The notes under the pieces are model-generated. The model saw only the letters and a program-made list of their open reading frames with translations, was not told the DNA's origin and searched no databases. Shown one piece after another: positions 1-64,000 of a stretch of 64,000 nucleotides of DNA. The stretch spans positions 235,432 to 299,431 of the forward strand of contig NZ_JAKEDV010000003.1 of assembly GCF_021462505.1 (NCBI RefSeq), given 5' to 3'. How positions within the stretch are numbered: position 1 is the stretch's first letter; each line of letters opens with the position of its first letter. A program made the translations under genes and the position numbers. Origin of the DNA: Thermus brockianus (GTDB lineage Bacteria > Deinococcota > Deinococci > Deinococcales > Thermaceae).

Positions 1-77
1 AGGCCCAAGGAGGGGTCCGCCTCCAGGACCTCGGCCAACCCTTCGGCGGTGAGCCTAAGCCGGACTAGAGGCCGCAT
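1..77 (-). CDS. 5' part of a divergent gene upstream of narC, cut by the window edge
   Basis: A minus-strand frame opens with ATG at 77-75 and stays open to the window edge for 25 codons (MRPLVRLRLTAEGLAEVLEA...). Codon use is typical Thermus. Only the N-terminus is present, so no domain can be assigned. In T. thermophilus the nar operon lies beside the dnrST regulatory genes, so a nitrate-respiration regulator is possible by context alone; nothing in these residues proves it. Confidence 0.5.
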   Translation of the reverse strand, partial: MRPLVRLRLTAEGLAEVLEADPSLG

Positions 78-104
78 CGCCTTCAGGGTAGGCCTCTTCT
101 CTTA

Positions 105-116
105 GGACAGATGTCC
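105..116. promoter_or_regulatory. Inverted repeat in the divergent nar promoter region
   Basis: GGACA-GA-TGTCC is a 5+2+5 inverted repeat in the 95-bp gap between the divergent gene and narC. It does not match the CRP/FNR-like palindromes seen at 10015 and 12367. It could be a regulator site or chance. Confidence 0.25.
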
Positions 117-172
117 CGGGCTGGGCAAGTGGTTGCGAGGCGGTGCCCCCACACTAAGGGCCGGAGGTGAGG

Positions 173-961
173 ATGAAGCGAAGGCTCTATCCCCTGGTCC
201 TGGCCTTCCTCCTGGCCCCTGCCTTGGCCCAGGAGGGGAAGGCCCTTTACGGCCAGTTCTGTGCCGGCTGCCACGGGGCCGAGGCCCAGGGCGTCCCCGG
301 AGCTATCCCGCCTTTGGCCGGGAACCCCAGGGCCTTAGACGAAACCCACGTGGTCCAGGTGGTGCGCCAAGGGCTTTCCGGACCCTTGGAGGTGGGGGGC
401 GTCACCTACAACGGGGTCATGCCTCCCATGCCGCAGGTTTCCGAGGCCCAAGCCCGGGCCATCGCCCAGTACCTGAAAGGGCTTTCCGGAGCCAAGCCCG
501 AGGGACCAGCGCCGGTGGCGACCCAAGGGGATCCCGCCTTGGGCCGGGCCCTTTACCTGGGCCAAAGGCCCTTGCAAAACGGCGGCGCTCCCTGCCAGGC
601 CTGCCATACCGTGGCCGGGTTGGGTTTCCTGGGGGGTGGTTCCCTGGGCAAGGACCTCACGGACGCCGCCAAGCGGCTGGGAGGGGAGGCGGGGCTCACC
701 GCCTTGCTCACCAACCCCGCCTTTCCGGTGATGCGGGAGGCGTATAGGGGCAGGCCCCTCACCGAAGCCGAAGCCGCCGCTTTGGCTGCGTTCTTGGTGC
801 AGGCTTCAGAGGAAACCCCCAGGCCATCTTCCTTGTACCTGGGCCGCTTCTTGGTGGCCGGGGTGTTTCTTTTGGGGCTTCTTCTGGTCTACCAGGCGGC
901 GGTTTGGCAACTCCGCCCCAAGAGCTTGGCGGAGCGCATCCGGAGCCAGCTTAGGAGGTGA
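173..961 (+). CDS. narC: Membrane-anchored diheme cytochrome c of nitrate reductase (NarC)
   Basis: 262 residues. ATG at 173 is chosen because GGAGG (163-167) lies 5 nt upstream; a GTG at 167 overlaps that site. An N-terminal signal peptide ([19 protein letters not shown]) is followed by two c-type heme motifs, CAGCH and CQACH, and a C-terminal membrane segment ([16 protein letters not shown]). In Thermus, NarC is the first gene of the nar operon and is needed for membrane assembly and electron transfer to NarGHI. Here it overlaps the narG Shine-Dalgarno region, so the genes are translationally coupled. Confidence 0.93.
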
Positions 962-963
962 GC

Positions 964-3900
964 ATGAGAGACTGGATCAAGGAAGTGGAAAACCCGGCGG
1001 AAAGGAAGTGGGAGGAGTTTTACCGCAACCGCTTCCAGCACGACAAAAGGGTGCGCACCACCCATGGGGTGAACTGCACCGGCTCCTGTTCCTGGGAGGT
1101 CTTCGTCAAGGATGGCATCGTCACCTGGGAACTCCAGGCCACGGACTACCCGAGCCTCGAGGCTGGCCTTCCTCCTTACGAGCCCCGGGGGTGCCAGCGG
1201 GGCATCAGCTTTAGCTGGTACCTTTATAGCCCCATCCGGGTGAAGTACCCCTATGCCCGGGGGGCCCTTTTGGACCTCTGGCGGGAGGCTAAGGCCAAGC
1301 ACCAAGACCCTGTGGCTGCCTGGGAGGCCATCCAGAGCGATCCGCACAAGCGTAAGCGCTACCAAAAGGCGAGGGGCAAAGGGGGGTTCCGCCGGGTGAC
1401 CTGGGAGGAAGCCCTGGAACTCATCGCTGCCGCCGTGGTTTCCACGGTGAAGCGGTACGGGCCTGACCGGGTCATCGGGTTTTCTCCCATCCCTGCCATG
1501 AGCCAAATTTCCTACGCCGCTGGAAGCCGCTTCCTCTCCCTCTTGGGCGGCGTTCCCATGAGCTTTTACGACTGGTACTGCGACCTGCCCAACGCTTCGC
1601 CGGAGATCTGGGGGGAGCAGACGGATGTCCACGAGTCCGCTGACTGGTACAATGCCCGCTTCATCGCCGTCATGGGCTCCAACCTCAACATGACCCGCAC
1701 CCCGGACACCCACTTCATCGCCGAGGTGCGGCACGCCGGGGCGAAGCTCACCGTGTTCAGCCCCGACTTCTCCCAGGTTTCCAAGTACGCTGACTGGTGG
1801 ATTCCCATAAACCCCGGTCAGGACGGTGCTTTCTGGATGGCGGTGAACCATGTCCTCCTAAAGGAGTTCTACGCCGATAAGGAGGTGCCCTACTTTCAGG
1901 AATACCTGAAGCGCTACACGGATAGCCCCTTCCTGGTGGAGATCAAGGATGGCCGTCCCGGGCGCTACCTCCGGGCGAACCGCCTTTCAGCGTACGCCGA
2001 GGAGGAAAACGGGGACTTTAAGCTTCTCGTCTACGACGAGACCAAAGGTCCCCGGATGCCCGGGGGGACCTTGGGCTTCCGCTGGCAGAAGGAAAAGGGC
2101 AAGTGGAACCTGAAGCTGGAAGACCCCAAAACCGGCGAACCCCTTAACCCCCGCTTGAGCCTTCTCGGGGTGGAGGATGCGGTGGTCCTGGTGGAGCTGG
2201 ACGATTTTGCCTCGGACCGCAAGCTCAAGCGTGGGGTTCCTGTGAAGTACCTCACCACCAAGGAAGGGGAAAAGGTGGCGGTGGCCACGGTCTTTGACCT
2301 GCTCATGGCCCAGTTCGGGGTGGGCCGGGGTTTGCCCGGGGACTACCCGCAAAGCTACGAGGACGACCTGCCCTATACCCCGGCTTGGCAGGAGAAGTGG
2401 ACGGGGATCCACCGGGAAACCCTTCTCCGGTACGCCCGGGCCTGGGGAGAAAACGGGCTTAAGACCCAGGGGAAGAACCTCATCATCATCGGCGCGGGCA
2501 TCAACCACTGGTACCACAACAACCTCATGTACCGCGCCGGGATCGTGGCCCTCATGCTCACGGGAAGCGTGGGCGTGAACGGGGGCGGCCTTGCCCACTA
2601 CGTGGGCCAGGAGAAGCTCGCCAACCAGGCCAGCTGGGGCCCCATCGCCTTCGCTACCGACTGGGGTTACCCCCCTCGGCAGCAGAACACGCCGAGCTTC
2701 CACTACGTCCACTCGGACCAGTGGCGCTACGAAAGGGGCTTCTCCGCCTACGACAAAACGGCTCAAGGGTTTACCGACCACACGGTAGACCACCAGGTGC
2801 GTGCCGTGCGCAAGGGATGGCTTCCCTTTTTCCCCCAGTTCAACAAGAGCCCCTTGGAGGTGGTGAAGGAGGCGGAGGCCAAGGGTGCCAAGACCGAGGC
2901 GGAGGTTGTCCAGTACGTGGTGGAAGCCCTGAAGCGGGGTGAGCTTAAGTTTGCCGTGGAAGACCCGGATGCTCCCGAGAACTGGCCGAGGGTCTGGTTC
3001 ATCTGGCGGGGTAACGCCATCGGCACCAGCGCCAAGGGGCACGAGTTTTTCCTGAAACACTACCTGGGTACGCACACCAACGCCATCGCCGAGGAGGTGG
3101 CGGAAGGACACGTAGCGGAGGTGGTGTACCGCAAGCCTGCCCCCGAGGGGAAGCTGGACCTGGTGGTGGACCTCAACTTCCGCATGGACACCAGCGCCCT
3201 TTATTCCGACCTCGTTCTCCCTGCCGCCACCTGGTACGAGAAGGATGACCTGAACACCACCGACCTCCACACCTTCATCAACCCCCTGCAGGCCGCCGTG
3301 CCCCCCTCCTGGGAGTCCAAGCCCGACTGGGAGATTTTCAAGGCCATCGCAAAGAAGGTCTCCGAGATGGCTAAGGCCCACCTGCCCACCCCCGTGAAGG
3401 ACATCGTCATGATCCCCTTGCAGCACGACACCCCGGACGAGATGGCCCAACTTTGGGACCAGGACTGGAAACGGGGCGAGGTGGAGCCCATCCCCGGGAA
3501 AACCATGCCCAAGTTCCGGGTGGTGGAGCGGGACTACACCCAGCTTTACGAGAAGATGGTCACCCTGGGTCCGGTGGTGGAGAAGAACGGGGTGGGGATG
3601 CACGGGCTTGCCATCCCGGTGGAGGATTTTTACAAGGAGCTTGCCGAGCGCCAACCCCGGCTCTACCAAGGGGAGAAGCGGCCGAGCCTCGAGGAACCCC
3701 GCCAGGTGGCGGAAGCCATCCTCTTCCTGGACCCCGTTTCCAACGGGGAGCTCGCTTACCGGGCTTTCTTGGACGAGGAGAAGAAGACCGGGGTAAAGCT
3801 CACCGACCTGGCGGAGGGCAACCGCCACGTGCGCATCTCTTTCAAGGACATCGTGGCCCAGCCCCGACGCCAGCTCACCACGCCCACCTGGAGCGCTATC

Positions 3901-4554
3901 CTCAACCACGGCCGGGCCTATAGCCCCTACACCCTGAACGTGGAGCGCCTGATACCCTGGCGCACCCTCACGGGGCGGCAGCACTTCTACCTGGACCACC
4001 CCAACTACCTGGCCTGGGGGGAACACCTGCCCACCTACAAGCCCCGCCCCGAGGTTCATATGCTCCAGGAAACGGAAAGAAGCGCCAAAGAGGCCCAAGG
4101 CAAGCTGATGAACTACATCACCCCCCACGGCAAGTGGTCCATCCACTCCACCTATTCCGAGAACCACCGCATGATGACCCTTTCCCGGGGCGGTTATCCC
4201 ATCTGGCTCAACGATAAGGACGCTGCTGAGCTCGGCATCCAGGACAACGACTGGGTGGAGCTTTTCAACGACAACGGGGTCTTCGTGCAGCGGGCTATCG
4301 TTTCCGCCCGCATCCCCCGGGGCACGGTCTTCGTCTACCACGCCACGGAGCGCACGGTAGGCATTCCCAAGAGCCCGCTGAGGGGCCAGCGGGCGGGGAT
4401 GAACAACTCCATCACCCGGGCCCGCCTCAAACCCGTGCTGATGTCGGGCGGCTACGCCCAGTTCACCTACGCCTTCAACTACTGGGGGCCTGTGGGGGTG
4501 AACCGGGACACCTGGGTCTATGTGCGCAAGCTGGAGAAGCCCCCGGAGTGGTAA
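964..4554 (+). CDS. narG: Respiratory nitrate reductase alpha subunit
   Basis: 1196 residues, the normal size for NarG. It binds Mo-bis-MGD and an FS0 [4Fe-4S] cluster and reduces nitrate to nitrite at the inner face of the membrane. The N-terminus shows the FS0 ligands ([11 protein letters not shown], then a downstream GCQRG). The segment [20 protein letters not shown] contains the family Asp that ligates Mo, and the C-terminal molydopterin-binding domain is intact. ATG 964 is 5 nt after GGAGG (954-958); the in-frame GTG at 958 overlaps the SD and is less likely. It is followed 12 bp later by narH. Confidence 0.97.
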
Positions 4555-4566
4555 AGGAGGAAGCCC

Positions 4567-6102
4567 ATGAAGGTTAGAGCCCACATGTCCATGCTTTTCC
4601 ACCTGGACAAGTGCATCGGCTGCCACACCTGCTCCATCGCCTGCAAAAACCTCTGGACCGACCGCAAGGGAGCAGAGTACATGTGGTGGAACAACGTGGA
4701 AACGCGGCCCGGGGCCGGTTACCCCACGGGCTGGGAGGACCAGGACCGCTTCAAGGGGGGCTGGGCCTACAAGGACGGCCACCTGGACCTTAGGCTCCAC
4801 TCCCGTGCCCAGGGCCTTTTCCGCCTCTTCTTCAACCCGGCCCTGCCCTCTTTGGACGACTACTACGAGCCCTACACCTTCCGTTATTCCGACCTCTTCA
4901 CCGCTCCTGAAACCGAGTACCAGCCCACGGCCATTCCCGTGTCCATGATCACCGGGGAGCCCATGACCCCGGAGGCGGGGCCCAATTGGGACGACGACCT
5001 GGGGGGAAGCCCCCTCTACGCCCAAAACGACCCCAACCTCAAGGTCCTAGACCCCGAGGTGCGGGCGCAGCTTCAGGAGATTGAGGGGGTGGTCTTCCAG
5101 TACCTGCCCCGGATCTGCAACCACTGCCTGAACCCCGCCTGCGTGGCCGCCTGTCCCAGCGGCGCTATCTACAAGCGGGCCGAAGACGGCGTGGTCCTGG
5201 TCAACGAGAACAAGTGCAAGGCTTGGCGGATGTGCGTGGCCGCTTGCCCCTACAAGAAGGTCTACTACAACTGGGCCACGGGCAAGAGCGAGAAGTGCAT
5301 CCTTTGCTTTCCCCGGCTGGAGACCGGCCAGGCCCCGGCCTGCGCCCACTCCTGCGTGGGACGGATCCGCTACATGGGGGTCTTGCTTTACGATGCCGAC
5401 CGCATCCCCGAGGCGGCCATGGTGCCGGACGAGGAGCTGGTGGCTTCCCAGCTCTCCCTTATCCTGGACCCCTTTGACCCCGAGGTCATCGCCGCCGCCC
5501 AGGCCGAAGGAATAGACGAGGGCTGGATCAAGGCGGCCCAGAACTCGCCCATCTACAAGTTCGTTAAGGTCTGGCGGCTCGCTCTCCCCCTCCACCCCGA
5601 GTACCGCACCCTGGCCATGATGTTCTACGTTCCTCCCCTCTCCCCGGTGGTGGCCACGGTGGAGAAGGCCCTGCGGGCGAGCCAGGGCAATGGAGGCCTG
5701 GTGCGGCTGGACCTGCCCGAAACCGACCTGGACTTTGAGCTATACGCCAGCTTGGACAGGGCCCGCATGCCCGTGACGTACCTGGCGAACCTCTTCGCCG
5801 GCGGGAACGAGGCCCTCATTCTGCCCATCCTCAAGAAGATGTTGGCGGTGCGCATCCTCAAGCGGCAGGAGAGCCTCGAGGGCCGCCCCACGGAAAAGGC
5901 CCTACAGGTTCTGGCGGACGCGGGGCTTTCCCTAGAGGAGGCCGAGGCCATTTACCGCCTCACCACCTTGCCCACCTTGGAGGAGCGGTTCGTCCTGCCC
6001 CCCTACCACCGGGAGATGGCCGCCGAGGTGTGGAACGACCCCCTGGCCGCCAAGGGTGAGGCGGGCTTCGGCTACATCCAGCCGCCCGTGCGGGGGGAGT
6101 AG
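4567..6102 (+). CDS. narH: Respiratory nitrate reductase beta subunit (iron-sulfur)
   Basis: 511 residues. Carries electrons from the NarI hemes to NarG through four Fe-S clusters. Four cysteine groups are visible: CIGCHTCSIAC, CNHCLNPACVAAC, CKAWRMCVAAC and CILCFPRL...CAHSC. The third group has Trp in place of one Cys (CKAWRMC), the signature of the [3Fe-4S] cluster of NarH. ATG 4567 follows an AAAGGAGG site at 4553-4560. It lies 9 bp before narJ. Confidence 0.97.
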   Translation: MKVRAHMSMLFHLDKCIGCHTCSIACKNLWTDRKGAEYMWWNNVETRPGAGYPTGWEDQDRFKGGWAYKDGHLDLRLHSRAQGLFRLFFNPALPSLDDYYEPYTFRYSDLFTAPETEYQPTAIPVSMITGEPMTPEAGPNWDDDLGGSPLYAQNDPNLKVLDPEVRAQLQEIEGVVFQYLPRICNHCLNPACVAACPSGAIYKRAEDGVVLVNENKCKAWRMCVAACPYKKVYYNWATGKSEKCILCFPRLETGQAPACAHSCVGRIRYMGVLLYDADRIPEAAMVPDEELVASQLSLILDPFDPEVIAAAQAEGIDEGWIKAAQNSPIYKFVKVWRLALPLHPEYRTLAMMFYVPPLSPVVATVEKALRASQGNGGLVRLDLPETDLDFELYASLDRARMPVTYLANLFAGGNEALILPILKKMLAVRILKRQESLEGRPTEKALQVLADAGLSLEEAEAIYRLTTLPTLEERFVLPPYHREMAAEVWNDPLAAKGEAGFGYIQPPVRGE

Positions 6103-6111
6103 GAGGGAAGC

Positions 6112-6624
6112 ATGCCGAACCCCATCCTGTTGGAAACCTTGGCTCTGGCCTTGGACTACCCGGTGCCGGGACGGCTTGAGGAGCTTTGGCGCCGGTGGAT
6201 TGAGTGCCCCAGGAGCCCAGCCAAGCAGCGGTTGGAGCGCTTCTTGCGGCAGGTGGAGGACCTTTCCTTGGGCGAGTGGGAGGAGCTCTACACCCGTACC
6301 CTGGACCTTACCCCCACCACCGCTCCCTATGTGGGCTACGCCGCTTACGGGGAAAGCTACCTTCGGGGCGAGCTCTTGGCGGCTTTGGCGCGGGCTTATC
6401 GGGAGCTTGGCCTTGACCCAGGGAGCGAGCTTCCCGACCACCTGGCGAACGTCCTCCGCTACCTGGCCCGTTGCCAGGCGCCCTTGCCTGAGCTTTTGGA
6501 AATCCTGCCCAAAGCGCTTTCCGAGATGCAACGCACCCTGAAGACCCTGGACGCCAAGAACCCCTACCTTCTGCTCCTCGAGGCCGTCCAGGATGCTTTG
6601 CAAGAGGTCTTGACAAGGAGGTGA
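6112..6624 (+). CDS. narJ: Nitrate reductase assembly chaperone
   Basis: 170 residues, in the expected place between narH and narI. NarJ is a TorD-like all-helical chaperone that binds the NarG N-terminus and lets the Mo cofactor and hemes be inserted; it is not part of the final enzyme. The sequence is helix-rich with no membrane segment, and the N-terminal pattern (LALALDYPVPGRLEELW) fits the family. GGAGGGAAGC precedes the ATG. Confidence 0.9.
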   Translation: MPNPILLETLALALDYPVPGRLEELWRRWIECPRSPAKQRLERFLRQVEDLSLGEWEELYTRTLDLTPTTAPYVGYAAYGESYLRGELLAALARAYRELGLDPGSELPDHLANVLRYLARCQAPLPELLEILPKALSEMQRTLKTLDAKNPYLLLLEAVQDALQEVLTRR

Positions 6625-6627
6625 AGG

Positions 6628-7305
6628 ATGAACTGGAACACCCTCCTTTTCGGTGCCTTCCCCTACATCGCCCTCACCTTGGCGGTGGTGGTCACCGCCT
6701 ACCGCATGGTCTACCGGCCCTTTTCCGTTTCCGCCCAGTCTAGCCAGCTTCTTGAGCAAAAACGCCTCTTCTTCGGCTCCACCGCCATGCACTGGGGGCT
6801 GGTGATCGTTCTCCTAGGCCATCTCTTGGCCCTCTTCCTCCCCAAGGGGCTTCTCCTTTGGAACGCGGTCCCCTTGCGGCTTTACCTCTTGGAGATAACC
6901 GGGCTTGGCCTGGGCCTTTGGGCCTTGGCGGGCACCTACGTCCTCCTTGCTCGCCGCATCGCCGTGGCTCGGGTGCGGGCGGCCTCCACCCCTATGGACT
7001 ACCTGGTCTTGGTCCTGGTCTTCGTCTCCGCCCTTACCGGGGTGCTCACCGCCCTCCTTTACCGCTACGGGAGCTTCTGGTTCCCTGCGGTGATGACCCC
7101 CTACCTGTGGTCCGTCTTCACCCTCCAACCCAGGCCCGAACTCCTTGTGGACCTGCCCTTCTGGACCAAGCTCCACGTGTTCAACTTCTGGCTCCTTTTG
7201 GCCCTCTTCCCCTTCTCCCGGCTCGTGCACATCGTCACCGTGCCCCTGGGGTACCTGGTGCGGTCCTGGCAAATCGTGATCTGGGTTAGGAAGCTGGCGA
7301 GGTGA
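6628..7305 (+). CDS. narI: Respiratory nitrate reductase gamma subunit (cytochrome b)
   Basis: 225 residues with five hydrophobic helices. NarI anchors the complex and passes electrons from quinol or NarC through two b hemes to NarH. Candidate heme ligands are His in MHWGLVIVLLGH (second helix) and in LHVFNFW and RLVHIV (fifth helix). It starts 3 bp after narJ with AAGGAGGTGAAGG before the ATG, and ends 3 bp before narK1. Confidence 0.94.
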   Translation: MNWNTLLFGAFPYIALTLAVVVTAYRMVYRPFSVSAQSSQLLEQKRLFFGSTAMHWGLVIVLLGHLLALFLPKGLLLWNAVPLRLYLLEITGLGLGLWALAGTYVLLARRIAVARVRAASTPMDYLVLVLVFVSALTGVLTALLYRYGSFWFPAVMTPYLWSVFTLQPRPELLVDLPFWTKLHVFNFWLLLALFPFSRLVHIVTVPLGYLVRSWQIVIWVRKLAR

Positions 7306-7308
7306 ACC

Positions 7309-8634
7309 ATGGTCCACGACCCTAGGCAACTGGAAAGGGAAAGGCCAGATCGGCTTCGCGTCCTCTGGCTTTCTACCCTAGCCTTCACCCTGATGTTCGC
7401 TGTCTGGCTCATGTTCGGGGTGCTGGGCGTGCCCATCCGCAAGGAGTTTGGCCTCTCGGACGTGGAGCTTTCCTGGCTTTCTGCGGTGGCCATCCTGAAC
7501 GGCTCCTTGTGGCGGCTTCTGGCAGGCATCCTCGCCGACCGCTACGGGGGAAGGCTGGTCTTTACCCTAATGCTTTTCTTCACCGCCATCCCCGCCTACT
7601 TGGTGTCCCGTGCCGGAAGCTACCAGGAGCTTCTCCTTTACGCCTTCTTGGTGGGTTTTGCCGGCAATAGCTTTAGCGTGGGCATCGCCTGGAATTCCGC
7701 CTGGTTCCCCAAGGAGCAACAGGGCTTTGCCCTTGGCCTTTTCGGGGCGGGGAACGTGGGGGCCAGCGTCACCAAGTTCATCGGCCCGGCCCTCATCGCC
7801 AGCATCCCGCCTGCGGGATATCTGGGGGGGCTTATCCCCGGGGGTTGGCGCTTTATCCCCTTCCTCTACGCCATCCTTCTAGTGCTCATGGGCTTTGTCC
7901 TCTGGTTCGGCACCCCCAGGAAAGACAAGCGCCCCGGGCAGGGGCGTCCCTTCCTGGAGATGCTTAGGCCCCTCAAGTACGTGCGGGTCTGGCGCTTCAG
8001 CCTCTACTACGTGGTGGTCTTCGGCGCCTACGTGGCCTTGTCCGCTTGGCTTCCCAAGTACTACGTGGATGTCTTTGGCCTGCCTTTGCACGAGGCAGCG
8101 CTCCTCACCGCCCTTTTCATCTTCCCGGCAAGCCTCCTCCGCCCCGTGGGCGGGTACTTCTCGGACCGCCTAGGGGCTCGGCGGGTCATGTACTGGACCT
8201 TCGGCATCATCCTCTTCGCCTCGGGCATCCTCATGATGCCCGAGGGGCACATCGTCCTCTATACCAAGGGGGGGACCAAGGAGGTCATGCAGTTTACCAT
8301 GAACGTCTGGCTTTTCACCCTTCTCGTCTTCCTCATCGGGGTGGGGATGGGCATCGGCAAGGCGGCGGTGTACAAGCACATCCCCACCTACTTTCCCCAG
8401 GACGTGGGCGCGGTGGGAGGGTTGGTGGGAATGCTGGGGGCATTGGGAGGTTTCTTCCTCCCGCCCCTTTTCGCCTACGCCCAGGCTTGGACGGGCTTGC
8501 CCCAGATGACCTTCTTCGTGCTCTTCGTTCTCACCGCCATCGCCTTCCTTTGGATGCACTTCACGGTGATCCAGCTTCTCCAAGAGGAGGCCAAGCACCT
8601 GCGGCACGAGTTTGAGATGAAAGGAGACCGGTAA
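7309..8634 (+). CDS. narK: MFS nitrate/nitrite transporter, first of two
   Basis: 441 residues with 12 predicted membrane helices of the NarK/NasA MFS family. Loop motifs ADRYGGR and SDRLGARR are the A-type MFS motifs after helices 2 and 8. It should import nitrate or exchange it for nitrite. GAGGTG precedes ATG 7309, and the TAA stop overlaps the next ATG (TAATG), so the two transporters are coupled. Two NarK-type genes in tandem are typical of Thermus nar operons; which one does uptake and which does efflux cannot be told from sequence. Confidence 0.92.
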   Translation: MVHDPRQLERERPDRLRVLWLSTLAFTLMFAVWLMFGVLGVPIRKEFGLSDVELSWLSAVAILNGSLWRLLAGILADRYGGRLVFTLMLFFTAIPAYLVSRAGSYQELLLYAFLVGFAGNSFSVGIAWNSAWFPKEQQGFALGLFGAGNVGASVTKFIGPALIASIPPAGYLGGLIPGGWRFIPFLYAILLVLMGFVLWFGTPRKDKRPGQGRPFLEMLRPLKYVRVWRFSLYYVVVFGAYVALSAWLPKYYVDVFGLPLHEAALLTALFIFPASLLRPVGGYFSDRLGARRVMYWTFGIILFASGILMMPEGHIVLYTKGGTKEVMQFTMNVWLFTLLVFLIGVGMGIGKAAVYKHIPTYFPQDVGAVGGLVGMLGALGGFFLPPLFAYAQAWTGLPQMTFFVLFVLTAIAFLWMHFTVIQLLQEEAKHLRHEFEMKGDR

Positions 8635-9965
8635 TGACCAAGAGCACCAAGGGTACGTGGATTACGGATTGGAACCCAGAAGACCCTAAGCGCTGGGACC
8701 CTGCCTTGGCCTGGCGCACCCTTTGGATTACCACCTTTAACCTCACCCTCTCCTTCATCACCTGGTATGTGGTGAGCGCCCTGGTGGTGCGCCTGCCCAA
8801 GTCCGGCTTCCCCTTGGACACGACCCAGCTTTTCTGGCTCACCGCCATGCCGGGGTTAGCGGGGGGGACGTTGCGCATCGTTTGGACCTTCCTGCCGCCT
8901 ATCTTGGGCACCCGGCATCTCGTGACCTTTTCCACCTTGCTCCTCCTTGTGCCGCTATTGGGCTGGGGCTTCGCCGTGCAGAACCCCAATACGCCCTACT
9001 GGGTTCTCCTCCTGCTGGCCTTCTTGGCCGGCGTGGGCGGGGGAAACTTTTCCGGCTTCATGCCCTCCACCAGCTACTTCTTTCCCAAGCGCCTGCAGGG
9101 AACGGCCTTGGGCTTGCAGGCGGGGATCGGCAACTTTGGGGTTTCCGTGGTGCAGTTTGTAACCCCTTGGATCATCGGTTTTGCCCTCTTCGGCTCCTTG
9201 TTGGGCGCTCCGCAAACCTTTACCCCCAAGCCCGGTCTCAGCCAGCCCATCTGGCTGCAAAACGCCACGTTTGTCTGGATTCCCTTTGTTTTGGTGGGGG
9301 CCTGGCTCGCATGGACCTTTTTGCGGAGCGTTCCGGTACGGGCCAACTTCCGCGAGCAGTTTGACATCTTCCGCGACAAGCACACCTGGATCATGACCAG
9401 CCTCTACATCATGACCTTCGGCTCCTTTTCGGGCTTTTCCGCCATCTTCCCCTTGCTCATCCGGGAGGTCTACGGGAAGTTCGATGGCGCCCCCGATCCC
9501 TTGCGCTATGCCTTCCTTGGTCCCCTGGTGGGTTCCTTGGCCCGGGTGTTGGCCGGGCCCATTACCGACCGCTTCGGCGGGGCCATTGTGACCCAGGTGT
9601 CCGCCATGGGTATCCTCGTTTCGGCCCTCTTGGTCACCCTCTTCACCCGGCCCACTTCATTGGAACAATTCCCCTTCTTTGTGCTGGCCATGCTCCTGGT
9701 TTTCTTCTTTAGCGGGGTGGGCAATGCCAGCACCTTCAAACAGATGCCCATGATCTTCCCCCCGAGGCAGGCGGGTGGGGTGATCGGCTGGACGGCGGCC
9801 ATCGCCGCTTATGGGCCCTTTATCTTCTCCACCCTGGCCGCCTACACCCAAAAGGCCACGGGGGGCTTTACCGCCTTCTTCTACGGCCTCATGGTCTTCT
9901 ACGCCCTGAACCTCTTCCTGAACTGGTACTACTACGCCCGTAGGGGGGCGGAGAAGCCCTGTTGA
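8634..9965 (+). CDS. narT: MFS nitrate/nitrite transporter, second of two (NarK2/NarT)
   Basis: 443 residues, 12 membrane helices, NarK family. It has a longer hydrophilic N-terminus (about 25 residues, WITDWNPEDPKRWD) before helix 1 than its neighbour, and a glycine-rich helix (AGVGGGNFSGFMPS) typical of nitrate porters. TDRFGGA is the inter-domain motif. It is the last gene of the nar operon and is followed 20 bp later by a hairpin with a T-run. Confidence 0.9.
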   Translation: MTKSTKGTWITDWNPEDPKRWDPALAWRTLWITTFNLTLSFITWYVVSALVVRLPKSGFPLDTTQLFWLTAMPGLAGGTLRIVWTFLPPILGTRHLVTFSTLLLLVPLLGWGFAVQNPNTPYWVLLLLAFLAGVGGGNFSGFMPSTSYFFPKRLQGTALGLQAGIGNFGVSVVQFVTPWIIGFALFGSLLGAPQTFTPKPGLSQPIWLQNATFVWIPFVLVGAWLAWTFLRSVPVRANFREQFDIFRDKHTWIMTSLYIMTFGSFSGFSAIFPLLIREVYGKFDGAPDPLRYAFLGPLVGSLARVLAGPITDRFGGAIVTQVSAMGILVSALLVTLFTRPTSLEQFPFFVLAMLLVFFFSGVGNASTFKQMPMIFPPRQAGGVIGWTAAIAAYGPFIFSTLAAYTQKATGGFTAFFYGLMVFYALNLFLNWYYYARRGAEKPC

Positions 9966-9984
9966 GCCGAAGCCCAACGGGTGG

Positions 9985-10009
9985 GCCTCCGCCAAAGGCG
10001 GGGGCTTTT
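9985..10009 (+). terminator. Intrinsic terminator of the nar operon
   Basis: GCCTCCGCC-AAA-GGCGGGGGC forms a 9-bp stem (one G-U pair) with a 3-nt loop, followed at once by TTTT. It lies 20 bp after narT. Confidence 0.8.
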
Positions 10010-10013
10010 CCCT

Positions 10014-10030
10014 TTGACCTAGGTCATGGC
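10014..10030. promoter_or_regulatory. CRP/FNR-type palindrome upstream of DUF2249 gene (operator A)
   Basis: TGACCTAGGTCA (10015-10026) is a perfect 12-bp palindrome within TTGAC-N4-GTCAT, close to the FNR/DNR pattern TTGAY-N4-RTCAA. Its centre is 45 nt before the ATG of the DUF2249 gene. The 16-mer TGACCTAGGTCATGGC matches operator B at 12367-12382 in 14 positions, which makes chance unlikely. Confidence 0.6.
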
Positions 10031-10065
10031 AAGAGGAGGACTGGCCCGGGGAAACTGAGGGCGCT

Positions 10066-10284
10066 ATGGAGCTGGACGTTCGTCCCATACCCCCAAGAGA
10101 GCGGCACCCACGGATCTTTGGCGTCTTTGACAGCTTGGAGCCGGGGGAGAGTTTCGTCTTGGTCAACGACCACGACCCCAGGCCCCTTTACTACCAGTTC
10201 CAGGCGGAGCGGCCCGGGGCGTTCGCCTGGGAGTACCTCGAGGCCGGGCCGGAGGTGTGGCGGGTGCGGATCACCCGGCGGTAG
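10066..10284 (+). CDS. Small DUF2249-domain protein
   Basis: 72 residues. The pattern ELDVRPIPPRERHPRIFGVFDSL...LVNDHDPRPLYYQFQAE is the DUF2249 fold (SirA/TusA-like). DUF2249 proteins cluster with denitrification and nitric-oxide genes, but the biochemical role is not established. The CRP/FNR-type palindrome about 45 nt upstream suggests control by nitrogen oxides or low oxygen. It shares an operon with the next three genes (8-bp gap). Confidence 0.8.
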   Translation: MELDVRPIPPRERHPRIFGVFDSLEPGESFVLVNDHDPRPLYYQFQAERPGAFAWEYLEAGPEVWRVRITRR

Positions 10285-10292
10285 GAGGCGGT

Positions 10293-11087
10293 ATGGTCCG
10301 GCCGGAGATGAAGGTGGCGGAGGTCCTGAAGCGCTGGCCCGAGCTTCTAGAGGTCTTCTTGGAGGCGAGCCCTGCCTTCCAGAAGCTGAAAAACCCCCTC
10401 CTGCGCCGGACCATGCCCAACCTGGTCACCGTGGCCCAGGCGGCCAGGATGGCCGGGCTTGCCCCGGAGGAGCTGGTGGCGCGGCTCAACCGGGCCTTGG
10501 GGGTGGCCTCGGAGGCTCCACCGCCTGCCTCCTTGGAGGAAAGCCTGCTTTCTACCCCGCCCCCTCCCTGGCTGGATGCCCCCGTGGGCTTCCACCTGGA
10601 CGTGCGCCCCATCCTGGAGGGGGGTGGGGAGCCTTTTGCCCACATCCTGGCGGCCGCCAAGGAGGTGGGGCCCGGGAAAAGGCTCGTGCTGGAGGTCCTC
10701 TTTGAGCCCGTGCCCCTTTACCGGGTGTTGGGTAAGCAGGGCTTCGCCGCCTGGTGCGAAAAGCTAGGGGAGAACCACTTCCGGGCCCACTTCTACCGGG
10801 AAAGCGTGGGGGAGAGTCAGCAAGCCCCCCCGTTGCGTTCCCTCTCCGAGGAGGATTGGGAAGACTACCAGGCGGAGGTGGTGGTTGAGGAGAACCTCGA
10901 GCCTCCTTTGCCCATGGTGCGGGTTCTGGAGGCGCTGGCGTCCTTGAGGGCAGGGGAGAAGCTATTGGTCCACCACGTGCGCCGCCCCGTCCACCTGCTC
11001 GCCCGTCTGGAGGAGGAGGGGCACGCCTACGCTCTGAAGGACCTGGGTCCGGGCCAGGTGAAGCTCCTCATCCGCAAGGGGGGGTGA
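10293..11087 (+). CDS. DUF1858 plus two DUF2249-like domains
   Basis: 264 residues from ATG 10293, chosen because GGAGG (10284-10288) is 4 nt upstream. Residues 1-70 (MKVAEVLKRWPELLEVFLEASPAF... and VTVAQAARMAGL) resemble DUF1858, a helical domain often fused to DUF2249. Two DUF2249-like units follow: about 95-165 (FHLDVRPILEGGGEPF, EVLFEPVPLYRVLGKQGF) and about 190-264 (MVRVLEALASLRAGEKLLVHHVRRPVHLLARLE, broken here into its key parts). Probable cytosolic partner of the neighbouring redox proteins; function unknown. Confidence 0.75.
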   Translation: MVRPEMKVAEVLKRWPELLEVFLEASPAFQKLKNPLLRRTMPNLVTVAQAARMAGLAPEELVARLNRALGVASEAPPPASLEESLLSTPPPPWLDAPVGFHLDVRPILEGGGEPFAHILAAAKEVGPGKRLVLEVLFEPVPLYRVLGKQGFAAWCEKLGENHFRAHFYRESVGESQQAPPLRSLSEEDWEDYQAEVVVEENLEPPLPMVRVLEALASLRAGEKLLVHHVRRPVHLLARLEEEGHAYALKDLGPGQVKLLIRKGG

Positions 11088-11524
11088 TGGGTTTTTGGCA
11101 CTACCTCTTCGTGCGGGCGGCCCTCGTGTACCTGGTGTACACCGCCCTCCTGGGGAGCCTCTTTTACCTTTTCCCTTCCCTGGTGGGCCCCTTTCGCCCA
11201 AGCCACGTGCACGCAGGGCTTGTGGGCTTTTTCCTGCAGATGGTCATGGGCGTGGCCTACTGGATGATGCCCAGGCCAGGGGGGCTAAGGCAGGAGGCCC
11301 TCGAGGCCCTCACCTTTTTCCTCCTCAACGCCGGGCTCCTCCTCCGGCTTGTGCTGGTGCCCCTTTACCTTATGGGCCACCAGGGGCTAGGCCCTTGGCT
11401 TGGGCTTGCCGGGGCTTTGCAACTCCTCGCCACCTTGGTCTTTGCCCACGCCATGGGCAAGCGGGTGGTGACGGCGGATATGCTGAGGAAAATGCGCGAG
11501 GAGCGGGAAAGGAGGAGGGCGTGA
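11087..11524 (+). CDS. Small polytopic membrane protein, heme-copper oxidase subunit I-like fragment
   Basis: 145 residues, four membrane helices. ATG 11087 overlaps the previous TGA (TGATG). The stretch SHVHAGLVGFFLQMVMGVAY with WMMPR resembles the His-bearing helix of heme-copper-oxidase/NnrS-type proteins found in denitrification clusters. It is far too short for a catalytic oxidase or NO reductase subunit. It may bind heme or sense NO, but this is inference. The C-terminus is basic (KMREERERRRA). Confidence 0.6.
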   Translation: MGFWHYLFVRAALVYLVYTALLGSLFYLFPSLVGPFRPSHVHAGLVGFFLQMVMGVAYWMMPRPGGLRQEALEALTFFLLNAGLLLRLVLVPLYLMGHQGLGPWLGLAGALQLLATLVFAHAMGKRVVTADMLRKMREERERRRA

Positions 11525-12363
11525 AACCGGTGGAGGTCGGGGTGGAAGCCCTTGCCCTAGAGCTACCCCCTTTGCCCGAGGAGGTCTTCCAGGACCTCTT
11601 GGCCTTTGGGGGGCTTAGCGAGGAGGCCAAGCGGGCCATGCGCCTGGATGCGGAGCGGCTTCTGGAGGGGGCTTCCCGTTTCGTGGCCGAGGTGTACGAG
11701 CGCCTAAGCCGCCACCCCGGCACGGCCCGGGCCCTGGGCTGGGAAGGGCGGGTGCCTGAGGAGGAGCTTTACCTTAGGCGGGCCTTCTTCGCCGCTTGGT
11801 TCGCCCGCACCCTGGGGGTGGACACCTCGGCGGAGTTCGCCCGGGAGGTCTACCGGGCTGGGCTTTGGCACGGGGGGTTAGGGCCCAAGGGGGCCTACAT
11901 CCCCCCGGAGTACGTGGGCCTTTCCTTCGCCCAGGTGGGGCGGTACGTGGCGGAAAGGGTGGGGGACGTGCGTCCTTGGCTCGTGTACCTCTCCGCCCAG
12001 GAGGAGGTGATGCGCAAAGGCTTTGACGCCGCCCTGGCGCTTCGGGAAGGGGAGGTTTCCGTTCGCTTCCAGGCCTTGGGCCTGGCCTATCCCGCCTTGC
12101 CCAAGCCCCTTTGCCTGCGGGCGGCGAACGTGGAGGAGGCCCTCTGCAAGGTGTATGCCGCCTTCCCCGCCCTGAGGGACGTCTCCCTGGAGCCCCTCTT
12201 CGCCGAGGAGGCGGTGGGCCTTTGGCTGGAGCCCAAGACCCTTTGGCGCCTTCGTCCCCGCTTCGCCGTGCTCCTAAACGGCCGGGATGTCCGCTACCTC
12301 CAGGGCCTCGCCACCCCCTTGGCCGAGGGGGATACCCTAACCCTCCTGCCTCCTGGGCGCTAG
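11521..12363 (+). CDS. Protoglobin domain fused to MoaD-like (ubiquitin-fold) domain
   Basis: 280 residues from GTG 11521, which overlaps the previous stop (GTGA). Residues 1-175 have the helical pattern of a protoglobin, a single-domain globin that binds O2, CO or NO; a candidate proximal His is about residue 117 in GLWHGGLGPKGAY. Residues 178-280 follow the MoaD/ThiS pattern (VSVRFQALGLAYPALP, AVLLNGRDVRYLQG, ATPLAEGDTLTLLPPG) but end in Gly-Arg without the Gly-Gly tail needed for thiocarboxylation. This is likely a gas sensor or NO-binding protein with a degenerate ubiquitin-like tail. Confidence 0.7.
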   Translation: MKPVEVGVEALALELPPLPEEVFQDLLAFGGLSEEAKRAMRLDAERLLEGASRFVAEVYERLSRHPGTARALGWEGRVPEEELYLRRAFFAAWFARTLGVDTSAEFAREVYRAGLWHGGLGPKGAYIPPEYVGLSFAQVGRYVAERVGDVRPWLVYLSAQEEVMRKGFDAALALREGEVSVRFQALGLAYPALPKPLCLRAANVEEALCKVYAAFPALRDVSLEPLFAEEAVGLWLEPKTLWRLRPRFAVLLNGRDVRYLQGLATPLAEGDTLTLLPPGR

Positions 12364-12365
12364 CC

Positions 12366-12382
12366 ATGACCTGGGTTATGGC
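12366..12382. promoter_or_regulatory. CRP/FNR-type palindrome (operator B)
   Basis: CCATGACC-TG-GGTTATGG is an inverted repeat matching in 7 of 8 positions per arm. The core TGACCTGGGTTATGGC agrees with operator A at 10015-10030 in 14 of 16 positions. Its centre is about 42 nt before the ATG at 12415, nearly the same spacing as operator A. Confidence 0.55.
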
Positions 12383-12414
12383 GAGGCCGACGTGGGCCCC
12401 CTGAGGATTAGGGC

Positions 12415-13566
12415 ATGGTGGCGACCGTCCACACCCGGGTCATCCCCTTGGCCGTTCCCGCCGGGTTCATCTTCCTGGGGGAAGCCTTTCTCCTTTGGGC
12501 GGCCTGGCTTTGGGTCCTCCACCCGGAGGCCTTCCTTGTGCCCCGGCACCCCGTGGGCCTGGCGGGGGCCCACCTGTACCTCCTGGGCTTTGGGGTGGGG
12601 GTGCTCCTTGGGGCCATGCACCAGCTTCTGCCGGTGGTGCTGGAAGCTCCCCTCTACCGCCCCGGCCTCGGCTACCCGGTGATGGCCCTTTGGGCCTTGG
12701 GGGTGGCCTTCTTGGCCCTGGGCTTTGCCCGGTGGCCGCTCCTCGTCCCCTTGGGCGGGGGGTTGGCCCTCTGTGCCCTCCTCCTCTTTGCCTACCACGC
12801 TTACCGGACCTTCCGCCTTGCCCCCCGCTGGAACCGGGTGGCCACCGCCCTCGCCTGGGTGGTCTTCTACCTGGTCCTAACCCCCCTCTTGGGCCTGGTC
12901 CAGGCCCTTTCCCTGCGCTTTGGCTTCTACGACCCCGAGCGCTTGGCCTGGCACCTCCTGGCTGGGCTCGGTGGGGTCTTCCTCCTTTCCATCCTGGGGG
13001 TGGGGTACAGGCTCCTTTCCATGTTTACCCTCACCCACGGGGTGGACGAGGGGGTCTTGGGGCTTCTCCTCTGGGTGGCCAACCTGGGGCTTGGGGGGCT
13101 GGCCCTGGGGGAGGGGCTGGGGTATGGGCTCCTCCTCCTCGCCTATGGCCTCGCCCTTTACGACACCTACCGCATCCTGCGCCACCGGGCGAAGCGCAGG
13201 CTGGACATCGGGGTGCGGCACTACCTGGGGGGGCTCTTGTTCCTGGGGCTAGCCCTATGGGCTCTTCCCGCAAGGCCGGTCTGGGCCGCTTGGTGGTTCG
13301 CCCTCGGGTTTGTAGGGCTCGTGGTGAGCGGGATGCTCTACAAAATCCTTCCCTTTTTGGTCTGGACCCACCGCTACGCTCCCAAGGCGGGGAAGGAGCG
13401 GGTGCCCCTCCTCAAGGACATGCTCGCCGAGGGGCTTGGGTACCTGGCGGGCGGGCTTTGGGGGCTTGGGGCCTTGGCCTTCCCCTTTTTCCCCTTGGCG
13501 GGGTGGGCCTTGGCCCTGGGGGTGGCGGTACACGCCTTCGCCCTTTGGGAGGTGATGCGGCGATGA
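12415..13566 (+). CDS. Polytopic membrane protein, cytochrome oxidase subunit I/NnrS-like
   Basis: 383 residues, about 11-12 membrane helices. Helices carry His in contexts that recall heme-copper oxidase subunit I ([42 protein letters not shown]), but the classic Cu-B HxxxY or NorB motifs are not evident. Such proteins accompany nitrate and NO genes in thermophiles. It has its own palindromic operator 42 nt upstream, so it may start a second transcript. Heme binding and catalysis are unproven. Confidence 0.6.
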
Positions 13567-13862
13567 CGCTGGAAGAACAGGCATGGGACCTGCTTAAAAC
13601 GGTCTACGATCCCGAGCTGGGCCTGGACGTGGTCAATCTGGGGCTTATCTACGAGCTCAAGGTAGCGCCTCCCCGGGCCTGGGTGCGCATGACCCTCACC
13701 ACCCCCGGCTGCCCCTTGCACGACAGCCTGGGGGAGGCGGTGCGGCGGGCATTGTCCTTCCTGCCCGGGGTGGAGGAGGTGAGGGTGGACCTCACCTTTG
13801 ACCCGCCCTGGACCCCGGCCAGGCTTTCCCCCGAGGCCAGGCGGCTTTTGGGCTGGGACTAG
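13563..13862 (+). CDS. DUF59/MIP18-family iron-sulfur assembly protein
   Basis: 99 residues. [20 protein letters not shown] is the DUF59 (PaaD/SufT/MIP18) signature, and the invariant Cys lies in TTPGCPLHD. These proteins help deliver Fe-S clusters to target enzymes. ATG 13563 overlaps the end of the membrane protein gene, so it is coupled to it. Its TAG stop shares CTAG with the stop codon of the convergent HD-GYP gene. Confidence 0.85.
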
Positions 13863-16800
13863 GGGGTGGACTCCGGGTCTTCACCCGCCATAAGCCGGAG
13901 GAAGGCCTCCACCACCTCGGGGTCAAACTGCCTGCCCGCTTGTTCCTGCAAATAGGCCAGGGCCTTTTCCCGGGGCCAGGCCTTGCGGTAAGGGCGGTCG
14001 GAGGTCAGGGCGTCGTACACGTCCACCACGGCGAAGATGCGGGCGGCAAGGGGGATCTCCAGGCCCCTTAGCCCCCGGGGATACCCCGAGCCGTCCCAGC
14101 GCTCGTGGTGGGCGTAGGGGATCTCCAGGGCCTTTTTGAGGAAGGGGATGCCGGAAAGCCACTCGTAGGCGTAGACCGGGTGTTTCCGCATCACCTGCCA
14201 CTCCTCCTCCGTGAGGGGGCCTGGTTTCAGGAGAATGGCGTCGGGGATGGCGATCTTGCCCACATCGTGCAGGATGGCTCCCCGCCTCAGGGCGTCCAGG
14301 TCCTCCTCGGGCACCCCCAAGGCTTTGGCCAGGCGCAGGGTGAGCTCCGTGACCCGCTCCGTGTGGCCGGCGGTTTCTTGGTCGCGGAGCTCCACCGCCT
14401 TGGCCCAGCCCCAGAGGGTGAGGTCGTAGGCGGCTTCCAGCTCCTGCTGGCTCCGCTTTAGTTCTTGCAAGGTGAAGAGGTTGTCTAAGGCCAAGGCGCT
14501 TTGTCCCGCCAAGGTTTCCAAAAACTCCTCATCCTCTGGGGAAAGGTCCCAGGGCCTTCGGGTAAAGACGGCAAGGACGCCCAGGAGCTTGCCGCGGGCG
14601 AGTAGGGGATAAGCCCTTTCCGCTACCAGGCCTTCCTGCCTTGTGAAGTCCGGGTGGCTCCCTGGTTCTTTCGCTAGGTCTTCTACCGCCACCTTGCTTC
14701 CCGAAAGGGCCGCTTGTCCCACGTGCCCCTGCCCCACCAGGAGGCGTTTGGGCAGGAGCGCTCTGGGGCTGTGGAATCCGCGATGGGCGGCCAGTAGAAG
14801 GGCCTTCTCTTGGGGGTTATAGAGAAAGAAGGCGGCGGAATCCACGGGCAGGAGGAAAATTTTGTCCAGGATTACCTCAAGACTGGGGGCGATGTCCATG
14901 GAGGCCAAAATGACCTGATCCACGGTCCTTAGCGCTTCCAGCTGGGCCACCCTGCGCGTGAGCTTTTGCCTTAAGGAGGCGCGGCGCACGGCGTTGCCCA
15001 TGGCCTCGGCCACGAGCTGGGCCCGCTCCACCTCCGCCGGGGTGGGGGTGCGGGGGTGGGGCCAGGCGAGGGTTAGGGCGCCCACGGGTTCCGTGCCCGC
15101 CAGGATGGGCACCACCACCCCGCTAAAGCCCTCCGGCACCAGGGCCCTGGCCCCTGGCCGCACCCGGGGGTCGTTCTTCAGGTCCTGGCTCACCACCACC
15201 TCTCCCCGGAAGGCCCGGGCCACCAGGCCCTCCCCCGCAAGGGTGGGCGGCGTGGGGATGGCCTTAAGCCAGCCCCGGCTTGCCGCCTCCTCCAGGCGGC
15301 CTGTGTCCCGGTCGTAGAGGAGGATGCTCCCCACGGGGGCCTCCAGGACGGCCAAGGCGGCGTCCAGGGCGCTTTCCATCATCTCCTTGAGGTCCTCGCT
15401 CCGGCGCAGGGCGAGGCTTACCTGAGCGAAAGCCTCCAGGGCCAGCGCCTTCTCCTTGGCCTCGGTGATGTCCAGGCCCACGCCCAGGATGGCGGGCCTG
15501 CCCCGAATCTCCACCCGGGCGGCGGAGTAGTCCAGCCAGCGCACCTCGCCCCCTTTGGTCAGGATGCGGAAGGCGTAGCGTGCAGGGGGGGTTTCCCCCC
15601 TTAGGCGGGCCAGGCCCCGGCTTCGCACCATCTCCCGGTCGGCGTGGTGGACGAACTCCCAGATGGGCCGGGAGGCGAGCTCCTCTAGGGTATAGCCGGT
15701 GATCTCCGTGGCCATGGGGTTGGCGAAGGTGAGGCGGGCACTTCCCGGGTCCTCGAGGTCTTCCTGTTGCCAGAGGAGGATAAGGGCGGGGGCGGTTTCC
15801 GCCAGGGTGCGGAAAAGGGCCTCGGACTCGCGGAGGGCTTGTTCCTTGGCCTTCTCCTCGGTGACGTCCCGCTTGAAGGCGATGAACTGGGTTACCTGGC
15901 CTTCCTCCAGGACCGGGATGATGGTCATGTGTTCGGTGTAGAGCGTGCCGTCCTTGCGGCGGTTGATGAGCTCCCCTGCCCACACCTGGCCCGCCAGGAT
16001 GGTGGCCCACAGCTCTGCGTAGAACTCCCGGGGATGCAGGCCCGACTTGAGGATGCGGGGGTTTTGCCCCACGGCCTCCTCCGCGGCGTAGCCGGTGAGG
16101 TGGGTGAAGGCGGGGTTGACCGAGAGGATGCGCCCGTCCTTGTCCGTGAGGACCACGGCCTCGTGGGCGGCCTCGAGGGCCTTCTGCAGAAGCCTCTGGG
16201 TGGCCTCGGCTCTTAGCTTTTCCGTGATGTCCAGGGCCACCACTAGGACCGCCGGGCGGCCAGCGTACTCCAGGGTGTGGGAGTGGATTTCCACCTGGAT
16301 CTCCCGCCCGTCCTTGAGGCGGTGGGTCCAGGGGCCGGAAACCTGGTAGGCTTCCCTGGGTCGCTTGAGGTCTTCTAGAAGCCGGGGGCGCTCCCTTTCG
16401 GGGCGGATGTGCAGGATGGTCATGGAGAGGAACTCCTCCCGGGTGTAGCCGTACTTCCGCACCGCCGCCTCGTTCACCTCCAGGAAGCGGTAGGTTTCCT
16501 GGTCGTAGACCCACATGGGCAGGGGGTGGGACTGGAAGAGGAGGCGGAAGCGCTCCTCCTGGGCCACCTCCTGGCTCACGTCGTAGGTGTAGCCGGTGAG
16601 GAGGCGGGTGATGGGGTCAAAGACCAGGGTATCCCGAAGCCAGACCCAAGCCTGCTTTTTCCCGTGCCAGAAGCGGTAGGTGCAGACCTGCACCACCCCG
16701 GGCTCGGCCACCGCTTGGCGCACGGCGTCCATCAGGCGGGCCTGGTCCTCGGGGTGGACCTGGGTGAAGTAGAAGGCGGGGTCTTCCAAAAGCCTCTGGG

Positions 16801-17536
16801 CGGGGTAGCCCAGGAGGGCTTCCGCCTGGCGGGGGGCGGCGTAGAGGAGGGGGGCATAGGCGGGGTCTTGGCCTTCCGCCACCCGGGCCTGGTACACTAG
16901 CCCGGGAAGGGCTTCCAAGATGCCTTTAAGCCTAGCCCGTTCCTCCTCCAGCTCGGTTTCGTCCTGGATGTTGAGGACGATGCCCTCAATGGCGGGGTCT
17001 TCCAAGAGGTTTTTCCCCCAGACCCGCACCGCCCGTGTCCTGCCCCGGCCGTCCAGGACGCGGAGCCGGTACTCCCGCACCTCCCCCGGGTGGCGGAGGA
17101 GGTCCTCCAAGGCTGCCTCGGCATAGGGGCGGTCCTCCGGGTGGACGAAGTCCAGGGCGAGGCGGTCCTGGCGGGTGTAGCCCAGGGGGTCGTGGTTTAG
17201 GACCTGGTCTACGTTGGGGGATACGTAGCGGATACGCCCTTGGGCATCCAGGAGGTAGATGAGCTCGCGGCTATGCTCCACCAGGGCGCGGAAACGGCGC
17301 TCCCAGTCCTGCAAAGACCGGACGGCCCTTCGCCACTTGCCCTCGAGGGCCCGGGCCAGAAGGAAGATGAGCCCTCCCGAGAGGAAGGCGAAAACCACCT
17401 CCTTGGCGCTTTGCCAAAGGGTAAGCGTTTCCGGGGAAGGGGTGAGGGCAAGGAGGAGCCGGTCGCTTCCCAAGATCCAGGCTAGGGAGAAGAGCAGGTA
17501 AGCGAAGGCGATTTTCCAAGGGTCGCTAAGCTTCAC
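13859..17536 (-). CDS. Multi-PAS/GAF sensor with HD-GYP c-di-GMP phosphodiesterase domain
   Basis: 1225 residues. GTG at 17536 is taken as start: it gives a protein beginning with a membrane segment ([15 protein letters not shown]), a common opening in Thermus sensors, and sits just after the stop of the EAL gene; the long extension upstream overlaps that gene in another frame. AGGAAGG abuts the GTG, so initiation probably depends on coupling. After two N-terminal helices come about five PAS domains, two GAF domains and a C-terminal HD-GYP domain with [10 protein letters not shown] and [11 protein letters not shown] intact. It should hydrolyse c-di-GMP in response to the sensed signal. Confidence 0.88.
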
Positions 17537-17541
17537 CCTTC

Positions 17542-20112
17542 CTATGAGTATAAAGGCGAGGGCTTTCCCAGGAGATACCCCTGGCCCAGGCGGAAGCCCA
17601 GGGCCTTCAGGTAGGCCAGCACCTCCTCGTCCTCCACGCCTTCGGCCACGGCCTGGAGCCCTAGGGTCTTGGCCAGGGCCAAGACGGCGGCCACCAGCCG
17701 GGCGGCGGGGCTTTGGGGGTCGGGGGGGCTTCCCAGGGCCTGGGTGAAGGCCTGGCCCAGCTTGAGCCCGTCCACGGGGAGCTGGGCCAGGCGCTCCAGG
17801 CTGGAGTGGCCGCTTCCGAAGTCGTCCAGGAAGACCCTTACCCCAAGCCGCCTTAGGACCTGGAGGCTCCCCGTGGCCTCCCGGCCCCGCTCGTCGGGGA
17901 TGAGGGTGGACTCCGTGACCTCCAGAACCAGGTTCTCCGGGGAGCAGCCCGTGTCCTCCAGGATCTGGGCCACCTGGGCGGGGTAGTGGGGGTCCAAAAG
18001 CTCCTGGGGGCTCACGTTCACGTGCACGGGGAGGCCGTGGCGGCCTTGCTCCTGGCAGGCCCGCCGCAGGACGAACTGCCCTAAGGCGGACACCAGGCGG
18101 TGGCGCTCGGCCAAGGAGATGAACTCCCCGGGCGAGGCGAGGGGCCAGCGAAGGAGGGCCTCGAGGGCCACGGGCCTTCCCGTTTCCAAGTCCACGATGG
18201 GCTGGTAGGCGAGCCAAAGCCCCTTTTCCCGCTCCAGGTCGTGTCTTAGGGCTTCCAGAAGGTGCATCTCCCGCCGCAGGGCCTCCTGGAGGTGGGCCTC
18301 GTAAAAGGCCAAGCGGTCCTTGCCTTCCCCCTTAGCCCGGTAAAGAGCCAGGTCTGCCCGTTGCAAAAGCTCCCCGGGGCCGAGGCCCCGTTCCCCCATG
18401 GCGAGGCCGATGGAGGTGGTGAGGTGGTAGATCCGCTCCCGCAAGGGGATGGGCAGGCGCACCACCTCCAAAAGCCTCTCTGCCACGCTCACCGCCTCCT
18501 CCGGGCTTTTGAGGTGGGTGAGGAGGACCAGAAACTCGTCCCCGCCCTGCCGGGCCACCAGGTCCCGGGGGCGCAGGGTGGCCCGCAAGCGGGCGGCCAC
18601 CACCCGGAGAACCTCGTCCCCGGCGGCGTGGCCGTCTAGGTCGTTCACCAGCTTCAGGCCGTCCAGGTCCAAGTAGAGGAGGGCCAGGGCCTCGGGCTCC
18701 TCCCGGAGGGCTTGGGCCAGCTTTTCCAGGAAGAAGAGGCGGTTGGGAAGGCCCGTGAGGGGGTCGTGGTAGGCCAGGTGTTGCAGGGCCCCCTCCAGCT
18801 CCAGGCGCCTTAGGAGAAGCCCAAGCTGGCTGGCGAAGGCCTGGGCGAGCTCCAGGTCCAAAGGGGTAAAGGCGTCTTCCCGCTCAAAGTTATCCAGGTA
18901 CAAGAAGGCCTTGCGCTCCCCCGCCAGGAAGACGGGCACGGAGAGGATGGCCTTGATCTCCCGCACCCGGCCCGCCTCCTCCATCACCTGCCGCCTCTTA
19001 GGGTCTAGGCGGGCGTTGAAGCGCATAAGGTCCTGCCAGGTGAAGACCTGGGCTTCCCGGTGGCCGGTGAGGGAGAGGGGTTCTTCGGGGCGGAGGCATA
19101 TCTGGCGGAGGGCCTCGAGGTCGTAGCCCCGGGCGGCCACGAAGTGGTAACAGCCGTCTTCCATGAGGGTGGTGATGCTCCCCGCCTGGGCGCTGGGGAT
19201 GGTGTCCAAGGCAGCCTCCAGAATGAGGCCGAAGATGGAGTCGGAAAGGCCCTCCGCCATGAGGGTTTCGTAGATCCGTAGGAGGTTCCGCTGAAAGGCG
19301 TTCCACCGGGCTTCCCGGGCTTCTGCCTCCTCCCGTTCCGTCACGTCTACCCCCAGGGCCAGCACTTCCAGCGCCTCCCCGCCCGGCCCCGGTACCGCCA
19401 AAAGGGTCCACTCCACCGCCCGCCCTGCCCGGGAGAGGTGGGTGAAGGGGCGGCCGGGGTGGGCCAAGGCTTCCTCTAGGGGCAGGGAAAGCCCTTGGGG
19501 AAAGGCGCCCTTTAGGGCCGGGTTGGCGTAAAGCGACCTTCCTTCTGGGGAAAACCGCGCCAGGTAAAAGGGGGATGCCTCCACCAAGAGGTGGAGCCAA
19601 CGGGTGCGCTCCCAAAGCTCCAGGGTCTGGGCCAAAACCCCGGCTAGGGCCCGGAGGGTAGCCTCGTCTTCCTCGGTGAAGGTCCTTTCCCGGGCGCAGT
19701 CGTCCACCCCTAAAAACCCCCAAAGCCTTCCCTCCACGAAGATGGGCACCACCAGGAGGCTTCGGATGGCTTGGGCCTCGAGGAGGGGCCTTTCCTCCTC
19801 GGGGAAGGTGGCCACGGGGCCGGCCACGCTTTGGTCCGCCAAAAAGCGGTCTAGCCAGCGCCCATAGCCGGATTCCACCATGGGCAGGTTTTGCAGAGCC
19901 GGGTTCTGAATCTGGGGTTCTACGCCTTCTTGGGCCCACTCCGCGAGCTGGCTGGTGTACCAGACCCCCTGCCGTTCCTCCAAGCGGAAGAGGTAGGCCC
20001 GGTGCGCTGCCAGGGCTTCCGCTACCCCCTTTAGAGCCTCGGGAAGCCCCCTTAGCCCTTCCCGAAGGAGGGGGAGGAGGAGTTGGCTTAGGCTGCCCGC
20101 AGAGGGGCTCAT
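17542..20112 (-). CDS. GAF/PAS sensor with GGDEF and EAL domains
   Basis: 856 residues, no membrane segment. An N-terminal GAF (about 1-180), a PAS-like segment (180-265), a second GAF (270-430), GGDEF (440-600) and EAL (610-856). The GGDEF motif is intact (ARQGGDEF) with an RxxD inhibitory site five residues before it (RPRD). The EAL domain keeps EALLRW, NVSPQELLD, EVTESTLIPD, LDDFGSGHSS and AEGVED, so both activities are possible. It lies between two other c-di-GMP genes; the HD-GYP gene starts 5 bp downstream. Confidence 0.9.
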   Translation of the reverse strand: MSPSAGSLSQLLLPLLREGLRGLPEALKGVAEALAAHRAYLFRLEERQGVWYTSQLAEWAQEGVEPQIQNPALQNLPMVESGYGRWLDRFLADQSVAGPVATFPEEERPLLEAQAIRSLLVVPIFVEGRLWGFLGVDDCARERTFTEEDEATLRALAGVLAQTLELWERTRWLHLLVEASPFYLARFSPEGRSLYANPALKGAFPQGLSLPLEEALAHPGRPFTHLSRAGRAVEWTLLAVPGPGGEALEVLALGVDVTEREEAEAREARWNAFQRNLLRIYETLMAEGLSDSIFGLILEAALDTIPSAQAGSITTLMEDGCYHFVAARGYDLEALRQICLRPEEPLSLTGHREAQVFTWQDLMRFNARLDPKRRQVMEEAGRVREIKAILSVPVFLAGERKAFLYLDNFEREDAFTPLDLELAQAFASQLGLLLRRLELEGALQHLAYHDPLTGLPNRLFFLEKLAQALREEPEALALLYLDLDGLKLVNDLDGHAAGDEVLRVVAARLRATLRPRDLVARQGGDEFLVLLTHLKSPEEAVSVAERLLEVVRLPIPLRERIYHLTTSIGLAMGERGLGPGELLQRADLALYRAKGEGKDRLAFYEAHLQEALRREMHLLEALRHDLEREKGLWLAYQPIVDLETGRPVALEALLRWPLASPGEFISLAERHRLVSALGQFVLRRACQEQGRHGLPVHVNVSPQELLDPHYPAQVAQILEDTGCSPENLVLEVTESTLIPDERGREATGSLQVLRRLGVRVFLDDFGSGHSSLERLAQLPVDGLKLGQAFTQALGSPPDPQSPAARLVAAVLALAKTLGLQAVAEGVEDEEVLAYLKALGFRLGQGYLLGKPSPLYS

Positions 20113-20162
20113 GGCCGGACCAGGCCTATTTTACGCCTTTTGGGATCCGTTTCAACCCCACT

Positions 20163-22403
20163 CTAAGCCACCACCGCCAGGCCCTGGGCCTTGGCCTGGT
20201 ACATGCGGGTGTCGGCCACGGAAAGGAGCTCGTCGGCGGAGGTACCGTCCTCAGGGTAGGTGGCCACCCCGATGTTCACCCCCAGGCAGATCTCGCCAAA
20301 GCAAAGGTGCTCAATAGCCCGGGCATACCGGTAGGCGGCGGCGATGGCCCCCTTCTTGGGGGTGTGGGGAAAGAGGACGGCGAACTCGTCCCCGCCCCAG
20401 CGGAAGACGCGGTCCCCGTTGCGGCGCTCCCTTTTTAGGACCTCCGCCACCTTGATGAGGGCGAGGTCGCCCACGGCGTGGCCCAGGCGGTCGTTCACGG
20501 GTTTAAAGCCCTTGAGGTCCAGGATGGCCAGGGAAAGGGGGTAGCCGTAGCGCTCCGCCCGTTTGAGCTCTTCCAGGAAGTAGCGGTCAAAGGCCCGGCG
20601 GTTTTGGAGGCCCGTGAGGGGGTCGGTGAGGGCGGCTTCCTCTAGGAGGTGCCGGGTCCGGTGCTCGTGGAGGAGGGTGGCCAGGGGGGCGGCGAAGAAG
20701 CGGGCCACCTGGAGGGAGTCCTCCCCGAAGGCCCGGGGGTCGTGGTGGTTGTCCAGGTTCAGGTAGGCGAGCACCTCGCCTTTGTAGGGCACGGGGAGGC
20801 AGAGGTTGGCCTGGATCTCCTTGGCCCGGCCAGCGGTGTCTATGACCTCGGGAGGGGCGGTCTGGTGGCTGATCTCGGAAATGAGGCGGTCCTCTACGCT
20901 CATGATCCGGGGCTCTCCCCGGCGGGTCGCTTCCTCCCCCCGGCCGTACCAGAGGAGCATGCCCTCAGGGGTAAAGCGCACCGCCTTTAGGCCCTCCAGG
21001 TCATAACCCACCGCCGCCTGGAAGCGGTACTCCCCGCCCTCCAACACCAAAAGGCTTCCCGCTTCTGCGCCGGGTACCTGGCGGATGGCCTCCTCCAGGA
21101 TCGCTTGGTAAAGCGCTTCTAGGGGCCTTTCCAATAGGTCTAGGAAAAGCCGGTTTACCGCCTGGTGCCGGCGCTTTTCCGTGAGGCCCTCCAAGCCGAG
21201 GCCAATGGCCCGGCAGGCGGAGAGGAGGAGCTCCTCCTCCGCCTTCCGCCAGAGCCTTTCCTCCTTCTGGCCCACCACCAAGACCCGTCGGGCCCGGGGG
21301 CTACCGGGGGAGGGGATGGGCAAGGCGGCGAAGGTGCGCCAGTTCAGGTTCCGGAGGGCGGGGACGGTCCGGCTTTCCTCGGCGTAGCGGGCGGTGAAGA
21401 CGGGGCTATGGGTTTCGTAGACCTGCCAGGCCAGGCCCACCCCGTAGGGCAGCCCCTCTTCTATGACCCGAAGGAGGCTAGGCTCCTCCACCCCCTGGTA
21501 GGCCAGGGCCACCAGGCGGCTCCCCCTGGCTTCCCAAAGGGTTCCGCTTTCCAACCCAAGGACCTGGAGGAGGAGGTCTAGGGCCTTTTGGGCGGCCTCC
21601 TTCGGGGTGGCGGCGCTTTGCATCCTCTGGGCGAGTTCGGCGAGGAGCCGCCGCTCTTCCAGGTCCGCCAGGCGGGAAAGCTGGAGGCTTACCGCTTGGG
21701 CGAAGCGGGTAAGGCCCTCTAGCTCTTCCGGGGTGAAGGGGCGGTTCCGCTCCAAGTTGAGGACCGCCACCACCTCCCCCCGCTCCAGAAGGGGAAGGGC
21801 CAGCTCGGCCAGGGCCTGGTGGCCCGGGGCGCCGATGTAGGTGGGTTCTTGGCGCACATCGGGCACGTGTACCGGCTTTCCTTCCCTGAAGGCCCGCCCC
21901 ACCACCCCGGTGGCGGGGATGGTGTCCAGGGCTAGGGGAGGTTCGCTGGCCAAAAGGCGGAAGCCCTCCCGCATCGGGACCCAGACCCCGGCATGCCCCC
22001 CCTCCCCAAAGGCGGCGAGCCTTTTGGGTAGGGTGCGGAGGAGGGTTTCCCGGTTCTCGGCTTGGGGGAGGGCCTCGAGGGCCTCCGCCAGGAGCTTCTG
22101 CGCCCGGGCTAGGTGCTTGGCCCGGCGGTGGGCCAGGCGGAGGCTTTGGCCCACCTGGTGGGCGAGGAGGGCCGAAAGGAGGAGAAGGGCCGCCGCCACC
22201 AGGTCAAAGCCGGGAAAAAGAAGAAGGAGAAGGGTGGAGAGGAAGGCGGCCCCCAGGCCCACCCCAAGCCCCCGAGCGCTCGCCAGGGTGGCGGTGAAGA
22301 TCATGAACCAGGGGAGGACATAGGGGTCGCCATACCCCAAGGCCCCGACCAAGAGCCCAAGGAGAAGCGCCCCCAGGGCGATGGCGGGATAGGGGAGGAG
22401 CAT
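20163..22403 (-). CDS. Membrane-bound GAF-GGDEF diguanylate cyclase
   Basis: 746 residues. Four to five N-terminal membrane helices (residues 1-95), then three GAF-like domains and a C-terminal GGDEF domain with intact FRWGGDEF and an RxxD I-site (RNGD). It should synthesise c-di-GMP from two GTP with product feedback. It starts 7 bp after hemY, so it probably shares the hem transcript. Confidence 0.9.
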   Translation of the reverse strand: MLLPYPAIALGALLLGLLVGALGYGDPYVLPWFMIFTATLASARGLGVGLGAAFLSTLLLLLFPGFDLVAAALLLLSALLAHQVGQSLRLAHRRAKHLARAQKLLAEALEALPQAENRETLLRTLPKRLAAFGEGGHAGVWVPMREGFRLLASEPPLALDTIPATGVVGRAFREGKPVHVPDVRQEPTYIGAPGHQALAELALPLLERGEVVAVLNLERNRPFTPEELEGLTRFAQAVSLQLSRLADLEERRLLAELAQRMQSAATPKEAAQKALDLLLQVLGLESGTLWEARGSRLVALAYQGVEEPSLLRVIEEGLPYGVGLAWQVYETHSPVFTARYAEESRTVPALRNLNWRTFAALPIPSPGSPRARRVLVVGQKEERLWRKAEEELLLSACRAIGLGLEGLTEKRRHQAVNRLFLDLLERPLEALYQAILEEAIRQVPGAEAGSLLVLEGGEYRFQAAVGYDLEGLKAVRFTPEGMLLWYGRGEEATRRGEPRIMSVEDRLISEISHQTAPPEVIDTAGRAKEIQANLCLPVPYKGEVLAYLNLDNHHDPRAFGEDSLQVARFFAAPLATLLHEHRTRHLLEEAALTDPLTGLQNRRAFDRYFLEELKRAERYGYPLSLAILDLKGFKPVNDRLGHAVGDLALIKVAEVLKRERRNGDRVFRWGGDEFAVLFPHTPKKGAIAAAYRYARAIEHLCFGEICLGVNIGVATYPEDGTSADELLSVADTRMYQAKAQGLAVVA

Positions 22404-22410
22404 ATTGGCG

Positions 22411-23790
22411 TTATCCTAACCGGGAGGCTTCCTTTTCGCCAGGGGGGGTTAGGGAGAGGTGGGCGAGGGCCCTTTCGGCCGCCTTTTCCCCCGAGCGCAC
22501 CACCTCGGGTAGGCCCACGCCAAAGAGGTAGTTCCCGGCCAGGAAAAGCCCCGGGGCCTGGAGGAGGGCCATCTCTAGGCGCGCTATCCGCTCCTGGTGC
22601 CCCACCCGGTAGGCGGGCATGCCCTCGGGGAAGCGGAAGACGAAGGTCCTTTCCGGGCGCACCTCCTTGCCCAGGTACCGGCGGAGCTCCGCCAGGGCGA
22701 GGCGGGCGAGCTCCCCTTCCGCAAGCCTCGCCGCTTCCCCGGAGAAGTAGGCCCGCACCAGGCTCCACCCCTCGGGGGCCCTTCCCGGCCACTTGCGGTG
22801 GGTCCAGGTGAAGCCCCGCACCTGGTAGCCTTCCCCTTTGGCGATGAGGAGGCCGTGCCCCTCCACGGGGAGCTCCTCCTTAAAGGCCAGGCTCACCGTG
22901 GCCGCCGGGGTGTGGGGGATGCCCTTCAAAAGGGCCGTGGCCCCGGGGAGGAAGGGCCTTAGGAGGCTTGCCGCCGTGGGGGCGGGCGTGGCGAGGATCA
23001 CCGCTTCGGCCTCGAGGGCCCCCCTGGGGGTGTGGAGGCGGAAGCGGCCTCCTGAAGGCTCCAGGGCGAGGACCGGGGTGGCGAGGAGGGTATGCTCCGC
23101 CACCCTTTCCGCCATCCGCCGGGTGAGGGCGGAAAGCCCCTCGGCGAAGGAGAAAAAGAGGCTCCCCCCCTCCCGGCTTCCCCGCCCCTTCCGGGAGCGC
23201 ATGGCCCCGAGGAGGAGGCTTCGGTGCTTCCGCTCTAGCTCCAAGAGGGCGGGGAAGGCGGCCCGCATGGAAAGCTCCTCGGGCTCGCCCCCGTAGATCC
23301 CTCCGGCCAAGGGGGCCACCAGGGCCTGGAAGACCTCCGGGCCGAGGCGCCTTTCCACGAACTCCTTTAGGCTTTCGTCCTCCTTGCCTCCCCTGGGGAG
23401 GAAGAGGTCGTAGAGGGCGCGAAGCTTGCCGGAAAGGGAGAGGAGGGGCGTTTGGGCGAGGGCCTTCAGGTCCCCCGGCACCACCTGGAGTAGCCCCTCG
23501 GGGAGGGGATGGGGTTTTCCCTTGCGCAGGATGTAGGCGGAGGGCTTGGCGGGAAGGGTGCCTATGGGCGAGAGGCCCAGGGCTTCGGCCAGGGCCAGAA
23601 CCTCCCTCTTGTAGCGCACGCTGGCGTCGGGCCCCCCTTCCACCAAAAACCCTTCCCCCCGGTGGGTGAAGACCTTGCCCCCAAGCCGGGGGGTGGCCTC
23701 CAGGAGGAGAAAGTCGGCCCCTGCTTCCTTCAGGGCGAGGGCGGCGGCGAGCCCGGCCCAGCCCCCGCCCACGATGGCTACCTGAGCCAC
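22411..23790 (-). CDS. hemY: Protoporphyrinogen/coproporphyrinogen oxidase, FAD-dependent
   Basis: 459 residues. The N-terminus VAIVGGGWAGLAAALAL is an FAD Rossmann motif, followed by the acidic residue LLLEATPRLGGK. The family's C-terminal FAD motif is seen as GLFLAGNYLFGVGLPE. It oxidises proto- or coproporphyrinogen late in heme synthesis. The ATG overlaps the end of hemH by 13 bp. Confidence 0.9.
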   Translation of the reverse strand: MAQVAIVGGGWAGLAAALALKEAGADFLLLEATPRLGGKVFTHRGEGFLVEGGPDASVRYKREVLALAEALGLSPIGTLPAKPSAYILRKGKPHPLPEGLLQVVPGDLKALAQTPLLSLSGKLRALYDLFLPRGGKEDESLKEFVERRLGPEVFQALVAPLAGGIYGGEPEELSMRAAFPALLELERKHRSLLLGAMRSRKGRGSREGGSLFFSFAEGLSALTRRMAERVAEHTLLATPVLALEPSGGRFRLHTPRGALEAEAVILATPAPTAASLLRPFLPGATALLKGIPHTPAATVSLAFKEELPVEGHGLLIAKGEGYQVRGFTWTHRKWPGRAPEGWSLVRAYFSGEAARLAEGELARLALAELRRYLGKEVRPERTFVFRFPEGMPAYRVGHQERIARLEMALLQAPGLFLAGNYLFGVGLPEVVRSGEKAAERALAHLSLTPPGEKEASRLG

Positions 23791-24731
23791 GCCGCCTCCA
23801 CCAGGTCCTTGAGGACCTGGATGTAGTCTAGATCGGCGTTGAGGCTCCGGGCCCGGAGGAGCCTGAGGCCCACCGCTTCGGCCGTGGCCTGGGCCTCGAG
23901 GTCCAGGTCGTAGAAGACCTCCAGGTGGTCGGCGGGGAAGCCCACCGCCTGCACCACCACCTCGGTGTAGCCCTCTTCCCTGAGTTGCCGCAAAAGCTCG
24001 TTGATGTCGGGCCCAAGCCAGGGCTCGGGGGTGCGCCCCGCCGACTGGTAGGCCACCTGGAAGCGGGGGAGGGAGAGCCTTTTGGCGATGAGCTCCGCCG
24101 TCTTCTCCACCTGGCGCGGGTAAGGGTCCCCCCGCTCCACCGCCGAAAGGGGGATGGAGTGGGCGGTGAAGACATAGGCCGCCCGCTTAGGGTCCTTAAG
24201 CCGCCAGATGGCCTCCTCCAGCCGCCTGGCGTAGGCGGCGATAAGGCCAGGGTGGGCCTCGTAGCTTTCCACCCAGACGAAGTGGATGGGTTCGGGAAGG
24301 GCTTTTAGGGCGGCCTCCACCTTCTCCTTGTACTCCGCCACGCTCCTTAGGGAGTAGTGGGGAGCCGCCACGATGGCCACCGCCCGCCGGACCCCGTCCT
24401 CGTGCATGGCGGCCACCGCCTCGCCGATGGTGGGGTGCCAGTGCTTCGTGCCCACGTAGACCCGGGCCGGCCCCTGGGGGGCGCGGGGCGGGAAGGGGCC
24501 CAGGAGGCGCTTGGGAAGGGGAGGGGCCTCGAGGTTCAAAAGGGCCTGGAGCCTCAGGGCCTGGACCAGGGTGATCTCGTTCAGGGGGCTTTTGCCGATC
24601 CGCTCGTAGCGTTCCGTGAGCTCCCTTAGGAGCTCTTCGGAAGGCCTTTTGCCCCGGCGGATATCCGTGTAGTAGGGCTCAATCTCCTCGGGGGCATAGG
24701 GGGTGCCGTAGGCCATCAGGAGCACGTTCAC
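23778..24731 (-). CDS. hemH: Ferrochelatase
   Basis: 317 residues. Inserts ferrous iron into the porphyrin. VLLMAYGTP at the start and FTAHSIPLSAVERGDPY are class motifs; AAPHYSLRSV carries a conserved His. It starts with ATGA overlap on the hemE stop and feeds directly on the hemY product, so hemE-hemH-hemY is one pathway operon. Confidence 0.93.
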   Translation of the reverse strand: MNVLLMAYGTPYAPEEIEPYYTDIRRGKRPSEELLRELTERYERIGKSPLNEITLVQALRLQALLNLEAPPLPKRLLGPFPPRAPQGPARVYVGTKHWHPTIGEAVAAMHEDGVRRAVAIVAAPHYSLRSVAEYKEKVEAALKALPEPIHFVWVESYEAHPGLIAAYARRLEEAIWRLKDPKRAAYVFTAHSIPLSAVERGDPYPRQVEKTAELIAKRLSLPRFQVAYQSAGRTPEPWLGPDINELLRQLREEGYTEVVVQAVGFPADHLEVFYDLDLEAQATAEAVGLRLLRARSLNADLDYIQVLKDLVEAAWLR

Positions 24732-25753
24732 GCCGCCACCTCCTTCACGAGTTCTACCACGTAGCGCACGTTCTCCTCTGGAGTCTTGGGCAGGATGCCG
24801 TGCCCCAGGTTGAAGATGTGGCCGGGCCGCCCGGCGTTCTCCTCCAGGATGCGGAGGACCTCCCGCTTCAGGACCTCCTTGGGGGCGAAGAGGAGGGCGG
24901 GGTCCAGGTTGCCCTGGACCGGGGTTTCCCCCAGGACCGCCCGGGCCCAGGGGAGGGGGGTGTGGTGGTCCAGGCCCAGGACGTCCCCCCCCGCTTCCCG
25001 CATCTCCTCTAGGAGCCCCATGGTCCCCACCCCGAAGTGGATCACGGGCACCCCCAAAGGCCTTAGGGCCTGGAAGAGCCTCGCCATGTGGGGCTTCACG
25101 TAGCGGCGGTAGTCCGCCGGGCTCAAGGCCCCCACCCAGGAGTCAAAGACCTGGAGGAGGTCCGCCCCCGCCTCCGCCTGGGCCCTGAGGTAGCGGGCCA
25201 TGGCCAGGGTGAGCTTCTCCATGAGGCGGTGCCAGAGGGCCTCCTCCCCGTACATGAAGGCCTTCACCTTTAGGAAGTGGCGGCTTGGCCCCCCCTCTAT
25301 GAGGTAGCTCGCCAGGGTAAAGGGCGCTCCGGCGAAGCCGATAAGGGGCACCTTAAGGGCCCGCTTCAGGATGCGGATGGTTTCCAGGACGTAGGGCACG
25401 GCGCTTTCGGGCTCTAAGGGCAGCAGGGCCTCCACCCCCTGGGCATCCCGGATGGGGCGGTGGATCACCGGGCCCTTGCCCTCCACCAGGTCCAGGTCCA
25501 CCCCCATGCCGTAAAGGGGGGTGGTGATGTCGGCGAAGAGGATGGCAGCGTCCACCCCAAGCTCCTCCACCGGGCTTAAGGTCACCTGGGCGGCGAGCTC
25601 GGGCTGGCGCACCATCTCGGGCAGGGTGTAGCGTTCCCTTAGGGCCCGGTAGGACCTTTGGTAGCGGCCCGCCTGGCGCATGAACCAGACGGGGGGCCTG
25701 GGGGTGGCCTCCCCCCGGGCCGCCTTGAGGACGAGGTCGTTCACGCCCCCCAT
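24728..25753 (-). CDS. hemE: Uroporphyrinogen decarboxylase
   Basis: 341 residues from ATG 25753 (338 from GTG 25744). PPVWFMRQAGRYQ is the substrate-binding signature and ILFADITTPLYGMG is conserved. Converts uroporphyrinogen III to coproporphyrinogen III. No good Shine-Dalgarno is seen, so the mRNA may be leaderless or the GTG may be used. Its start lies only 13 bp from the start of the divergent parvulin gene, inside a 12-bp palindrome. Confidence 0.92.
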   Translation of the reverse strand: MGGVNDLVLKAARGEATPRPPVWFMRQAGRYQRSYRALRERYTLPEMVRQPELAAQVTLSPVEELGVDAAILFADITTPLYGMGVDLDLVEGKGPVIHRPIRDAQGVEALLPLEPESAVPYVLETIRILKRALKVPLIGFAGAPFTLASYLIEGGPSRHFLKVKAFMYGEEALWHRLMEKLTLAMARYLRAQAEAGADLLQVFDSWVGALSPADYRRYVKPHMARLFQALRPLGVPVIHFGVGTMGLLEEMREAGGDVLGLDHHTPLPWARAVLGETPVQGNLDPALLFAPKEVLKREVLRILEENAGRPGHIFNLGHGILPKTPEENVRYVVELVKEVAA

Positions 25754-25762
25754 GCTAGCATG
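25751..25762. promoter_or_regulatory. 12-bp perfect palindrome spanning the divergent hemE/parvulin starts
   Basis: CATGCTAGCATG is its own reverse complement. The minus-strand ATG of hemE begins in it and two plus-strand ATGs (25752, 25760) lie in it. It could be an operator controlling both genes, or an outcome of two start codons facing each other. Confidence 0.35.
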
Positions 25763-25766
25763 GGGC

Positions 25767-26684
25767 ATGCGCGCTTTTCTTTTCGCCCTAGCCTTCGCCT
25801 TTAGCCCCTTGACCCTGGCCCAGGAGGACCCCCTGGTGGCCCAGGTGGGTGGAGAAGCCCTCACCAAGAGCCAGTTTGAGCTCCGCTTTGGCCTTTTCGC
25901 CAAGAGCGCCTTGAGGCAACTGGGCCTGCCCGACACGGAGGAAACCCGGGCCCTCCTCGCCCAGTATCGGCCCCAGTACCTGGAGGCCCTGGCGGAGGAG
26001 CGGGCCCTGTTGCAGGTGGCCAAGGCCCAGGGCTTCTGGCCCAGGCCCGAGGCGGTGGAGGCCCAGGTGCAGGCCCTCATGGAGGCCTTTCCCGATGAAA
26101 ACGCCTTGGCGGAGGCCCTGAAGGGGGCGGGGCTTCCCGACCTTGCCACGTACCGCCTCCTCCTGGCGGAGGCCTTGGCCCTCGAGGCCCTGGAAGGCCA
26201 CTACCGGGGGAAGCTTGAGGTTTCCCCCGCCGCCCTGAAGGCCCTTTGGCTCCTCTCCCCGGAGTACCGCCACGGGACCCTGTACTGCGCCCGGCACATC
26301 CTCCTTCCCACCCTGGAAGAGGCCCGGGAAGCCCTGGGCCGCTTGGCGAAGGGGGAGCCCTTCCCCCAGGTAGCCCAGGCCCTTTCCCAGGACCCGGGCT
26401 CCAAGGAGGAAGGGGGGGCTTTGGGGTGCGCCCCGGAAGGCACCTACATCCCCGCCTTTGAGAACGCCCTTTTGCGCCTGAAGCCAGGGGAGGTGTCCGG
26501 CCCGGTGGGGACCCAGTTCGGCTTCCACATCATCCTCCTGGAGGAGGTGAAGCCCGCCGGGCGTTTCCCTTTGGAGGAGGTGGCGGAGGAGCTCGCCAAT
26601 AGCGTAAAGGACCGGGCCTGGGAAAAGCTCGCCAAGGCCCTCACCCGCCGCTACCCCATCCGGCTTTTCCCGGAAAGGCTTTAG
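25767..26684 (+). CDS. Secreted parvulin-type peptidyl-prolyl isomerase (SurA/PrsA-like)
   Basis: 305 residues from ATG 25767. Signal peptide MRAFLFALAFAFSPLTLAQ, an N-terminal helical chaperone region (30-165), and a parvulin domain (about 170-275) with CARHILLPT, GGALGCAPEGTYIPAFE and GTQFGFHIILLEE. It should help fold exported proteins in the periplasm. An in-frame ATG at 25752 would add five residues. The stop overlaps that of the convergent amidase gene. Confidence 0.88.
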   Translation: MRAFLFALAFAFSPLTLAQEDPLVAQVGGEALTKSQFELRFGLFAKSALRQLGLPDTEETRALLAQYRPQYLEALAEERALLQVAKAQGFWPRPEAVEAQVQALMEAFPDENALAEALKGAGLPDLATYRLLLAEALALEALEGHYRGKLEVSPAALKALWLLSPEYRHGTLYCARHILLPTLEEAREALGRLAKGEPFPQVAQALSQDPGSKEEGGALGCAPEGTYIPAFENALLRLKPGEVSGPVGTQFGFHIILLEEVKPAGRFPLEEVAEELANSVKDRAWEKLAKALTRRYPIRLFPERL

Positions 26685-27529
26685 GGGAAGTGGAGGAGGG
26701 CCTCGTCCCCCAGAGGCCCTCGGGCCAGGGCCAAGGCCTCCCCGGGGCCGTAGATGCCGCTTTGCCCCTCAAAGGCGAGCCCCAGGATCCTCCCGTTCAA
26801 CATGGGGTTTAGGAGCACCTTCAGGTGCTCCCGCCCCACTAGCCTTTCCCGAGCCGAGGTCAGCCACACCTCCCCCTCCCGCCGGGAAGGGTCCCAGGGC
26901 CAGGGCCTTTCCCAGGGGGCGGGGTTGGCGGAGGGTTGCAAAAGGACCTCGGCCCCCAGGGCGTCTAGCCGGGCCAGGTGCCTTTCAAAGAAGCCATCCA
27001 GGCAGATGAGGATCCCCACCCGGCCGGCTTGGGTTTCCACCAGGTGGGGGCCGAAGCCGCCCCGCCTAAGCCAGCGCTCGGGCGGGGTGAGCTCCATCTT
27101 GGGCACCTGGGCCAGGAGGCGGCCTTCGGGGTTATAGAAGAGGGCCAGGTTCTGGAAAAAAGGGCTTCGGGAAAAGCGCCCCCGGGCGAGCTCTTCCTCA
27201 AAAGGGGGGCAAAGGAGGCTTCCCGCAAGGAGGTAGGTGCCATAGGCCTTCGCCGCCTCCGCCATCACCCGGTGGAAGACCCCGTAGGCCCGCCGCGCCC
27301 GCCGCCAGGGGGATAGGGGGTTTTGCAGGAGTTCCCGTAAATGGAACTCCCCCTCCAGGTGGAGGAGGAGGGGGAGGCCGAAGAGTTCGGGGAAGGCGGC
27401 AAGGCGGGGGGTGGGGGTGCCCTTTAGGGGGCTCAGGAGGCCATGGACCCGCTCCCGGAAGGCCTCCTCCGTGCGGTAGGCTTCCGGGAGGACCTCCGCC
27501 TGCACGGCCAAGAGGGTGCGGAACGGCAC
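26681..27529 (-). CDS. Nitrilase-superfamily carbon-nitrogen hydrolase
   Basis: 282 residues, GTG start at 27529 with GAGGGG next to it. The Glu-Lys-Cys triad of the family is visible: Glu in AAFPELFGLP, Lys in VPKMELTPPE and Cys in GILICLDGFF. Substrate cannot be predicted; amidase or N-carbamoyl hydrolase are both possible. It is 15 bp downstream of the TauE gene end and could be co-transcribed with the sulfur genes. Confidence 0.85.
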   Translation of the reverse strand: MPFRTLLAVQAEVLPEAYRTEEAFRERVHGLLSPLKGTPTPRLAAFPELFGLPLLLHLEGEFHLRELLQNPLSPWRRARRAYGVFHRVMAEAAKAYGTYLLAGSLLCPPFEEELARGRFSRSPFFQNLALFYNPEGRLLAQVPKMELTPPERWLRRGGFGPHLVETQAGRVGILICLDGFFERHLARLDALGAEVLLQPSANPAPWERPWPWDPSRREGEVWLTSARERLVGREHLKVLLNPMLNGRILGLAFEGQSGIYGPGEALALARGPLGDEALLHFP

Positions 27530-27544
27530 CCCCTCAGCATACCC

Positions 27545-28288
27545 CTAGAGGCTTTGGGCCACGATGTAGACCCCCATGGCCACCAGGAAGAGGGCGAAGC
27601 CCCGCTTGAGGGTTTCGTGGGGCACCTTGAGGGCGAGCCTGCCCCCAAGGAGGCTTCCCAAGAAGCCCACCCCCACGAAAAGCCCCGCCACGGCGTAGTT
27701 CACGCTAAGGCCATAGGCGGGGAGGAGGTGGAGGTACTTGTAAAACCCGGCGAAGGACTTGAGGGCGATGATGAGAAGGCTCGTGCCCACCGCCAGGTGC
27801 ATGGGAAGCCCCCCGAGGAGGACCAAAGCCGGCACGATGAGGAACCCGCCCCCTACCCCCACGAACCCCGTGAGGGCCCCCACGGCGAGGCCATCCAGGA
27901 CGATCTTCCAGGCCTTGCGCCTTCCCCCTTGGGCCAAGGGGACGGGGCGGGCCATGAAGTAGGCGGCGAGGAGCATCACCAGGGCGAAGGCCAGGAGTTG
28001 CACCTGGCCGGAAACGTACTGGGAGAGGAAGGCGCCCAGGTAGGTGCCCGCCATGCCCGGAAGGCCAAAGAGGAGGACGTTCCGAAAGTCCACGAGCCCC
28101 CGGAGGGCGTAAGGAAGGGCCCCCAGGAGGGCGATCCCTCCCACGATGAGGAGGCTTTCGGCGATGGCCTGCTTAGGGGGCTCCCCCAGGAGGTAGACCA
28201 GGACGGGCACCGTGAGGATGGAGCCCCCCGAGCCCAAAAGCCCCAAGGAAAGGCCGATGAGGAGGGCGCCGAGGAGGGCGAGGGTCAT
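27545..28288 (-). CDS. TauE/SafE-family sulfite/anion exporter
   Basis: 247 residues, about eight membrane helices. The TauE repeats are visible as GLSLGLLGSGGSILTVPVLV and GALTGFVGVGGGFLIVPALV, one in each half. The family exports sulfite, sulfoacetate or thiosulfate-like anions. ATGA overlap with the upstream rhodanese gene ties it to sulfur detoxification. Confidence 0.88.
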   Translation of the reverse strand: MTLALLGALLIGLSLGLLGSGGSILTVPVLVYLLGEPPKQAIAESLLIVGGIALLGALPYALRGLVDFRNVLLFGLPGMAGTYLGAFLSQYVSGQVQLLAFALVMLLAAYFMARPVPLAQGGRRKAWKIVLDGLAVGALTGFVGVGGGFLIVPALVLLGGLPMHLAVGTSLLIIALKSFAGFYKYLHLLPAYGLSVNYAVAGLFVGVGFLGSLLGGRLALKVPHETLKRGFALFLVAMGVYIVAQSL

Positions 28289-28941
28289 CGCTCTAAGGGA
28301 AGGCCGGAGGCGGCCCAGGCGTAGGTGCCCCCTTCCAGGTTGTAGACCTTTTCGCCGTCAAAGCCTTGCCCCACCAGGAAGTCCGCCGCCACCCCGGAGC
28401 GGTTCCCCGAGTTGCAGACGAGGAGGATGGGCCGGTTCTTGGGGAGTTCTGCGAGGCGTTCGGGCAGGGTGGAAAGGGGGATGTTGAGGGCCCCCGGCAC
28501 GTGCCCTTCCCGGTACTCCCAGGCCTCCCGCACGTCCACCACGAGGGCGCTTCCCAGGAGGTCCTTGGCCTCGAGGGGCCCCACCTCCCGGTAGGGGGTG
28601 GCGGCGTAGCCCGCCTCCACGGGGGCGGTGTCCACGGGAAGCCCGGCGCGGTACCAGCGCACGATGCCTCCCTCGAGGTTGTAGACCTGGTATCCCTGGG
28701 CGGTAAGCCAGGCCGCCGCCTGCCAGGAGCGGTTGCCCGTGCGGCAGTAGAGGACCACGGGGCGGTCCTTGGGGATCTCCTGGAAGCGGGCCATGAACTC
28801 GGAGAGGGGAAGGAGGCGGGCCCCGGGGATCCTTGCCTGGGCGTACTCCTCCACCTCGCGCACGTCAAAGAAGGGCACGCCTTCCTCGTAAAGCCGTTTG
28901 GCCTCCTCGGGGGACAGGTCCTTCACTTGGGTTTCGTACAC
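28285..28941 (-). CDS. Tandem rhodanese protein, two active domains
   Basis: 218 residues with two rhodanese domains, 1-110 and 115-218. Each has an active-site Cys loop: YCRTGNRSW and VCNSGNRSG. It moves sulfane sulfur between persulfide carriers. It starts 11 bp after the MBL-rhodanese gene and precedes the TauE exporter, as part of one persulfide operon. Confidence 0.9.
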   Translation of the reverse strand: MYETQVKDLSPEEAKRLYEEGVPFFDVREVEEYAQARIPGARLLPLSEFMARFQEIPKDRPVVLYCRTGNRSWQAAAWLTAQGYQVYNLEGGIVRWYRAGLPVDTAPVEAGYAATPYREVGPLEAKDLLGSALVVDVREAWEYREGHVPGALNIPLSTLPERLAELPKNRPILLVCNSGNRSGVAADFLVGQGFDGEKVYNLEGGTYAWAASGLPLER

Positions 28942-28952
28942 GGTCTACCTCC

Positions 28953-30389
28953 TTAGGCGGGAACCAGCTCTTCGCCCTTCACCACGGGGAAGCCCGCCTC
29001 CTGCCAGGCCCTAATCCCCCCGGTGAGGTTCAGGGCGTTTTGGAAGCCGTGGGCGAGGAGGGCGGAGATGGCGGTGCTAGAGCGGTCCCCGCCCACGCAG
29101 TGGACGATGAGGGGCTTGTCCTTGGGAAGCTTGTCCAGGTGGGCCAGGATGCGGCCCGCATGGATGTTAAGGGCCCCCGGGATGTGCCCCGCCAGGTACT
29201 CGTCCCGTCCCCGCACGTCCAAGACCACCGCCTCCCCCCGCTCCCAAAGGGCCTTGGCCTCCTTGGCGGTCACCTGGGGCACGGTTTCCAGCTCGCCCTC
29301 GGCGTAGCCCTGGAGGGCCGGGATATACCCCACCACCTCGTCCAGCCCGATGCGGATGAGGGCCCGGGTGAGGGCCTCCACCTCGGAGGGGTGGGCGAGG
29401 AGGATGAGGGGCCGGTCGTAAGGGAGAAGCCAGCCCGCCCAGGTGGCGAAGTTCTTCCCGGCGGGGATGTTAATGGCCCCTTTGAGGTGCCCCCCGGCGA
29501 AGGCGAACTTGTCCCGGGTGTCCACCAGGATGGCCCCTTCCCCAAGCCAGCGGAGGAACTGGGCCTGGGTGAGGCGGCCCGGGTGGGGCACGCCGCCCAG
29601 GATGGGCATCCCATCCCGGTTCAGCCGCTTCATCTCCTTGAAGTAGGTGGGGGCCTCCGGTTGCCCCTGGAGGAGGGCCCTTACGAAGCCCTCCTCATCG
29701 CCTCGTTCCAGGTACTCCGCCCACCAGGCGTGGCGGCGCTCGTAGCCCACGGTGGTGGCGGGGAGGGCCCCTAAGGCCTTGCCGCACGCCGACCCTGCCC
29801 CGTGGCCGGGCCAGACCTGCACGTGGTCGGGGAGGGTGAGAAACTTCTCCTTAAGGCTTTGGTACATGCGCCGGGCCCCGGGTTCCGCCGTGCCCTTGAA
29901 CCCGGCCGCTTCCTCCAAGAGGTCGGGCCGGCCCACATCCCCCACGAAGACGAAGTCCCCGGTGAGGAAGAGGAGGGGCTCGTCCGTCACCGCCCCGTCC
30001 GCCACCAGGAAGGAGAGGTGCTCGGGGGTGTGGCCGGGGGTATGCACCGCCTGGACCCGGATGTTGCCCACCTTGAACGTGTCCCCGTCCTTGAGGAGGA
30101 CATGGGCGAAGCCCTCCAGGCCCCGGTACTTCCAGTTCTCGTCCCCCTCATCGGAGAGGTACAAGGTGGCCCCGGTGGCCTTGGCGAGCTCCCGGGCCCC
30201 GGAGAGGTAGTCGGCGTGGATGTGGGTTTCGGCGATGGCGGTGATGCGCAGGCCCAGGCTCTGGGCAAGCTCCAGATAGGTGTCCACGTCCCGCTTGGGG
30301 TCCACCACCAGGGCTTCCCCGGTGGCGGCACACCCGATGAGGTAGCTCATCTGGGCCAAACCTTCCTCGTAGATTTGCCGGAAGACCAT
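28953..30389 (-). CDS. Persulfide dioxygenase (metallo-beta-lactamase) fused to two rhodanese domains
   Basis: 478 residues. The N-terminal MBL domain (1-245) has the ETHE1-like motif ETHIHADYLSG and further ligands in HTPGHTPEHLS and LTGDFVFVGDVGRPD. A first rhodanese domain (270-360) lacks an active Cys (LILLAHPSE in its place), the second (375-478) has HCVGGDRSS. The family oxidises glutathione or similar persulfides to sulfite, which the neighbouring exporter can remove. It heads the minus-strand operon under a CsoR/CstR-like box. Confidence 0.9.
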   Translation of the reverse strand: MVFRQIYEEGLAQMSYLIGCAATGEALVVDPKRDVDTYLELAQSLGLRITAIAETHIHADYLSGARELAKATGATLYLSDEGDENWKYRGLEGFAHVLLKDGDTFKVGNIRVQAVHTPGHTPEHLSFLVADGAVTDEPLLFLTGDFVFVGDVGRPDLLEEAAGFKGTAEPGARRMYQSLKEKFLTLPDHVQVWPGHGAGSACGKALGALPATTVGYERRHAWWAEYLERGDEEGFVRALLQGQPEAPTYFKEMKRLNRDGMPILGGVPHPGRLTQAQFLRWLGEGAILVDTRDKFAFAGGHLKGAINIPAGKNFATWAGWLLPYDRPLILLAHPSEVEALTRALIRIGLDEVVGYIPALQGYAEGELETVPQVTAKEAKALWERGEAVVLDVRGRDEYLAGHIPGALNIHAGRILAHLDKLPKDKPLIVHCVGGDRSSTAISALLAHGFQNALNLTGGIRAWQEAGFPVVKGEELVPA

Positions 30390-30429
30390 GGGTTTACCTC
30401 CTTGCCGGGACCTTTGTCCCCATGTCCCG

Positions 30430-30459
30430 AAAATACCCTATGGGGGTAATAGGTGTCAA
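30430..30459 (-). promoter_or_regulatory. Promoter with CsoR/CstR-like operator for the persulfide operon
   Basis: On the minus strand TTGACA (30459-30454) is separated by 18 bp from TATTTT (30435-30430). The spacer and -10 carry TACCCTATGGGGGTA (30434-30448), which matches the CsoR/CstR pattern of C-rich and G-rich arms between TA ends. Confidence 0.7.
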
Positions 30460-30525
30460 GCCCGAGCAACGTAAGCTCCCTCCCTATGAAGGTGGCCCAT
30501 CATCTGCTATATTCGTCAAAGGACG

Positions 30526-30541
30526 TACCCCTACGGGGGTA
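30526..30541 (+). promoter_or_regulatory. Second CsoR/CstR-like operator
   Basis: TACCCCTACGGGGGTA is a near-perfect inverted repeat 20 nt before the ATG at 30562. TATATT at 30508-30513 is a possible -10 of the plus-strand promoter, which would place the box just after the transcription start. Confidence 0.65.
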
Positions 30542-30561
30542 TCCAAACGAAGGAGGAAGCG

Positions 30562-31251
30562 ATGCCATTGCTGGGACCAAAGGAACAAGAGATCGTGCGC
30601 GAGCGGCTTTCCAACCTTACCCGGGACGTGGAGATGGTGCTTTTCACCGACTCCTCTACCCTCATCGCCCCGGGCAAGGAGCCCTGCCTCTACTGCAAGG
30701 AAACCAAGCAGCTTCTGGAGGAGCTTTCCGCTCTTTCCGACAAGCTCCACCTGGTGGTCTACGACCTCGCCACCCCCGAGGGGCGGGAGAAGGCCGAGGC
30801 GTACAAGGTGGAGGCGGCCCCCACTTTGATCCTCCGGGAAAAGGGCTCGGAGGCCATCAACCTGCGCTACCGGGGTATCCCGGCGGGCTACGAGTTCGCA
30901 AGCCTCCTCGAGGACCTGGAGATGCTGGGGCGCGACGGGCACGGCCTTCCGGAGAACGTGGTCCAGGAGCTGAATAACCTTCCCGAGGAGGTGAAGCTCC
31001 AGGTCTTCGTCACCCCCACCTGCCCCTACTGCCCGCAGGCGGTGCGCACCGCCCACCGCATGGCCTACGCCTCCCCCAAGGTCTGGGGCGAGATGATTGA
31101 GGCCAACGAGTTCCCCGAGCTCTCGGGCCGCTACCACATCCACGGGGTGCCCGACACCATCATCAACGAGGGCAAGGAGCGGGTGCTCGGGGCCCAGCCC
31201 CTTTCCCAGTTCCTCCAGGCCATCCGCAAGGCCGTGGGGGTCCAGGCCTAA
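30562..31251 (+). CDS. Protein disulfide oxidoreductase-like protein with two thioredoxin folds
   Basis: 229 residues, cytosolic. Two thioredoxin/glutaredoxin units, each with a CxxC: EPCLYCKET near residue 37 and PTCPYCPQA near residue 155. This is the build of the PDO proteins of thermophiles, which reduce or form disulfides. AAGGAGGAAGCG precedes the ATG. Its promoter region carries a CsoR/CstR-like box shared with the divergent persulfide operon, suggesting a role in persulfide stress. Confidence 0.88.
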   Translation: MPLLGPKEQEIVRERLSNLTRDVEMVLFTDSSTLIAPGKEPCLYCKETKQLLEELSALSDKLHLVVYDLATPEGREKAEAYKVEAAPTLILREKGSEAINLRYRGIPAGYEFASLLEDLEMLGRDGHGLPENVVQELNNLPEEVKLQVFVTPTCPYCPQAVRTAHRMAYASPKVWGEMIEANEFPELSGRYHIHGVPDTIINEGKERVLGAQPLSQFLQAIRKAVGVQA

Positions 31252-31252
31252 G

Positions 31253-31624
31253 ATGACCCGCCGCGCCCTTCTTGCCCTTCTTCCCCTTCTCCTCTTCGCC
31301 TGCGGGCCCAAGGGGAGCTACCAGAACGTGGGCCCGGAGGAGCTTTACCGGGCCTTGGGCTCGGGGGCCTATGTGGTGGACGTGCGCACGCCCCAGGAGT
31401 TCGCCCAGGGGCACGTGCCCGGGGCCATCAACCTCCCCGTGGAGGAGGTGGTCCGCTGGGCGGACACCCTTCCCAAGGACAAGCCCGTCTACCTCTACTG
31501 CCGTAGCGGCAACCGGAGCCGCCAGGCGGCGGCGTACCTGAAGGGGAAGGGCTACACCAACCTCTACAACGTGGAGGGGGGCGTGTTGGCCATAGAGCGC
31601 GCCGGCTACCCCCTGGTCCGCTGA
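31253..31624 (+). CDS. Rhodanese-domain lipoprotein
   Basis: 123 residues. N-terminal lipoprotein signal (ALLPLLLFAC; Cys about 17) and one rhodanese domain with active loop YCRSGNRSRQ. It lies outside the cytoplasmic membrane, unlike the tandem rhodanese across the promoter. It starts 1 bp after the preceding stop and overlaps the next ATG (TGATG). Confidence 0.88.
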   Translation: MTRRALLALLPLLLFACGPKGSYQNVGPEELYRALGSGAYVVDVRTPQEFAQGHVPGAINLPVEEVVRWADTLPKDKPVYLYCRSGNRSRQAAAYLKGKGYTNLYNVEGGVLAIERAGYPLVR

Positions 31625-32415
31625 TGGACGCCCTGCAGCTTGGCCCTTTCGCCATCCCCTGGGCCCGGGTCCAGGTGGCCCTGGCCCTCTTGGCGGGGGT
31701 GGTGGCGGCGGAGGTCCTGGCCCGCGGGGTGGACAAGCGGCTTGCCCCTTGGGCGTACAACGCCATCCTGGTAGGGCTTTTGGGGGCGCGGCTTGGGTTT
31801 GTCCTGGAGAACGTTTCGGTTTACGCCCGCGACCCCCTTTCCGTCCTCTACGTCTGGCAAGGGGGGTTTGACCCCCTTTGGGGTATCCTGGGTTCGGGAG
31901 GGTACACGCTCATGGTCTTGCCCAAGCACCTTTGGCGCTACGCCCTCGTGCCCGCCTTGGCGGCAGGCCTCGTGGTGGGCCTTTTCCTCACCCGGGGAGG
32001 GACAAGGCAGGAGGCCACGCTCCCTTCCCTTCCCCTCACCACCTTGGGGGGCACCCCGGTGAACCTCCAGGACTTTCGGGGAAAACCCCTGGTCCTGAAC
32101 GCCTGGGCCACCTGGTGCCCCCCTTGCCGCCGCGAGCTTCCCATGATGATGCGCCTGGCCCAGGAAAACCCGGAGGTGCGCTTCGCCTTCGTGAGCCAAG
32201 GGGAGGGCCCGGCGGTGGTGCGCTCGTTTTTGGAGGAAGAGGGCCTGACGGCGGACTGGGTCTTGCTGGACCCGGAAACCCGGCTCTCCCAGGCCCTGGG
32301 GGTGCAGGGCCTACCCACCACCTTCTTCTTTGACCGGGAGGGGCGGCTCGTGGCCCGGCACCTGGGGGAGCTTTCCGAGGCGGTGCTTTTGGGTTACCTG
32401 CGGGTCCTGCGCTAG
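31624..32415 (+). CDS. Lgt-like membrane domain fused to TlpA/ResA-type thioredoxin
   Basis: 263 residues. Residues 1-125 form several membrane helices whose pattern (PWARVQVALALLAG, GARLGFVLEN, DPLSVLYVWQGGFDP) recalls the core of prolipoprotein diacylglyceryl transferase, but the domain is truncated and the catalytic part is missing. Residues 130-263 are a TlpA-like thioredoxin with WATWCPPCRREL and the cis-Pro loop GLPTTFFF. It probably reduces extracytoplasmic disulfides or persulfides and may serve the upstream rhodanese lipoprotein. The stop shares CTAG with the convergent SpoVR gene. Confidence 0.82.
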   Translation: MDALQLGPFAIPWARVQVALALLAGVVAAEVLARGVDKRLAPWAYNAILVGLLGARLGFVLENVSVYARDPLSVLYVWQGGFDPLWGILGSGGYTLMVLPKHLWRYALVPALAAGLVVGLFLTRGGTRQEATLPSLPLTTLGGTPVNLQDFRGKPLVLNAWATWCPPCRRELPMMMRLAQENPEVRFAFVSQGEGPAVVRSFLEEEGLTADWVLLDPETRLSQALGVQGLPTTFFFDREGRLVARHLGELSEAVLLGYLRVLR

Positions 32416-33785
32416 GCCCCGGCGGAGAGGAGCCGTTCCTTTCCCCCCACCACGGTCTTGAGGTGCACGGGCCGGCCCCAGAGGCGGTGCAGGTTCTCTA
32501 GCACCGCCTGCGTCTTTTTCAGGTCCAGCTCCACCCCTTCGTAGGCGTGGACCAAAAGGAGCTCGCCCCGGTTCTGGTAGTTGGCGTCCCATAGCTCCAC
32601 GATGGGGTAGCCGGCGTTGGTGAGGCGGAAGAGGAGGGCCTTTTTGGCCTGGAGGAACCCTTCCAGGTCCTGGGGTTCCAAAAGGCCCTGGCGCAGGGCG
32701 AACTCGGGGGTGAGGAACTCTTCCAGGAAGGGGAGGTCGGTGTAGATGGTGCGCACCTGGAAGAGCTTCTTTCTCCCTTCCCCGGTGGGCCTCTCGTAGC
32801 GGAGCTTTTCCCCTAGGGGCAGGGCCTCGTACTCCGGGCCAAACCGCCCCTTGTCCCAGCGCTCCTCCACCTCCTGGAGGAGGTGGTAGCCCAGGCGGTA
32901 GGGGTTGAGCCCGTGGGGGGCGAGGAGGCCCGCCTGAAGCTCAGCGAACTCCAAGGCCTCCTCGGGGGTGAGGAGGGGGAGGAGGATCTGGGTGTGCCAG
33001 TAGGTGGCCCAGCCCTCGTTGAGGATTTTCGTGGCGGCCTGGGGGGCGTAGTAGAGGCTTTCTTCCCGGATGATTTCCAGGATGCTCTTCTGCCACGGGG
33101 CCAGGGGGGCGTGCTGGGCCAGGAAGCCCAGGATGTCCCGGGTGGGCCTTGAGGGGAGGGGCTTGGGGTTCGCGCCTTCCTCCGCCTCCTTGGGGAACCC
33201 GGGGGGCGGGTTGACGAAAGGGTCCAGGTAGGGGCGCACCCTAAGCCGCTCTTGGGGCTTTTCCTCCTCGGTCCCTTCCGGCCTTTGGATGTAGGGGGTG
33301 TGGGGGTCTATCAGGTTCTCCAGGGAGAGGGCCAGGTCCAAGAACTCCTCCACCGCCCTGGCCCCGTGCCGTTCCATGGCCCTTTCCACGTAGGCGGCGT
33401 GGTGGGCCATCTCGTCCAGCATGTCCTTGGGGATGGGCTTGAAGGCCAGGTTGTGGTGGAAGAAGTCGGCGTGGGCGTAGACGTGGGCCATGACCAGCTT
33501 CTGGGCGAGGAGGGTGTTTCCCTTCAGGAGGTAGGCCTGCACGGGATGGGTGTTCACCACGAGCTCGTAAATCCGCCCAAGGCCGTAGCGGTAGGTTTCC
33601 CGGTAGCGGAGGTACTCGCTCCCCCACCGCCAGTGAGGGTAGCGGCGGGGAAAGCCCCCGTAGGCGGCCAGCATGGCCATCTCCTCGGGGGTGACCTCCT
33701 CAAAGAGGACAGGAGGGAAGGAAAGCCCTAGGGCTTCCGCCCTTTCCCGGAGGCGCTCGGCCCAGTAGCGAAGCTCCTTCTCCAC
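32412..33785 (-). CDS. SpoVR family protein
   Basis: 457 residues. SpoVR/YcgB family, with characteristic segments VYAHADFFHHNLAF and LNEGWATYWH. Molecular function is unknown; in many non-sporulating bacteria it is co-encoded with PrkA and a DUF444 protein and responds to starvation stress. It begins 1 bp after the DUF444 gene. Confidence 0.92.
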   Translation of the reverse strand: MEKELRYWAERLRERAEALGLSFPPVLFEEVTPEEMAMLAAYGGFPRRYPHWRWGSEYLRYRETYRYGLGRIYELVVNTHPVQAYLLKGNTLLAQKLVMAHVYAHADFFHHNLAFKPIPKDMLDEMAHHAAYVERAMERHGARAVEEFLDLALSLENLIDPHTPYIQRPEGTEEEKPQERLRVRPYLDPFVNPPPGFPKEAEEGANPKPLPSRPTRDILGFLAQHAPLAPWQKSILEIIREESLYYAPQAATKILNEGWATYWHTQILLPLLTPEEALEFAELQAGLLAPHGLNPYRLGYHLLQEVEERWDKGRFGPEYEALPLGEKLRYERPTGEGRKKLFQVRTIYTDLPFLEEFLTPEFALRQGLLEPQDLEGFLQAKKALLFRLTNAGYPIVELWDANYQNRGELLLVHAYEGVELDLKKTQAVLENLHRLWGRPVHLKTVVGGKERLLSAGA

Positions 33786-33786
33786 G

Positions 33787-34844
33787 CTACCCTCCCAATA
33801 GGCGCCTGAGGGCTTGGGGGAGGTCTTCCCGGCCCCGCACCTCGGCGGTGGCGAGGCCTTCCTGGCCCGCCAAGGCCTCCCGCACCTCCTCGAGGAAGCG
33901 GCCCTGGCCGTAGGGGCCCTCCACCTGGGCGTAGCCGTAGAGGGCGAGGGAGGGGAGGAGGCGCTTTAGGGCCTCGAGGGCGATGGGGGTATCCCCCTGC
34001 CAGTTCTCCCCGTCGGAGAAGTGGTAGAGGTAGCGGTTGTAGAAGGCCGGGGGGTAGGCCTTGAGGATCTCCTCCGCCAGGAGGAGGGCGCTGGAAAGCC
34101 GCGTGCCCCCGCCCTCCCGGGCGCGGAAGAACTCCTCCTCGGAAACCTCCCACGCCTCGGCATCGTGGAGGAGGTAGCGCCTTTCCAGGCGGGGGAAGTG
34201 GCGCTTGATCCAGAGGGTGATCCAGAAGGAGAGGGTCTTCACCAGCCTTAACTCCTCCTCCCGCATGCTCCCCGAGACGTCCAAGGCGAAGAGGACCACC
34301 GCCTGGGCGTGGGGCTTGGGTTGGTTCTTGGGGGCCTTGTAGCGGAGGTCCTCCTTCTCGGGCACCAGAAGGGGGTTTTCCGGGCGGTACTCCCCGGTGA
34401 GGAGGGCCCGCCGGAGGCTTTCCTTCAGGGTGCGGCGCACGTGGCGAAGCCCCCGTGGGCCCTTACGGGCGATGGTGGTGTAGCGGAAGGCCTCCTCCGT
34501 GACCTCCCCCTCTCCCTTGGGCAGGAGGCGGGGCAGGCGCAGGGCCTCCCCCATGAGGTCCAAAAACTCCTCCAGCTCCAGCTCGGCCACGGGGATGTGC
34601 CCCCCGGGCCCCAACGCCTCCTCCCCCGGGCCCCCAAGGCCCAGGCCTTCCCCTACGGGCTCGCCGTGGACGATCTTGGGCAACTCCAGCTGGGGCAGAG
34701 GGATGGAGACGAGCCGCCCCTCCACCTGGCCGAAGAGCTCCTCCCGGGTCAGGAACTCCCGGGCCCGCTTCTTCACCTCGCCCCGGACGATCTCCTTGAA
34801 GCGCTCCAGGTCGCGGGCGATGGGCAGGAAGCCTTCCCCAGGGG

Positions 34845-34848
<4 letters not shown>
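33787..34848 (-). CDS. DUF444 (YeaH-like) protein with VWA domain
   Basis: 353 residues. The C-terminal half has a von Willebrand A MIDAS motif ([12 protein letters not shown]). The N-terminus matches DUF444 ([19 protein letters not shown]). It is the partner of the PrkA kinase in this conserved three-gene module. The ATG overlaps the prkA stop (ATGA). Confidence 0.92.
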
Positions 34849-36857
<2,009 letters not shown>

Positions 36858-36907
36858 GTGCGCCCTCCTTCATAGGGGCTTGGCGGGAGTTGTCATAGCT
36901 TGACCTC

Positions 36908-36916
36908 ATTGTACCA
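36908..36916 (-). promoter_or_regulatory. prkA: Extended -10 promoter of the prkA cluster
   Basis: Minus-strand TGGTACAAT places TACAAT at 36913-36908 with a TGN extension. No clear -35 is seen. It lies 51 nt before the ATG at 36857. The rest of 36858-37001 shows nothing else recognisable. Confidence 0.5.
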
Positions 36917-37001
36917 CGTTCCTGAGGGAAATTGTGGTGCGTGCCCTAGGCAAAAGCCCCGAAAGCCGGCAAAATGTTAGCTTGGTTCAAAGGCTGTCAG
37001 A

Positions 37002-37550
37002 TTAGGCTTCCCGCCAAAGCTGGTAAAACCCCCGGGCGTTGTGGAGGAAGTGGGCCAGGATGCCGGGGAGGAGGCTTCCCGTGAGGAGGTAGCTAAGGCC
37101 GAAGAGGAGCCCGGCCGCCCCCGTGTACAGGGGGTAGGCGAAGGCCCGCTTGGGGGCGGGGTGGAGGAGGGCGAAGAGGAAGGCCTGGAGGAAAAGGCCT
37201 CCTGGTCCCAGCCAAGAGATCAGGAGGCTTTGGAGGAGGCCCCGAAAAAAAATCTCCTCGGCTGTCCCAGAAAGAAAGGCTAGCAGGAGAAGAGCAGGTG
37301 GACCTAGTCCTGCCTGCCGCAGGGCTGCGCCCAGTTCGCGGTGGAGTCTTTCTACCTCCAAAAAGGAGGCGGGGAAGCCCTTTTGGAAAAGTATTTCCAA
37401 ATACCATAGCGAAAGTAGCAAAGCCACGGCTACCCATATGCCCTGTTCCGGTTGGGGTGTATTCAAGGGAAGTCCCAGTAAAAGCATGCCTGAAGTTCCG
37501 AGGAGAAGAAGCCCACCTTGTAGGGCAAACAGTAGCCCGAGGTTTCGCAT
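37002..37550 (-). CDS. CPBP-family intramembrane glutamic protease
   Basis: 182 residues, about five membrane helices. The CPBP motifs are present: GTAEEIFFRG (EExxxR), FALLHP and GILAHFLHN. Members cleave membrane proteins or process peptides. It starts 3 bp after the MBL hydrolase gene. Its 5' part and the upstream gene have visibly lower GC than their surroundings. Confidence 0.87.
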   Translation of the reverse strand: MRNLGLLFALQGGLLLLGTSGMLLLGLPLNTPQPEQGIWVAVALLLSLWYLEILFQKGFPASFLEVERLHRELGAALRQAGLGPPALLLLAFLSGTAEEIFFRGLLQSLLISWLGPGGLFLQAFLFALLHPAPKRAFAYPLYTGAAGLLFGLSYLLTGSLLPGILAHFLHNARGFYQLWREA

Positions 37551-37553
37551 GGA

Positions 37554-38309
37554 CTAATCTTCCTTCAGCAGAGCACGCACGAAGCGTAGGCGGCTCATTG
37601 TCCCCCCAGACAAAAGGGCCCAAGGGCTCTCTCCACCAAAGAGGCGGTCGCGGATTTCGGTGACATGAAAACCCTTCTGTTTTAGCTTAAGGGCCTGTTC
37701 GCGGGTTTTTTCTAGAAACTCCAATTTTGCTGCTAAGGCCTGGAGTGGATTTGCCACATCCCCGGCATGGGCGCAGAAGAAGCGCCGTGGTTTAAGCTCC
37801 ATCACCTTCCGCAGGCTTTGCATGAGGGCTTCTACATCAAAGCCGGGGGGAGCAACGTTGGCCCTCACCGAAAGAAAAAGATCGCCCCCAAAGACCAACC
37901 CTGCCTCTTCGTCGTATATGACCACATGGTCGGGCGAATGTCCTGGCGTGGGGAGGATGAAAAAAGAACCTACCCGCTCCGCAGCTTGGGCGCGTACGGG
38001 TTTCACCGTTCCCCATACCAGACGCCGGTATAGGGAGAGGGCAGGGGGATTTTGTAAAAGGTATGCTGCTTCTTTCCCGGTGAAAATAGGCAGGGAAAGG
38101 CGGGCTGCTCCCCCAGCATGGTCCTCATGGGTGTGGGTGATGAAAAGGGCTTCCGCACGACTTCTATAACGCAAGGTGCGAAGGGGGCCAGCGTCAATTT
38201 GGAATCCCTTGTATTGGTAAATATACACGCCAAAGTTTATCCACCAGGTAAGAGGTGTAACCAAAAAAAGACTTTCTACGCCATTGCCTAGGGGTTTCCA
38301 GTTCCGCAT
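37554..38309 (-). CDS. Metallo-beta-lactamase fold hydrolase
   Basis: 251 residues. THTHEDHAGG is the HxHxDH zinc motif; TPGHSPDHV and GGDLFL supply further ligands. Glyoxalase II-like or lactonase-like hydrolase; substrate unknown. Codon use has more A/T-ending codons than neighbours, so recent acquisition is possible. The -10 box TATACT (38321-38316) is 6 nt before the ATG, so the mRNA is probably leaderless. Confidence 0.85.
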   Translation of the reverse strand: MRNWKPLGNGVESLFLVTPLTWWINFGVYIYQYKGFQIDAGPLRTLRYRSRAEALFITHTHEDHAGGAARLSLPIFTGKEAAYLLQNPPALSLYRRLVWGTVKPVRAQAAERVGSFFILPTPGHSPDHVVIYDEEAGLVFGGDLFLSVRANVAPPGFDVEALMQSLRKVMELKPRRFFCAHAGDVANPLQALAAKLEFLEKTREQALKLKQKGFHVTEIRDRLFGGESPWALLSGGTMSRLRFVRALLKED

Positions 38310-38315
38310 GTATTT

Positions 38316-38321
38316 AGTATA
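38316..38321 (-). promoter_or_regulatory. -10 box of a leaderless MBL-hydrolase transcript
   Basis: TATACT on the minus strand is 6 nt upstream of the ATG at 38309, so transcription would start at or next to the start codon. No clear -35. Confidence 0.45.
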
Positions 38322-38350
38322 AAGTGAAAGACAAGTCTCATGGGCTTTGG

Positions 38351-39034
38351 CTAAACTTCCAGGATCTTCTTGGGGCGGAACGCTAAGGCGTCGGCGGAAA
38401 CCAAGTGGAGAGGAATCCCCTGGTATGCCCAGGGAAGCTTGCTAGGGTCCGCCCCATGAAGGTGGCCGTAGACGATGGCGTCCGGCTTGGCTTGGGCGGC
38501 GAGCTCCAGAAGCGGCGTGGCCTCCCCCCCGGGACCAAAAGGGGGAAAGTGGAAGGCCACCACCAGGTGCCGGTAGGGTTTGCCCTCGAGGTCCTTGAGG
38601 GAGAGCCTAAGCCTTTCCACCTCCCGGGCGAAGATCCTCTCGTCCTCTGGGCTTGGAGGCGGGTACTGCCAGCCCCGGGTCCCGGCCACCGCCACCCCCT
38701 CCAGGACCAGGGCATCGTTTTGCAGGGCGTACATCCCTTCAGGCAAGACAGCCCTTAGGCGGCTGATGGAGGGCCACCAGTAGTCATGGTTGCCCTTGAG
38801 GAGCACCTTTTTGCCCGGCAGAGCGGCGAGGTCCAAGAGGTCGGGAATGGCCTCGCCGAGGCGCATGGCCCAGGAGATGTCCCCCGGGATGAGGACCAGA
38901 TCCCCTTCCCCCACCACCTCCCGCCAGCCCCGGAAAAAGGCCTCCGGGTGCCCCTGCCAAGCGGGACCGAAGACGGTCATGGGCTTGGGGTGGACGCGGG
39001 AAAGGTGGGGGTCGGCGATGGCATAGACCCGCAT
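38351..39034 (-). CDS. Metallophosphoesterase (calcineurin-like)
   Basis: 227 residues. The five family motifs are present: IADPHLS, PGDISWAM, LKGNHDYWW, VAFHFP and YGHLHG. It hydrolyses phosphoesters with two metals; the substrate is unknown. It is divergent from recX with 23 bp between starts. Confidence 0.88.
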   Translation of the reverse strand: MRVYAIADPHLSRVHPKPMTVFGPAWQGHPEAFFRGWREVVGEGDLVLIPGDISWAMRLGEAIPDLLDLAALPGKKVLLKGNHDYWWPSISRLRAVLPEGMYALQNDALVLEGVAVAGTRGWQYPPPSPEDERIFAREVERLRLSLKDLEGKPYRHLVVAFHFPPFGPGGEATPLLELAAQAKPDAIVYGHLHGADPSKLPWAYQGIPLHLVSADALAFRPKKILEV

Positions 39035-39057
39035 GGGCCATAGCGTACCCTAAAGGG

Positions 39058-39492
39058 GTGGGGGAGTCGGAAGCCTTGGCCTATGCCCTCAGGCTCTTGG
39101 CCCGCCGGGGCCTGAGCCGGCGGCGCCTCCAAGAAAAGCTCCTCGCCCGCTTCCCCGAAGGGGAGGTGGAGGCGGCCTTGGCCCGGCTGGAGGAGTTAGG
39201 CTACCTGGATGACCGGGCCTTTGCGGAAACCTTCGTGGCCGCCCGGCGCAAGTTTGGCCCCGCCAAGCTCCGCCACCTGCTCCGGGCCCAGGGGGTGGCG
39301 GAGGAGGTGGTGGCGGAGGTGCTTGGGGGAATGGGGGAAGAAGAGGTCCTAGAGGCAGCCTTAAAGGCGCTTCGCCGCTACCCCCGCCGCCACGACCAGG
39401 CCAAGGCGGTGCGCTTCTTGCAAGGAAGGGGTTTCCCCCTTTCCGTGGCCCTCGAGGCCTACCGGCTTGTCAAGGAGGAGCAAAGGGGGTAA
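39058..39492 (+). CDS. recX: Regulatory protein RecX
   Basis: 144 residues, GTG start. Three-helix repeats typical of RecX: ALRLLARRGLSRRRLQEKL, LEELGYLDDRAFAETFV and FLQGRGFPLSVALEAYRLV. RecX binds RecA filaments and limits strand exchange. No Shine-Dalgarno is obvious, so leaderless translation is possible. Confidence 0.88.
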   Translation: MGESEALAYALRLLARRGLSRRRLQEKLLARFPEGEVEAALARLEELGYLDDRAFAETFVAARRKFGPAKLRHLLRAQGVAEEVVAEVLGGMGEEEVLEAALKALRRYPRRHDQAKAVRFLQGRGFPLSVALEAYRLVKEEQRG

Positions 39493-39501
39493 AAAGAGCC
39501 C

Positions 39502-39939
39502 ATGCCTGAGGTCCATGTTGAGCGCTTTATCCTGGCTCCTCCTGAGAAGGTATACGCCTTAGCCAAGGATCTGGAGGGCTTAAAGCCTTTTCTGAAAGAC
39601 GTACAAACCCTTCGCCTTCTTCACCAAGAGGCAAACCGGACCCGGACGGAGTGGGTAGGGGTGGCGATGGGCAAGAAGGTCCGTTGGATTGAGGAGGAGG
39701 AATGGGATGACGCCCATCTCCGCAACCGCTTTTGGTCACCCGAAGGTGATTTTGACCGCTATGAGGGGACATGGGAATTTATTCGTGAGGGCGAGGGTAC
39801 CAGGGTTGTTTTGAACATAACCTACGAGTTAACCATCCCTATTTTTGGTCCCCTCTTGCGCCGATTGATTCACAAGCTGATGCAGGAAAATGCGCAGTCC
39901 GTACTCAAGGGTCTGGAGGATCGGGTTTTGGCCAGCTAG
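39502..39939 (+). CDS. SRPBCC (START-like) family protein
   Basis: 145 residues with the polyketide-cyclase/COQ10 pattern: HVERFILAPPEKVYALAKDL at the N-terminus, a beta-grip core, and the long C-terminal helix LLRRLIHKLMQENAQSVLKG. It may bind a lipid or quinone; the role is unknown. GC is lower than the flanking genes. It follows recX by 9 bp. Confidence 0.8.
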   Translation: MPEVHVERFILAPPEKVYALAKDLEGLKPFLKDVQTLRLLHQEANRTRTEWVGVAMGKKVRWIEEEEWDDAHLRNRFWSPEGDFDRYEGTWEFIREGEGTRVVLNITYELTIPIFGPLLRRLIHKLMQENAQSVLKGLEDRVLAS

Positions 39940-39968
39940 TTGCATAAGAGGGCGGTTTGCTCTAGCAT
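39940..39968 (+). promoter_or_regulatory. Probable promoter of spoVS-rsmB-proC
   Basis: TTGCAT (39940-39945), 17 bp, TAGCAT (39963-39968). It lies just after the SRPBCC stop and gives a leader of about 55 nt to spoVS. Confidence 0.5.
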
Positions 39969-40030
39969 GGTCCTGAAGCCGCCCATGTTTTTGCCGAACG
40001 GGGTGGCCCAAGAGCTTTCAGGAGGTCAAA

Positions 40031-40303
40031 GTGGAAACGTTGCGCGTCTCTTCCAAGTCCCGCCCCAACTCCGTGGCCGGCGCCATTGCGGCGCTTTTGC
40101 GCACCAAAGGCGAGGTGGAGGTGCAGGCCATCGGGCCCCAGGCGGTGAACCAGGCGGTGAAGGCCATCGCCATCGCCCGGGGGTACATCGCCCCCGATAA
40201 CCTGGACCTGGTGGTCAAGCCCGCCTTCGTCAAGCTGGAGCTGGAGAACGAGGAGCGGACCGCCCTGAAGTTCAGCATCAAGGCCCATCCCCTGGAGTCT
40301 TGA
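40031..40303 (+). CDS. spoVS: SpoVS-family protein (Alba-like)
   Basis: 90 residues, nearly identical in pattern to SpoVS of Bacillus and Thermus (LRVSSKSRPNSVAGAIAALL, AIGPQAVNQAVKAIAIARGY). GTG 40031 is preceded by GGAGG with 5-nt spacing. SpoVS has an Alba-like fold and controls development in sporulating bacteria; Thermus does not sporulate, so a nucleic-acid-binding regulatory role is inferred. Confidence 0.93.
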   Translation: METLRVSSKSRPNSVAGAIAALLRTKGEVEVQAIGPQAVNQAVKAIAIARGYIAPDNLDLVVKPAFVKLELENEERTALKFSIKAHPLES

Positions 40304-41499
40304 GGGCCGCGAACCCTAGGGCCCTGGCCCTCGCCCTTCTCCTCGAGGTGGAGCGGGGGGGAGGGGCCCAGCAACTTCTGGACCGGGCCCTGGACCGGGT
40401 GGCCTGGCCGGAAAGGGACAAGGCCTACGTTACCCACCTGGTCTACGGGGCCCTTAGGCGCCTTCGGCTTTTGGACCACCTCCTCGCCCCCCACCTGCCG
40501 CATCCGGAGAAGCTCCCTCCCTTGGTGCGCTGGGCCTTGCGCCTTGGGGCGTTGGAGTGGCTCTTGGGCAAGCCCGACCACGCCCGGGTGAGCCCCTGGG
40601 TGGAGGCGGTGAAGGGGCGCTACCCCCGGCTCGCCGGGCTCGTGAACGCCGTCTTGCGCCGCTTGGCGCCCAGGGAGGCCCCGGAGTGCGTGCGCCTTTC
40701 CCTTCCCGACTGGCTTTGCGAGAGGTGGCGGGGCTTTTTCGGGAGCCTGGACTTCGCCCAAGGCTTCAACGAGCCCGCTCCCCTTTTCGTCACCGCCTTG
40801 CGCCAGGTGGAGGGGCTAAGGCCCGGGCCTATCCCCGATAGCTACGTCTGGGAGGGCACGAAGACCGATTTCTCCGCCCTTGGCCTCCAGCCGCAAAACC
40901 CCGCCTCGCTCTTCGCCGCCCAGCTCCTAGAGGCGCAAAGGGGGGAGAAGGTCTTGGACCTTTGCGGCGGGGCGGGGCTAAAGGCGTTTTATTGGGCAAG
41001 CCGCGGGGCGGAGGTGGTTTCCTACGACCTCAACCCCAAGCGGCAGGAGGCGGGCAAGCGCACGGCGGAGAAGCTCGGCCTAAAGGTGGCCTACCGCACC
41101 CAGGACCTCACCCTCCCTATCCCCGAGCGGGCGAAGAAGGTGCTTCTGGATGCCCCCTGCACCGGCACGGGCACCTTCCGCAGCCACCCCGAGCGCCGCT
41201 ACCGCCTCGCCCCGGAGGACCCAGGCCGCATGGCCGAGCTTCAGCTAAAGCTTTTGGAAACTGCCGCCTCGGCCACGGAGGCGGGAGGGGTGCTGGTCTA
41301 CGCCGTCTGCTCCTTGACGGAGGAGGAGGGGGAAGGGGTGGCGCGGGCGTTTCTGGCCAGGCACCCCGAGTTCCGCCTCGAGCCCTTTTCCTGCCCCTTG
41401 CCGGTGCTTCGGGAGGGCCTTGGGGTACACGTGGCCCCGGAGGGGGGCTTGGACGGGTTTTATTACCTGCGCCTGCGGAAGGTAGACTCTAGGGCATGA
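40300..41499 (+). CDS. rsmB: 16S rRNA m5C methyltransferase RsmB-like
   Basis: 399 residues, TTG start overlapping the spoVS stop (TTGA). An NusB-like RNA-binding domain fills residues 1-130. The SAM-binding motif is [15 protein letters not shown]; the two catalytic cysteines are in [11 protein letters not shown] and [12 protein letters not shown]. It methylates a cytosine of 16S rRNA; the exact position is not shown by sequence. Confidence 0.88.
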
Positions 41500-42281
41500 G
41501 GCTTGCCTTCTTGGGCCTGGGGAAGATGGGCCGGAGCATCCTGAAAGGGGCCCTGGAACGGGGGTTTTTGCGCCCCGAGGAGGTGGGGGTGGTGGGGCGC
41601 ACCCCGGAGCGCACGGAGGAGTTGGCGCGCGCCTTTGGCATCAAACCCCTGAGCCTCAAGGACCTGGCGCAGGCGGAGCGGGTCCTCCTGGCGGTGCAGC
41701 CCAGGGACTTCCCCCACCTGGCCCCGGAGATCGCCTTCCCCCAGGTGGGGTATATCTCCATCATGGCGGGGGTGTCCACGGCGGTCCTCGCCCGTAGGCT
41801 GGACTCGAGGCGGGTGGTGCGGGCCATGCCCAACCTGGCGGCGGTGATCGGGGAAAGCTCCACCGCCCTCACGGCGTTGCGCGAGGCCCGGGAGGCGAAG
41901 GACCTAGACTTCGCCCGGGCCCTTTTTGCCACCGTGGGGGACGTGTACGAGATCCCGGAGCACCTCTTTGACCCCTTCACCGCCATGTCCGCTTCCGCCC
42001 CCGCCTACCTGGCGGTGGTGGCGGAGGCCTTGGCGGACGCCGGGGTGAAGATGGGGATGCCCAGGGCCCTGGCCCTGCGCCTGGCGGCGGAGGCCTTGGC
42101 GGCCACGGGGGAGCTCCTCAAGACCCGCCATCCCGCCCAGCTAAAGGACGAGGTGGCGAGCCCCGGGGGCACCACCATCCACGGCCTGCACGCCCTCGAG
42201 GCCCGCGCCCTCCGCGCCGCCTTCTTTGAGGCGGTGGAGGCGGCCACCCGGCGGGGGCACGAGCTCGGGGAGGCGGAGTAG
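41496..42281 (+). CDS. proC: Pyrroline-5-carboxylate reductase
   Basis: 261 residues. N-terminal NADPH motif [14 protein letters not shown] and C-terminal signature [14 protein letters not shown]. Last step of proline synthesis. The ATG overlaps the rsmB stop (ATGA). Confidence 0.95.
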
Positions 42282-42809
42282 GTGCGCCTCTTGGCCCTTC
42301 TCCCCCTTTTCCTCCTGGCCTTGGCCCAAGCCTTCCCCCCGGGGGGAGGCCGCTACGCCTACTCCGACGGCACGCTCCAAGAACTCCTCCCATACCCGGA
42401 GGGCTTCCGCCTGCGCTACCTGAGGGAGGGGCGGGTCTTCCGGGAAGACCGGCTCCGCCTTGCCCCCGAAGGGGTTTACCTCCTGGGGGTGGGCTTCCCC
42501 GAGGGGTACTTCCCCTTTGACCCCCCCCTCCTGCTCTACCCGGCCCGGCTTTCCCCCGGGGTGGCCTGGGGGGGAAACGCCCGCTTCCGGGGGCAGCGGG
42601 TGGCCCTTTCCGCCCGGGTGGAGGGCGTGGAGGGGGTGAAGGTCCAAGGGGGTGCCTTCAACGCCTACCGGGTGCGGGTGGCCTACACCACGGAAAAGGG
42701 GGGCACCGACCTCAAGGAGCTTTACCTGGTCCCGGGCCTGGGGGTGGTGGCCTACCGGGCGGGGGAGGCCTGGGTGGAGCTCCTCCGCTTCACCCCAGGT
42801 GCGCCCTGA
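42282..42809 (+). CDS. Secreted protein of unknown function
   Basis: 175 residues. GTG directly after the proC stop. Signal peptide MRLLALLPLFLLALAQA, then a beta-rich domain with no recognised catalytic motif. The 3' end overlaps the convergent glycosyltransferase by 20 bp. Confidence 0.7.
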   Translation: MRLLALLPLFLLALAQAFPPGGGRYAYSDGTLQELLPYPEGFRLRYLREGRVFREDRLRLAPEGVYLLGVGFPEGYFPFDPPLLLYPARLSPGVAWGGNARFRGQRVALSARVEGVEGVKVQGGAFNAYRVRVAYTTEKGGTDLKELYLVPGLGVVAYRAGEAWVELLRFTPGAP

Positions 42810-43422
42810 GGTAGTAGCGGAGGATCTCCCGGTACATGCGCATCCGGTGGAGAAACCCCGGGAGAAGGCCCCGCTTCTCCTCCTTCATCACCTGGCTCAC
42901 CCCCGGCAAGGGCAGGTAGCGCACCCGCCAGCCCCGGGCCTTGGCGTGGCGGGTGAGGAGGAGTTCTAGGTCGTAGCGGGCCCTTTCCAGGCCCGGCACC
43001 TCCCGGAGGGCTGGGGTGGCCAGGGCCCGCTGCCCCGAGAGGAAGGGGGTGAGGCGCATGGCCAGGTCCGTGGAAAGCCGCCCCCCCTGGAAGACCCCCA
43101 CGGCCATCTCCGCCTCTCCCCTGCGCACGGGGTCCAGAAGGGCGTGGAGGTGTTCGGGCTTGAGCCCGAGGAGGTCGGCGTCCAGGAGGATCACGTGGGG
43201 GGTCATTACCCGCTTAAGCCCCTCGGCGATGGCCCCGCCCTTGCCCCGGTTCTCGGGGAGGCGCACCACCTCCGCCCCCGCCTCCTCGGCCCTTTGGGCC
43301 GTGCCGTCCTTAGAGCCATCGTCCGCCACCACCACGGGAAAGCCCGCTTCCTGGGCCACCCGCACCACCTGGGCGATGGTGGCCTCCTCGTTATAGGCGG
43401 GGATGAGGACCGTGGCCGCCAT
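42790..43422 (-). CDS. Family 2 glycosyltransferase
   Basis: 210 residues. GT-A fold with VLIPAYNEEATIAQVV, VVADDGSKDGT and ILLDADLLGL (DxD). No C-terminal membrane segment. A dolichyl-phosphate-mannose-synthase-like sugar or glucosyl-3-phosphoglycerate-type transferase is possible; the acceptor is unknown. It shares one base with the rseP stop (TGATG). Confidence 0.85.
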   Translation of the reverse strand: MAATVLIPAYNEEATIAQVVRVAQEAGFPVVVADDGSKDGTAQRAEEAGAEVVRLPENRGKGGAIAEGLKRVMTPHVILLDADLLGLKPEHLHALLDPVRRGEAEMAVGVFQGGRLSTDLAMRLTPFLSGQRALATPALREVPGLERARYDLELLLTRHAKARGWRVRYLPLPGVSQVMKEEKRGLLPGFLHRMRMYREILRYYLRAHLG

Positions 43423-44432
43423 CAGCCCCCCAGAAGCCGCCTCAGGTCCTGGAAGGTGACCAAGAGAACGAGGAGGATGAGGAAGAGGAAGCCCAGGTAG
43501 TGGACCACCGCCTCCTGTTCGGGGCGGATGCGGAAGAGGCGGCCGAGGAAGAGGAGGAGGATCCGCCCCCCGTCCAGGGCGGGGATGGGGAGGAGGTTGA
43601 AGAGGGCCAGGGAGAGGTTGATGGCCGCCATGAGTTCCACCAGGCGGAAAAGCCCCTCCTGGGCCGCCCGTCCCGTTTCCGCCACGATGCCCACCGGCCC
43701 CATGACCCCGCTATTGGGGTTGCCCGAAAGCACCCCGAAAAGCCCCCCCACCAGGGCCCGCACCATCTCCGGGCCGAAGGCCAGGGTGCGGCTTGCCGCC
43801 AGGAGAAGCCCCTCCCCAAAGCCCACCCGGCGGTAGGCCACCTCCGGCTGGTAGACGAGCCCAAGCCGCTCCATCCCCGGCTCCCAGGTGAGGGAGAGTT
43901 GGACCTCTTCCCCGTGGCGGAGCACGGTGAGGGTGTGGGGGCCTGGCGTCTTAACCTTCTCAATGTCCTGGGGCTTTTGGAAGGGGATGCCGTCCACGGC
44001 GAGGAGGACGTCTTGGGGCTTTAGCCCCGCCCTTTCCGCCAGACTCCCCGGCACCACCTCCAGGACCACCGCCCGGCCCGTGGCCTCGGGCACCCCTTGG
44101 GCGCTAAAGAGGTAGCCGAGAAGCCCCCAGGCCAAGAGCACGTTCATCGCCACCCCGGCCACCAGGACGAGGAGTTTCCCGAGGAAGGGGAGGGCGTCGT
44201 AGCCTCGGCCTCGCTCCTCGGGGAGGAGGCCTTCAATGTCGGCGTAGCCGCCCAAGGGGATGGCGGAAAGCCGCCACTCGGTGCCGAAGGCTTGCCGCCT
44301 CAGGAGGATGGGCCCGAAGCCCACGCTGAAGGCCTTGACCCGCACCCCCTGGAGCTTGGCCGCCAGGTAGTGCCCAAGCTCGTGCACGAAGACGCTCACG
44401 CCGATGATGAGGAGAAACCAAAGAAGGCTCAT
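43422..44432 (-). CDS. rseP: Site-2 intramembrane metalloprotease RseP
   Basis: 336 residues from ATG 44432, which overlaps the dxr stop (ATGA); a longer frame extends upstream but lies inside dxr. First helix carries [11 protein letters not shown] (HExxH); one PDZ domain (about 110-195; [20 protein letters not shown]); [12 protein letters not shown] supplies the third zinc ligand. It cleaves anti-sigma factors or signal-peptide remnants. Confidence 0.93.
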
Positions 44433-45532
44433 GCCCACCTCTTGGCCTCTTCCCGGGCCCAAGCGTCCACGGCGAAGAGGTTCTCCCATGTTAGGGGAAG
44501 GGAGGGGGTGGCTTCCAGGACCCGGGCGAGGATCTCCGGGATGCGGGTGAAGGGGATGCGGCCCGCCAAGAAGGCCTCCACCGCCACTTCGTCGGCGGCG
44601 GAAACCGCCACCTGGGCGACCCCGCCCCGCTTGCCCGCCTCGTAGGCCACCTTCAGGGCGGGGAAGCGGTTCAGGTCAGGCTCCAAGAACTCCAGGACCC
44701 CGGGGAGGGGGAGGTCCTTTAAGGGGGTTTCCGCCCGCTCGGGGTAGGTGAGGGCGTACTGGATGAAAAGCCGCATGTCCGTGGGGCCCAGGGCCGCTTT
44801 GAGGTTCCCGTCCACGAAGCGCACCAAGCCGTGGACGTAGGCCTGGGGGTGGACGAGGACCTTGATCTTCTCCAGGGGAAAGCGGAAGAGCTCCTTGGCC
44901 TCGAGGACCTCGAGGCCCTTGTTAAAGAGGGTGGCGGAGTCCACGGTGACCTTGGGCCCCATCCGCCAGCGGGGGTGGTTCAGGACCATCTCCGGGGTCA
45001 CCTGGGAGAGATCCTCGGGGGCCCTTAGGAAAGGCCCCCCGCTTGCGGTGAGGATGAGTTCGGCCACATCCTCCCGCCTTTCCCCGAGGAGGGCTTGGAA
45101 AAGGGCCGAGTGCTCGGAATCCACGGGGAGGATCTCCGCCCGAGCGGCCTCCACCTCCTGCCAAAGGAGGGGGCCCGCCGCCACCATGGCCTCCTTGTTG
45201 GCGAGGGCGATGCGCTTGCCCGTTTGGGCCGCCACCCGGGTGGGGGCAAGACCCGCCAGGCCCGGGATGGCCGCCACCGCCACCTCCGCCTCCAGGGCGG
45301 CCACCTCCTCGGGGGTGGCGAGCTTTAGGCCGGGGAAGTGCGCCCTAAGCTCGGGGTGGAGGCTTTCGTCCGCCGCCACCAGGAGGGGCTTCCACTCGGC
45401 GATCTGTTGGGAGAGCGTTTCCAGGTTTTTCCCGGCGGCGAGGCCCACCACCCTATAGCCCCGCCAGCGGCAGACCTCCAGGGCCTGCCGCCCGATGGAG
45501 CCCGTGGAACCCAGGATGACTACCCGTTTCAT
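44429..45532 (-). CDS. dxr: 1-deoxy-D-xylulose 5-phosphate reductoisomerase
   Basis: 367 residues. [16 protein letters not shown] is the NADPH motif; [12 protein letters not shown] and [10 protein letters not shown] line the active site. Second step of the MEP isoprenoid pathway. The ATG overlaps the cdsA stop. Confidence 0.96.
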
Positions 45533-46359
45533 GTGAAGAGCACCACCAGAAAGTAGGTGAGGGGGAAGGTGAAAAGGAGGCTATCTATGCGGTCCAAAAG
45601 CCCCCCGTGCCCCGGCAGGAAGCGCCCGGAGTCCTTCACCCCGGCGAAGCGCTTGAGCATGGACTCCGCCAGGTCGCCGAGTTGCGCCGCCAGGGAGAGG
45701 AGGAGGCTAAAGAGCCAAAGCTCCAAAAGGCCGAAGGGGAAGACCTCCCGCACCCATCCGGTGTAGGCCACCAGGGCCAGAAAGCTCACCAATATGCCCC
45801 CTAGGGAGCCCTCGAGGGTCTTCCCGGGGCTGATCTCGGGGGCGAGCTTCCGGCGGCCAAAGGCCCGGCCTGCGAAGTAGGCCCCGATGTCCGTGGCGAA
45901 GCTGGCCACGATGGGCAGGCTTAGGGTCCAAAGCCCCAGCGTGCCGTCGGGGGTTTCCCGCAGGAGGAGGACGTAGCCCAGGCTCCAAGGCAGGTAGAGG
46001 AAGGCGAAGAGGGTAAAGGCGAAGCGGGGGATGTCCGCCCCCTTGAGGAGCTCGTAGCTGAAGCTCGCCATGAGGAAAAGCCCCAGGGCTACCTCCCGCC
46101 AGGGCACCTGGGGGAAGTGCCAGTAGAGGGTGGGCAGGGAAAAGAGGTAGACCCCCACGCCCCCCACGAGGAGAAGGGGGAGGTTGAGGCGGATGCCCCG
46201 CCGGGCCAGCATCTCCTTGAGCTCCAGCGCCCCCAAAAGGAGGACCAGGACCAGGGTGGGCAGGATCAGGACCACCCCGGCCCAGAGGACGAAAAGGAGG
46301 AGCGCCGCCCCCACCAGGGCGGAAACCACCCGGGTGGGAAGGTCCTCCCGTCCCGTCAT
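45529..46359 (-). CDS. cdsA: Phosphatidate cytidylyltransferase
   Basis: 276 residues, about eight membrane helices. C-terminal signature [20 protein letters not shown]. Makes CDP-diacylglycerol for phospholipid synthesis. Part of the frr-cdsA-dxr-rseP order that is common in bacteria. Confidence 0.95.
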
Positions 46360-46428
46360 CCCCCACCCCCGGCAAGGGAGGGCGGTTCCGCCGCCTTTAG
46401 CGCCCGCACGCCGCCCCTTGCCCTGGGC

Positions 46429-46986
46429 CTAGCCCAGGATCTCCTGCTCCTTCTTTTCCAAAAGCTCGTCCGCCTTGGCGATGAACTCGTCCGTGATCTT
46501 CTGGATCTCCGCCTCGGCCCGCTTGGTGTCGTCCTCGGAGAGGTGGAGGTCCTTGGCCAGCTTCTTGAGCTTCTCCAGGGCCTCCCGGCGGATGTTGCGG
46601 ATGGCTATCCGGCCCTCCTCGGCGTAGTGGCGGGCCGCCTTGACCAGCTCCTTGCGCCTTTCCTCCGTGAGGGGAGGGATGTTGATGTAGAGGGCATCCC
46701 CCTTGTTGGCGGGGTTCAGGCCCAGGTCGGAGTCGCGGATGGCCTTCTCAATGGCCTTTAGGGCGTTCTGGTCCCAGGACTGGACCACCAGGGTCCGGGC
46801 ATCTGGGGCGCTGACGGTGGCGATCTGGTTGAGGGGAACGTGGGTGCCGTAGTACTCCACCTTGAGGTGGAGGAGCAGGGCGGGGTTGGCCCGCCCCGAG
46901 CGCAGGCCCGCCAGGTTGTGCTCCAGGGCCTCGAGGCTCTTTTGCATGTGGCTTCGGGTTTCTGCGTACAGCTCCTTCAGGGTCAT
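46429..46986 (-). CDS. frr: Ribosome recycling factor
   Basis: 185 residues, the usual size. Typical stretches are HNLAGLRSGRANPALL, LNQIATVSAPDARTLVV and KLAKDLHLSEDDTKRAE. Splits post-termination ribosomes with EF-G. It starts 12 bp after pyrH with AAAGGAGG before the ATG. Confidence 0.97.
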   Translation of the reverse strand: MTLKELYAETRSHMQKSLEALEHNLAGLRSGRANPALLLHLKVEYYGTHVPLNQIATVSAPDARTLVVQSWDQNALKAIEKAIRDSDLGLNPANKGDALYINIPPLTEERRKELVKAARHYAEEGRIAIRNIRREALEKLKKLAKDLHLSEDDTKRAEAEIQKITDEFIAKADELLEKKEQEILG

Positions 46987-46998
46987 GGCGCCTCCTTT

Positions 46999-49131
<2,133 letters not shown>

Positions 49132-49235
49132 ATTCCTCCCGTTCGGGGAAGGTTGGGCTTGGCGTTTCCCGTGCGCCGGCCTCGTTCCCGCAGGACCTTC
49201 CCCTGCCTGGCGGGCTGGTCCGGCACACCTCTCCG

Positions 49236-49264
49236 ATTATAGGGGGCCTTTCCCCTTTGCGTAA
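49236..49264 (-). promoter_or_regulatory. rpsB: rpsB-tsf promoter and leader
   Basis: On the minus strand TATAAT (49241-49236) is preceded 17 bp upstream by TTACGC (49264-49259). The transcript would have a GC-rich leader of about 98 nt before the rpsB ATG, long enough to fold; autoregulation by S2 is possible but not shown. Confidence 0.6.
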
Positions 49265-49285
49265 GCCCCCCCTTTGGGCTATACT
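49257..49285 (+). promoter_or_regulatory. Promoter of tRNA-Ala
   Basis: TTGCGT (49257-49262), 17 bp, TATACT (49280-49285), 11 nt before the mature tRNA. It faces the rpsB promoter and overlaps its -35. Confidence 0.65.
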
Positions 49286-49296
49286 CCCTAGGGCGC

Positions 49297-49371
49297 GGGG
49301 CGGTAGCTCAGAGGGAGAGCACCCGCCTTGCAAGCGGGAGGTCAGGGGTTCAAATCCCCTCCGCTCCACCA
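49297..49371 (+). tRNA. tRNA-Ala (anticodon UGC)
   Basis: 75 nt including an encoded CCA. Acceptor GGGGCGG pairs with CCGCTCC (one G-U); the anticodon stem CCCGC/GCGGG encloses loop CTTGCAA with anticodon TGC at 49329-49331; the T loop is GGTTCAAATCC. The integrase gene ends 62 bp beyond its 3' end, so this tRNA is the probable attachment site of the downstream element. Confidence 0.97.
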
Positions 49372-49389
49372 AGTCAGGGACGAGGAAAT

Positions 49390-49411
49390 CCCCCGGGGTC
49401 TCCCCCGGGGG
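49390..49411. terminator. Bidirectional terminator between tRNA-Ala and the integrase gene
   Basis: CCCCCGGGG-TCTC-CCCCGGGGG is a perfect 9-bp stem with a 4-nt loop, 18 nt after the tRNA. It could end both the tRNA transcript and the integrase transcript; the T-runs on both sides are short. Confidence 0.6.
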
Positions 49412-49433
49412 TTGGCGTTTTACTACCCCTTGA

Positions 49434-50579
49434 CTACCCCTTGTCTTTGCCGAGGGGGTCGAGGTGGCGGAGGGTCTGTTTGAGGTCTTCTTCGGAGACG
49501 CGGGTGTAGTGTTGGAGGGCCACGGCGAGGCTTTTGTGGCCTGCGAGGGCGGCGGCGAGCTTAGGGTTTTTGGTTTCCCGGACGACGCGGGTGATGAAGG
49601 TGCCCCGGAGGTCGTGGAGGCGGGCGCGGGGTACTCCGGCTTTTTTGAGGACGCGGAGCCAGGTGCGCCGGAGGTTGCTGGGGTGGACGGGGTTACCCGT
49701 GGTGGAGGGGAAGACGAGGCCCTGTGGTTGGTACAGCTCTTCCAGGACCATGCGTTCCCTGTGGGCGAGGAGGACTTCTTTGGCCTCTTCGGTGAGGGGG
49801 AGGACGCGGTTGGAGCCGGAGGTCTTGGTGGGGCCGAGGATGGGCTGTCCGGTGCGGGTGTTGACGGTGAGGGCGCGCCGGATGTGGAGGAGGTCTTTTT
49901 CGAAGTCGATGTCGGACCAGAGGAGGCCGAGGACTTCTCCCCGGCGGAGGCCGTAGGCGGCGAGGAGGTAGAAAGCGGGGTAGAGGCGGTGGGTCTTGAG
50001 GACCTCGAGGACGCACCGGAGCTCTTCCTCGGAGATCTCGCGGCCCACTTCCCGTTGGGGGAAGCGGGGGAGGACGGTGCGGTCCACGGGGTTTTCGTGG
50101 AGGCGACCGTAGCGCACGGCCCGTTCCAGGGCGGCGTGGAGGAAGTTGCGGACGTGGGTCACGGTGGAGCGGCTGTACCCCTCCTGGGCGAGGGCGCGGA
50201 AGAGGGCTTCCAGGCGCTCTGGGGTGAGGTGGTCCAGACGGGGTGAGCCGAGGCGGTCCACCACGAGCCGGGTGTAGCGGGCGTATTCGTTGAGGGTGTT
50301 CTCCCGCCTCCCCTCCGCCCGGGCGGCCTCCGCGTGGGCTTCCAGCCACTCCAGGAGTCCGGGGGGTTCCTCGGGGTCAGCCCGGGTGAGGCCGTAGGCC
50401 AGGGCGAGCTTGCGGCGCAAAAGCTCCGCCTTCCGCGCGTTTTCCCGGCTCCTGGGACCCGGGGAGTAGAAGCTCTTCCGCTTCCCCCCCACGGTGAGGC
50501 GCACCTCGTAGACCCCCAGGTCCTCCCGGTAGCGCACAGAGCCCTCCCCTTTCCGGTTCCGCTTCGGCATCAGGGACAT
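49434..50579 (-). CDS. Tyrosine recombinase/integrase
   Basis: 381 residues. An N-terminal AP2-like arm-binding region (KGEGSVRYREDLGVYEVRL), a SAM-like core-binding domain (about 75-165) and a catalytic domain with Arg in YGLRRGEVLGL, HDLRGTFIT, GHKS and the nucleophile Tyr in ALQHYTRV. Its 3' end abuts tRNA-Ala, the usual place for the enzyme that integrates the element there. Start ATG 50579; an internal ATG three codons later is an alternative. Confidence 0.94.
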   Translation of the reverse strand: MSLMPKRNRKGEGSVRYREDLGVYEVRLTVGGKRKSFYSPGPRSRENARKAELLRRKLALAYGLTRADPEEPPGLLEWLEAHAEAARAEGRRENTLNEYARYTRLVVDRLGSPRLDHLTPERLEALFRALAQEGYSRSTVTHVRNFLHAALERAVRYGRLHENPVDRTVLPRFPQREVGREISEEELRCVLEVLKTHRLYPAFYLLAAYGLRRGEVLGLLWSDIDFEKDLLHIRRALTVNTRTGQPILGPTKTSGSNRVLPLTEEAKEVLLAHRERMVLEELYQPQGLVFPSTTGNPVHPSNLRRTWLRVLKKAGVPRARLHDLRGTFITRVVRETKNPKLAAALAGHKSLAVALQHYTRVSEEDLKQTLRHLDPLGKDKG

Positions 50580-50600
50580 GATACCGACACCCGGAAGGGC

Positions 50601-50629
50601 TTGACGGAAGGCGGGTTTTCTACTATAGT
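50601..50629 (+). promoter_or_regulatory. Promoter of the excisionase-like gene
   Basis: TTGACG (50601-50606), 17 bp, TATAGT (50624-50629): the best sigma-70-type match in the element. AAAGGAGG follows at 50637-50644. Confidence 0.75.
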
Positions 50630-50650
50630 TGTGGTGAAAGGAGGCAGAGG

Positions 50651-50854
50651 ATGATGGAGAAACTAGAAGAGGCCAAGTTGGTGTACGGGATGGAGGAGGC
50701 GGCGTGGGCGCTTGGGGTGTCGTCCACGCAGGTGCGGAACTGGATCCGCAAGGGGGCGTTGAAGGCGTTTCGTGTGGGGCGGCGGGTGTTGATCCGGCGG
50801 GAGGTCCTGGAGGAGTTCGTGCGGGAGATGGAGGCGGGGAGGGTGACCACCTAG
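50651..50854 (+). CDS. Excisionase-like winged HTH protein
   Basis: 67 residues. MerR/excisionase (HTH_17) pattern: GMEEAAWALGVSSTQVRNWI and KAFRVGRRVLIRREVLEEFV. It is divergent from the integrase with 71 bp between the starts and probably binds the attachment site or controls the int promoter. Confidence 0.85.
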   Translation: MMEKLEEAKLVYGMEEAAWALGVSSTQVRNWIRKGALKAFRVGRRVLIRREVLEEFVREMEAGRVTT

Positions 50855-51229
50855 CCTCGCCTTCCCCGCCGCCTCCTACCTTCTCTCATCAGAGCGGGGG
50901 TAGGGGGCGGAAGCCCTTTCGCTGACCGGAGACTCCGAGGTTTCCGTGGAGTTTGCGCGGAATGTGGTGGGGCTTTGGCTACATGGAAGGCTCCGTTTAT
51001 TCCGTGTCCTTCAAGGGATCGCCGTGGTCCGGTGTCTACAGGGTAGGCGTTGACTTCACGGGGTCTACACGAGGTACAGGGTACGGTGGACCGTTGCTAC
51101 AGGGTGTTCCGTGACTTTATCGTGAACGTCCTGGAAGAAAGAGGAAGGAGGTCACGGGGGCGACACCGAATCTACGGTAGACATCGTGTCTTCAATAAAA
51201 CGACCGCGTTTTTGAAAACTGGCGGCATC

Positions 51230-51258
51230 TTTACAGATTTATACCCTTGTAGTATGCT
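51230..51258 (+). promoter_or_regulatory. Promoter with no obvious downstream gene
   Basis: TTTACA (51230-51235), 17 bp, TATGCT (51253-51258). Transcription would begin near 51265 and meet a strong hairpin at 51275, then run antisense to the repressor gene if it reads through. Confidence 0.45.
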
Positions 51259-51274
51259 GTGATCGGGGAAAAGT

Positions 51275-51297
51275 ACCGCATCCATCGCGGATGCGGT
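51275..51297. terminator. Hairpin after the repressor gene
   Basis: ACCGCATCC-ATCGC-GGATGCGGT, a perfect 9-bp stem. On the minus strand it follows the repressor stop and is followed by ACTTTTCC, a weak terminator T-run. The arm shares ACCGCA with the repeat array at 55396-55560. Confidence 0.6.
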
Positions 51298-51311
51298 GAA
51301 AAGCGGGGTGT

Positions 51312-52067
51312 TCAGGGTAGAGCCTTAAGTTTTTTAGAGGGGAACCCTTGGTGGAAGTTTCGGACCACGCTGATCACGGGTCCCCAGATCTTTGCGTCTT
51401 CGGGGAGAGGGATGTCTTCGTAGAGGGGGTTGACGCTTTCGAGGTAGAGTTGCTTGTTTCGTTCCGCGAGTTTTTTGACCACGATGCCGTCTCCCGGGAT
51501 GCCCACAGCCACGATAGCCCCGGTGAGGGGAGGGGTTTCCGTGTCCACGATGGCGTAGTCGCCTTCATAGAGGAGGGGTTCCATGGAGTTCCCGGTGATC
51601 TTTACCGCGAAGAGGGAGGTCTCCTTTTTGCCCTTCATCGGGGGCAACCAGAAGAGCATGAACTCTCTCGCGTCTTCGAAGGAGGGGGAGCCAGCTCCTC
51701 CCTCCACCACGGGGAGGCGGTAGGGGCGGACTTCGGTGGCGTCTTCGGGAGGTTCAGTTTTTTCTTTGTCGGTGTGTAGACTCCAGGCTTTGATCAGGTT
51801 GTCTATTTCCTCGTCCTTTAGTCCATAGGCTCGAAGAAGTTGAAGAAGGCGTTTTATGGGAACGCGCCTTATGTCTCTTTTTCCGGTTTCAATCATGGAA
51901 ACATAGGTTTGATTGATCCCTACCCGGTATCCGATGTCTCCTTGTGTGAGTTTGGCGCGTTCTCTTAGTGAGCGGAGGAACCGGCCAAACTCTCTTGGGG
52001 AATACTGAGCTACAAGTTTCCAGTCTACTTGATGTTCTTTGTTTTCGTCGTCCCAGGTCCAGCTCAT
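51312..52067 (-). CDS. S24-family (LexA/CI-like) repressor
   Basis: 251 residues. HTH_XRE domain at about 25-85 (RERAKLTQGDIGYRVGINQT) and a C-terminal S24 peptidase domain at about 130-245 with catalytic Ser in TGNSMEPLLYEGD and Lys in GIVVKKLAE. An Ala-Gly in VEGGAGSPS is a plausible self-cleavage site. It should hold the element silent and be inactivated by RecA filaments. A minus-strand promoter lies at 52089-52117. Confidence 0.88.
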   Translation of the reverse strand: MSWTWDDENKEHQVDWKLVAQYSPREFGRFLRSLRERAKLTQGDIGYRVGINQTYVSMIETGKRDIRRVPIKRLLQLLRAYGLKDEEIDNLIKAWSLHTDKEKTEPPEDATEVRPYRLPVVEGGAGSPSFEDAREFMLFWLPPMKGKKETSLFAVKITGNSMEPLLYEGDYAIVDTETPPLTGAIVAVGIPGDGIVVKKLAERNKQLYLESVNPLYEDIPLPEDAKIWGPVISVVRNFHQGFPSKKLKALP

Positions 52068-52088
52068 CTCTTCAACAGTTTTCCCCTT

Positions 52089-52117
52089 GTAATACTCGGC
52101 GACAAGCCTCAGAGCAA
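52089..52117 (-). promoter_or_regulatory. Repressor promoter
   Basis: Minus strand TTGCTC (52117-52112), 17 bp, TATTAC (52094-52089), 21 nt upstream of the repressor ATG. Confidence 0.5.
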
Positions 52118-52163
52118 GTCAAAGAGAAAATTCGTCTTTCACGGTAAGTTTGCCCTCGATCTC

Positions 52164-52191
52164 TTGATCTCTTGACTGTTTGTGATATAGT
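52164..52191 (+). promoter_or_regulatory. Promoter of the HTH-PrimPol operon with direct repeats
   Basis: TTGATC (52164-52169), 16 bp, TATAGT (52186-52191). GATCTCTTGATCTCTTGA holds two copies of ATCTCTTGA across the -35, a likely target of the repressor or of the HTH protein it drives. Confidence 0.55.
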
Positions 52192-52210
52192 ATAACCAAG
52201 GGTGACGGTG

Positions 52211-52660
52211 ATGAGCCTTCGCGAACTCCGTCAGTTAGGTGGGTTGAGCATAGGAGAGCTGTCGAGGATCACGGGTTTATCTAGAAGCTACCTATGGAGA
52301 TTGGAGCGAGGGCAGCGTAAGTTGGGTGGGAAAGCGATATTGCTGCTCACAAAGGCTCTTTCTCGACACTTAGCTCTCCCGCAGGATGCGATTTTGACAA
52401 TGTTGATGGGAGAGAGTGCGACAACAGCGCTTTCCCAACGGACTGCTGTTGGTGGAGAGCCTGCTCCTCGTTACCTCACCGTAGACCAGGCGGCGCGCTA
52501 TCTCGGGGTTTCCCGTAGCTACATCAAAAACGCTGTTCGTTCTGGTCGGTTGCGCCCCCGTCCGGTTCCCGGTCCACGGGGTCAGATGGTTTTTTCCATA
52601 GAGGAGCTACAAAGTTTTGCTAAGCGGTACCTGGAGAGCGCGGAGGTGACGGCGGAATGA
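52211..52660 (+). CDS. Two-domain HTH regulator (XRE plus excisionase-type)
   Basis: 149 residues from ATG 52211 (GTG 52202 is an alternative). Residues 1-60 are an XRE helix-turn-helix (GLSIGELSRITGLSRSYLWR); residues 85-140 are an HTH_17 domain (LTVDQAARYLGVSRSYIKN). It faces the S24 repressor across a 143-bp control region, as a Cro-like antagonist or activator would, and is the first gene of the PrimPol operon. Confidence 0.82.
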   Translation: MSLRELRQLGGLSIGELSRITGLSRSYLWRLERGQRKLGGKAILLLTKALSRHLALPQDAILTMLMGESATTALSQRTAVGGEPAPRYLTVDQAARYLGVSRSYIKNAVRSGRLRPRPVPGPRGQMVFSIEELQSFAKRYLESAEVTAE

Positions 52661-52836
52661 AGGGGAAGCCGCAGTTTAGCCTGGAGGTCATACAGGGAAG
52701 GGACGAGGTGGCCGTGATCGTGGACGGCTGGATCCGTGGGACCTACCCCTCCATGGAGGCGGCGCTGGAGGCGCTGAGGCGGGGCTGGAAGGGGGGAGGA
52801 AGGCCTTCTAAACGGAAAACCCCCTCTCCCCGGTAG
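52657..52836 (+). CDS. Small hypothetical protein between the HTH gene and PrimPol
   Basis: 59 residues. ATG overlaps the upstream stop (ATGA) and the stop is 16 bp before the PrimPol start. The protein begins MKGKPQFSLEVIQGRDEVAV and has a basic C-terminus (RPSKRKTPSPR). No family recognised; coupling and codon use support it as real. Confidence 0.7.
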   Translation: MKGKPQFSLEVIQGRDEVAVIVDGWIRGTYPSMEAALEALRRGWKGGGRPSKRKTPSPR

Positions 52837-52852
52837 AGAGAGGAGGCACTAC

Positions 52853-53752
52853 GTGAGGTTCCCCAAAGCAGACAGTAACACACTTCTGGTCGTTTTGCAA
52901 CGGTATGTGCGGTTGGGTTACGCTGTCCTTCCTCTTCTTCCCGGAGAAAAGCGGCCCTATTTCCGTTTGGTTCCCCGTGGGTTCAAGGACGCTACTCAGG
53001 ATCCGGCTACCATCACGCGCTGGTGGCGGGCCTGCCCGGAGGCCGGAGTGGGGCTCCTGGCCCCCAAGGAGGTCTTGGTCCTTGACGTGGACCAGAGGGA
53101 GACCTGGGAAGAGCTACGCCGGGATTTCCCGGTTCTTGAGGCCGCCCCACGGCAAAAGACCCCAAAGGGAGGCCGCCACGTGTTTCTCCGGCTTCCTGAC
53201 GGGGTGCGGCTTTCCGCCAGCGTGCGGGTTTTGGAGGGGGTGGATCTCCGGGGCATGGGGCGGGCCTACGTGGTGGCCGCTCCTACCCAGCTGAAGGACG
53301 GGAGGGGCTACGCCTGGGAGGTGCCTCTGGTGCCCCCGGGTGAACTTCCTCTGGTGCCTGAAGACCTCCTTCTCCGGCTTCTTCCGCCGCCTCCCTCCAG
53401 GCCCGCTTGGACTCCGGTGGGGGGGGCTAGCCCTAAGCGGCTAAGGGGCCTCCTCGATACCTACGCCGACCGAGTAGCCCGCACCCCGGAGGGGCAGAGG
53501 CACAACACCCTCATCCGCTATGCCGTGGCCGCCGGGGGGCTCATCCCCCACGGCCTAGACCCCAGGGAGGCGGAGGAGGCCCTGGTGGGGGCGGCCCTCG
53601 AGGCCGGCCTCCCCGAGAAGGAGGCCCGGGCCGCCGTGGAGTGGGGCTTGGAGAAGGGGAAGGAAAGACCGCTGAATTTGCCGTCTCCTCGCTTGGTCCT
53701 GTCCATCAGAAGGCGTTTGAGAGAAGGAGGGAAGCGCCATGGACGAGCTTAG
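52853..53752 (+). CDS. Primase-polymerase (AEP superfamily PrimPol)
   Basis: 299 residues from GTG 52853, 6 nt after GAGGAGG. The archaeo-eukaryotic primase core (about 15-210) shows Asp78 and Asp80 in VLDVD, His109 in GGRHVFL and Asp131 in VDLRGMG, the expected metal and nucleotide ligands. A C-terminal helical PriCT-like domain follows (RYAVAAGGLIPHGLDPREAE). It closely resembles, from memory, the T. thermophilus HB27 PrimPol, which starts synthesis with dNTPs. It should prime replication of the element together with the ATPase encoded next, which it overlaps by 14 bp. Confidence 0.92.
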   Translation: MRFPKADSNTLLVVLQRYVRLGYAVLPLLPGEKRPYFRLVPRGFKDATQDPATITRWWRACPEAGVGLLAPKEVLVLDVDQRETWEELRRDFPVLEAAPRQKTPKGGRHVFLRLPDGVRLSASVRVLEGVDLRGMGRAYVVAAPTQLKDGRGYAWEVPLVPPGELPLVPEDLLLRLLPPPPSRPAWTPVGGASPKRLRGLLDTYADRVARTPEGQRHNTLIRYAVAAGGLIPHGLDPREAEEALVGAALEAGLPEKEARAAVEWGLEKGKERPLNLPSPRLVLSIRRRLREGGKRHGRA

Positions 53753-55622
53753 GGAGATCCTGAACAAGCTTTCTCCAGAGAACTGGGCGGAGCACAAGGT
53801 GGCGTTGTTTGACGCCATGGTGCTTGCGGGTTTAGACCCCGTGGAGGCCGAGGCGGTCCTCAGGGAAGCGGCCCAGAAGGTGAAGGTCACCTTGGAGGCC
53901 ATGCGGCAGGCTTGGCGGGATTTTCTTGGTCCGACCAAGCGGGAGGAAGCCGCCGCGAGAACCATCGTAGACCTGGTCCTGGAAGAAGTGGTGGAGCTTT
54001 GGCACACCCCGGTTGGGGAAGCCTGGGCTACCGTTCCACGAGACGGTCATGTGGAACACTACCCCGTGCGGGGGCGGGAGTTTCGCGCCTGGCTCGCGGG
54101 CCTCTACTACGCCAAGGAGGGGAAGCCCCTCTACGCCCAGGCCATGCAGGACGTTTTGGCCGTTCTGGAGGCCAAGGCCCTCTACGAGGGGCAGGAGCAC
54201 GAGGTGCACACGCGCTTGGCCGGGTGTGGAGGCAAGGTGTACCTGGACCTGAGCCGCCCGGACTGGAGCGTGGTGGAGATTTCCCCCGACGGTTGGCATG
54301 TCATCCCCGCTCACGAAGCTCCCGTGCGTTTCCGCCGGAGGCGATACCAGAAGCCGCTTCCCCTACCGAAACCCGGGGGAAGCCTTTCCCCCTTCCTCGA
54401 CCTCCTTCCTCTCCAGGAGCGTAGGGACGTGGTCCTGGTCTTGGGGTGGCTCGTGGGGGCGCTCTCTCCACGCGGACCGTATCCTATTCTGATCCTCTCT
54501 GGAGAAAAGGGAGCGGGGAAGAGCACCACGGCCAGGCTTCTGAAGGCCCTGGTAGACCCCCAGGAAGCTCCTCTTCGCGCCGAACCCAGAAATATCGAAG
54601 ACCTTATGGTGGCGGCGAAGGGGTCTTGGGTGGTGAGCTACGACAACCTGAGCAAGGTTCCAGAGTGGCTTTCGGATGCCCTCTGCCGCCTCTCCACGGG
54701 AGGTGGGTTGAGCAAGCGGGAGCTCTACACCAACGATGAGGAGTTCGTCCTCGAGGCTCAGCGCCCCGTGGTCCTCACGGGGATTGCCTTCGGAGCCATT
54801 CGGGACGACCTCGCGGACCGCTCCATGCTGGTCCACCTGACCCGTGTGGAGGAGGGAGAGCGCCGCCCCGAACGGGAACTCTGGGAGGCCTTCGAACGAA
54901 TCTACCCCGAAGCCCTGGGCGCTCTTCTGGATGCCGTTTCTATGGCTTTGAGACGGCGGGAGGAAGTGCGGACCGCCATGCCTTCATTGCCCCGCCTGGC
55001 CGACTGGGCCATCTGGGTGGAAGCCGCCGCCCCCGCGCTGGGACTCAAGGCCGGGGAGGCTGTGGAGGTTTTCTACGAGGTTCAGGCGGAGTTTGACCAG
55101 GACCTCCTGGATGCCGACCCGGTTGCCCGGGCCATCCTCCTGCTCACCGTGGACTGGCCGGAGGGGTACCAGGCCACCTACACGGCCTCGGAACTGCTCG
55201 CCGCCCTTGAAAGGGCCGTGGGGATCGAGGAAGCCAGGATAAAGCCCAGCGGGTGGCCTCGTACTCCCGCTGGGTTGGGTAGACACTTACCTCGGCTTCA
55301 GTCTGCGCTTCGGGGCGAGGGCATACGCCTCCAGGGAGAACGGGACCGTCACACGAAGAACCTCCGCTGGCGTTTAGAGAAGGTCAGGAAATCAACCACC
55401 GCAACCACCGCAACCACCGCAGACGATGTCCTGGACGAGATTTTCTTGTGCGGTGGATTGTCCTCCCAACCACCGCAAACCACCGCAACCACCGCAGAAC
55501 CACCGCAGGGGGAATTGCCCTCTGGAACGGGGTTTGCGGTGGATGCGGTGGTTGCGGTGGATGTGTACCCCCTTCTCTCTAGCGGAAAGGGGGAGGAGAT
55601 GGAAGAGGGGGAGTTGTTGTGA
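53739..55622 (+). CDS. Replicative-type P-loop ATPase/helicase partner of PrimPol
   Basis: 627 residues. N-terminal 190 residues are unassigned. The ATPase core has Walker A GEKGAGKST at about 255-263, a Walker B-like WVVSYDNLSKVP, and LADRSMLVHLTRVEEGERR, the arrangement of phage and plasmid helicases that partner PrimPols (VapE/DUF927-like). The last 80 residues have low-complexity TTATTATTA and VDAVVAVDV runs because the DNA holds an 11-copy repeat array. Likely the helicase that opens the element's origin. Confidence 0.8.
   Translation: MDELREILNKLSPENWAEHKVALFDAMVLAGLDPVEAEAVLREAAQKVKVTLEAMRQAWRDFLGPTKREEAAARTIVDLVLEEVVELWHTPVGEAWATVPRDGHVEHYPVRGREFRAWLAGLYYAKEGKPLYAQAMQDVLAVLEAKALYEGQEHEVHTRLAGCGGKVYLDLSRPDWSVVEISPDGWHVIPAHEAPVRFRRRRYQKPLPLPKPGGSLSPFLDLLPLQERRDVVLVLGWLVGALSPRGPYPILILSGEKGAGKSTTARLLKALVDPQEAPLRAEPRNIEDLMVAAKGSWVVSYDNLSKVPEWLSDALCRLSTGGGLSKRELYTNDEEFVLEAQRPVVLTGIAFGAIRDDLADRSMLVHLTRVEEGERRPERELWEAFERIYPEALGALLDAVSMALRRREEVRTAMPSLPRLADWAIWVEAAAPALGLKAGEAVEVFYEVQAEFDQDLLDADPVARAILLLTVDWPEGYQATYTASELLAALERAVGIEEARIKPSGWPRTPAGLGRHLPRLQSALRGEGIRLQGERDRHTKNLRWRLEKVRKSTTATTATTADDVLDEIFLCGGLSSQPPQTTATTAEPPQGELPSGTGFAVDAVVAVDVYPLLSSGKGEEMEEGELL
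55396..55560. repeat. Iteron-like array of CCACCGCA in both orientations
   Basis: Seven direct copies of CCACCGCA start at 55396, 55405, 55414, 55470, 55480, 55489 and 55500. Four inverted copies (TGCGGTGG) start at 55449, 55535, 55544 and 55553. Spacing is 9-11 bp within blocks. The two blocks can pair as a large stem. The array lies inside the ATPase gene and encodes Thr-Thr-Ala and Ala-Val-Asp repeats. Candidate origin or initiator-binding site of the element. Confidence 0.85.
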
Positions 55623-56173
55623 GTCTTCTTGACTTGCTTCGTGGACTTCACGGTAGCACTCAGCTGACCTTGTTCCGTGAGGGAGGGAGGCTAAGGGTCT
55701 TCCCCCGCGTTCCAGAACCTCTCCGTCCCCTTCTGGTGAGCTACAAAGCCGCACTTCTCCAGGCGCTAGAGGAGCGGGAGAGGGTGCGGGCTTCACGGTT
55801 TCTGGAGGAGCCCTACCGCTTGGTCTGTCTCGCCGTCCACACCTTTTCCCTGGAGGTTCCCGTGGTGCTCAATCTCGTCTACGGAGAAGACGTTCGCCGC
55901 TACCTGGCCCCCGTGGGGAACCTCTCGGGGTATCTCCTCTGGGCCGGGCGGAACCTCCCCCCTCCTCACCACATGCGCCTTTCTCCCGCTGTGGGAGGGT
56001 GGACTCTGGAGTGGAAGAGAGGTTGGGAGGTGGTCATCGAGGCCCAGGTGAGGGGGAAACGGTACCTTCTCTTCTACCCCGAGGAAGACGCGCGCTCGTG
56101 GGAAGCTTCCGTCGAAGACGGGGAGGTCAGGCTTTTCCGCCTTCATGAGCAGAGTCTGGTAGTAGGAATGTAA
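55619..56173 (+). CDS. Hypothetical protein with TubC_N-like start
   Basis: 184 residues from a GTG that overlaps the ATPase stop (GTGA). Residues 1-50 (LLRGLHGSTQLTLFREGG, PRVPEPLRPLLVSYKAALLQ) resemble the small TubC_N/docking fold often found in element-borne replication proteins. The remainder (60-184) is beta-rich and unassigned. First of a ten-gene overlapping series. Confidence 0.65.
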   Translation: MSLLDLLRGLHGSTQLTLFREGGRLRVFPRVPEPLRPLLVSYKAALLQALEERERVRASRFLEEPYRLVCLAVHTFSLEVPVVLNLVYGEDVRRYLAPVGNLSGYLLWAGRNLPPPHHMRLSPAVGGWTLEWKRGWEVVIEAQVRGKRYLLFYPEEDARSWEASVEDGEVRLFRLHEQSLVVGM

Positions 56174-56178
56174 CTCAG

Positions 56179-56535
56179 GTGGTAGGAAATGTGCTACCTT
56201 GGGTGAAGAAGGGGGGGGATGAGGTGTGGCTCGAGATGGTACGCTGGGGACAGCGGGGAAGCTCTCTGGAGGTTAGGGGAGTTGAGCTAGCTGTCCTCCC
56301 CGAGGGATTTTTCGTCTCCCGTGTGCTAGAGGGGGAAGAGGAAGAGGTTCTTCGCCACCTCGTCCTTTTGGCCGGGGGGGTCTTGACCGACAGGGAGCTC
56401 GTGGCCCTGGGTAAGGTCGGAATGGCTTGGGGCAGGAAGGCGGCGGAGGAGGTGGCGAGGTCTCTCGGAGTTCTCCGTAAGTACGGGGTGAAGTGGGAGC
56501 CTGAACGGAGGGTATCTCAGGGGGTTTTGAACTGA
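56179..56535 (+). CDS. Hypothetical protein
   Basis: Up to 118 residues. Start uncertain: GTG 56179, GTG 56191 or GTG 56224, the last preceded by a G-rich purine tract (56206-56223). The C-terminal half is helical and charged (LGKVGMAWGRKAAEEVARSL). No family recognised. Confidence 0.55.
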   Translation: MVGNVLPWVKKGGDEVWLEMVRWGQRGSSLEVRGVELAVLPEGFFVSRVLEGEEEEVLRHLVLLAGGVLTDRELVALGKVGMAWGRKAAEEVARSLGVLRKYGVKWEPERRVSQGVLN

Positions 56536-56536
56536 G

Positions 56537-57040
56537 ATGAGGGAGATGAGGAATCGGATCATCAAGGGGTTAGTCTTGGGAGTTGGAATCGTCTTCGCCG
56601 GGTTGCTTTGGGCGGTCCTGGAATACAAAGGGGCGGGGGAGGTCACGGTCTCCCCGGTCATGCACGCCCGCGCGTGGCCGAAACGGGAGAGGCCGTATGT
56701 CCTTCTCTTCTACGACCCTCTGTGCCCCGTGTGCCGGAGGCTCGAGGGCGACCTCGAAGGGGATGGGGGGCTAAAGGCGTATGTTCGCTACCTTCCCGCC
56801 TTTCTGCACCAGGGCTCCTACGAAGCCTGGCTTTCCCTCCTCCTAAGGTGGGGATGGGACGAGGCGGAAGCCCGCGCCTGGCTTGAGATCTTGAAGCCGG
56901 AAGTAGAAGCTTCCGGTCTCACCATGACTCCCACGGTCTATGTGGTGGACGCGGTGGGGAGGGAGAAGGTCATCGTGGGGTATCCGGGATACGGGCGGTG
57001 GCGAAAGGAGGTCCTGAGTGCCCTCGGTGTTGGCCCTTGA
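56537..57040 (+). CDS. Membrane-anchored thioredoxin-fold protein (CPVC)
   Basis: 167 residues. One N-terminal membrane helix (LVLGVGIVFAGLLWAVL), then a thioredoxin-like domain with LFYDPLCPVCRRL and a cis-Pro loop (MTPTVYVVD). The Cys pair faces the outside of the membrane. Probably forms or reduces disulfides in the element's own envelope proteins. It overlaps the resolvase gene by 23 bp. Confidence 0.75.
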   Translation: MREMRNRIIKGLVLGVGIVFAGLLWAVLEYKGAGEVTVSPVMHARAWPKRERPYVLLFYDPLCPVCRRLEGDLEGDGGLKAYVRYLPAFLHQGSYEAWLSLLLRWGWDEAEARAWLEILKPEVEASGLTMTPTVYVVDAVGREKVIVGYPGYGRWRKEVLSALGVGP

Positions 57041-57545
57041 TCCGGGAACGCATCTCGGATACGCCCTGGTGGGGAGGGAGTTCGCCGTGGGAGTATTGAC
57101 CCTCTCCGAGGACTACAGGTCAGCGGTGAGGGAGGCGGTGGCGAAGCTTCGTCCTCTTCTTCTCAAGGCGGACCGGGTGTACGTGGAAGAGTGGGGGTAC
57201 CAGGGACGGCGGCTTGGGAAGGAGCAGATGATCCCCTTGGCCCTCACGGGGGCTTTCCTGGCCCTGGGGGCGGAGCCTGTACCCGCGCTCTGGAAGCGCC
57301 GGATGATCCAGGGAGTGGTCCTGGGACACACCGCCGAACGGTTGGGGGTGAAGTTTCCCTCGGGTCTAGACCGGAAGGACCGGGCCTTGTGGTTTCGTCT
57401 GCACTTGGAGGGTTACGGCCCCGCGCTTGCTCGGGTCAGGCAGTTGCCGAGGAGGTTGCGCCCTCACGCCCTAGACGCCTTTGGTCTGGCGATCTACGCC
57501 AGAACTGTGGCGAAAATAGAAGGAGAAGGGGTGATGCCAGGATGA
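57018..57545 (+). CDS. RuvC-like/RNase H-fold nuclease or resolvase
   Basis: 175 residues from GTG 57018. SVLALDPGTHLGYAL gives the first catalytic Asp, VYVEEWGYQG a Glu, and RPHALDAFGLAI the C-terminal Asp, as in RuvC-family Holliday junction resolvases. No element-specific family name can be given. It could resolve branched replication or recombination intermediates. Confidence 0.75.
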   Translation: MPSVLALDPGTHLGYALVGREFAVGVLTLSEDYRSAVREAVAKLRPLLLKADRVYVEEWGYQGRRLGKEQMIPLALTGAFLALGAEPVPALWKRRMIQGVVLGHTAERLGVKFPSGLDRKDRALWFRLHLEGYGPALARVRQLPRRLRPHALDAFGLAIYARTVAKIEGEGVMPG

Positions 57546-57886
57546 CGGGGTTCACGGAGGCGGACTTCATTCGCTTGGTCGTCCCTTTTCTCGCGGGGAT
57601 GACGATCGGAGCGTGGCTGAAAAAGCCTGTGGAAGCGGTGCTCACCTTGGTAGCCATCGTGGCCGTGGTGTGGGGTTGGTTTCACCAGGAGGAGGTGGAG
57701 CGTCTGCTGAGCGACCTGAACGCTAAGCTCCAACTCTGGCTCGCGTATGGGATCAGAGAGGTCACGGTCTGGGTAGAAGGGGTGCTGAGCGGAAGGGTGG
57801 ACCCCTTCGCGGTCCTGGCCTTTGTGAAGGCGATTGAGCCCAAGTGGGTGTTCTTGGCAGGGTTTCTAGGGGGTCTTCGGGCATGA
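57542..57886 (+). CDS. Small membrane protein
   Basis: 114 residues, ATGA overlap with the resolvase stop. Two hydrophobic segments near the N-terminus (LVVPFLAGMTIGAWL; AVLTLVAIVAVVWGW) and a weak one at the C-terminus (WVFLAGFLGGL). No family recognised. Confidence 0.65.
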   Translation: MTGFTEADFIRLVVPFLAGMTIGAWLKKPVEAVLTLVAIVAVVWGWFHQEEVERLLSDLNAKLQLWLAYGIREVTVWVEGVLSGRVDPFAVLAFVKAIEPKWVFLAGFLGGLRA

Positions 57887-58371
57887 AGGCGAAGGAGCGT
57901 TTGGCCCTTGAGATCCTGGAGGCCATGCGGCGGGGGGAGAAGTTCACGGTGGCCGCCCTGCTTCAGGGGATGATGGCGTACCGGAGGGAGCAGAAGGCCA
58001 TCGTGGACTTGCTCGGGCGAAACCCTAAGGAGGGGGTGGCCTTAGCCGTCCTGATCTCCCTCTCGCCGTGGTTCTTCAAGGAGGGAGGTGGGAGAGACCG
58101 GAAGGGGCTCCTCGCTCCGGTGTACGAAGCGTTGCGGGGAGTTCGCCTGGAGAAGGAAGAAAGGGAGAGCGTCGTCAGGTTCTTTCAAGAGGCCACCTGG
58201 CCGGAGATCCGTTTTCTCCGGCAGTTGACCAAGCGTCTAGGGATGGAGGTTGAGGTGAGGGATCTGGTCTACACGATGTCGTGGTTGACACGACATCGTA
58301 CGGTGCTGACCCGCCTTGGGGTGGGGCAGTTTGTGGAGGTGAACCGTGCTGAAGCCGAGGAAGCGTCCTGA
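57883..58371 (+). CDS. Hypothetical helical protein
   Basis: 162 residues, ATGA overlap. Predicted mostly helical (ALEILEAMRRGEKFTVAALL; FLRQLTKRLGMEVEVRDLV), cytosolic, no known motif. Its gene contains a perfect 11-bp inverted repeat at 58273-58299. Confidence 0.6.
   Translation: MKAKERLALEILEAMRRGEKFTVAALLQGMMAYRREQKAIVDLLGRNPKEGVALAVLISLSPWFFKEGGGRDRKGLLAPVYEALRGVRLEKEERESVVRFFQEATWPEIRFLRQLTKRLGMEVEVRDLVYTMSWLTRHRTVLTRLGVGQFVEVNRAEAEEAS
58273..58299. repeat. Perfect 11-bp inverted repeat inside a gene
   Basis: ACGATGTCGTG-GTTGA-CACGACATCGT. Both arms match fully with a 5-nt loop. No T-run follows, so it is not a terminator. It may be a protein-binding or recombination site. Confidence 0.6.
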
Positions 58372-58849
58372 AGTGGTGAAGCGGATCGCGGAGGTGTACC
58401 TGCAGGACCCCTTTTTGGGGAAGGCCTTGGCCCTGGGGTACAAGGTCTTGACGGACAGGAGGTATCCCCAGTTTGAGTCCATGGTCCTCGCGGGGCGGTA
58501 CGGAGAGGCCGGGGTTTACGCCCTGGCGATGGCGAAGTCCCCGGCGGTGATCAAGTTCGGCAACTGGGGCGCTCCTAAGGGAGGGTTTCGTGAGCTTGGA
58601 AGGGTGGCCGAGGCCCTGGTGCCCCAAGGAGACATCGGGGCTTTAGAGTGGGCCGTGAGGCTGAAGACGGAGGCGGACGAGGCGGAAGCCCTGCTCCTCA
58701 TAGAGTTCGCGGAGGTGGGGTCTCCCGAGCTTCTGGCCCGGCTGGTCCGGGCGGTGGGGGAACACATCCCCGTCGACCGGAAGTTGCAGGCGAGCGTCCC
58801 GGTGTCTCCTCTGGTGGGGGAGAAGCAGAAGGAGGAAGTGCGGCTTTGA
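58346..58849 (+). CDS. Hypothetical helical protein
   Basis: 167 residues from GTG 58346, preceded by GGAGGTGAA and overlapping the previous gene by 26 bp. Repeated helix pairs (KRIAEVYLQDPFLGKALALG; ALLLIEFAEVGSPELLARLV) suggest an alpha-solenoid. No family recognised. Confidence 0.6.
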   Translation: MLKPRKRPEVVKRIAEVYLQDPFLGKALALGYKVLTDRRYPQFESMVLAGRYGEAGVYALAMAKSPAVIKFGNWGAPKGGFRELGRVAEALVPQGDIGALEWAVRLKTEADEAEALLLIEFAEVGSPELLARLVRAVGEHIPVDRKLQASVPVSPLVGEKQKEEVRL

Positions 58850-59373
58850 AGTCGGTGTGGATCCGGCGGCTTTCTTTGGGCTTTCTCAGCTTGGGTCTTC
58901 TCCTCGTCCTCGCCATGGTGGTTAGGGAGGTGCGCTGGTACGCCTTGGCCTCTCACCCCCCTGAGGACATCGCCCTCCCCTCGGTGTCCCTGTTCACTCT
59001 GGATGGGGGCATCATCGACTTACGGGCTTATCTGGGGACTCCCCTTGTGGTGAACCTCTGGGCCAGCTGGTGCCCTCCTTGCCAGAGGGAGCTTCCCATG
59101 ATGGCCCGGGTAGCGGAGGAGGGGGGTGTCCTCTTCCTCTTCGTGGCGGTCAAGGACAAACCCGAGAGGGTGAAGGATTTTCTCCGGGAGCACAGGATAA
59201 AGCCCTCCCGGTGGACGCGGTTCTTCTTGGGAGATGAGCCCTTGATACGCGCGGTCTACACGGTGGGACTCCCTACCACGCTCTTCTTCGGCTCTGACGG
59301 GAAGGCGCGTGGAAGGCATCTAGGGGAGATTGACGAGAAGACGCTGAGGGAGAAAGTGGAGGTGCTTAAGTGA
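58846..59373 (+). CDS. Membrane-anchored TlpA-type thioredoxin
   Basis: 175 residues from TTG 58846, overlapping the previous stop (TTGA) with GGAGG 10 nt upstream; GTG 58855 is an alternative. One N-terminal membrane helix (LGFLSLGLLLVLAMVV), then a TlpA/ResA-like domain with WASWCPPCQREL and GLPTTLFFG. Second thiol-redox protein of this operon; the pair suggests disulfide-bonded surface components. Confidence 0.85.
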   Translation: MKSVWIRRLSLGFLSLGLLLVLAMVVREVRWYALASHPPEDIALPSVSLFTLDGGIIDLRAYLGTPLVVNLWASWCPPCQRELPMMARVAEEGGVLFLFVAVKDKPERVKDFLREHRIKPSRWTRFFLGDEPLIRAVYTVGLPTTLFFGSDGKARGRHLGEIDEKTLREKVEVLK

Positions 59374-60083
59374 TCTTTGCGGGAGTTTTGGCCCTGTTCT
59401 TCTTGGGGTACTTGGCGATCGCGGTTCACGAGCTGGGGCACTACCTCGCTTACCGCAGGTACGGTGTCCCGGTAGAAGGGGTTTACATTGGTGGGCCGCC
59501 CTGGATTCTCCGGTGGCGGCGTGGAGGAACGGAGTACCGCTTAGGGCTTTTGCCGCTCTTCGGGGCGGTCGCCTCCAAGTGGGAAGAGGTGGACAGGCTC
59601 CCTCCGGGAAGAGTCCTCGGACTTTTTCTCTCCGGTCCCCTCTTCAGCTTCCTGGCGGGAGTTCTGGGGTTCCTCGCCTTGGGCGTGATGAAGGGGAACC
59701 TCGTCGCGGTGGGGAAAGTTCTCCTCCTCATCTTGGTCTTCCCCTTCATACTCCTTCAGAACCTCTACCAGGCGCTGTTCCTTGACCTTCTCGAGATGGG
59801 GGCCGTCCCTTTGGTCCAGGCTTCGGGACAGGTCCTGGTGAGCCACGGCTTAGAGGGACTGCTGGTCCTCTGGGGGGTCTTCAACATCGTCCTCTTCTGG
59901 TTCAACCTGCTTCCCGTGCCTCCTCTTGACGGAGGACAGGCGGTCTTTCTCCTCTTTCGGCATCGGGCGTGGTTTCACCGGGTCTACCCCTATGTCTTGG
60001 GATTTGGGTTTGCTGTTCTTTTCGCGCTCTTCGAGCTTGCTCTGCTCAAGGACGCGGTGAGGCTTTTGGGAGGTGAGAGATGA
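59370..60083 (+). CDS. M50-family (site-2-protease) membrane metallopeptidase
   Basis: 237 residues, GTG start overlapping the previous TGA. First helix has [12 protein letters not shown] (HExxH) and a later helix has PVPPLDGGQAVFLL with the third zinc ligand. No PDZ domain, unlike the chromosomal rseP at 43422-44432. An element-borne intramembrane protease may process a membrane regulator or a pilin-like substrate. Confidence 0.87.
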   Translation: MIFAGVLALFFLGYLAIAVHELGHYLAYRRYGVPVEGVYIGGPPWILRWRRGGTEYRLGLLPLFGAVASKWEEVDRLPPGRVLGLFLSGPLFSFLAGVLGFLALGVMKGNLVAVGKVLLLILVFPFILLQNLYQALFLDLLEMGAVPLVQASGQVLVSHGLEGLLVLWGVFNIVLFWFNLLPVPPLDGGQAVFLLFRHRAWFHRVYPYVLGFGFAVLFALFELALLKDAVRLLGGER

Positions 60084-61384
60084 ACCGGGTAGGGTTTCTT
60101 GGGCTTTTAGGGGTTCTGGTTCTTTCGGCTTGCGCTCCCACGGTCACGGGGGATCCGTTTGGGGAGGTGGACCTCAGCAGGGTTCTTCCCGGAAGCGGGA
60201 CTTACCAACCTCCCCGTGGGGTGTACGAGCCTGTGCCCACCGTGAGCGAGGAAAGGCTCACGCATCCGGACTCCCGGGTTCGGGAAGAGGCTTTCGCCCT
60301 TCTGCGCCGACAGAAGGCGAGTGGGGACGGCGGTTCCGAGTTCCACTACCTCTACGGCAGGTACTACGAGGCTTCCGGGGACTACGAGAGGGCGGCCTCC
60401 TACTACAACCTTGGGCTGAAGGCCCTATACCCCTATGCCTTCGACCGCCAAGGGCGGGACATCTGGGAGTACGGCTACCGCAGGGCGGAGGCCTACCTCC
60501 GCTTCGCTCCCGAAAAGGCGGCGAGGGACGCTCGGATTCTCGCCGAGAAGGCGGCTCCAGCGGAGCGGGGCAGGCTCTCTCAGAAGACCCGGGCCTACGC
60601 CCTCCTGGTGCGGGCGGAGGAGGCCCGGGGCAACGCGGAGGGGGTGCTTGAAGCCGCCGACCTCTTCTACAAGTCCATCGGGGACACGGTGTGGCTGGGT
60701 GGCCTTCCGAGGCTCTTCTGGGAAGTGACCCTCTCTCGGGCGAAGGCCCTCGAGGCCCTGGGGCGTGTGGAGGAGGCCAGGAAGGTCTACGCCGAGATCG
60801 CTTCCACCCGAGACCTCCTGGTGCCCCGGGAGGTGCAGGCGGAGGCCGAAAAGGCCCTCTCCCGGTTGGGAGCCCCCGTTCCAAAGGAAGCTCCGAAGGC
60901 CCCTGAGCCTCCACAGGCTCCACTTCCGCCCGCTTCCGAGAAGTCTTCCGCTCCTCCCTCTACCGCCTTCCAGGAGCAAGCGGTGGAGGTGGTGAGGGGC
61001 TTCCTGGAAGCTCTGAAGGCCTTGGACCTCGCCAAGGTGAACCAGGTGCTCTCCCAGCCCCTCTACGATGTCCTGAAGGAGCGGGAGCTTCAGAGGCGGG
61101 TGACCCCGGAGATGCGGGAGAGGGCGGCGAAGCTCCGGTACGAGATCGCCAGGGTGACTCCTCCCTCTCCCACGGCCCCCTTGCCCAAGGTGGAGGTGGT
61201 CTACGACCTCGGGGAGGGCGAGAGGCTTCTCGTGCTCTACTTGGTGAACAACCAGGACGGGAGACTCGTGGTGCTTTCGGGGGATCTGCCGCCAGCGCTC
61301 GCCGCTTTCCTCGGTAGCGCGGACACCAAGGCGGTGGTCCGGTTCCTTGAAGAGTTCCACGCCTTCGTGGGGCTCCCCCTGTAG
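60080..61384 (+). CDS. Lipoprotein with TPR-like repeats
   Basis: 434 residues, ATGA overlap. Lipobox LVLSAC with Cys18. Residues 70-260 are helical TPR-like repeats (YGRYYEASGDYERAASYYNL; AEEARGNAEGVLEAADLFY). A Pro/Ala-rich linker (about 270-295) leads to a C-terminal domain (300-434). Likely an outer-membrane or periplasmic scaffold; last gene before a perfect terminator. Confidence 0.78.
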   Translation: MNRVGFLGLLGVLVLSACAPTVTGDPFGEVDLSRVLPGSGTYQPPRGVYEPVPTVSEERLTHPDSRVREEAFALLRRQKASGDGGSEFHYLYGRYYEASGDYERAASYYNLGLKALYPYAFDRQGRDIWEYGYRRAEAYLRFAPEKAARDARILAEKAAPAERGRLSQKTRAYALLVRAEEARGNAEGVLEAADLFYKSIGDTVWLGGLPRLFWEVTLSRAKALEALGRVEEARKVYAEIASTRDLLVPREVQAEAEKALSRLGAPVPKEAPKAPEPPQAPLPPASEKSSAPPSTAFQEQAVEVVRGFLEALKALDLAKVNQVLSQPLYDVLKERELQRRVTPEMRERAAKLRYEIARVTPPSPTAPLPKVEVVYDLGEGERLLVLYLVNNQDGRLVVLSGDLPPALAAFLGSADTKAVVRFLEEFHAFVGLPL

Positions 61385-61390
61385 ACAGAA

Positions 61391-61416
61391 AACCCCCGGT
61401 GAGGTCACCGGGGGTT
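61391..61416. terminator. Bidirectional terminator, copy 1
   Basis: AACCCCCGGTGA-GG-TCACCGGGGGTT, a perfect 12-bp inverted repeat. It ends the plus-strand operon and the minus-strand gene at 61431, where TTTTCTG follows. It is nearly identical to copy 2 at 61792-61815. Confidence 0.85.
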
Positions 61417-61430
61417 GGGAAACCACCGCT

Positions 61431-61724
61431 TTACTCCGGAAGAACCGGAGGAAGGCGGTCCTCCTCTTCCGTGCCTAGATACTCAACGGTGTTTTCCCTG
61501 AATCGCCACAAGTCGTAGTGTCCAGGGGCACCCCAGGCACGGAACCACGTCACGGTATCGTCCTTCAGCTCCAGCCAGTCCCCGCAGAACTCCCTGCCAC
61601 AAGAGCAGGGAGCGCTAACTTTGATAACCCCCTCCTCGGTCGTCAAGAAGACTGGGCCTTGGCGACCGAGGTAGTTCATGACTTCCCACAAAAACCGCTC
61701 CATGGTCTCCATGCTCATACTCAC
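61431..61724 (-). CDS. Small protein with a CxCxxxxC motif
   Basis: 97 residues. APCSCGREFCGDW could bind zinc. The start has several ATGs (MSMSMETM); AGGGAGGTGAG lies just upstream of the first. It stands alone between two near-identical terminators and has its own promoter (61745-61773), so it is expressed independently of its neighbours. Function unknown. Confidence 0.7.
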   Translation of the reverse strand: MSMSMETMERFLWEVMNYLGRQGPVFLTTEEGVIKVSAPCSCGREFCGDWLELKDDTVTWFRAWGAPGHYDLWRFRENTVEYLGTEEEDRLPPVLPE

Positions 61725-61744
61725 CTCCCTTACGGGACAATCTG

Positions 61745-61773
61745 ATTGTATCCACCTATACTACGGAGGGCAA
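61745..61773 (-). promoter_or_regulatory. Promoter of the CxCxxxxC protein gene
   Basis: Minus strand TTGCCC (61773-61768), 17 bp, TACAAT (61750-61745), 21 nt before the start codon. Confidence 0.65.
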
Positions 61774-61791
61774 TAGCGTGTGCAAACGAAA

Positions 61792-61815
61792 ACCCCCGGT
61801 GACCTCACCGGGGGT
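61792..61815. terminator. Bidirectional terminator, copy 2
   Basis: ACCCCCGGTGA-CC-TCACCGGGGGT, a perfect 11-bp stem. It follows the minus-strand membrane protein gene, with TTTTCG on the minus side. Stem sequence is the same as copy 1; only the two loop bases differ. Confidence 0.8.
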
Positions 61816-61831
61816 CAGACGACCGCCTCCT

Positions 61832-62233
61832 CTATCTGAGGACGCTGGCGATCAAGACCAGCGCCCCCGTGGCGATAAAGAGGAGGCCTATGGCGTAAAA
61901 AACGTACGCTACTGCCTTCTGCCACTTCGGGGTCGAAGGGGGCGGAAGCTCTTTGAACTCCACCTCCACCACGTCCGGGTCAGGCAACGCCGGACGGGTG
62001 GAGTGGGGAAGCTCCCCCCGAACCCGCTCAAGAGGTTCGGGATAGACAATCTCCCCCTCAACGACTTCTATATCCTCCTCCCTCTCCTCCTTCCGAGAGT
62101 TGCCCCGGAGGTTCTGGATCACCTGGCGGAGAAGAGGCCAGGCGATCCAGATGATGAGGAGAAGAAGCGCCTCCTTCTGGCCGCCGATAAAAGCGGCCAG
62201 CGCCAAAAAACTCGAAACGCCGATCCCCCACAT
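61832..62233 (-). CDS. Small two-helix membrane protein
   Basis: 133 residues. Two N-terminal hydrophobic stretches (VSSFLALAAFIGG; LLLLIIWIAWPLL), an acidic middle (REEDIEVVEGEIVYPEP) and a C-terminal membrane helix (AYVFYAIGLLFIATGALVL). No family recognised. It is divergent from the secreted protein gene at 62321. Confidence 0.65.
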   Translation of the reverse strand: MWGIGVSSFLALAAFIGGQKEALLLLIIWIAWPLLRQVIQNLRGNSRKEEREEDIEVVEGEIVYPEPLERVRGELPHSTRPALPDPDVVEVEFKELPPPSTPKWQKAVAYVFYAIGLLFIATGALVLIASVLR

Positions 62234-62305
62234 ACCTACCCCCCTTTCAGGGCACCCTCATTCTACTATGCTCCCTTTTTCTACTCCGCTTCTCACCCTC
62301 CGTGT

Positions 62306-62311
62306 TATAAT
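62306..62311 (+). promoter_or_regulatory. -10 box of a leaderless transcript
   Basis: A perfect TATAAT 9 nt before ATG 62321, so the mRNA would start 2-3 nt before the start codon. No clear -35 is present; an activator may be needed. Confidence 0.6.
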
Positions 62312-62320
62312 CCGTGGTAG

Positions 62321-62635
62321 ATGCGTTGGCTGTGGGCGTTAGCGGTCTTCCTTGGGTTGGGGTTAGGCCGTGGATACACGGTGGAGTTGGTGCCCTACGC
62401 CACCACGGTCTTGCGTTTTGACGAGGGGGTGAGGTATGTAGCCACAGGGTGGCCCTTCGTGCAGGTGCAGGTTTTGGAGGGGGTGATGGTGCTTCTTCGT
62501 CCTTTGGTGCGCGAGGGCGGGGGAGAGCTTTGGGTGATGCTTCAGGACGGCAGGCAGTATCGGTTCTACCTGGAGGTCAACGGAGAAGCCAAGGTAGCCA
62601 GGACCTATGTCTTTGTGGGGAGGACTTGGAGGTAA
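62321..62635 (+). CDS. Secreted small beta-protein, VirB9/TrbG N-terminal-like
   Basis: 104 residues. Signal peptide MRWLWALAVFLGLGLGRG. The rest is beta-rich: VLRFDEGVRYVATGWPFVQV, MVLLRPLVREG, ELWVMLQDGRQYRFYL. The order of strands resembles the N-terminal domain of VirB9/TrbG and of secretin-associated pilus proteins. Similarity is by pattern only. Confidence 0.55.
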   Translation: MRWLWALAVFLGLGLGRGYTVELVPYATTVLRFDEGVRYVATGWPFVQVQVLEGVMVLLRPLVREGGGELWVMLQDGRQYRFYLEVNGEAKVARTYVFVGRTWR

Positions 62636-62638
62636 GTC

Positions 62639-63397
62639 GTGAGGCGGTGGACTTCTTTCGTGGCGGTTCTTTTGACGGCGGCGTTGGCTCAACTTGGTCC
62701 CTATGTGGAGAAAACTTACGATGTGCGCGACTTGATGGTACGCCCTGGGATTGTGGTGTTGACCCCGGGGTTTTTGACCATCGTGGACGTGGACGAAAGT
62801 GTGGAGCAGGCCGTTTCCGCGCGGTCGGACCTCTTTGAGATGAGGGTGTTTGGGAACAGCATCTATCTGAGGCCGACGAAGCGGGCGGGGACCACGGACC
62901 TGGTGGTGACCGCAGGAGGACGGGTCTTCATGCTCCGGCTGGTCATTGACGACAAGAACTTCACCACTTACCGTTACCGCATTCGTTATCCCCGTCAGAC
63001 GGAGGTGCCTCAGGGGGAGATGACCCCGGTGACGCGTGGGGAGACGAAGTTCCCTGGGGAGGTCAGGGAGGCCACGCTTCCCTTGCAGGTGGAGTTTACC
63101 CTGACCAAGGCGGGAGAGGGGTTGCTCCTCGAGTACCGGGCGCTCAACGCTGGAAAGAACCCGGTGGTCTTGGACCCGGCGCGGCTTCGGGTTCGGGGCG
63201 GGGGGAAGGACCTCTCTTTCCGCCTGCTTTGGCGCGAAGGAGCGGCGGTGCCCGGGCGATTGCTTCCTGGGGAGACTGAACGGGGGGCTTTTCTCGTGGA
63301 CAGCTTGACGCTCCCGGTGGAGGTGTCCTGGTCAGCTACGGAAGTAGGCACGGGTAGGACTCTCGTGGTTGGGGGTAAATGGAGCGAGGTGAAGTGA
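62639..63397 (+). CDS. Secreted protein with VirB9/TrbG-like N-terminal domain
   Basis: 252 residues, GTG start 3 bp after the previous stop. Signal peptide MRRWTSFVAVLLTAALAQ. Residues 25-110 (IVVLTPGFLTIVDVDESVEQ, MRVFGNSIYLRPTKRAGTTD, LVVTAGGRVFMLRLVID) follow the VirB9/TrbG N-terminal pattern in which a 'TNLxVxT' strand pair is conserved. A second beta domain fills 125-252. Possibly part of a type IV-like transfer channel; no other VirB gene is seen in the window. Confidence 0.6.
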   Translation: MRRWTSFVAVLLTAALAQLGPYVEKTYDVRDLMVRPGIVVLTPGFLTIVDVDESVEQAVSARSDLFEMRVFGNSIYLRPTKRAGTTDLVVTAGGRVFMLRLVIDDKNFTTYRYRIRYPRQTEVPQGEMTPVTRGETKFPGEVREATLPLQVEFTLTKAGEGLLLEYRALNAGKNPVVLDPARLRVRGGGKDLSFRLLWREGAAVPGRLLPGETERGAFLVDSLTLPVEVSWSATEVGTGRTLVVGGKWSEVK

Positions 63398-64000
63398 TGA
63401 GGCGGTGGGGTGTTCTTCTTTTGGTAGGGGTGTTTTCCCTCGGAGTTGCGCAGTCTTGGAGTCGAGATGCGGTGGACTCCTTGATGCGGGAGGGGATTGT
63501 CTACGGGTATCCGAGTGGAGAGATCAAGCCGGAAGCTTACGCGAAGCGGGGAGAAGTCTTCACCCTTCTGTGGCGGGTCATTCTCACCTACCGTTTGAAA
63601 GACCTTCAGTCCTTGACCAAAGAGGACATCGAACGGCTGAAGGGGCTCCTCGCTACCGTAGAGGAGCTTTCTAGGGCGTTGCGGGACCAGGGGCAGGTGC
63701 TTTCGGCCTATTCGGATGCCATCAAAGAGTTGCGGCAAGATCTGGAGAAGGCGCAGGCGTACGCGAACACTCTGGCGGGCGAGGCCGGGAAGAAGGCGGA
63801 AGAAGCCCTGGCCCAGGTGTCTACCTGGGTGGAACGGTTGAGCGCTTTAGAGGCCACCACTTACAAGGGGTTGCGGGACTTCCGGGAAGAGGTGAACACC
63901 CTGACGGGGGCCCTCAAGGACTTGGACGCAAAGGTGAAGAGTCTGGAGGAGGCGCTTTCCGGGAAGACCGGAGAGCTTTCCACCAGGTTCTCCGAGTTTC
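63397..64000 (+). CDS. SLH-domain coiled-coil surface protein, 3' part beyond the window
   Basis: At least 201 residues, open at the window end. ATG overlaps the previous TGA (TGATG). Signal peptide MRRWGVLLLVGVFSLGVAQ, then one S-layer homology domain at about 20-65 (SLMREGIVYGYPSGEIKPEA). From about residue 85 a long heptad-like coiled coil follows (LLATVEELSRALRDQGQVLS). SLH domains in Thermus bind the cell-wall polymer, so this may link an element-encoded structure to the envelope. Confidence 0.8.
   Translation, partial: MRRWGVLLLVGVFSLGVAQSWSRDAVDSLMREGIVYGYPSGEIKPEAYAKRGEVFTLLWRVILTYRLKDLQSLTKEDIERLKGLLATVEELSRALRDQGQVLSAYSDAIKELRQDLEKAQAYANTLAGEAGKKAEEALAQVSTWVERLSALEATTYKGLRDFREEVNTLTGALKDLDAKVKSLEEALSGKTGELSTRFSEF

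Follow-up and report, generated by a model that had tools for sequence, protein, structure and literature searches.

In phage P4 (alpha/ori/crr), two repeat loci are bound by the primase-helicase, and in phage lambda the ori iterons sit inside gene O. In the SaPI and SCCmec elements, the C-terminal domain of the initiators Rep and Cch2 binds iterons lying downstream, at the 3′ end of the initiator's own gene (PMC7581432), and for the Streptomyces plasmid pFP11, the binding of RepA to its iterons in vitro is published, with repA and the iteron together forming the replication locus (PMC3583192). In T. thermophilus HB27, the circular form of ICETh2 rises on UV induction; this rise needed Hel and was reduced without it, Ppol was dispensable for it, and replication after excision was low, if any (PMC7693054); a replication origin of ICETh2-type elements is not described, and the word ‘iteron’ is absent, in the ICETh2 literature that we searched. 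Covarying initiator and origin are already known from the PLE satellites of V. cholerae, in which the DNA-binding domain of the RepA_N initiator covaries with the origin repeats, specificity swaps occur, and an origin-directed nuclease was proposed as the driver of initiator and origin change (PMC8263062).

Here, we followed up a repeat array found in a 64 kb window, positions 235432-299431 of G000:C18 (i.e., the whole stretch of Thermus DNA under analysis), where it lies within the final 230 nt of an ATPase gene (Table 1). Exact CCACCGCA matches bear out the seven direct and four inverted copies in 165 bp (55396-55560) given in the preliminary description, with starts at 55396, 55405, 55414, 55470, 55480, 55489 and 55500 on the + strand and at 55449, 55535, 55544 and 55553 on the − strand. 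The steps of 9-11 bp also reported there hold within the blocks but not over the whole array (9, 9, 35, 21, 10, 9, 11, 35, 9, 9), in which both 35-bp steps are constant spacers separating facing iteron copies, with 27 bp between the copies each time. Indeed, the reading frame runs intact across the repeats, as had been claimed, with the translation TTATTATTA ... AVDAVVAVD.

Table 1. Positions in the window of the array, its parts and the neighbouring genes
Feature	Position	Strand	Remarks
Iteron array, 7 direct and 4 inverted CCACCGCA (unit AACCACCGCA)	55393..55563		pattern >>> < >>>> <<<, in frame in the ATPase gene
Block 1, three direct iterons	55396..55421	+	9-bp steps
27-bp spacer between facing iterons	55422..55448		palindromic GTCCTGGAC (related Thermus elements: CTCCAGGACGGC)
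Single inverted iteron	55449..55456	-	
Block 2, four direct iterons	55470..55507	+	
Second 27-bp spacer between facing iterons	55508..55534		CTCTGGAACGG
Block 3, three inverted iterons	55535..55560	-	9-bp steps
Conserved box past the last inverted iteron, ACCCCCTTCTCTCTAGCGG	55567..55585	+	CCCCCTTCYTTCTAAA in other Thermus arrays; also beside non-coding arrays
ATPase gene, 627 aa, predicted initiator helicase (‘Hel’ of ICETh2-type elements)	53739..55622	+	D5/SaPI5-Rep-like SF3 helicase fold (model; PMC7693054)
ATPase C-terminal winged helix, aa 478-548	55170..55382	+	recognition helix 510-526, wing 529-548
Prim-Pol primase/polymerase gene, directly upstream of the ATPase	52853..53752	+	PF09250, E 2.9e-31
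HTH/excisionase-like regulator	52202..52660	+	
CI/LexA-like repressor (HTH + peptidase S24)	51312..52067	-	
Tyrosine integrase of the element	49434..50579	-	
tRNA-Ala(tgc), probable integration site	49297..49371	+	left end

We interpret this array as the iterons of an origin at which an integrative element would start its replication, written in frame at the 3′ end of the element's own initiator-helicase gene, and we give this reading a probability of about 0.84. As in iteron origins, the repeats are short, in regular phase, both direct and inverted, and they lie inside the gene of the predicted initiator, at the same place in most relatives. The candidate origin put forward in the preliminary description thus gains support from a conserved layout with a changing unit, from recurrence in non-coding DNA, from plasmid homologues and from covariation with a winged helix. 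Among the known systems, the pFP11/pFP1 theta plasmids resemble the locus in that pFP11 has a Prim-Pol gene and a homologous ATPase (35.5% over 72%; candidate RepA), and its iterons AGTGCGTCCCT fit the 10-bp register of the window array; a homologous ATPase beside Prim-Pol and iterons in the same register are therefore common to the window and the pFP11-type replicon. However, the pFP11 iterons are non-coding and lie ~ 0.5-0.8 kb after the gene, whereas the window array is in frame inside it. P4 and lambda involve other protein families, and the extra arrays of the window element (see below) lie 41-43 kb away.

Scans of genome and viral contigs provided 96 loci with a complete ATPase gene, spanning Deinococcota, Planctomycetes, Firmicutes, Chloroflexi, Nitrospira and several proteobacteria. 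A single 8-mer recurs four times or more at the ATPase 3′ end in 61 of these 96 relatives, and 13 of 1,788 control windows reach this number; in those 61 loci the 8-mer is the densest repeat of the entire locus, while 35 of the 96 have no detectable array at this end of the gene. The arrays mostly stop 30-80 nt ahead of the stop codon and are in frame in 57 of the 61 loci, lying mostly outside the gene in 4 chromosomal or viral-contig loci. The unit itself changes, with CCACCGCA, CCCCCGCA, TCTACCGCA, AATAGCCGC, AAATGTCACC, CGTCCGCA and others among the relatives, and Thermus and Meiothermus ATPase genes carry, at the same place, CCCCCGCA, AATAGCCGC, CCACCGCA, ATCTACCGCA, AATCTCCGGA or AAATGTCACC; units across the relatives nevertheless fit a single 10-bp register around ATCGTCCGCA (hand alignment). 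The protein tail varies with the unit (TTATTA, PATPAT, AANAAN and NVTANVT). Relatives keeping the Thr-Thr-Ala repeats with synonymous codons that break the DNA repeat, the pattern set against an origin in the preliminary description, were not seen; what persists among the relatives is the DNA array, while the protein varies. Note that the archaeal Methanothrix plasmid pH6Ac (L214 651-1000) encodes a 1,124-aa fused homologue and has unrelated repeats, AACTTTGC and GCTCGAAC, upstream of the gene.

The array also recurs in non-coding DNA. CCACCGCA forms three more arrays (G000:C18:331818-331921, 332004-332104 and 333047-333149), 41-43 kb from the one in the ATPase gene, and all three lie between genes with the same +++ 35 - 21 ++ spacing, one of them upstream of a beta-clamp operon; they are probably additional binding sites or a second origin. 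The plasmids pFP11, pSTS2, S. melanogenes and Chlorohelix also have arrays, of 9-12 copies, and here the repeats follow the homologous gene in the downstream DNA. In addition, the element of G005 has a second, non-coding array of its own unit with a CCCCCTTCTTTCTAAAA-type box on both flanks (L035 4540-4700). Near the three extra arrays, the locus L031 (G000:C18:318001-336280) encodes a DNA polymerase III beta-clamp-like and a Rad52-like protein (15614-16636 and 12099-12569), and several of its small genes are preceded by a GC-rich hairpin and, after it, a conserved AGACCAARAGGYGAAAG stretch (12048-12095, 13508-13555 and 15164-15210), a possible shared leader or terminator/RBS element.

As for the protein, the AlphaFold2 model of the ATPase (built from 46 sequences; pLDDT 92.7) places a C-terminal winged helix (H510-526 + wing 529-548) immediately before the array. 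Foldseek matched it to SaPI5 Rep 7ola (E 7.5e-9, TM(target) 0.52-0.56) and to other D5-type primase-helicases, namely MPXV E5, ASFV C962R and NrS-1, so that the model combines the D5/SF3 helicase fold and the C-terminal winged-helix domain of SaPI5/D5-type Rep. Pfam D5_N and Primase_Cterm were not recognised in the ATPase, which gave only weak AAA matches below cut-off; searches of NCBIfam and PHROG yielded no match and hence no curated family, and a PDB sequence search found no useful relative. Since no sequence family was matched, we consider that the ATPase ‘works like’ a SaPI5/D5-type Rep and do not count it as a member. The likeness to SaPI Rep and SCCmec Cch2 thus lies in a self-loading D5-type helicase of matching predicted fold, but their iterons are directly downstream and not in coding sequence, they have no Pfam-level sequence relation to the window ATPase, and the window-type units form one register common to many phyla.

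The repeat unit and the winged helix change together. Units were registered by hand, since de novo EM motif discovery drifted where loci are GC-rich, and automatically chosen 8-mers then served for a repeat of the test. When protein windows were compared with the unit in 54 non-redundant elements, with the ATPase-core distance regressed out (partial Mantel), covariation peaked at aa 521-545 (r 0.30, max-statistic P 0.001) for the hand-registered units, and the same segment was again the top window for the automated 8-mers (r 0.24, P 0.004); the permutation removes shared ancestry incompletely, but the localisation to one segment is independent of that. In this segment fall the last part of the recognition helix (510-526) and the greater part of the wing (529-548), and the strongest single columns include 536, 537, 538, 542 and 544 in the wing, plus several outside it. 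From these sequence comparisons, the array binder is likely the ATPase winged helix rather than PrimPol. PrimPol as binder gave no positive covariation, though this control was small (n=14), and the primase as reader of the array is made less likely by its exchange among elements, some of which have Prim-Pol ahead of the ATPase and others Toprim/zinc-finger proteins. For instance, in L072, L101, L150 and L035, a DUF7146/Toprim protein, in some cases also with a CHC2 zinc finger, replaces Prim-Pol upstream of the ATPase.

The covariation also bears on another explanation, namely that the array is an operator or RNA element without origin function, bound by the ATPase or a regulator for transcription control or folding in the mRNA to set stability or termination. 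The predicted mRNA fold of the array is strong (z = -7.2), and the intergenic position of the extra arrays, one of them ahead of the beta-clamp operon, would suit an operator. However, inverted repeats by themselves yield a strong fold, Rfam gave no family at gathering score (only miRNA-precursor matches, far below that score), and the array lies at the 3′ end of the gene and not at a promoter. Moreover, the switching of the unit follows the recognition-helix end and the wing, which points to binding of double-stranded DNA, and the homologous plasmid arrays are replication iterons; we therefore regard this explanation as unlikely.

The genes around the array suggest what kind of element would use such an origin. 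Prim-Pol followed by Hel/ATPase, a tyrosine integrase, an excisionase and a tRNA target are found as in ICETh2, which has the same module (PMC7693054), and the L058/G006 copy also lies at tRNA-Val. The window element differs from ICETh2 in its size, at least 51 kb, and in its conjugation, Rad52, UvrD and beta-clamp genes; indeed, the contig continues downstream with TraG/VirB4-like, VirD4-like, SLT, UvrD, Rad52 and beta-clamp genes, so that the element is large and ICE-like. A search for the right attachment site gave a match on C21 that is another tRNA-Ala gene, and the right end was thus not located. The hairpin near 51275, said in the preliminary description to share the core of the repeat, does exist (ACCGCATCC/GGATGCGGT, window 51270-51300) but has only a 6-base core in common; it lies just beyond the end of the S24 repressor gene, has a similar counterpart in L054 (see below), resembles a − strand terminator and is probably unrelated to the array.

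Plasmid centromeres, too, are marked by iteron-like direct repeats, and the VirB4- and VirD4-like proteins of the element could call for a transfer site, so that the array might serve partition (as a centromere) or conjugative transfer (as oriT) instead of replication. We hold this to be slightly less likely still, because relatives of ~ 7 kb without transfer genes retain the array, its link is to the helicase gene and not to par or relaxase genes, and the covarying protein is the helicase.

Selection on the encoded Thr-Thr-Ala and Ala-Val-Asp tail, with the DNA repeats as a by-product, would agree with the in-frame position of most arrays, but it is very improbable in view of the codons themselves. 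Elsewhere in the window, CCACCGCA occurs only 6 times, and thus 0.016 copies would be expected in the array stretch. Synonymous codon resampling (same protein, local usage, 20,000 trials) gave a mean of 0.23 and a maximum of 4 copies, never nearing 11, and the Ala codon GCA accounts for 5 of 8 within the array vs 3 of 158 elsewhere. Thus, neither chance nor the coding needs of this protein account for the array. In addition, the DNA layout remains constant where the tail has become PAT, AAN or VTN, the tail is absent altogether in the related Thermus ATPases L005-L007, and CCACCGCA also occurs in non-coding DNA. A near-identical copy of the module (95-96% protein identity) was found on the 15.3-kb contig L054 (JAOAEZ010000013.1, MAG Hydrogenophilus sp. 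SKW272), which is probably a Thermus contig misplaced in the MAG or a recent transfer. Between this copy and the window, 1 of 172 nt in the array is changed (small counts), with a divergence of 4.1% in the rest of the ATPase gene and 5.6% just upstream; the fourfold-site comparison, taken alone, was not significant (P 0.49). Equally improbable is the insertion of a REP-like or other mobile palindromic repeat, as the presence of four similar units of ~100 bp in a single genome might suggest, since all of them lie in one ICE-like stretch of one contig with no comparable array elsewhere in the 2.35-Mb genome, and the location at the ATPase 3′ end is common to many phyla with different units.

Returning to the proposed iteron origin, many arrays show CCC-N5-TTCTAA after the last inverted iteron, and [AT]TTCT occurs at +5 to +45 in 24 of 60 arrays vs 4.9% of controls. 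The box is not only a protein motif, since Thermus non-coding arrays carry it too; a 26-nt PWM of it had no significant match at the plasmid arrays. No clear AT-rich unwinding region was observed in Thermus, where AT is modestly enriched next to the arrays (+0.15 in one 10-nt bin), and the CCC-N5-TTCTAA box may be an opening or priming site. By analogy with SaPI Rep and SCCmec Cch2 (PMC7581432), the C-terminal winged helix of the D5-type ATPase would, after excision, bind each 9-10-bp iteron, with the variable bases read by the recognition helix and the tip of the wing, and the direct and inverted blocks would assemble facing ATPase oligomers around the 27-bp spacers. The DNA would then open next to the array, with the box as candidate site, the ATPase would load onto it as helicase, and the primase encoded next to the ATPase, which is Prim-Pol in the window and of the Toprim/zinc-finger type in other elements, would prime for the host polymerase.

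Altogether, we lean, by a little, towards a wider interpretation in which these loci represent a one-gene replicon cassette across many phyla: the origin would be written in the helicase gene, the repeat word and the DNA-reading wing would switch together and so make many mutually blind replication specificities, the primase would be exchangeable, and the distant Thermus arrays would be extra sites or origins. In such a cassette, initiator and origin would be hard to part by recombination because the origin lies inside the helicase gene. PLE satellites differ in that their RepA_N initiator is not a helicase, their origin is intergenic and only a few types exist. The array and the ATPase winged helix are therefore candidates for the precise origin and the binder of ICETh2-type elements, the source of the commercial Thermus PrimPol, and in dozens of elements they present a code-like pairing between the repeat word and the wing of the winged helix. 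This pairing could guide the search for origins in uncharacterised integrative elements and the construction of thermophile vectors, and it may help to study why mobile elements change their replication specificity, be it for compatibility or for escape from origin-directed attack as in PLE.
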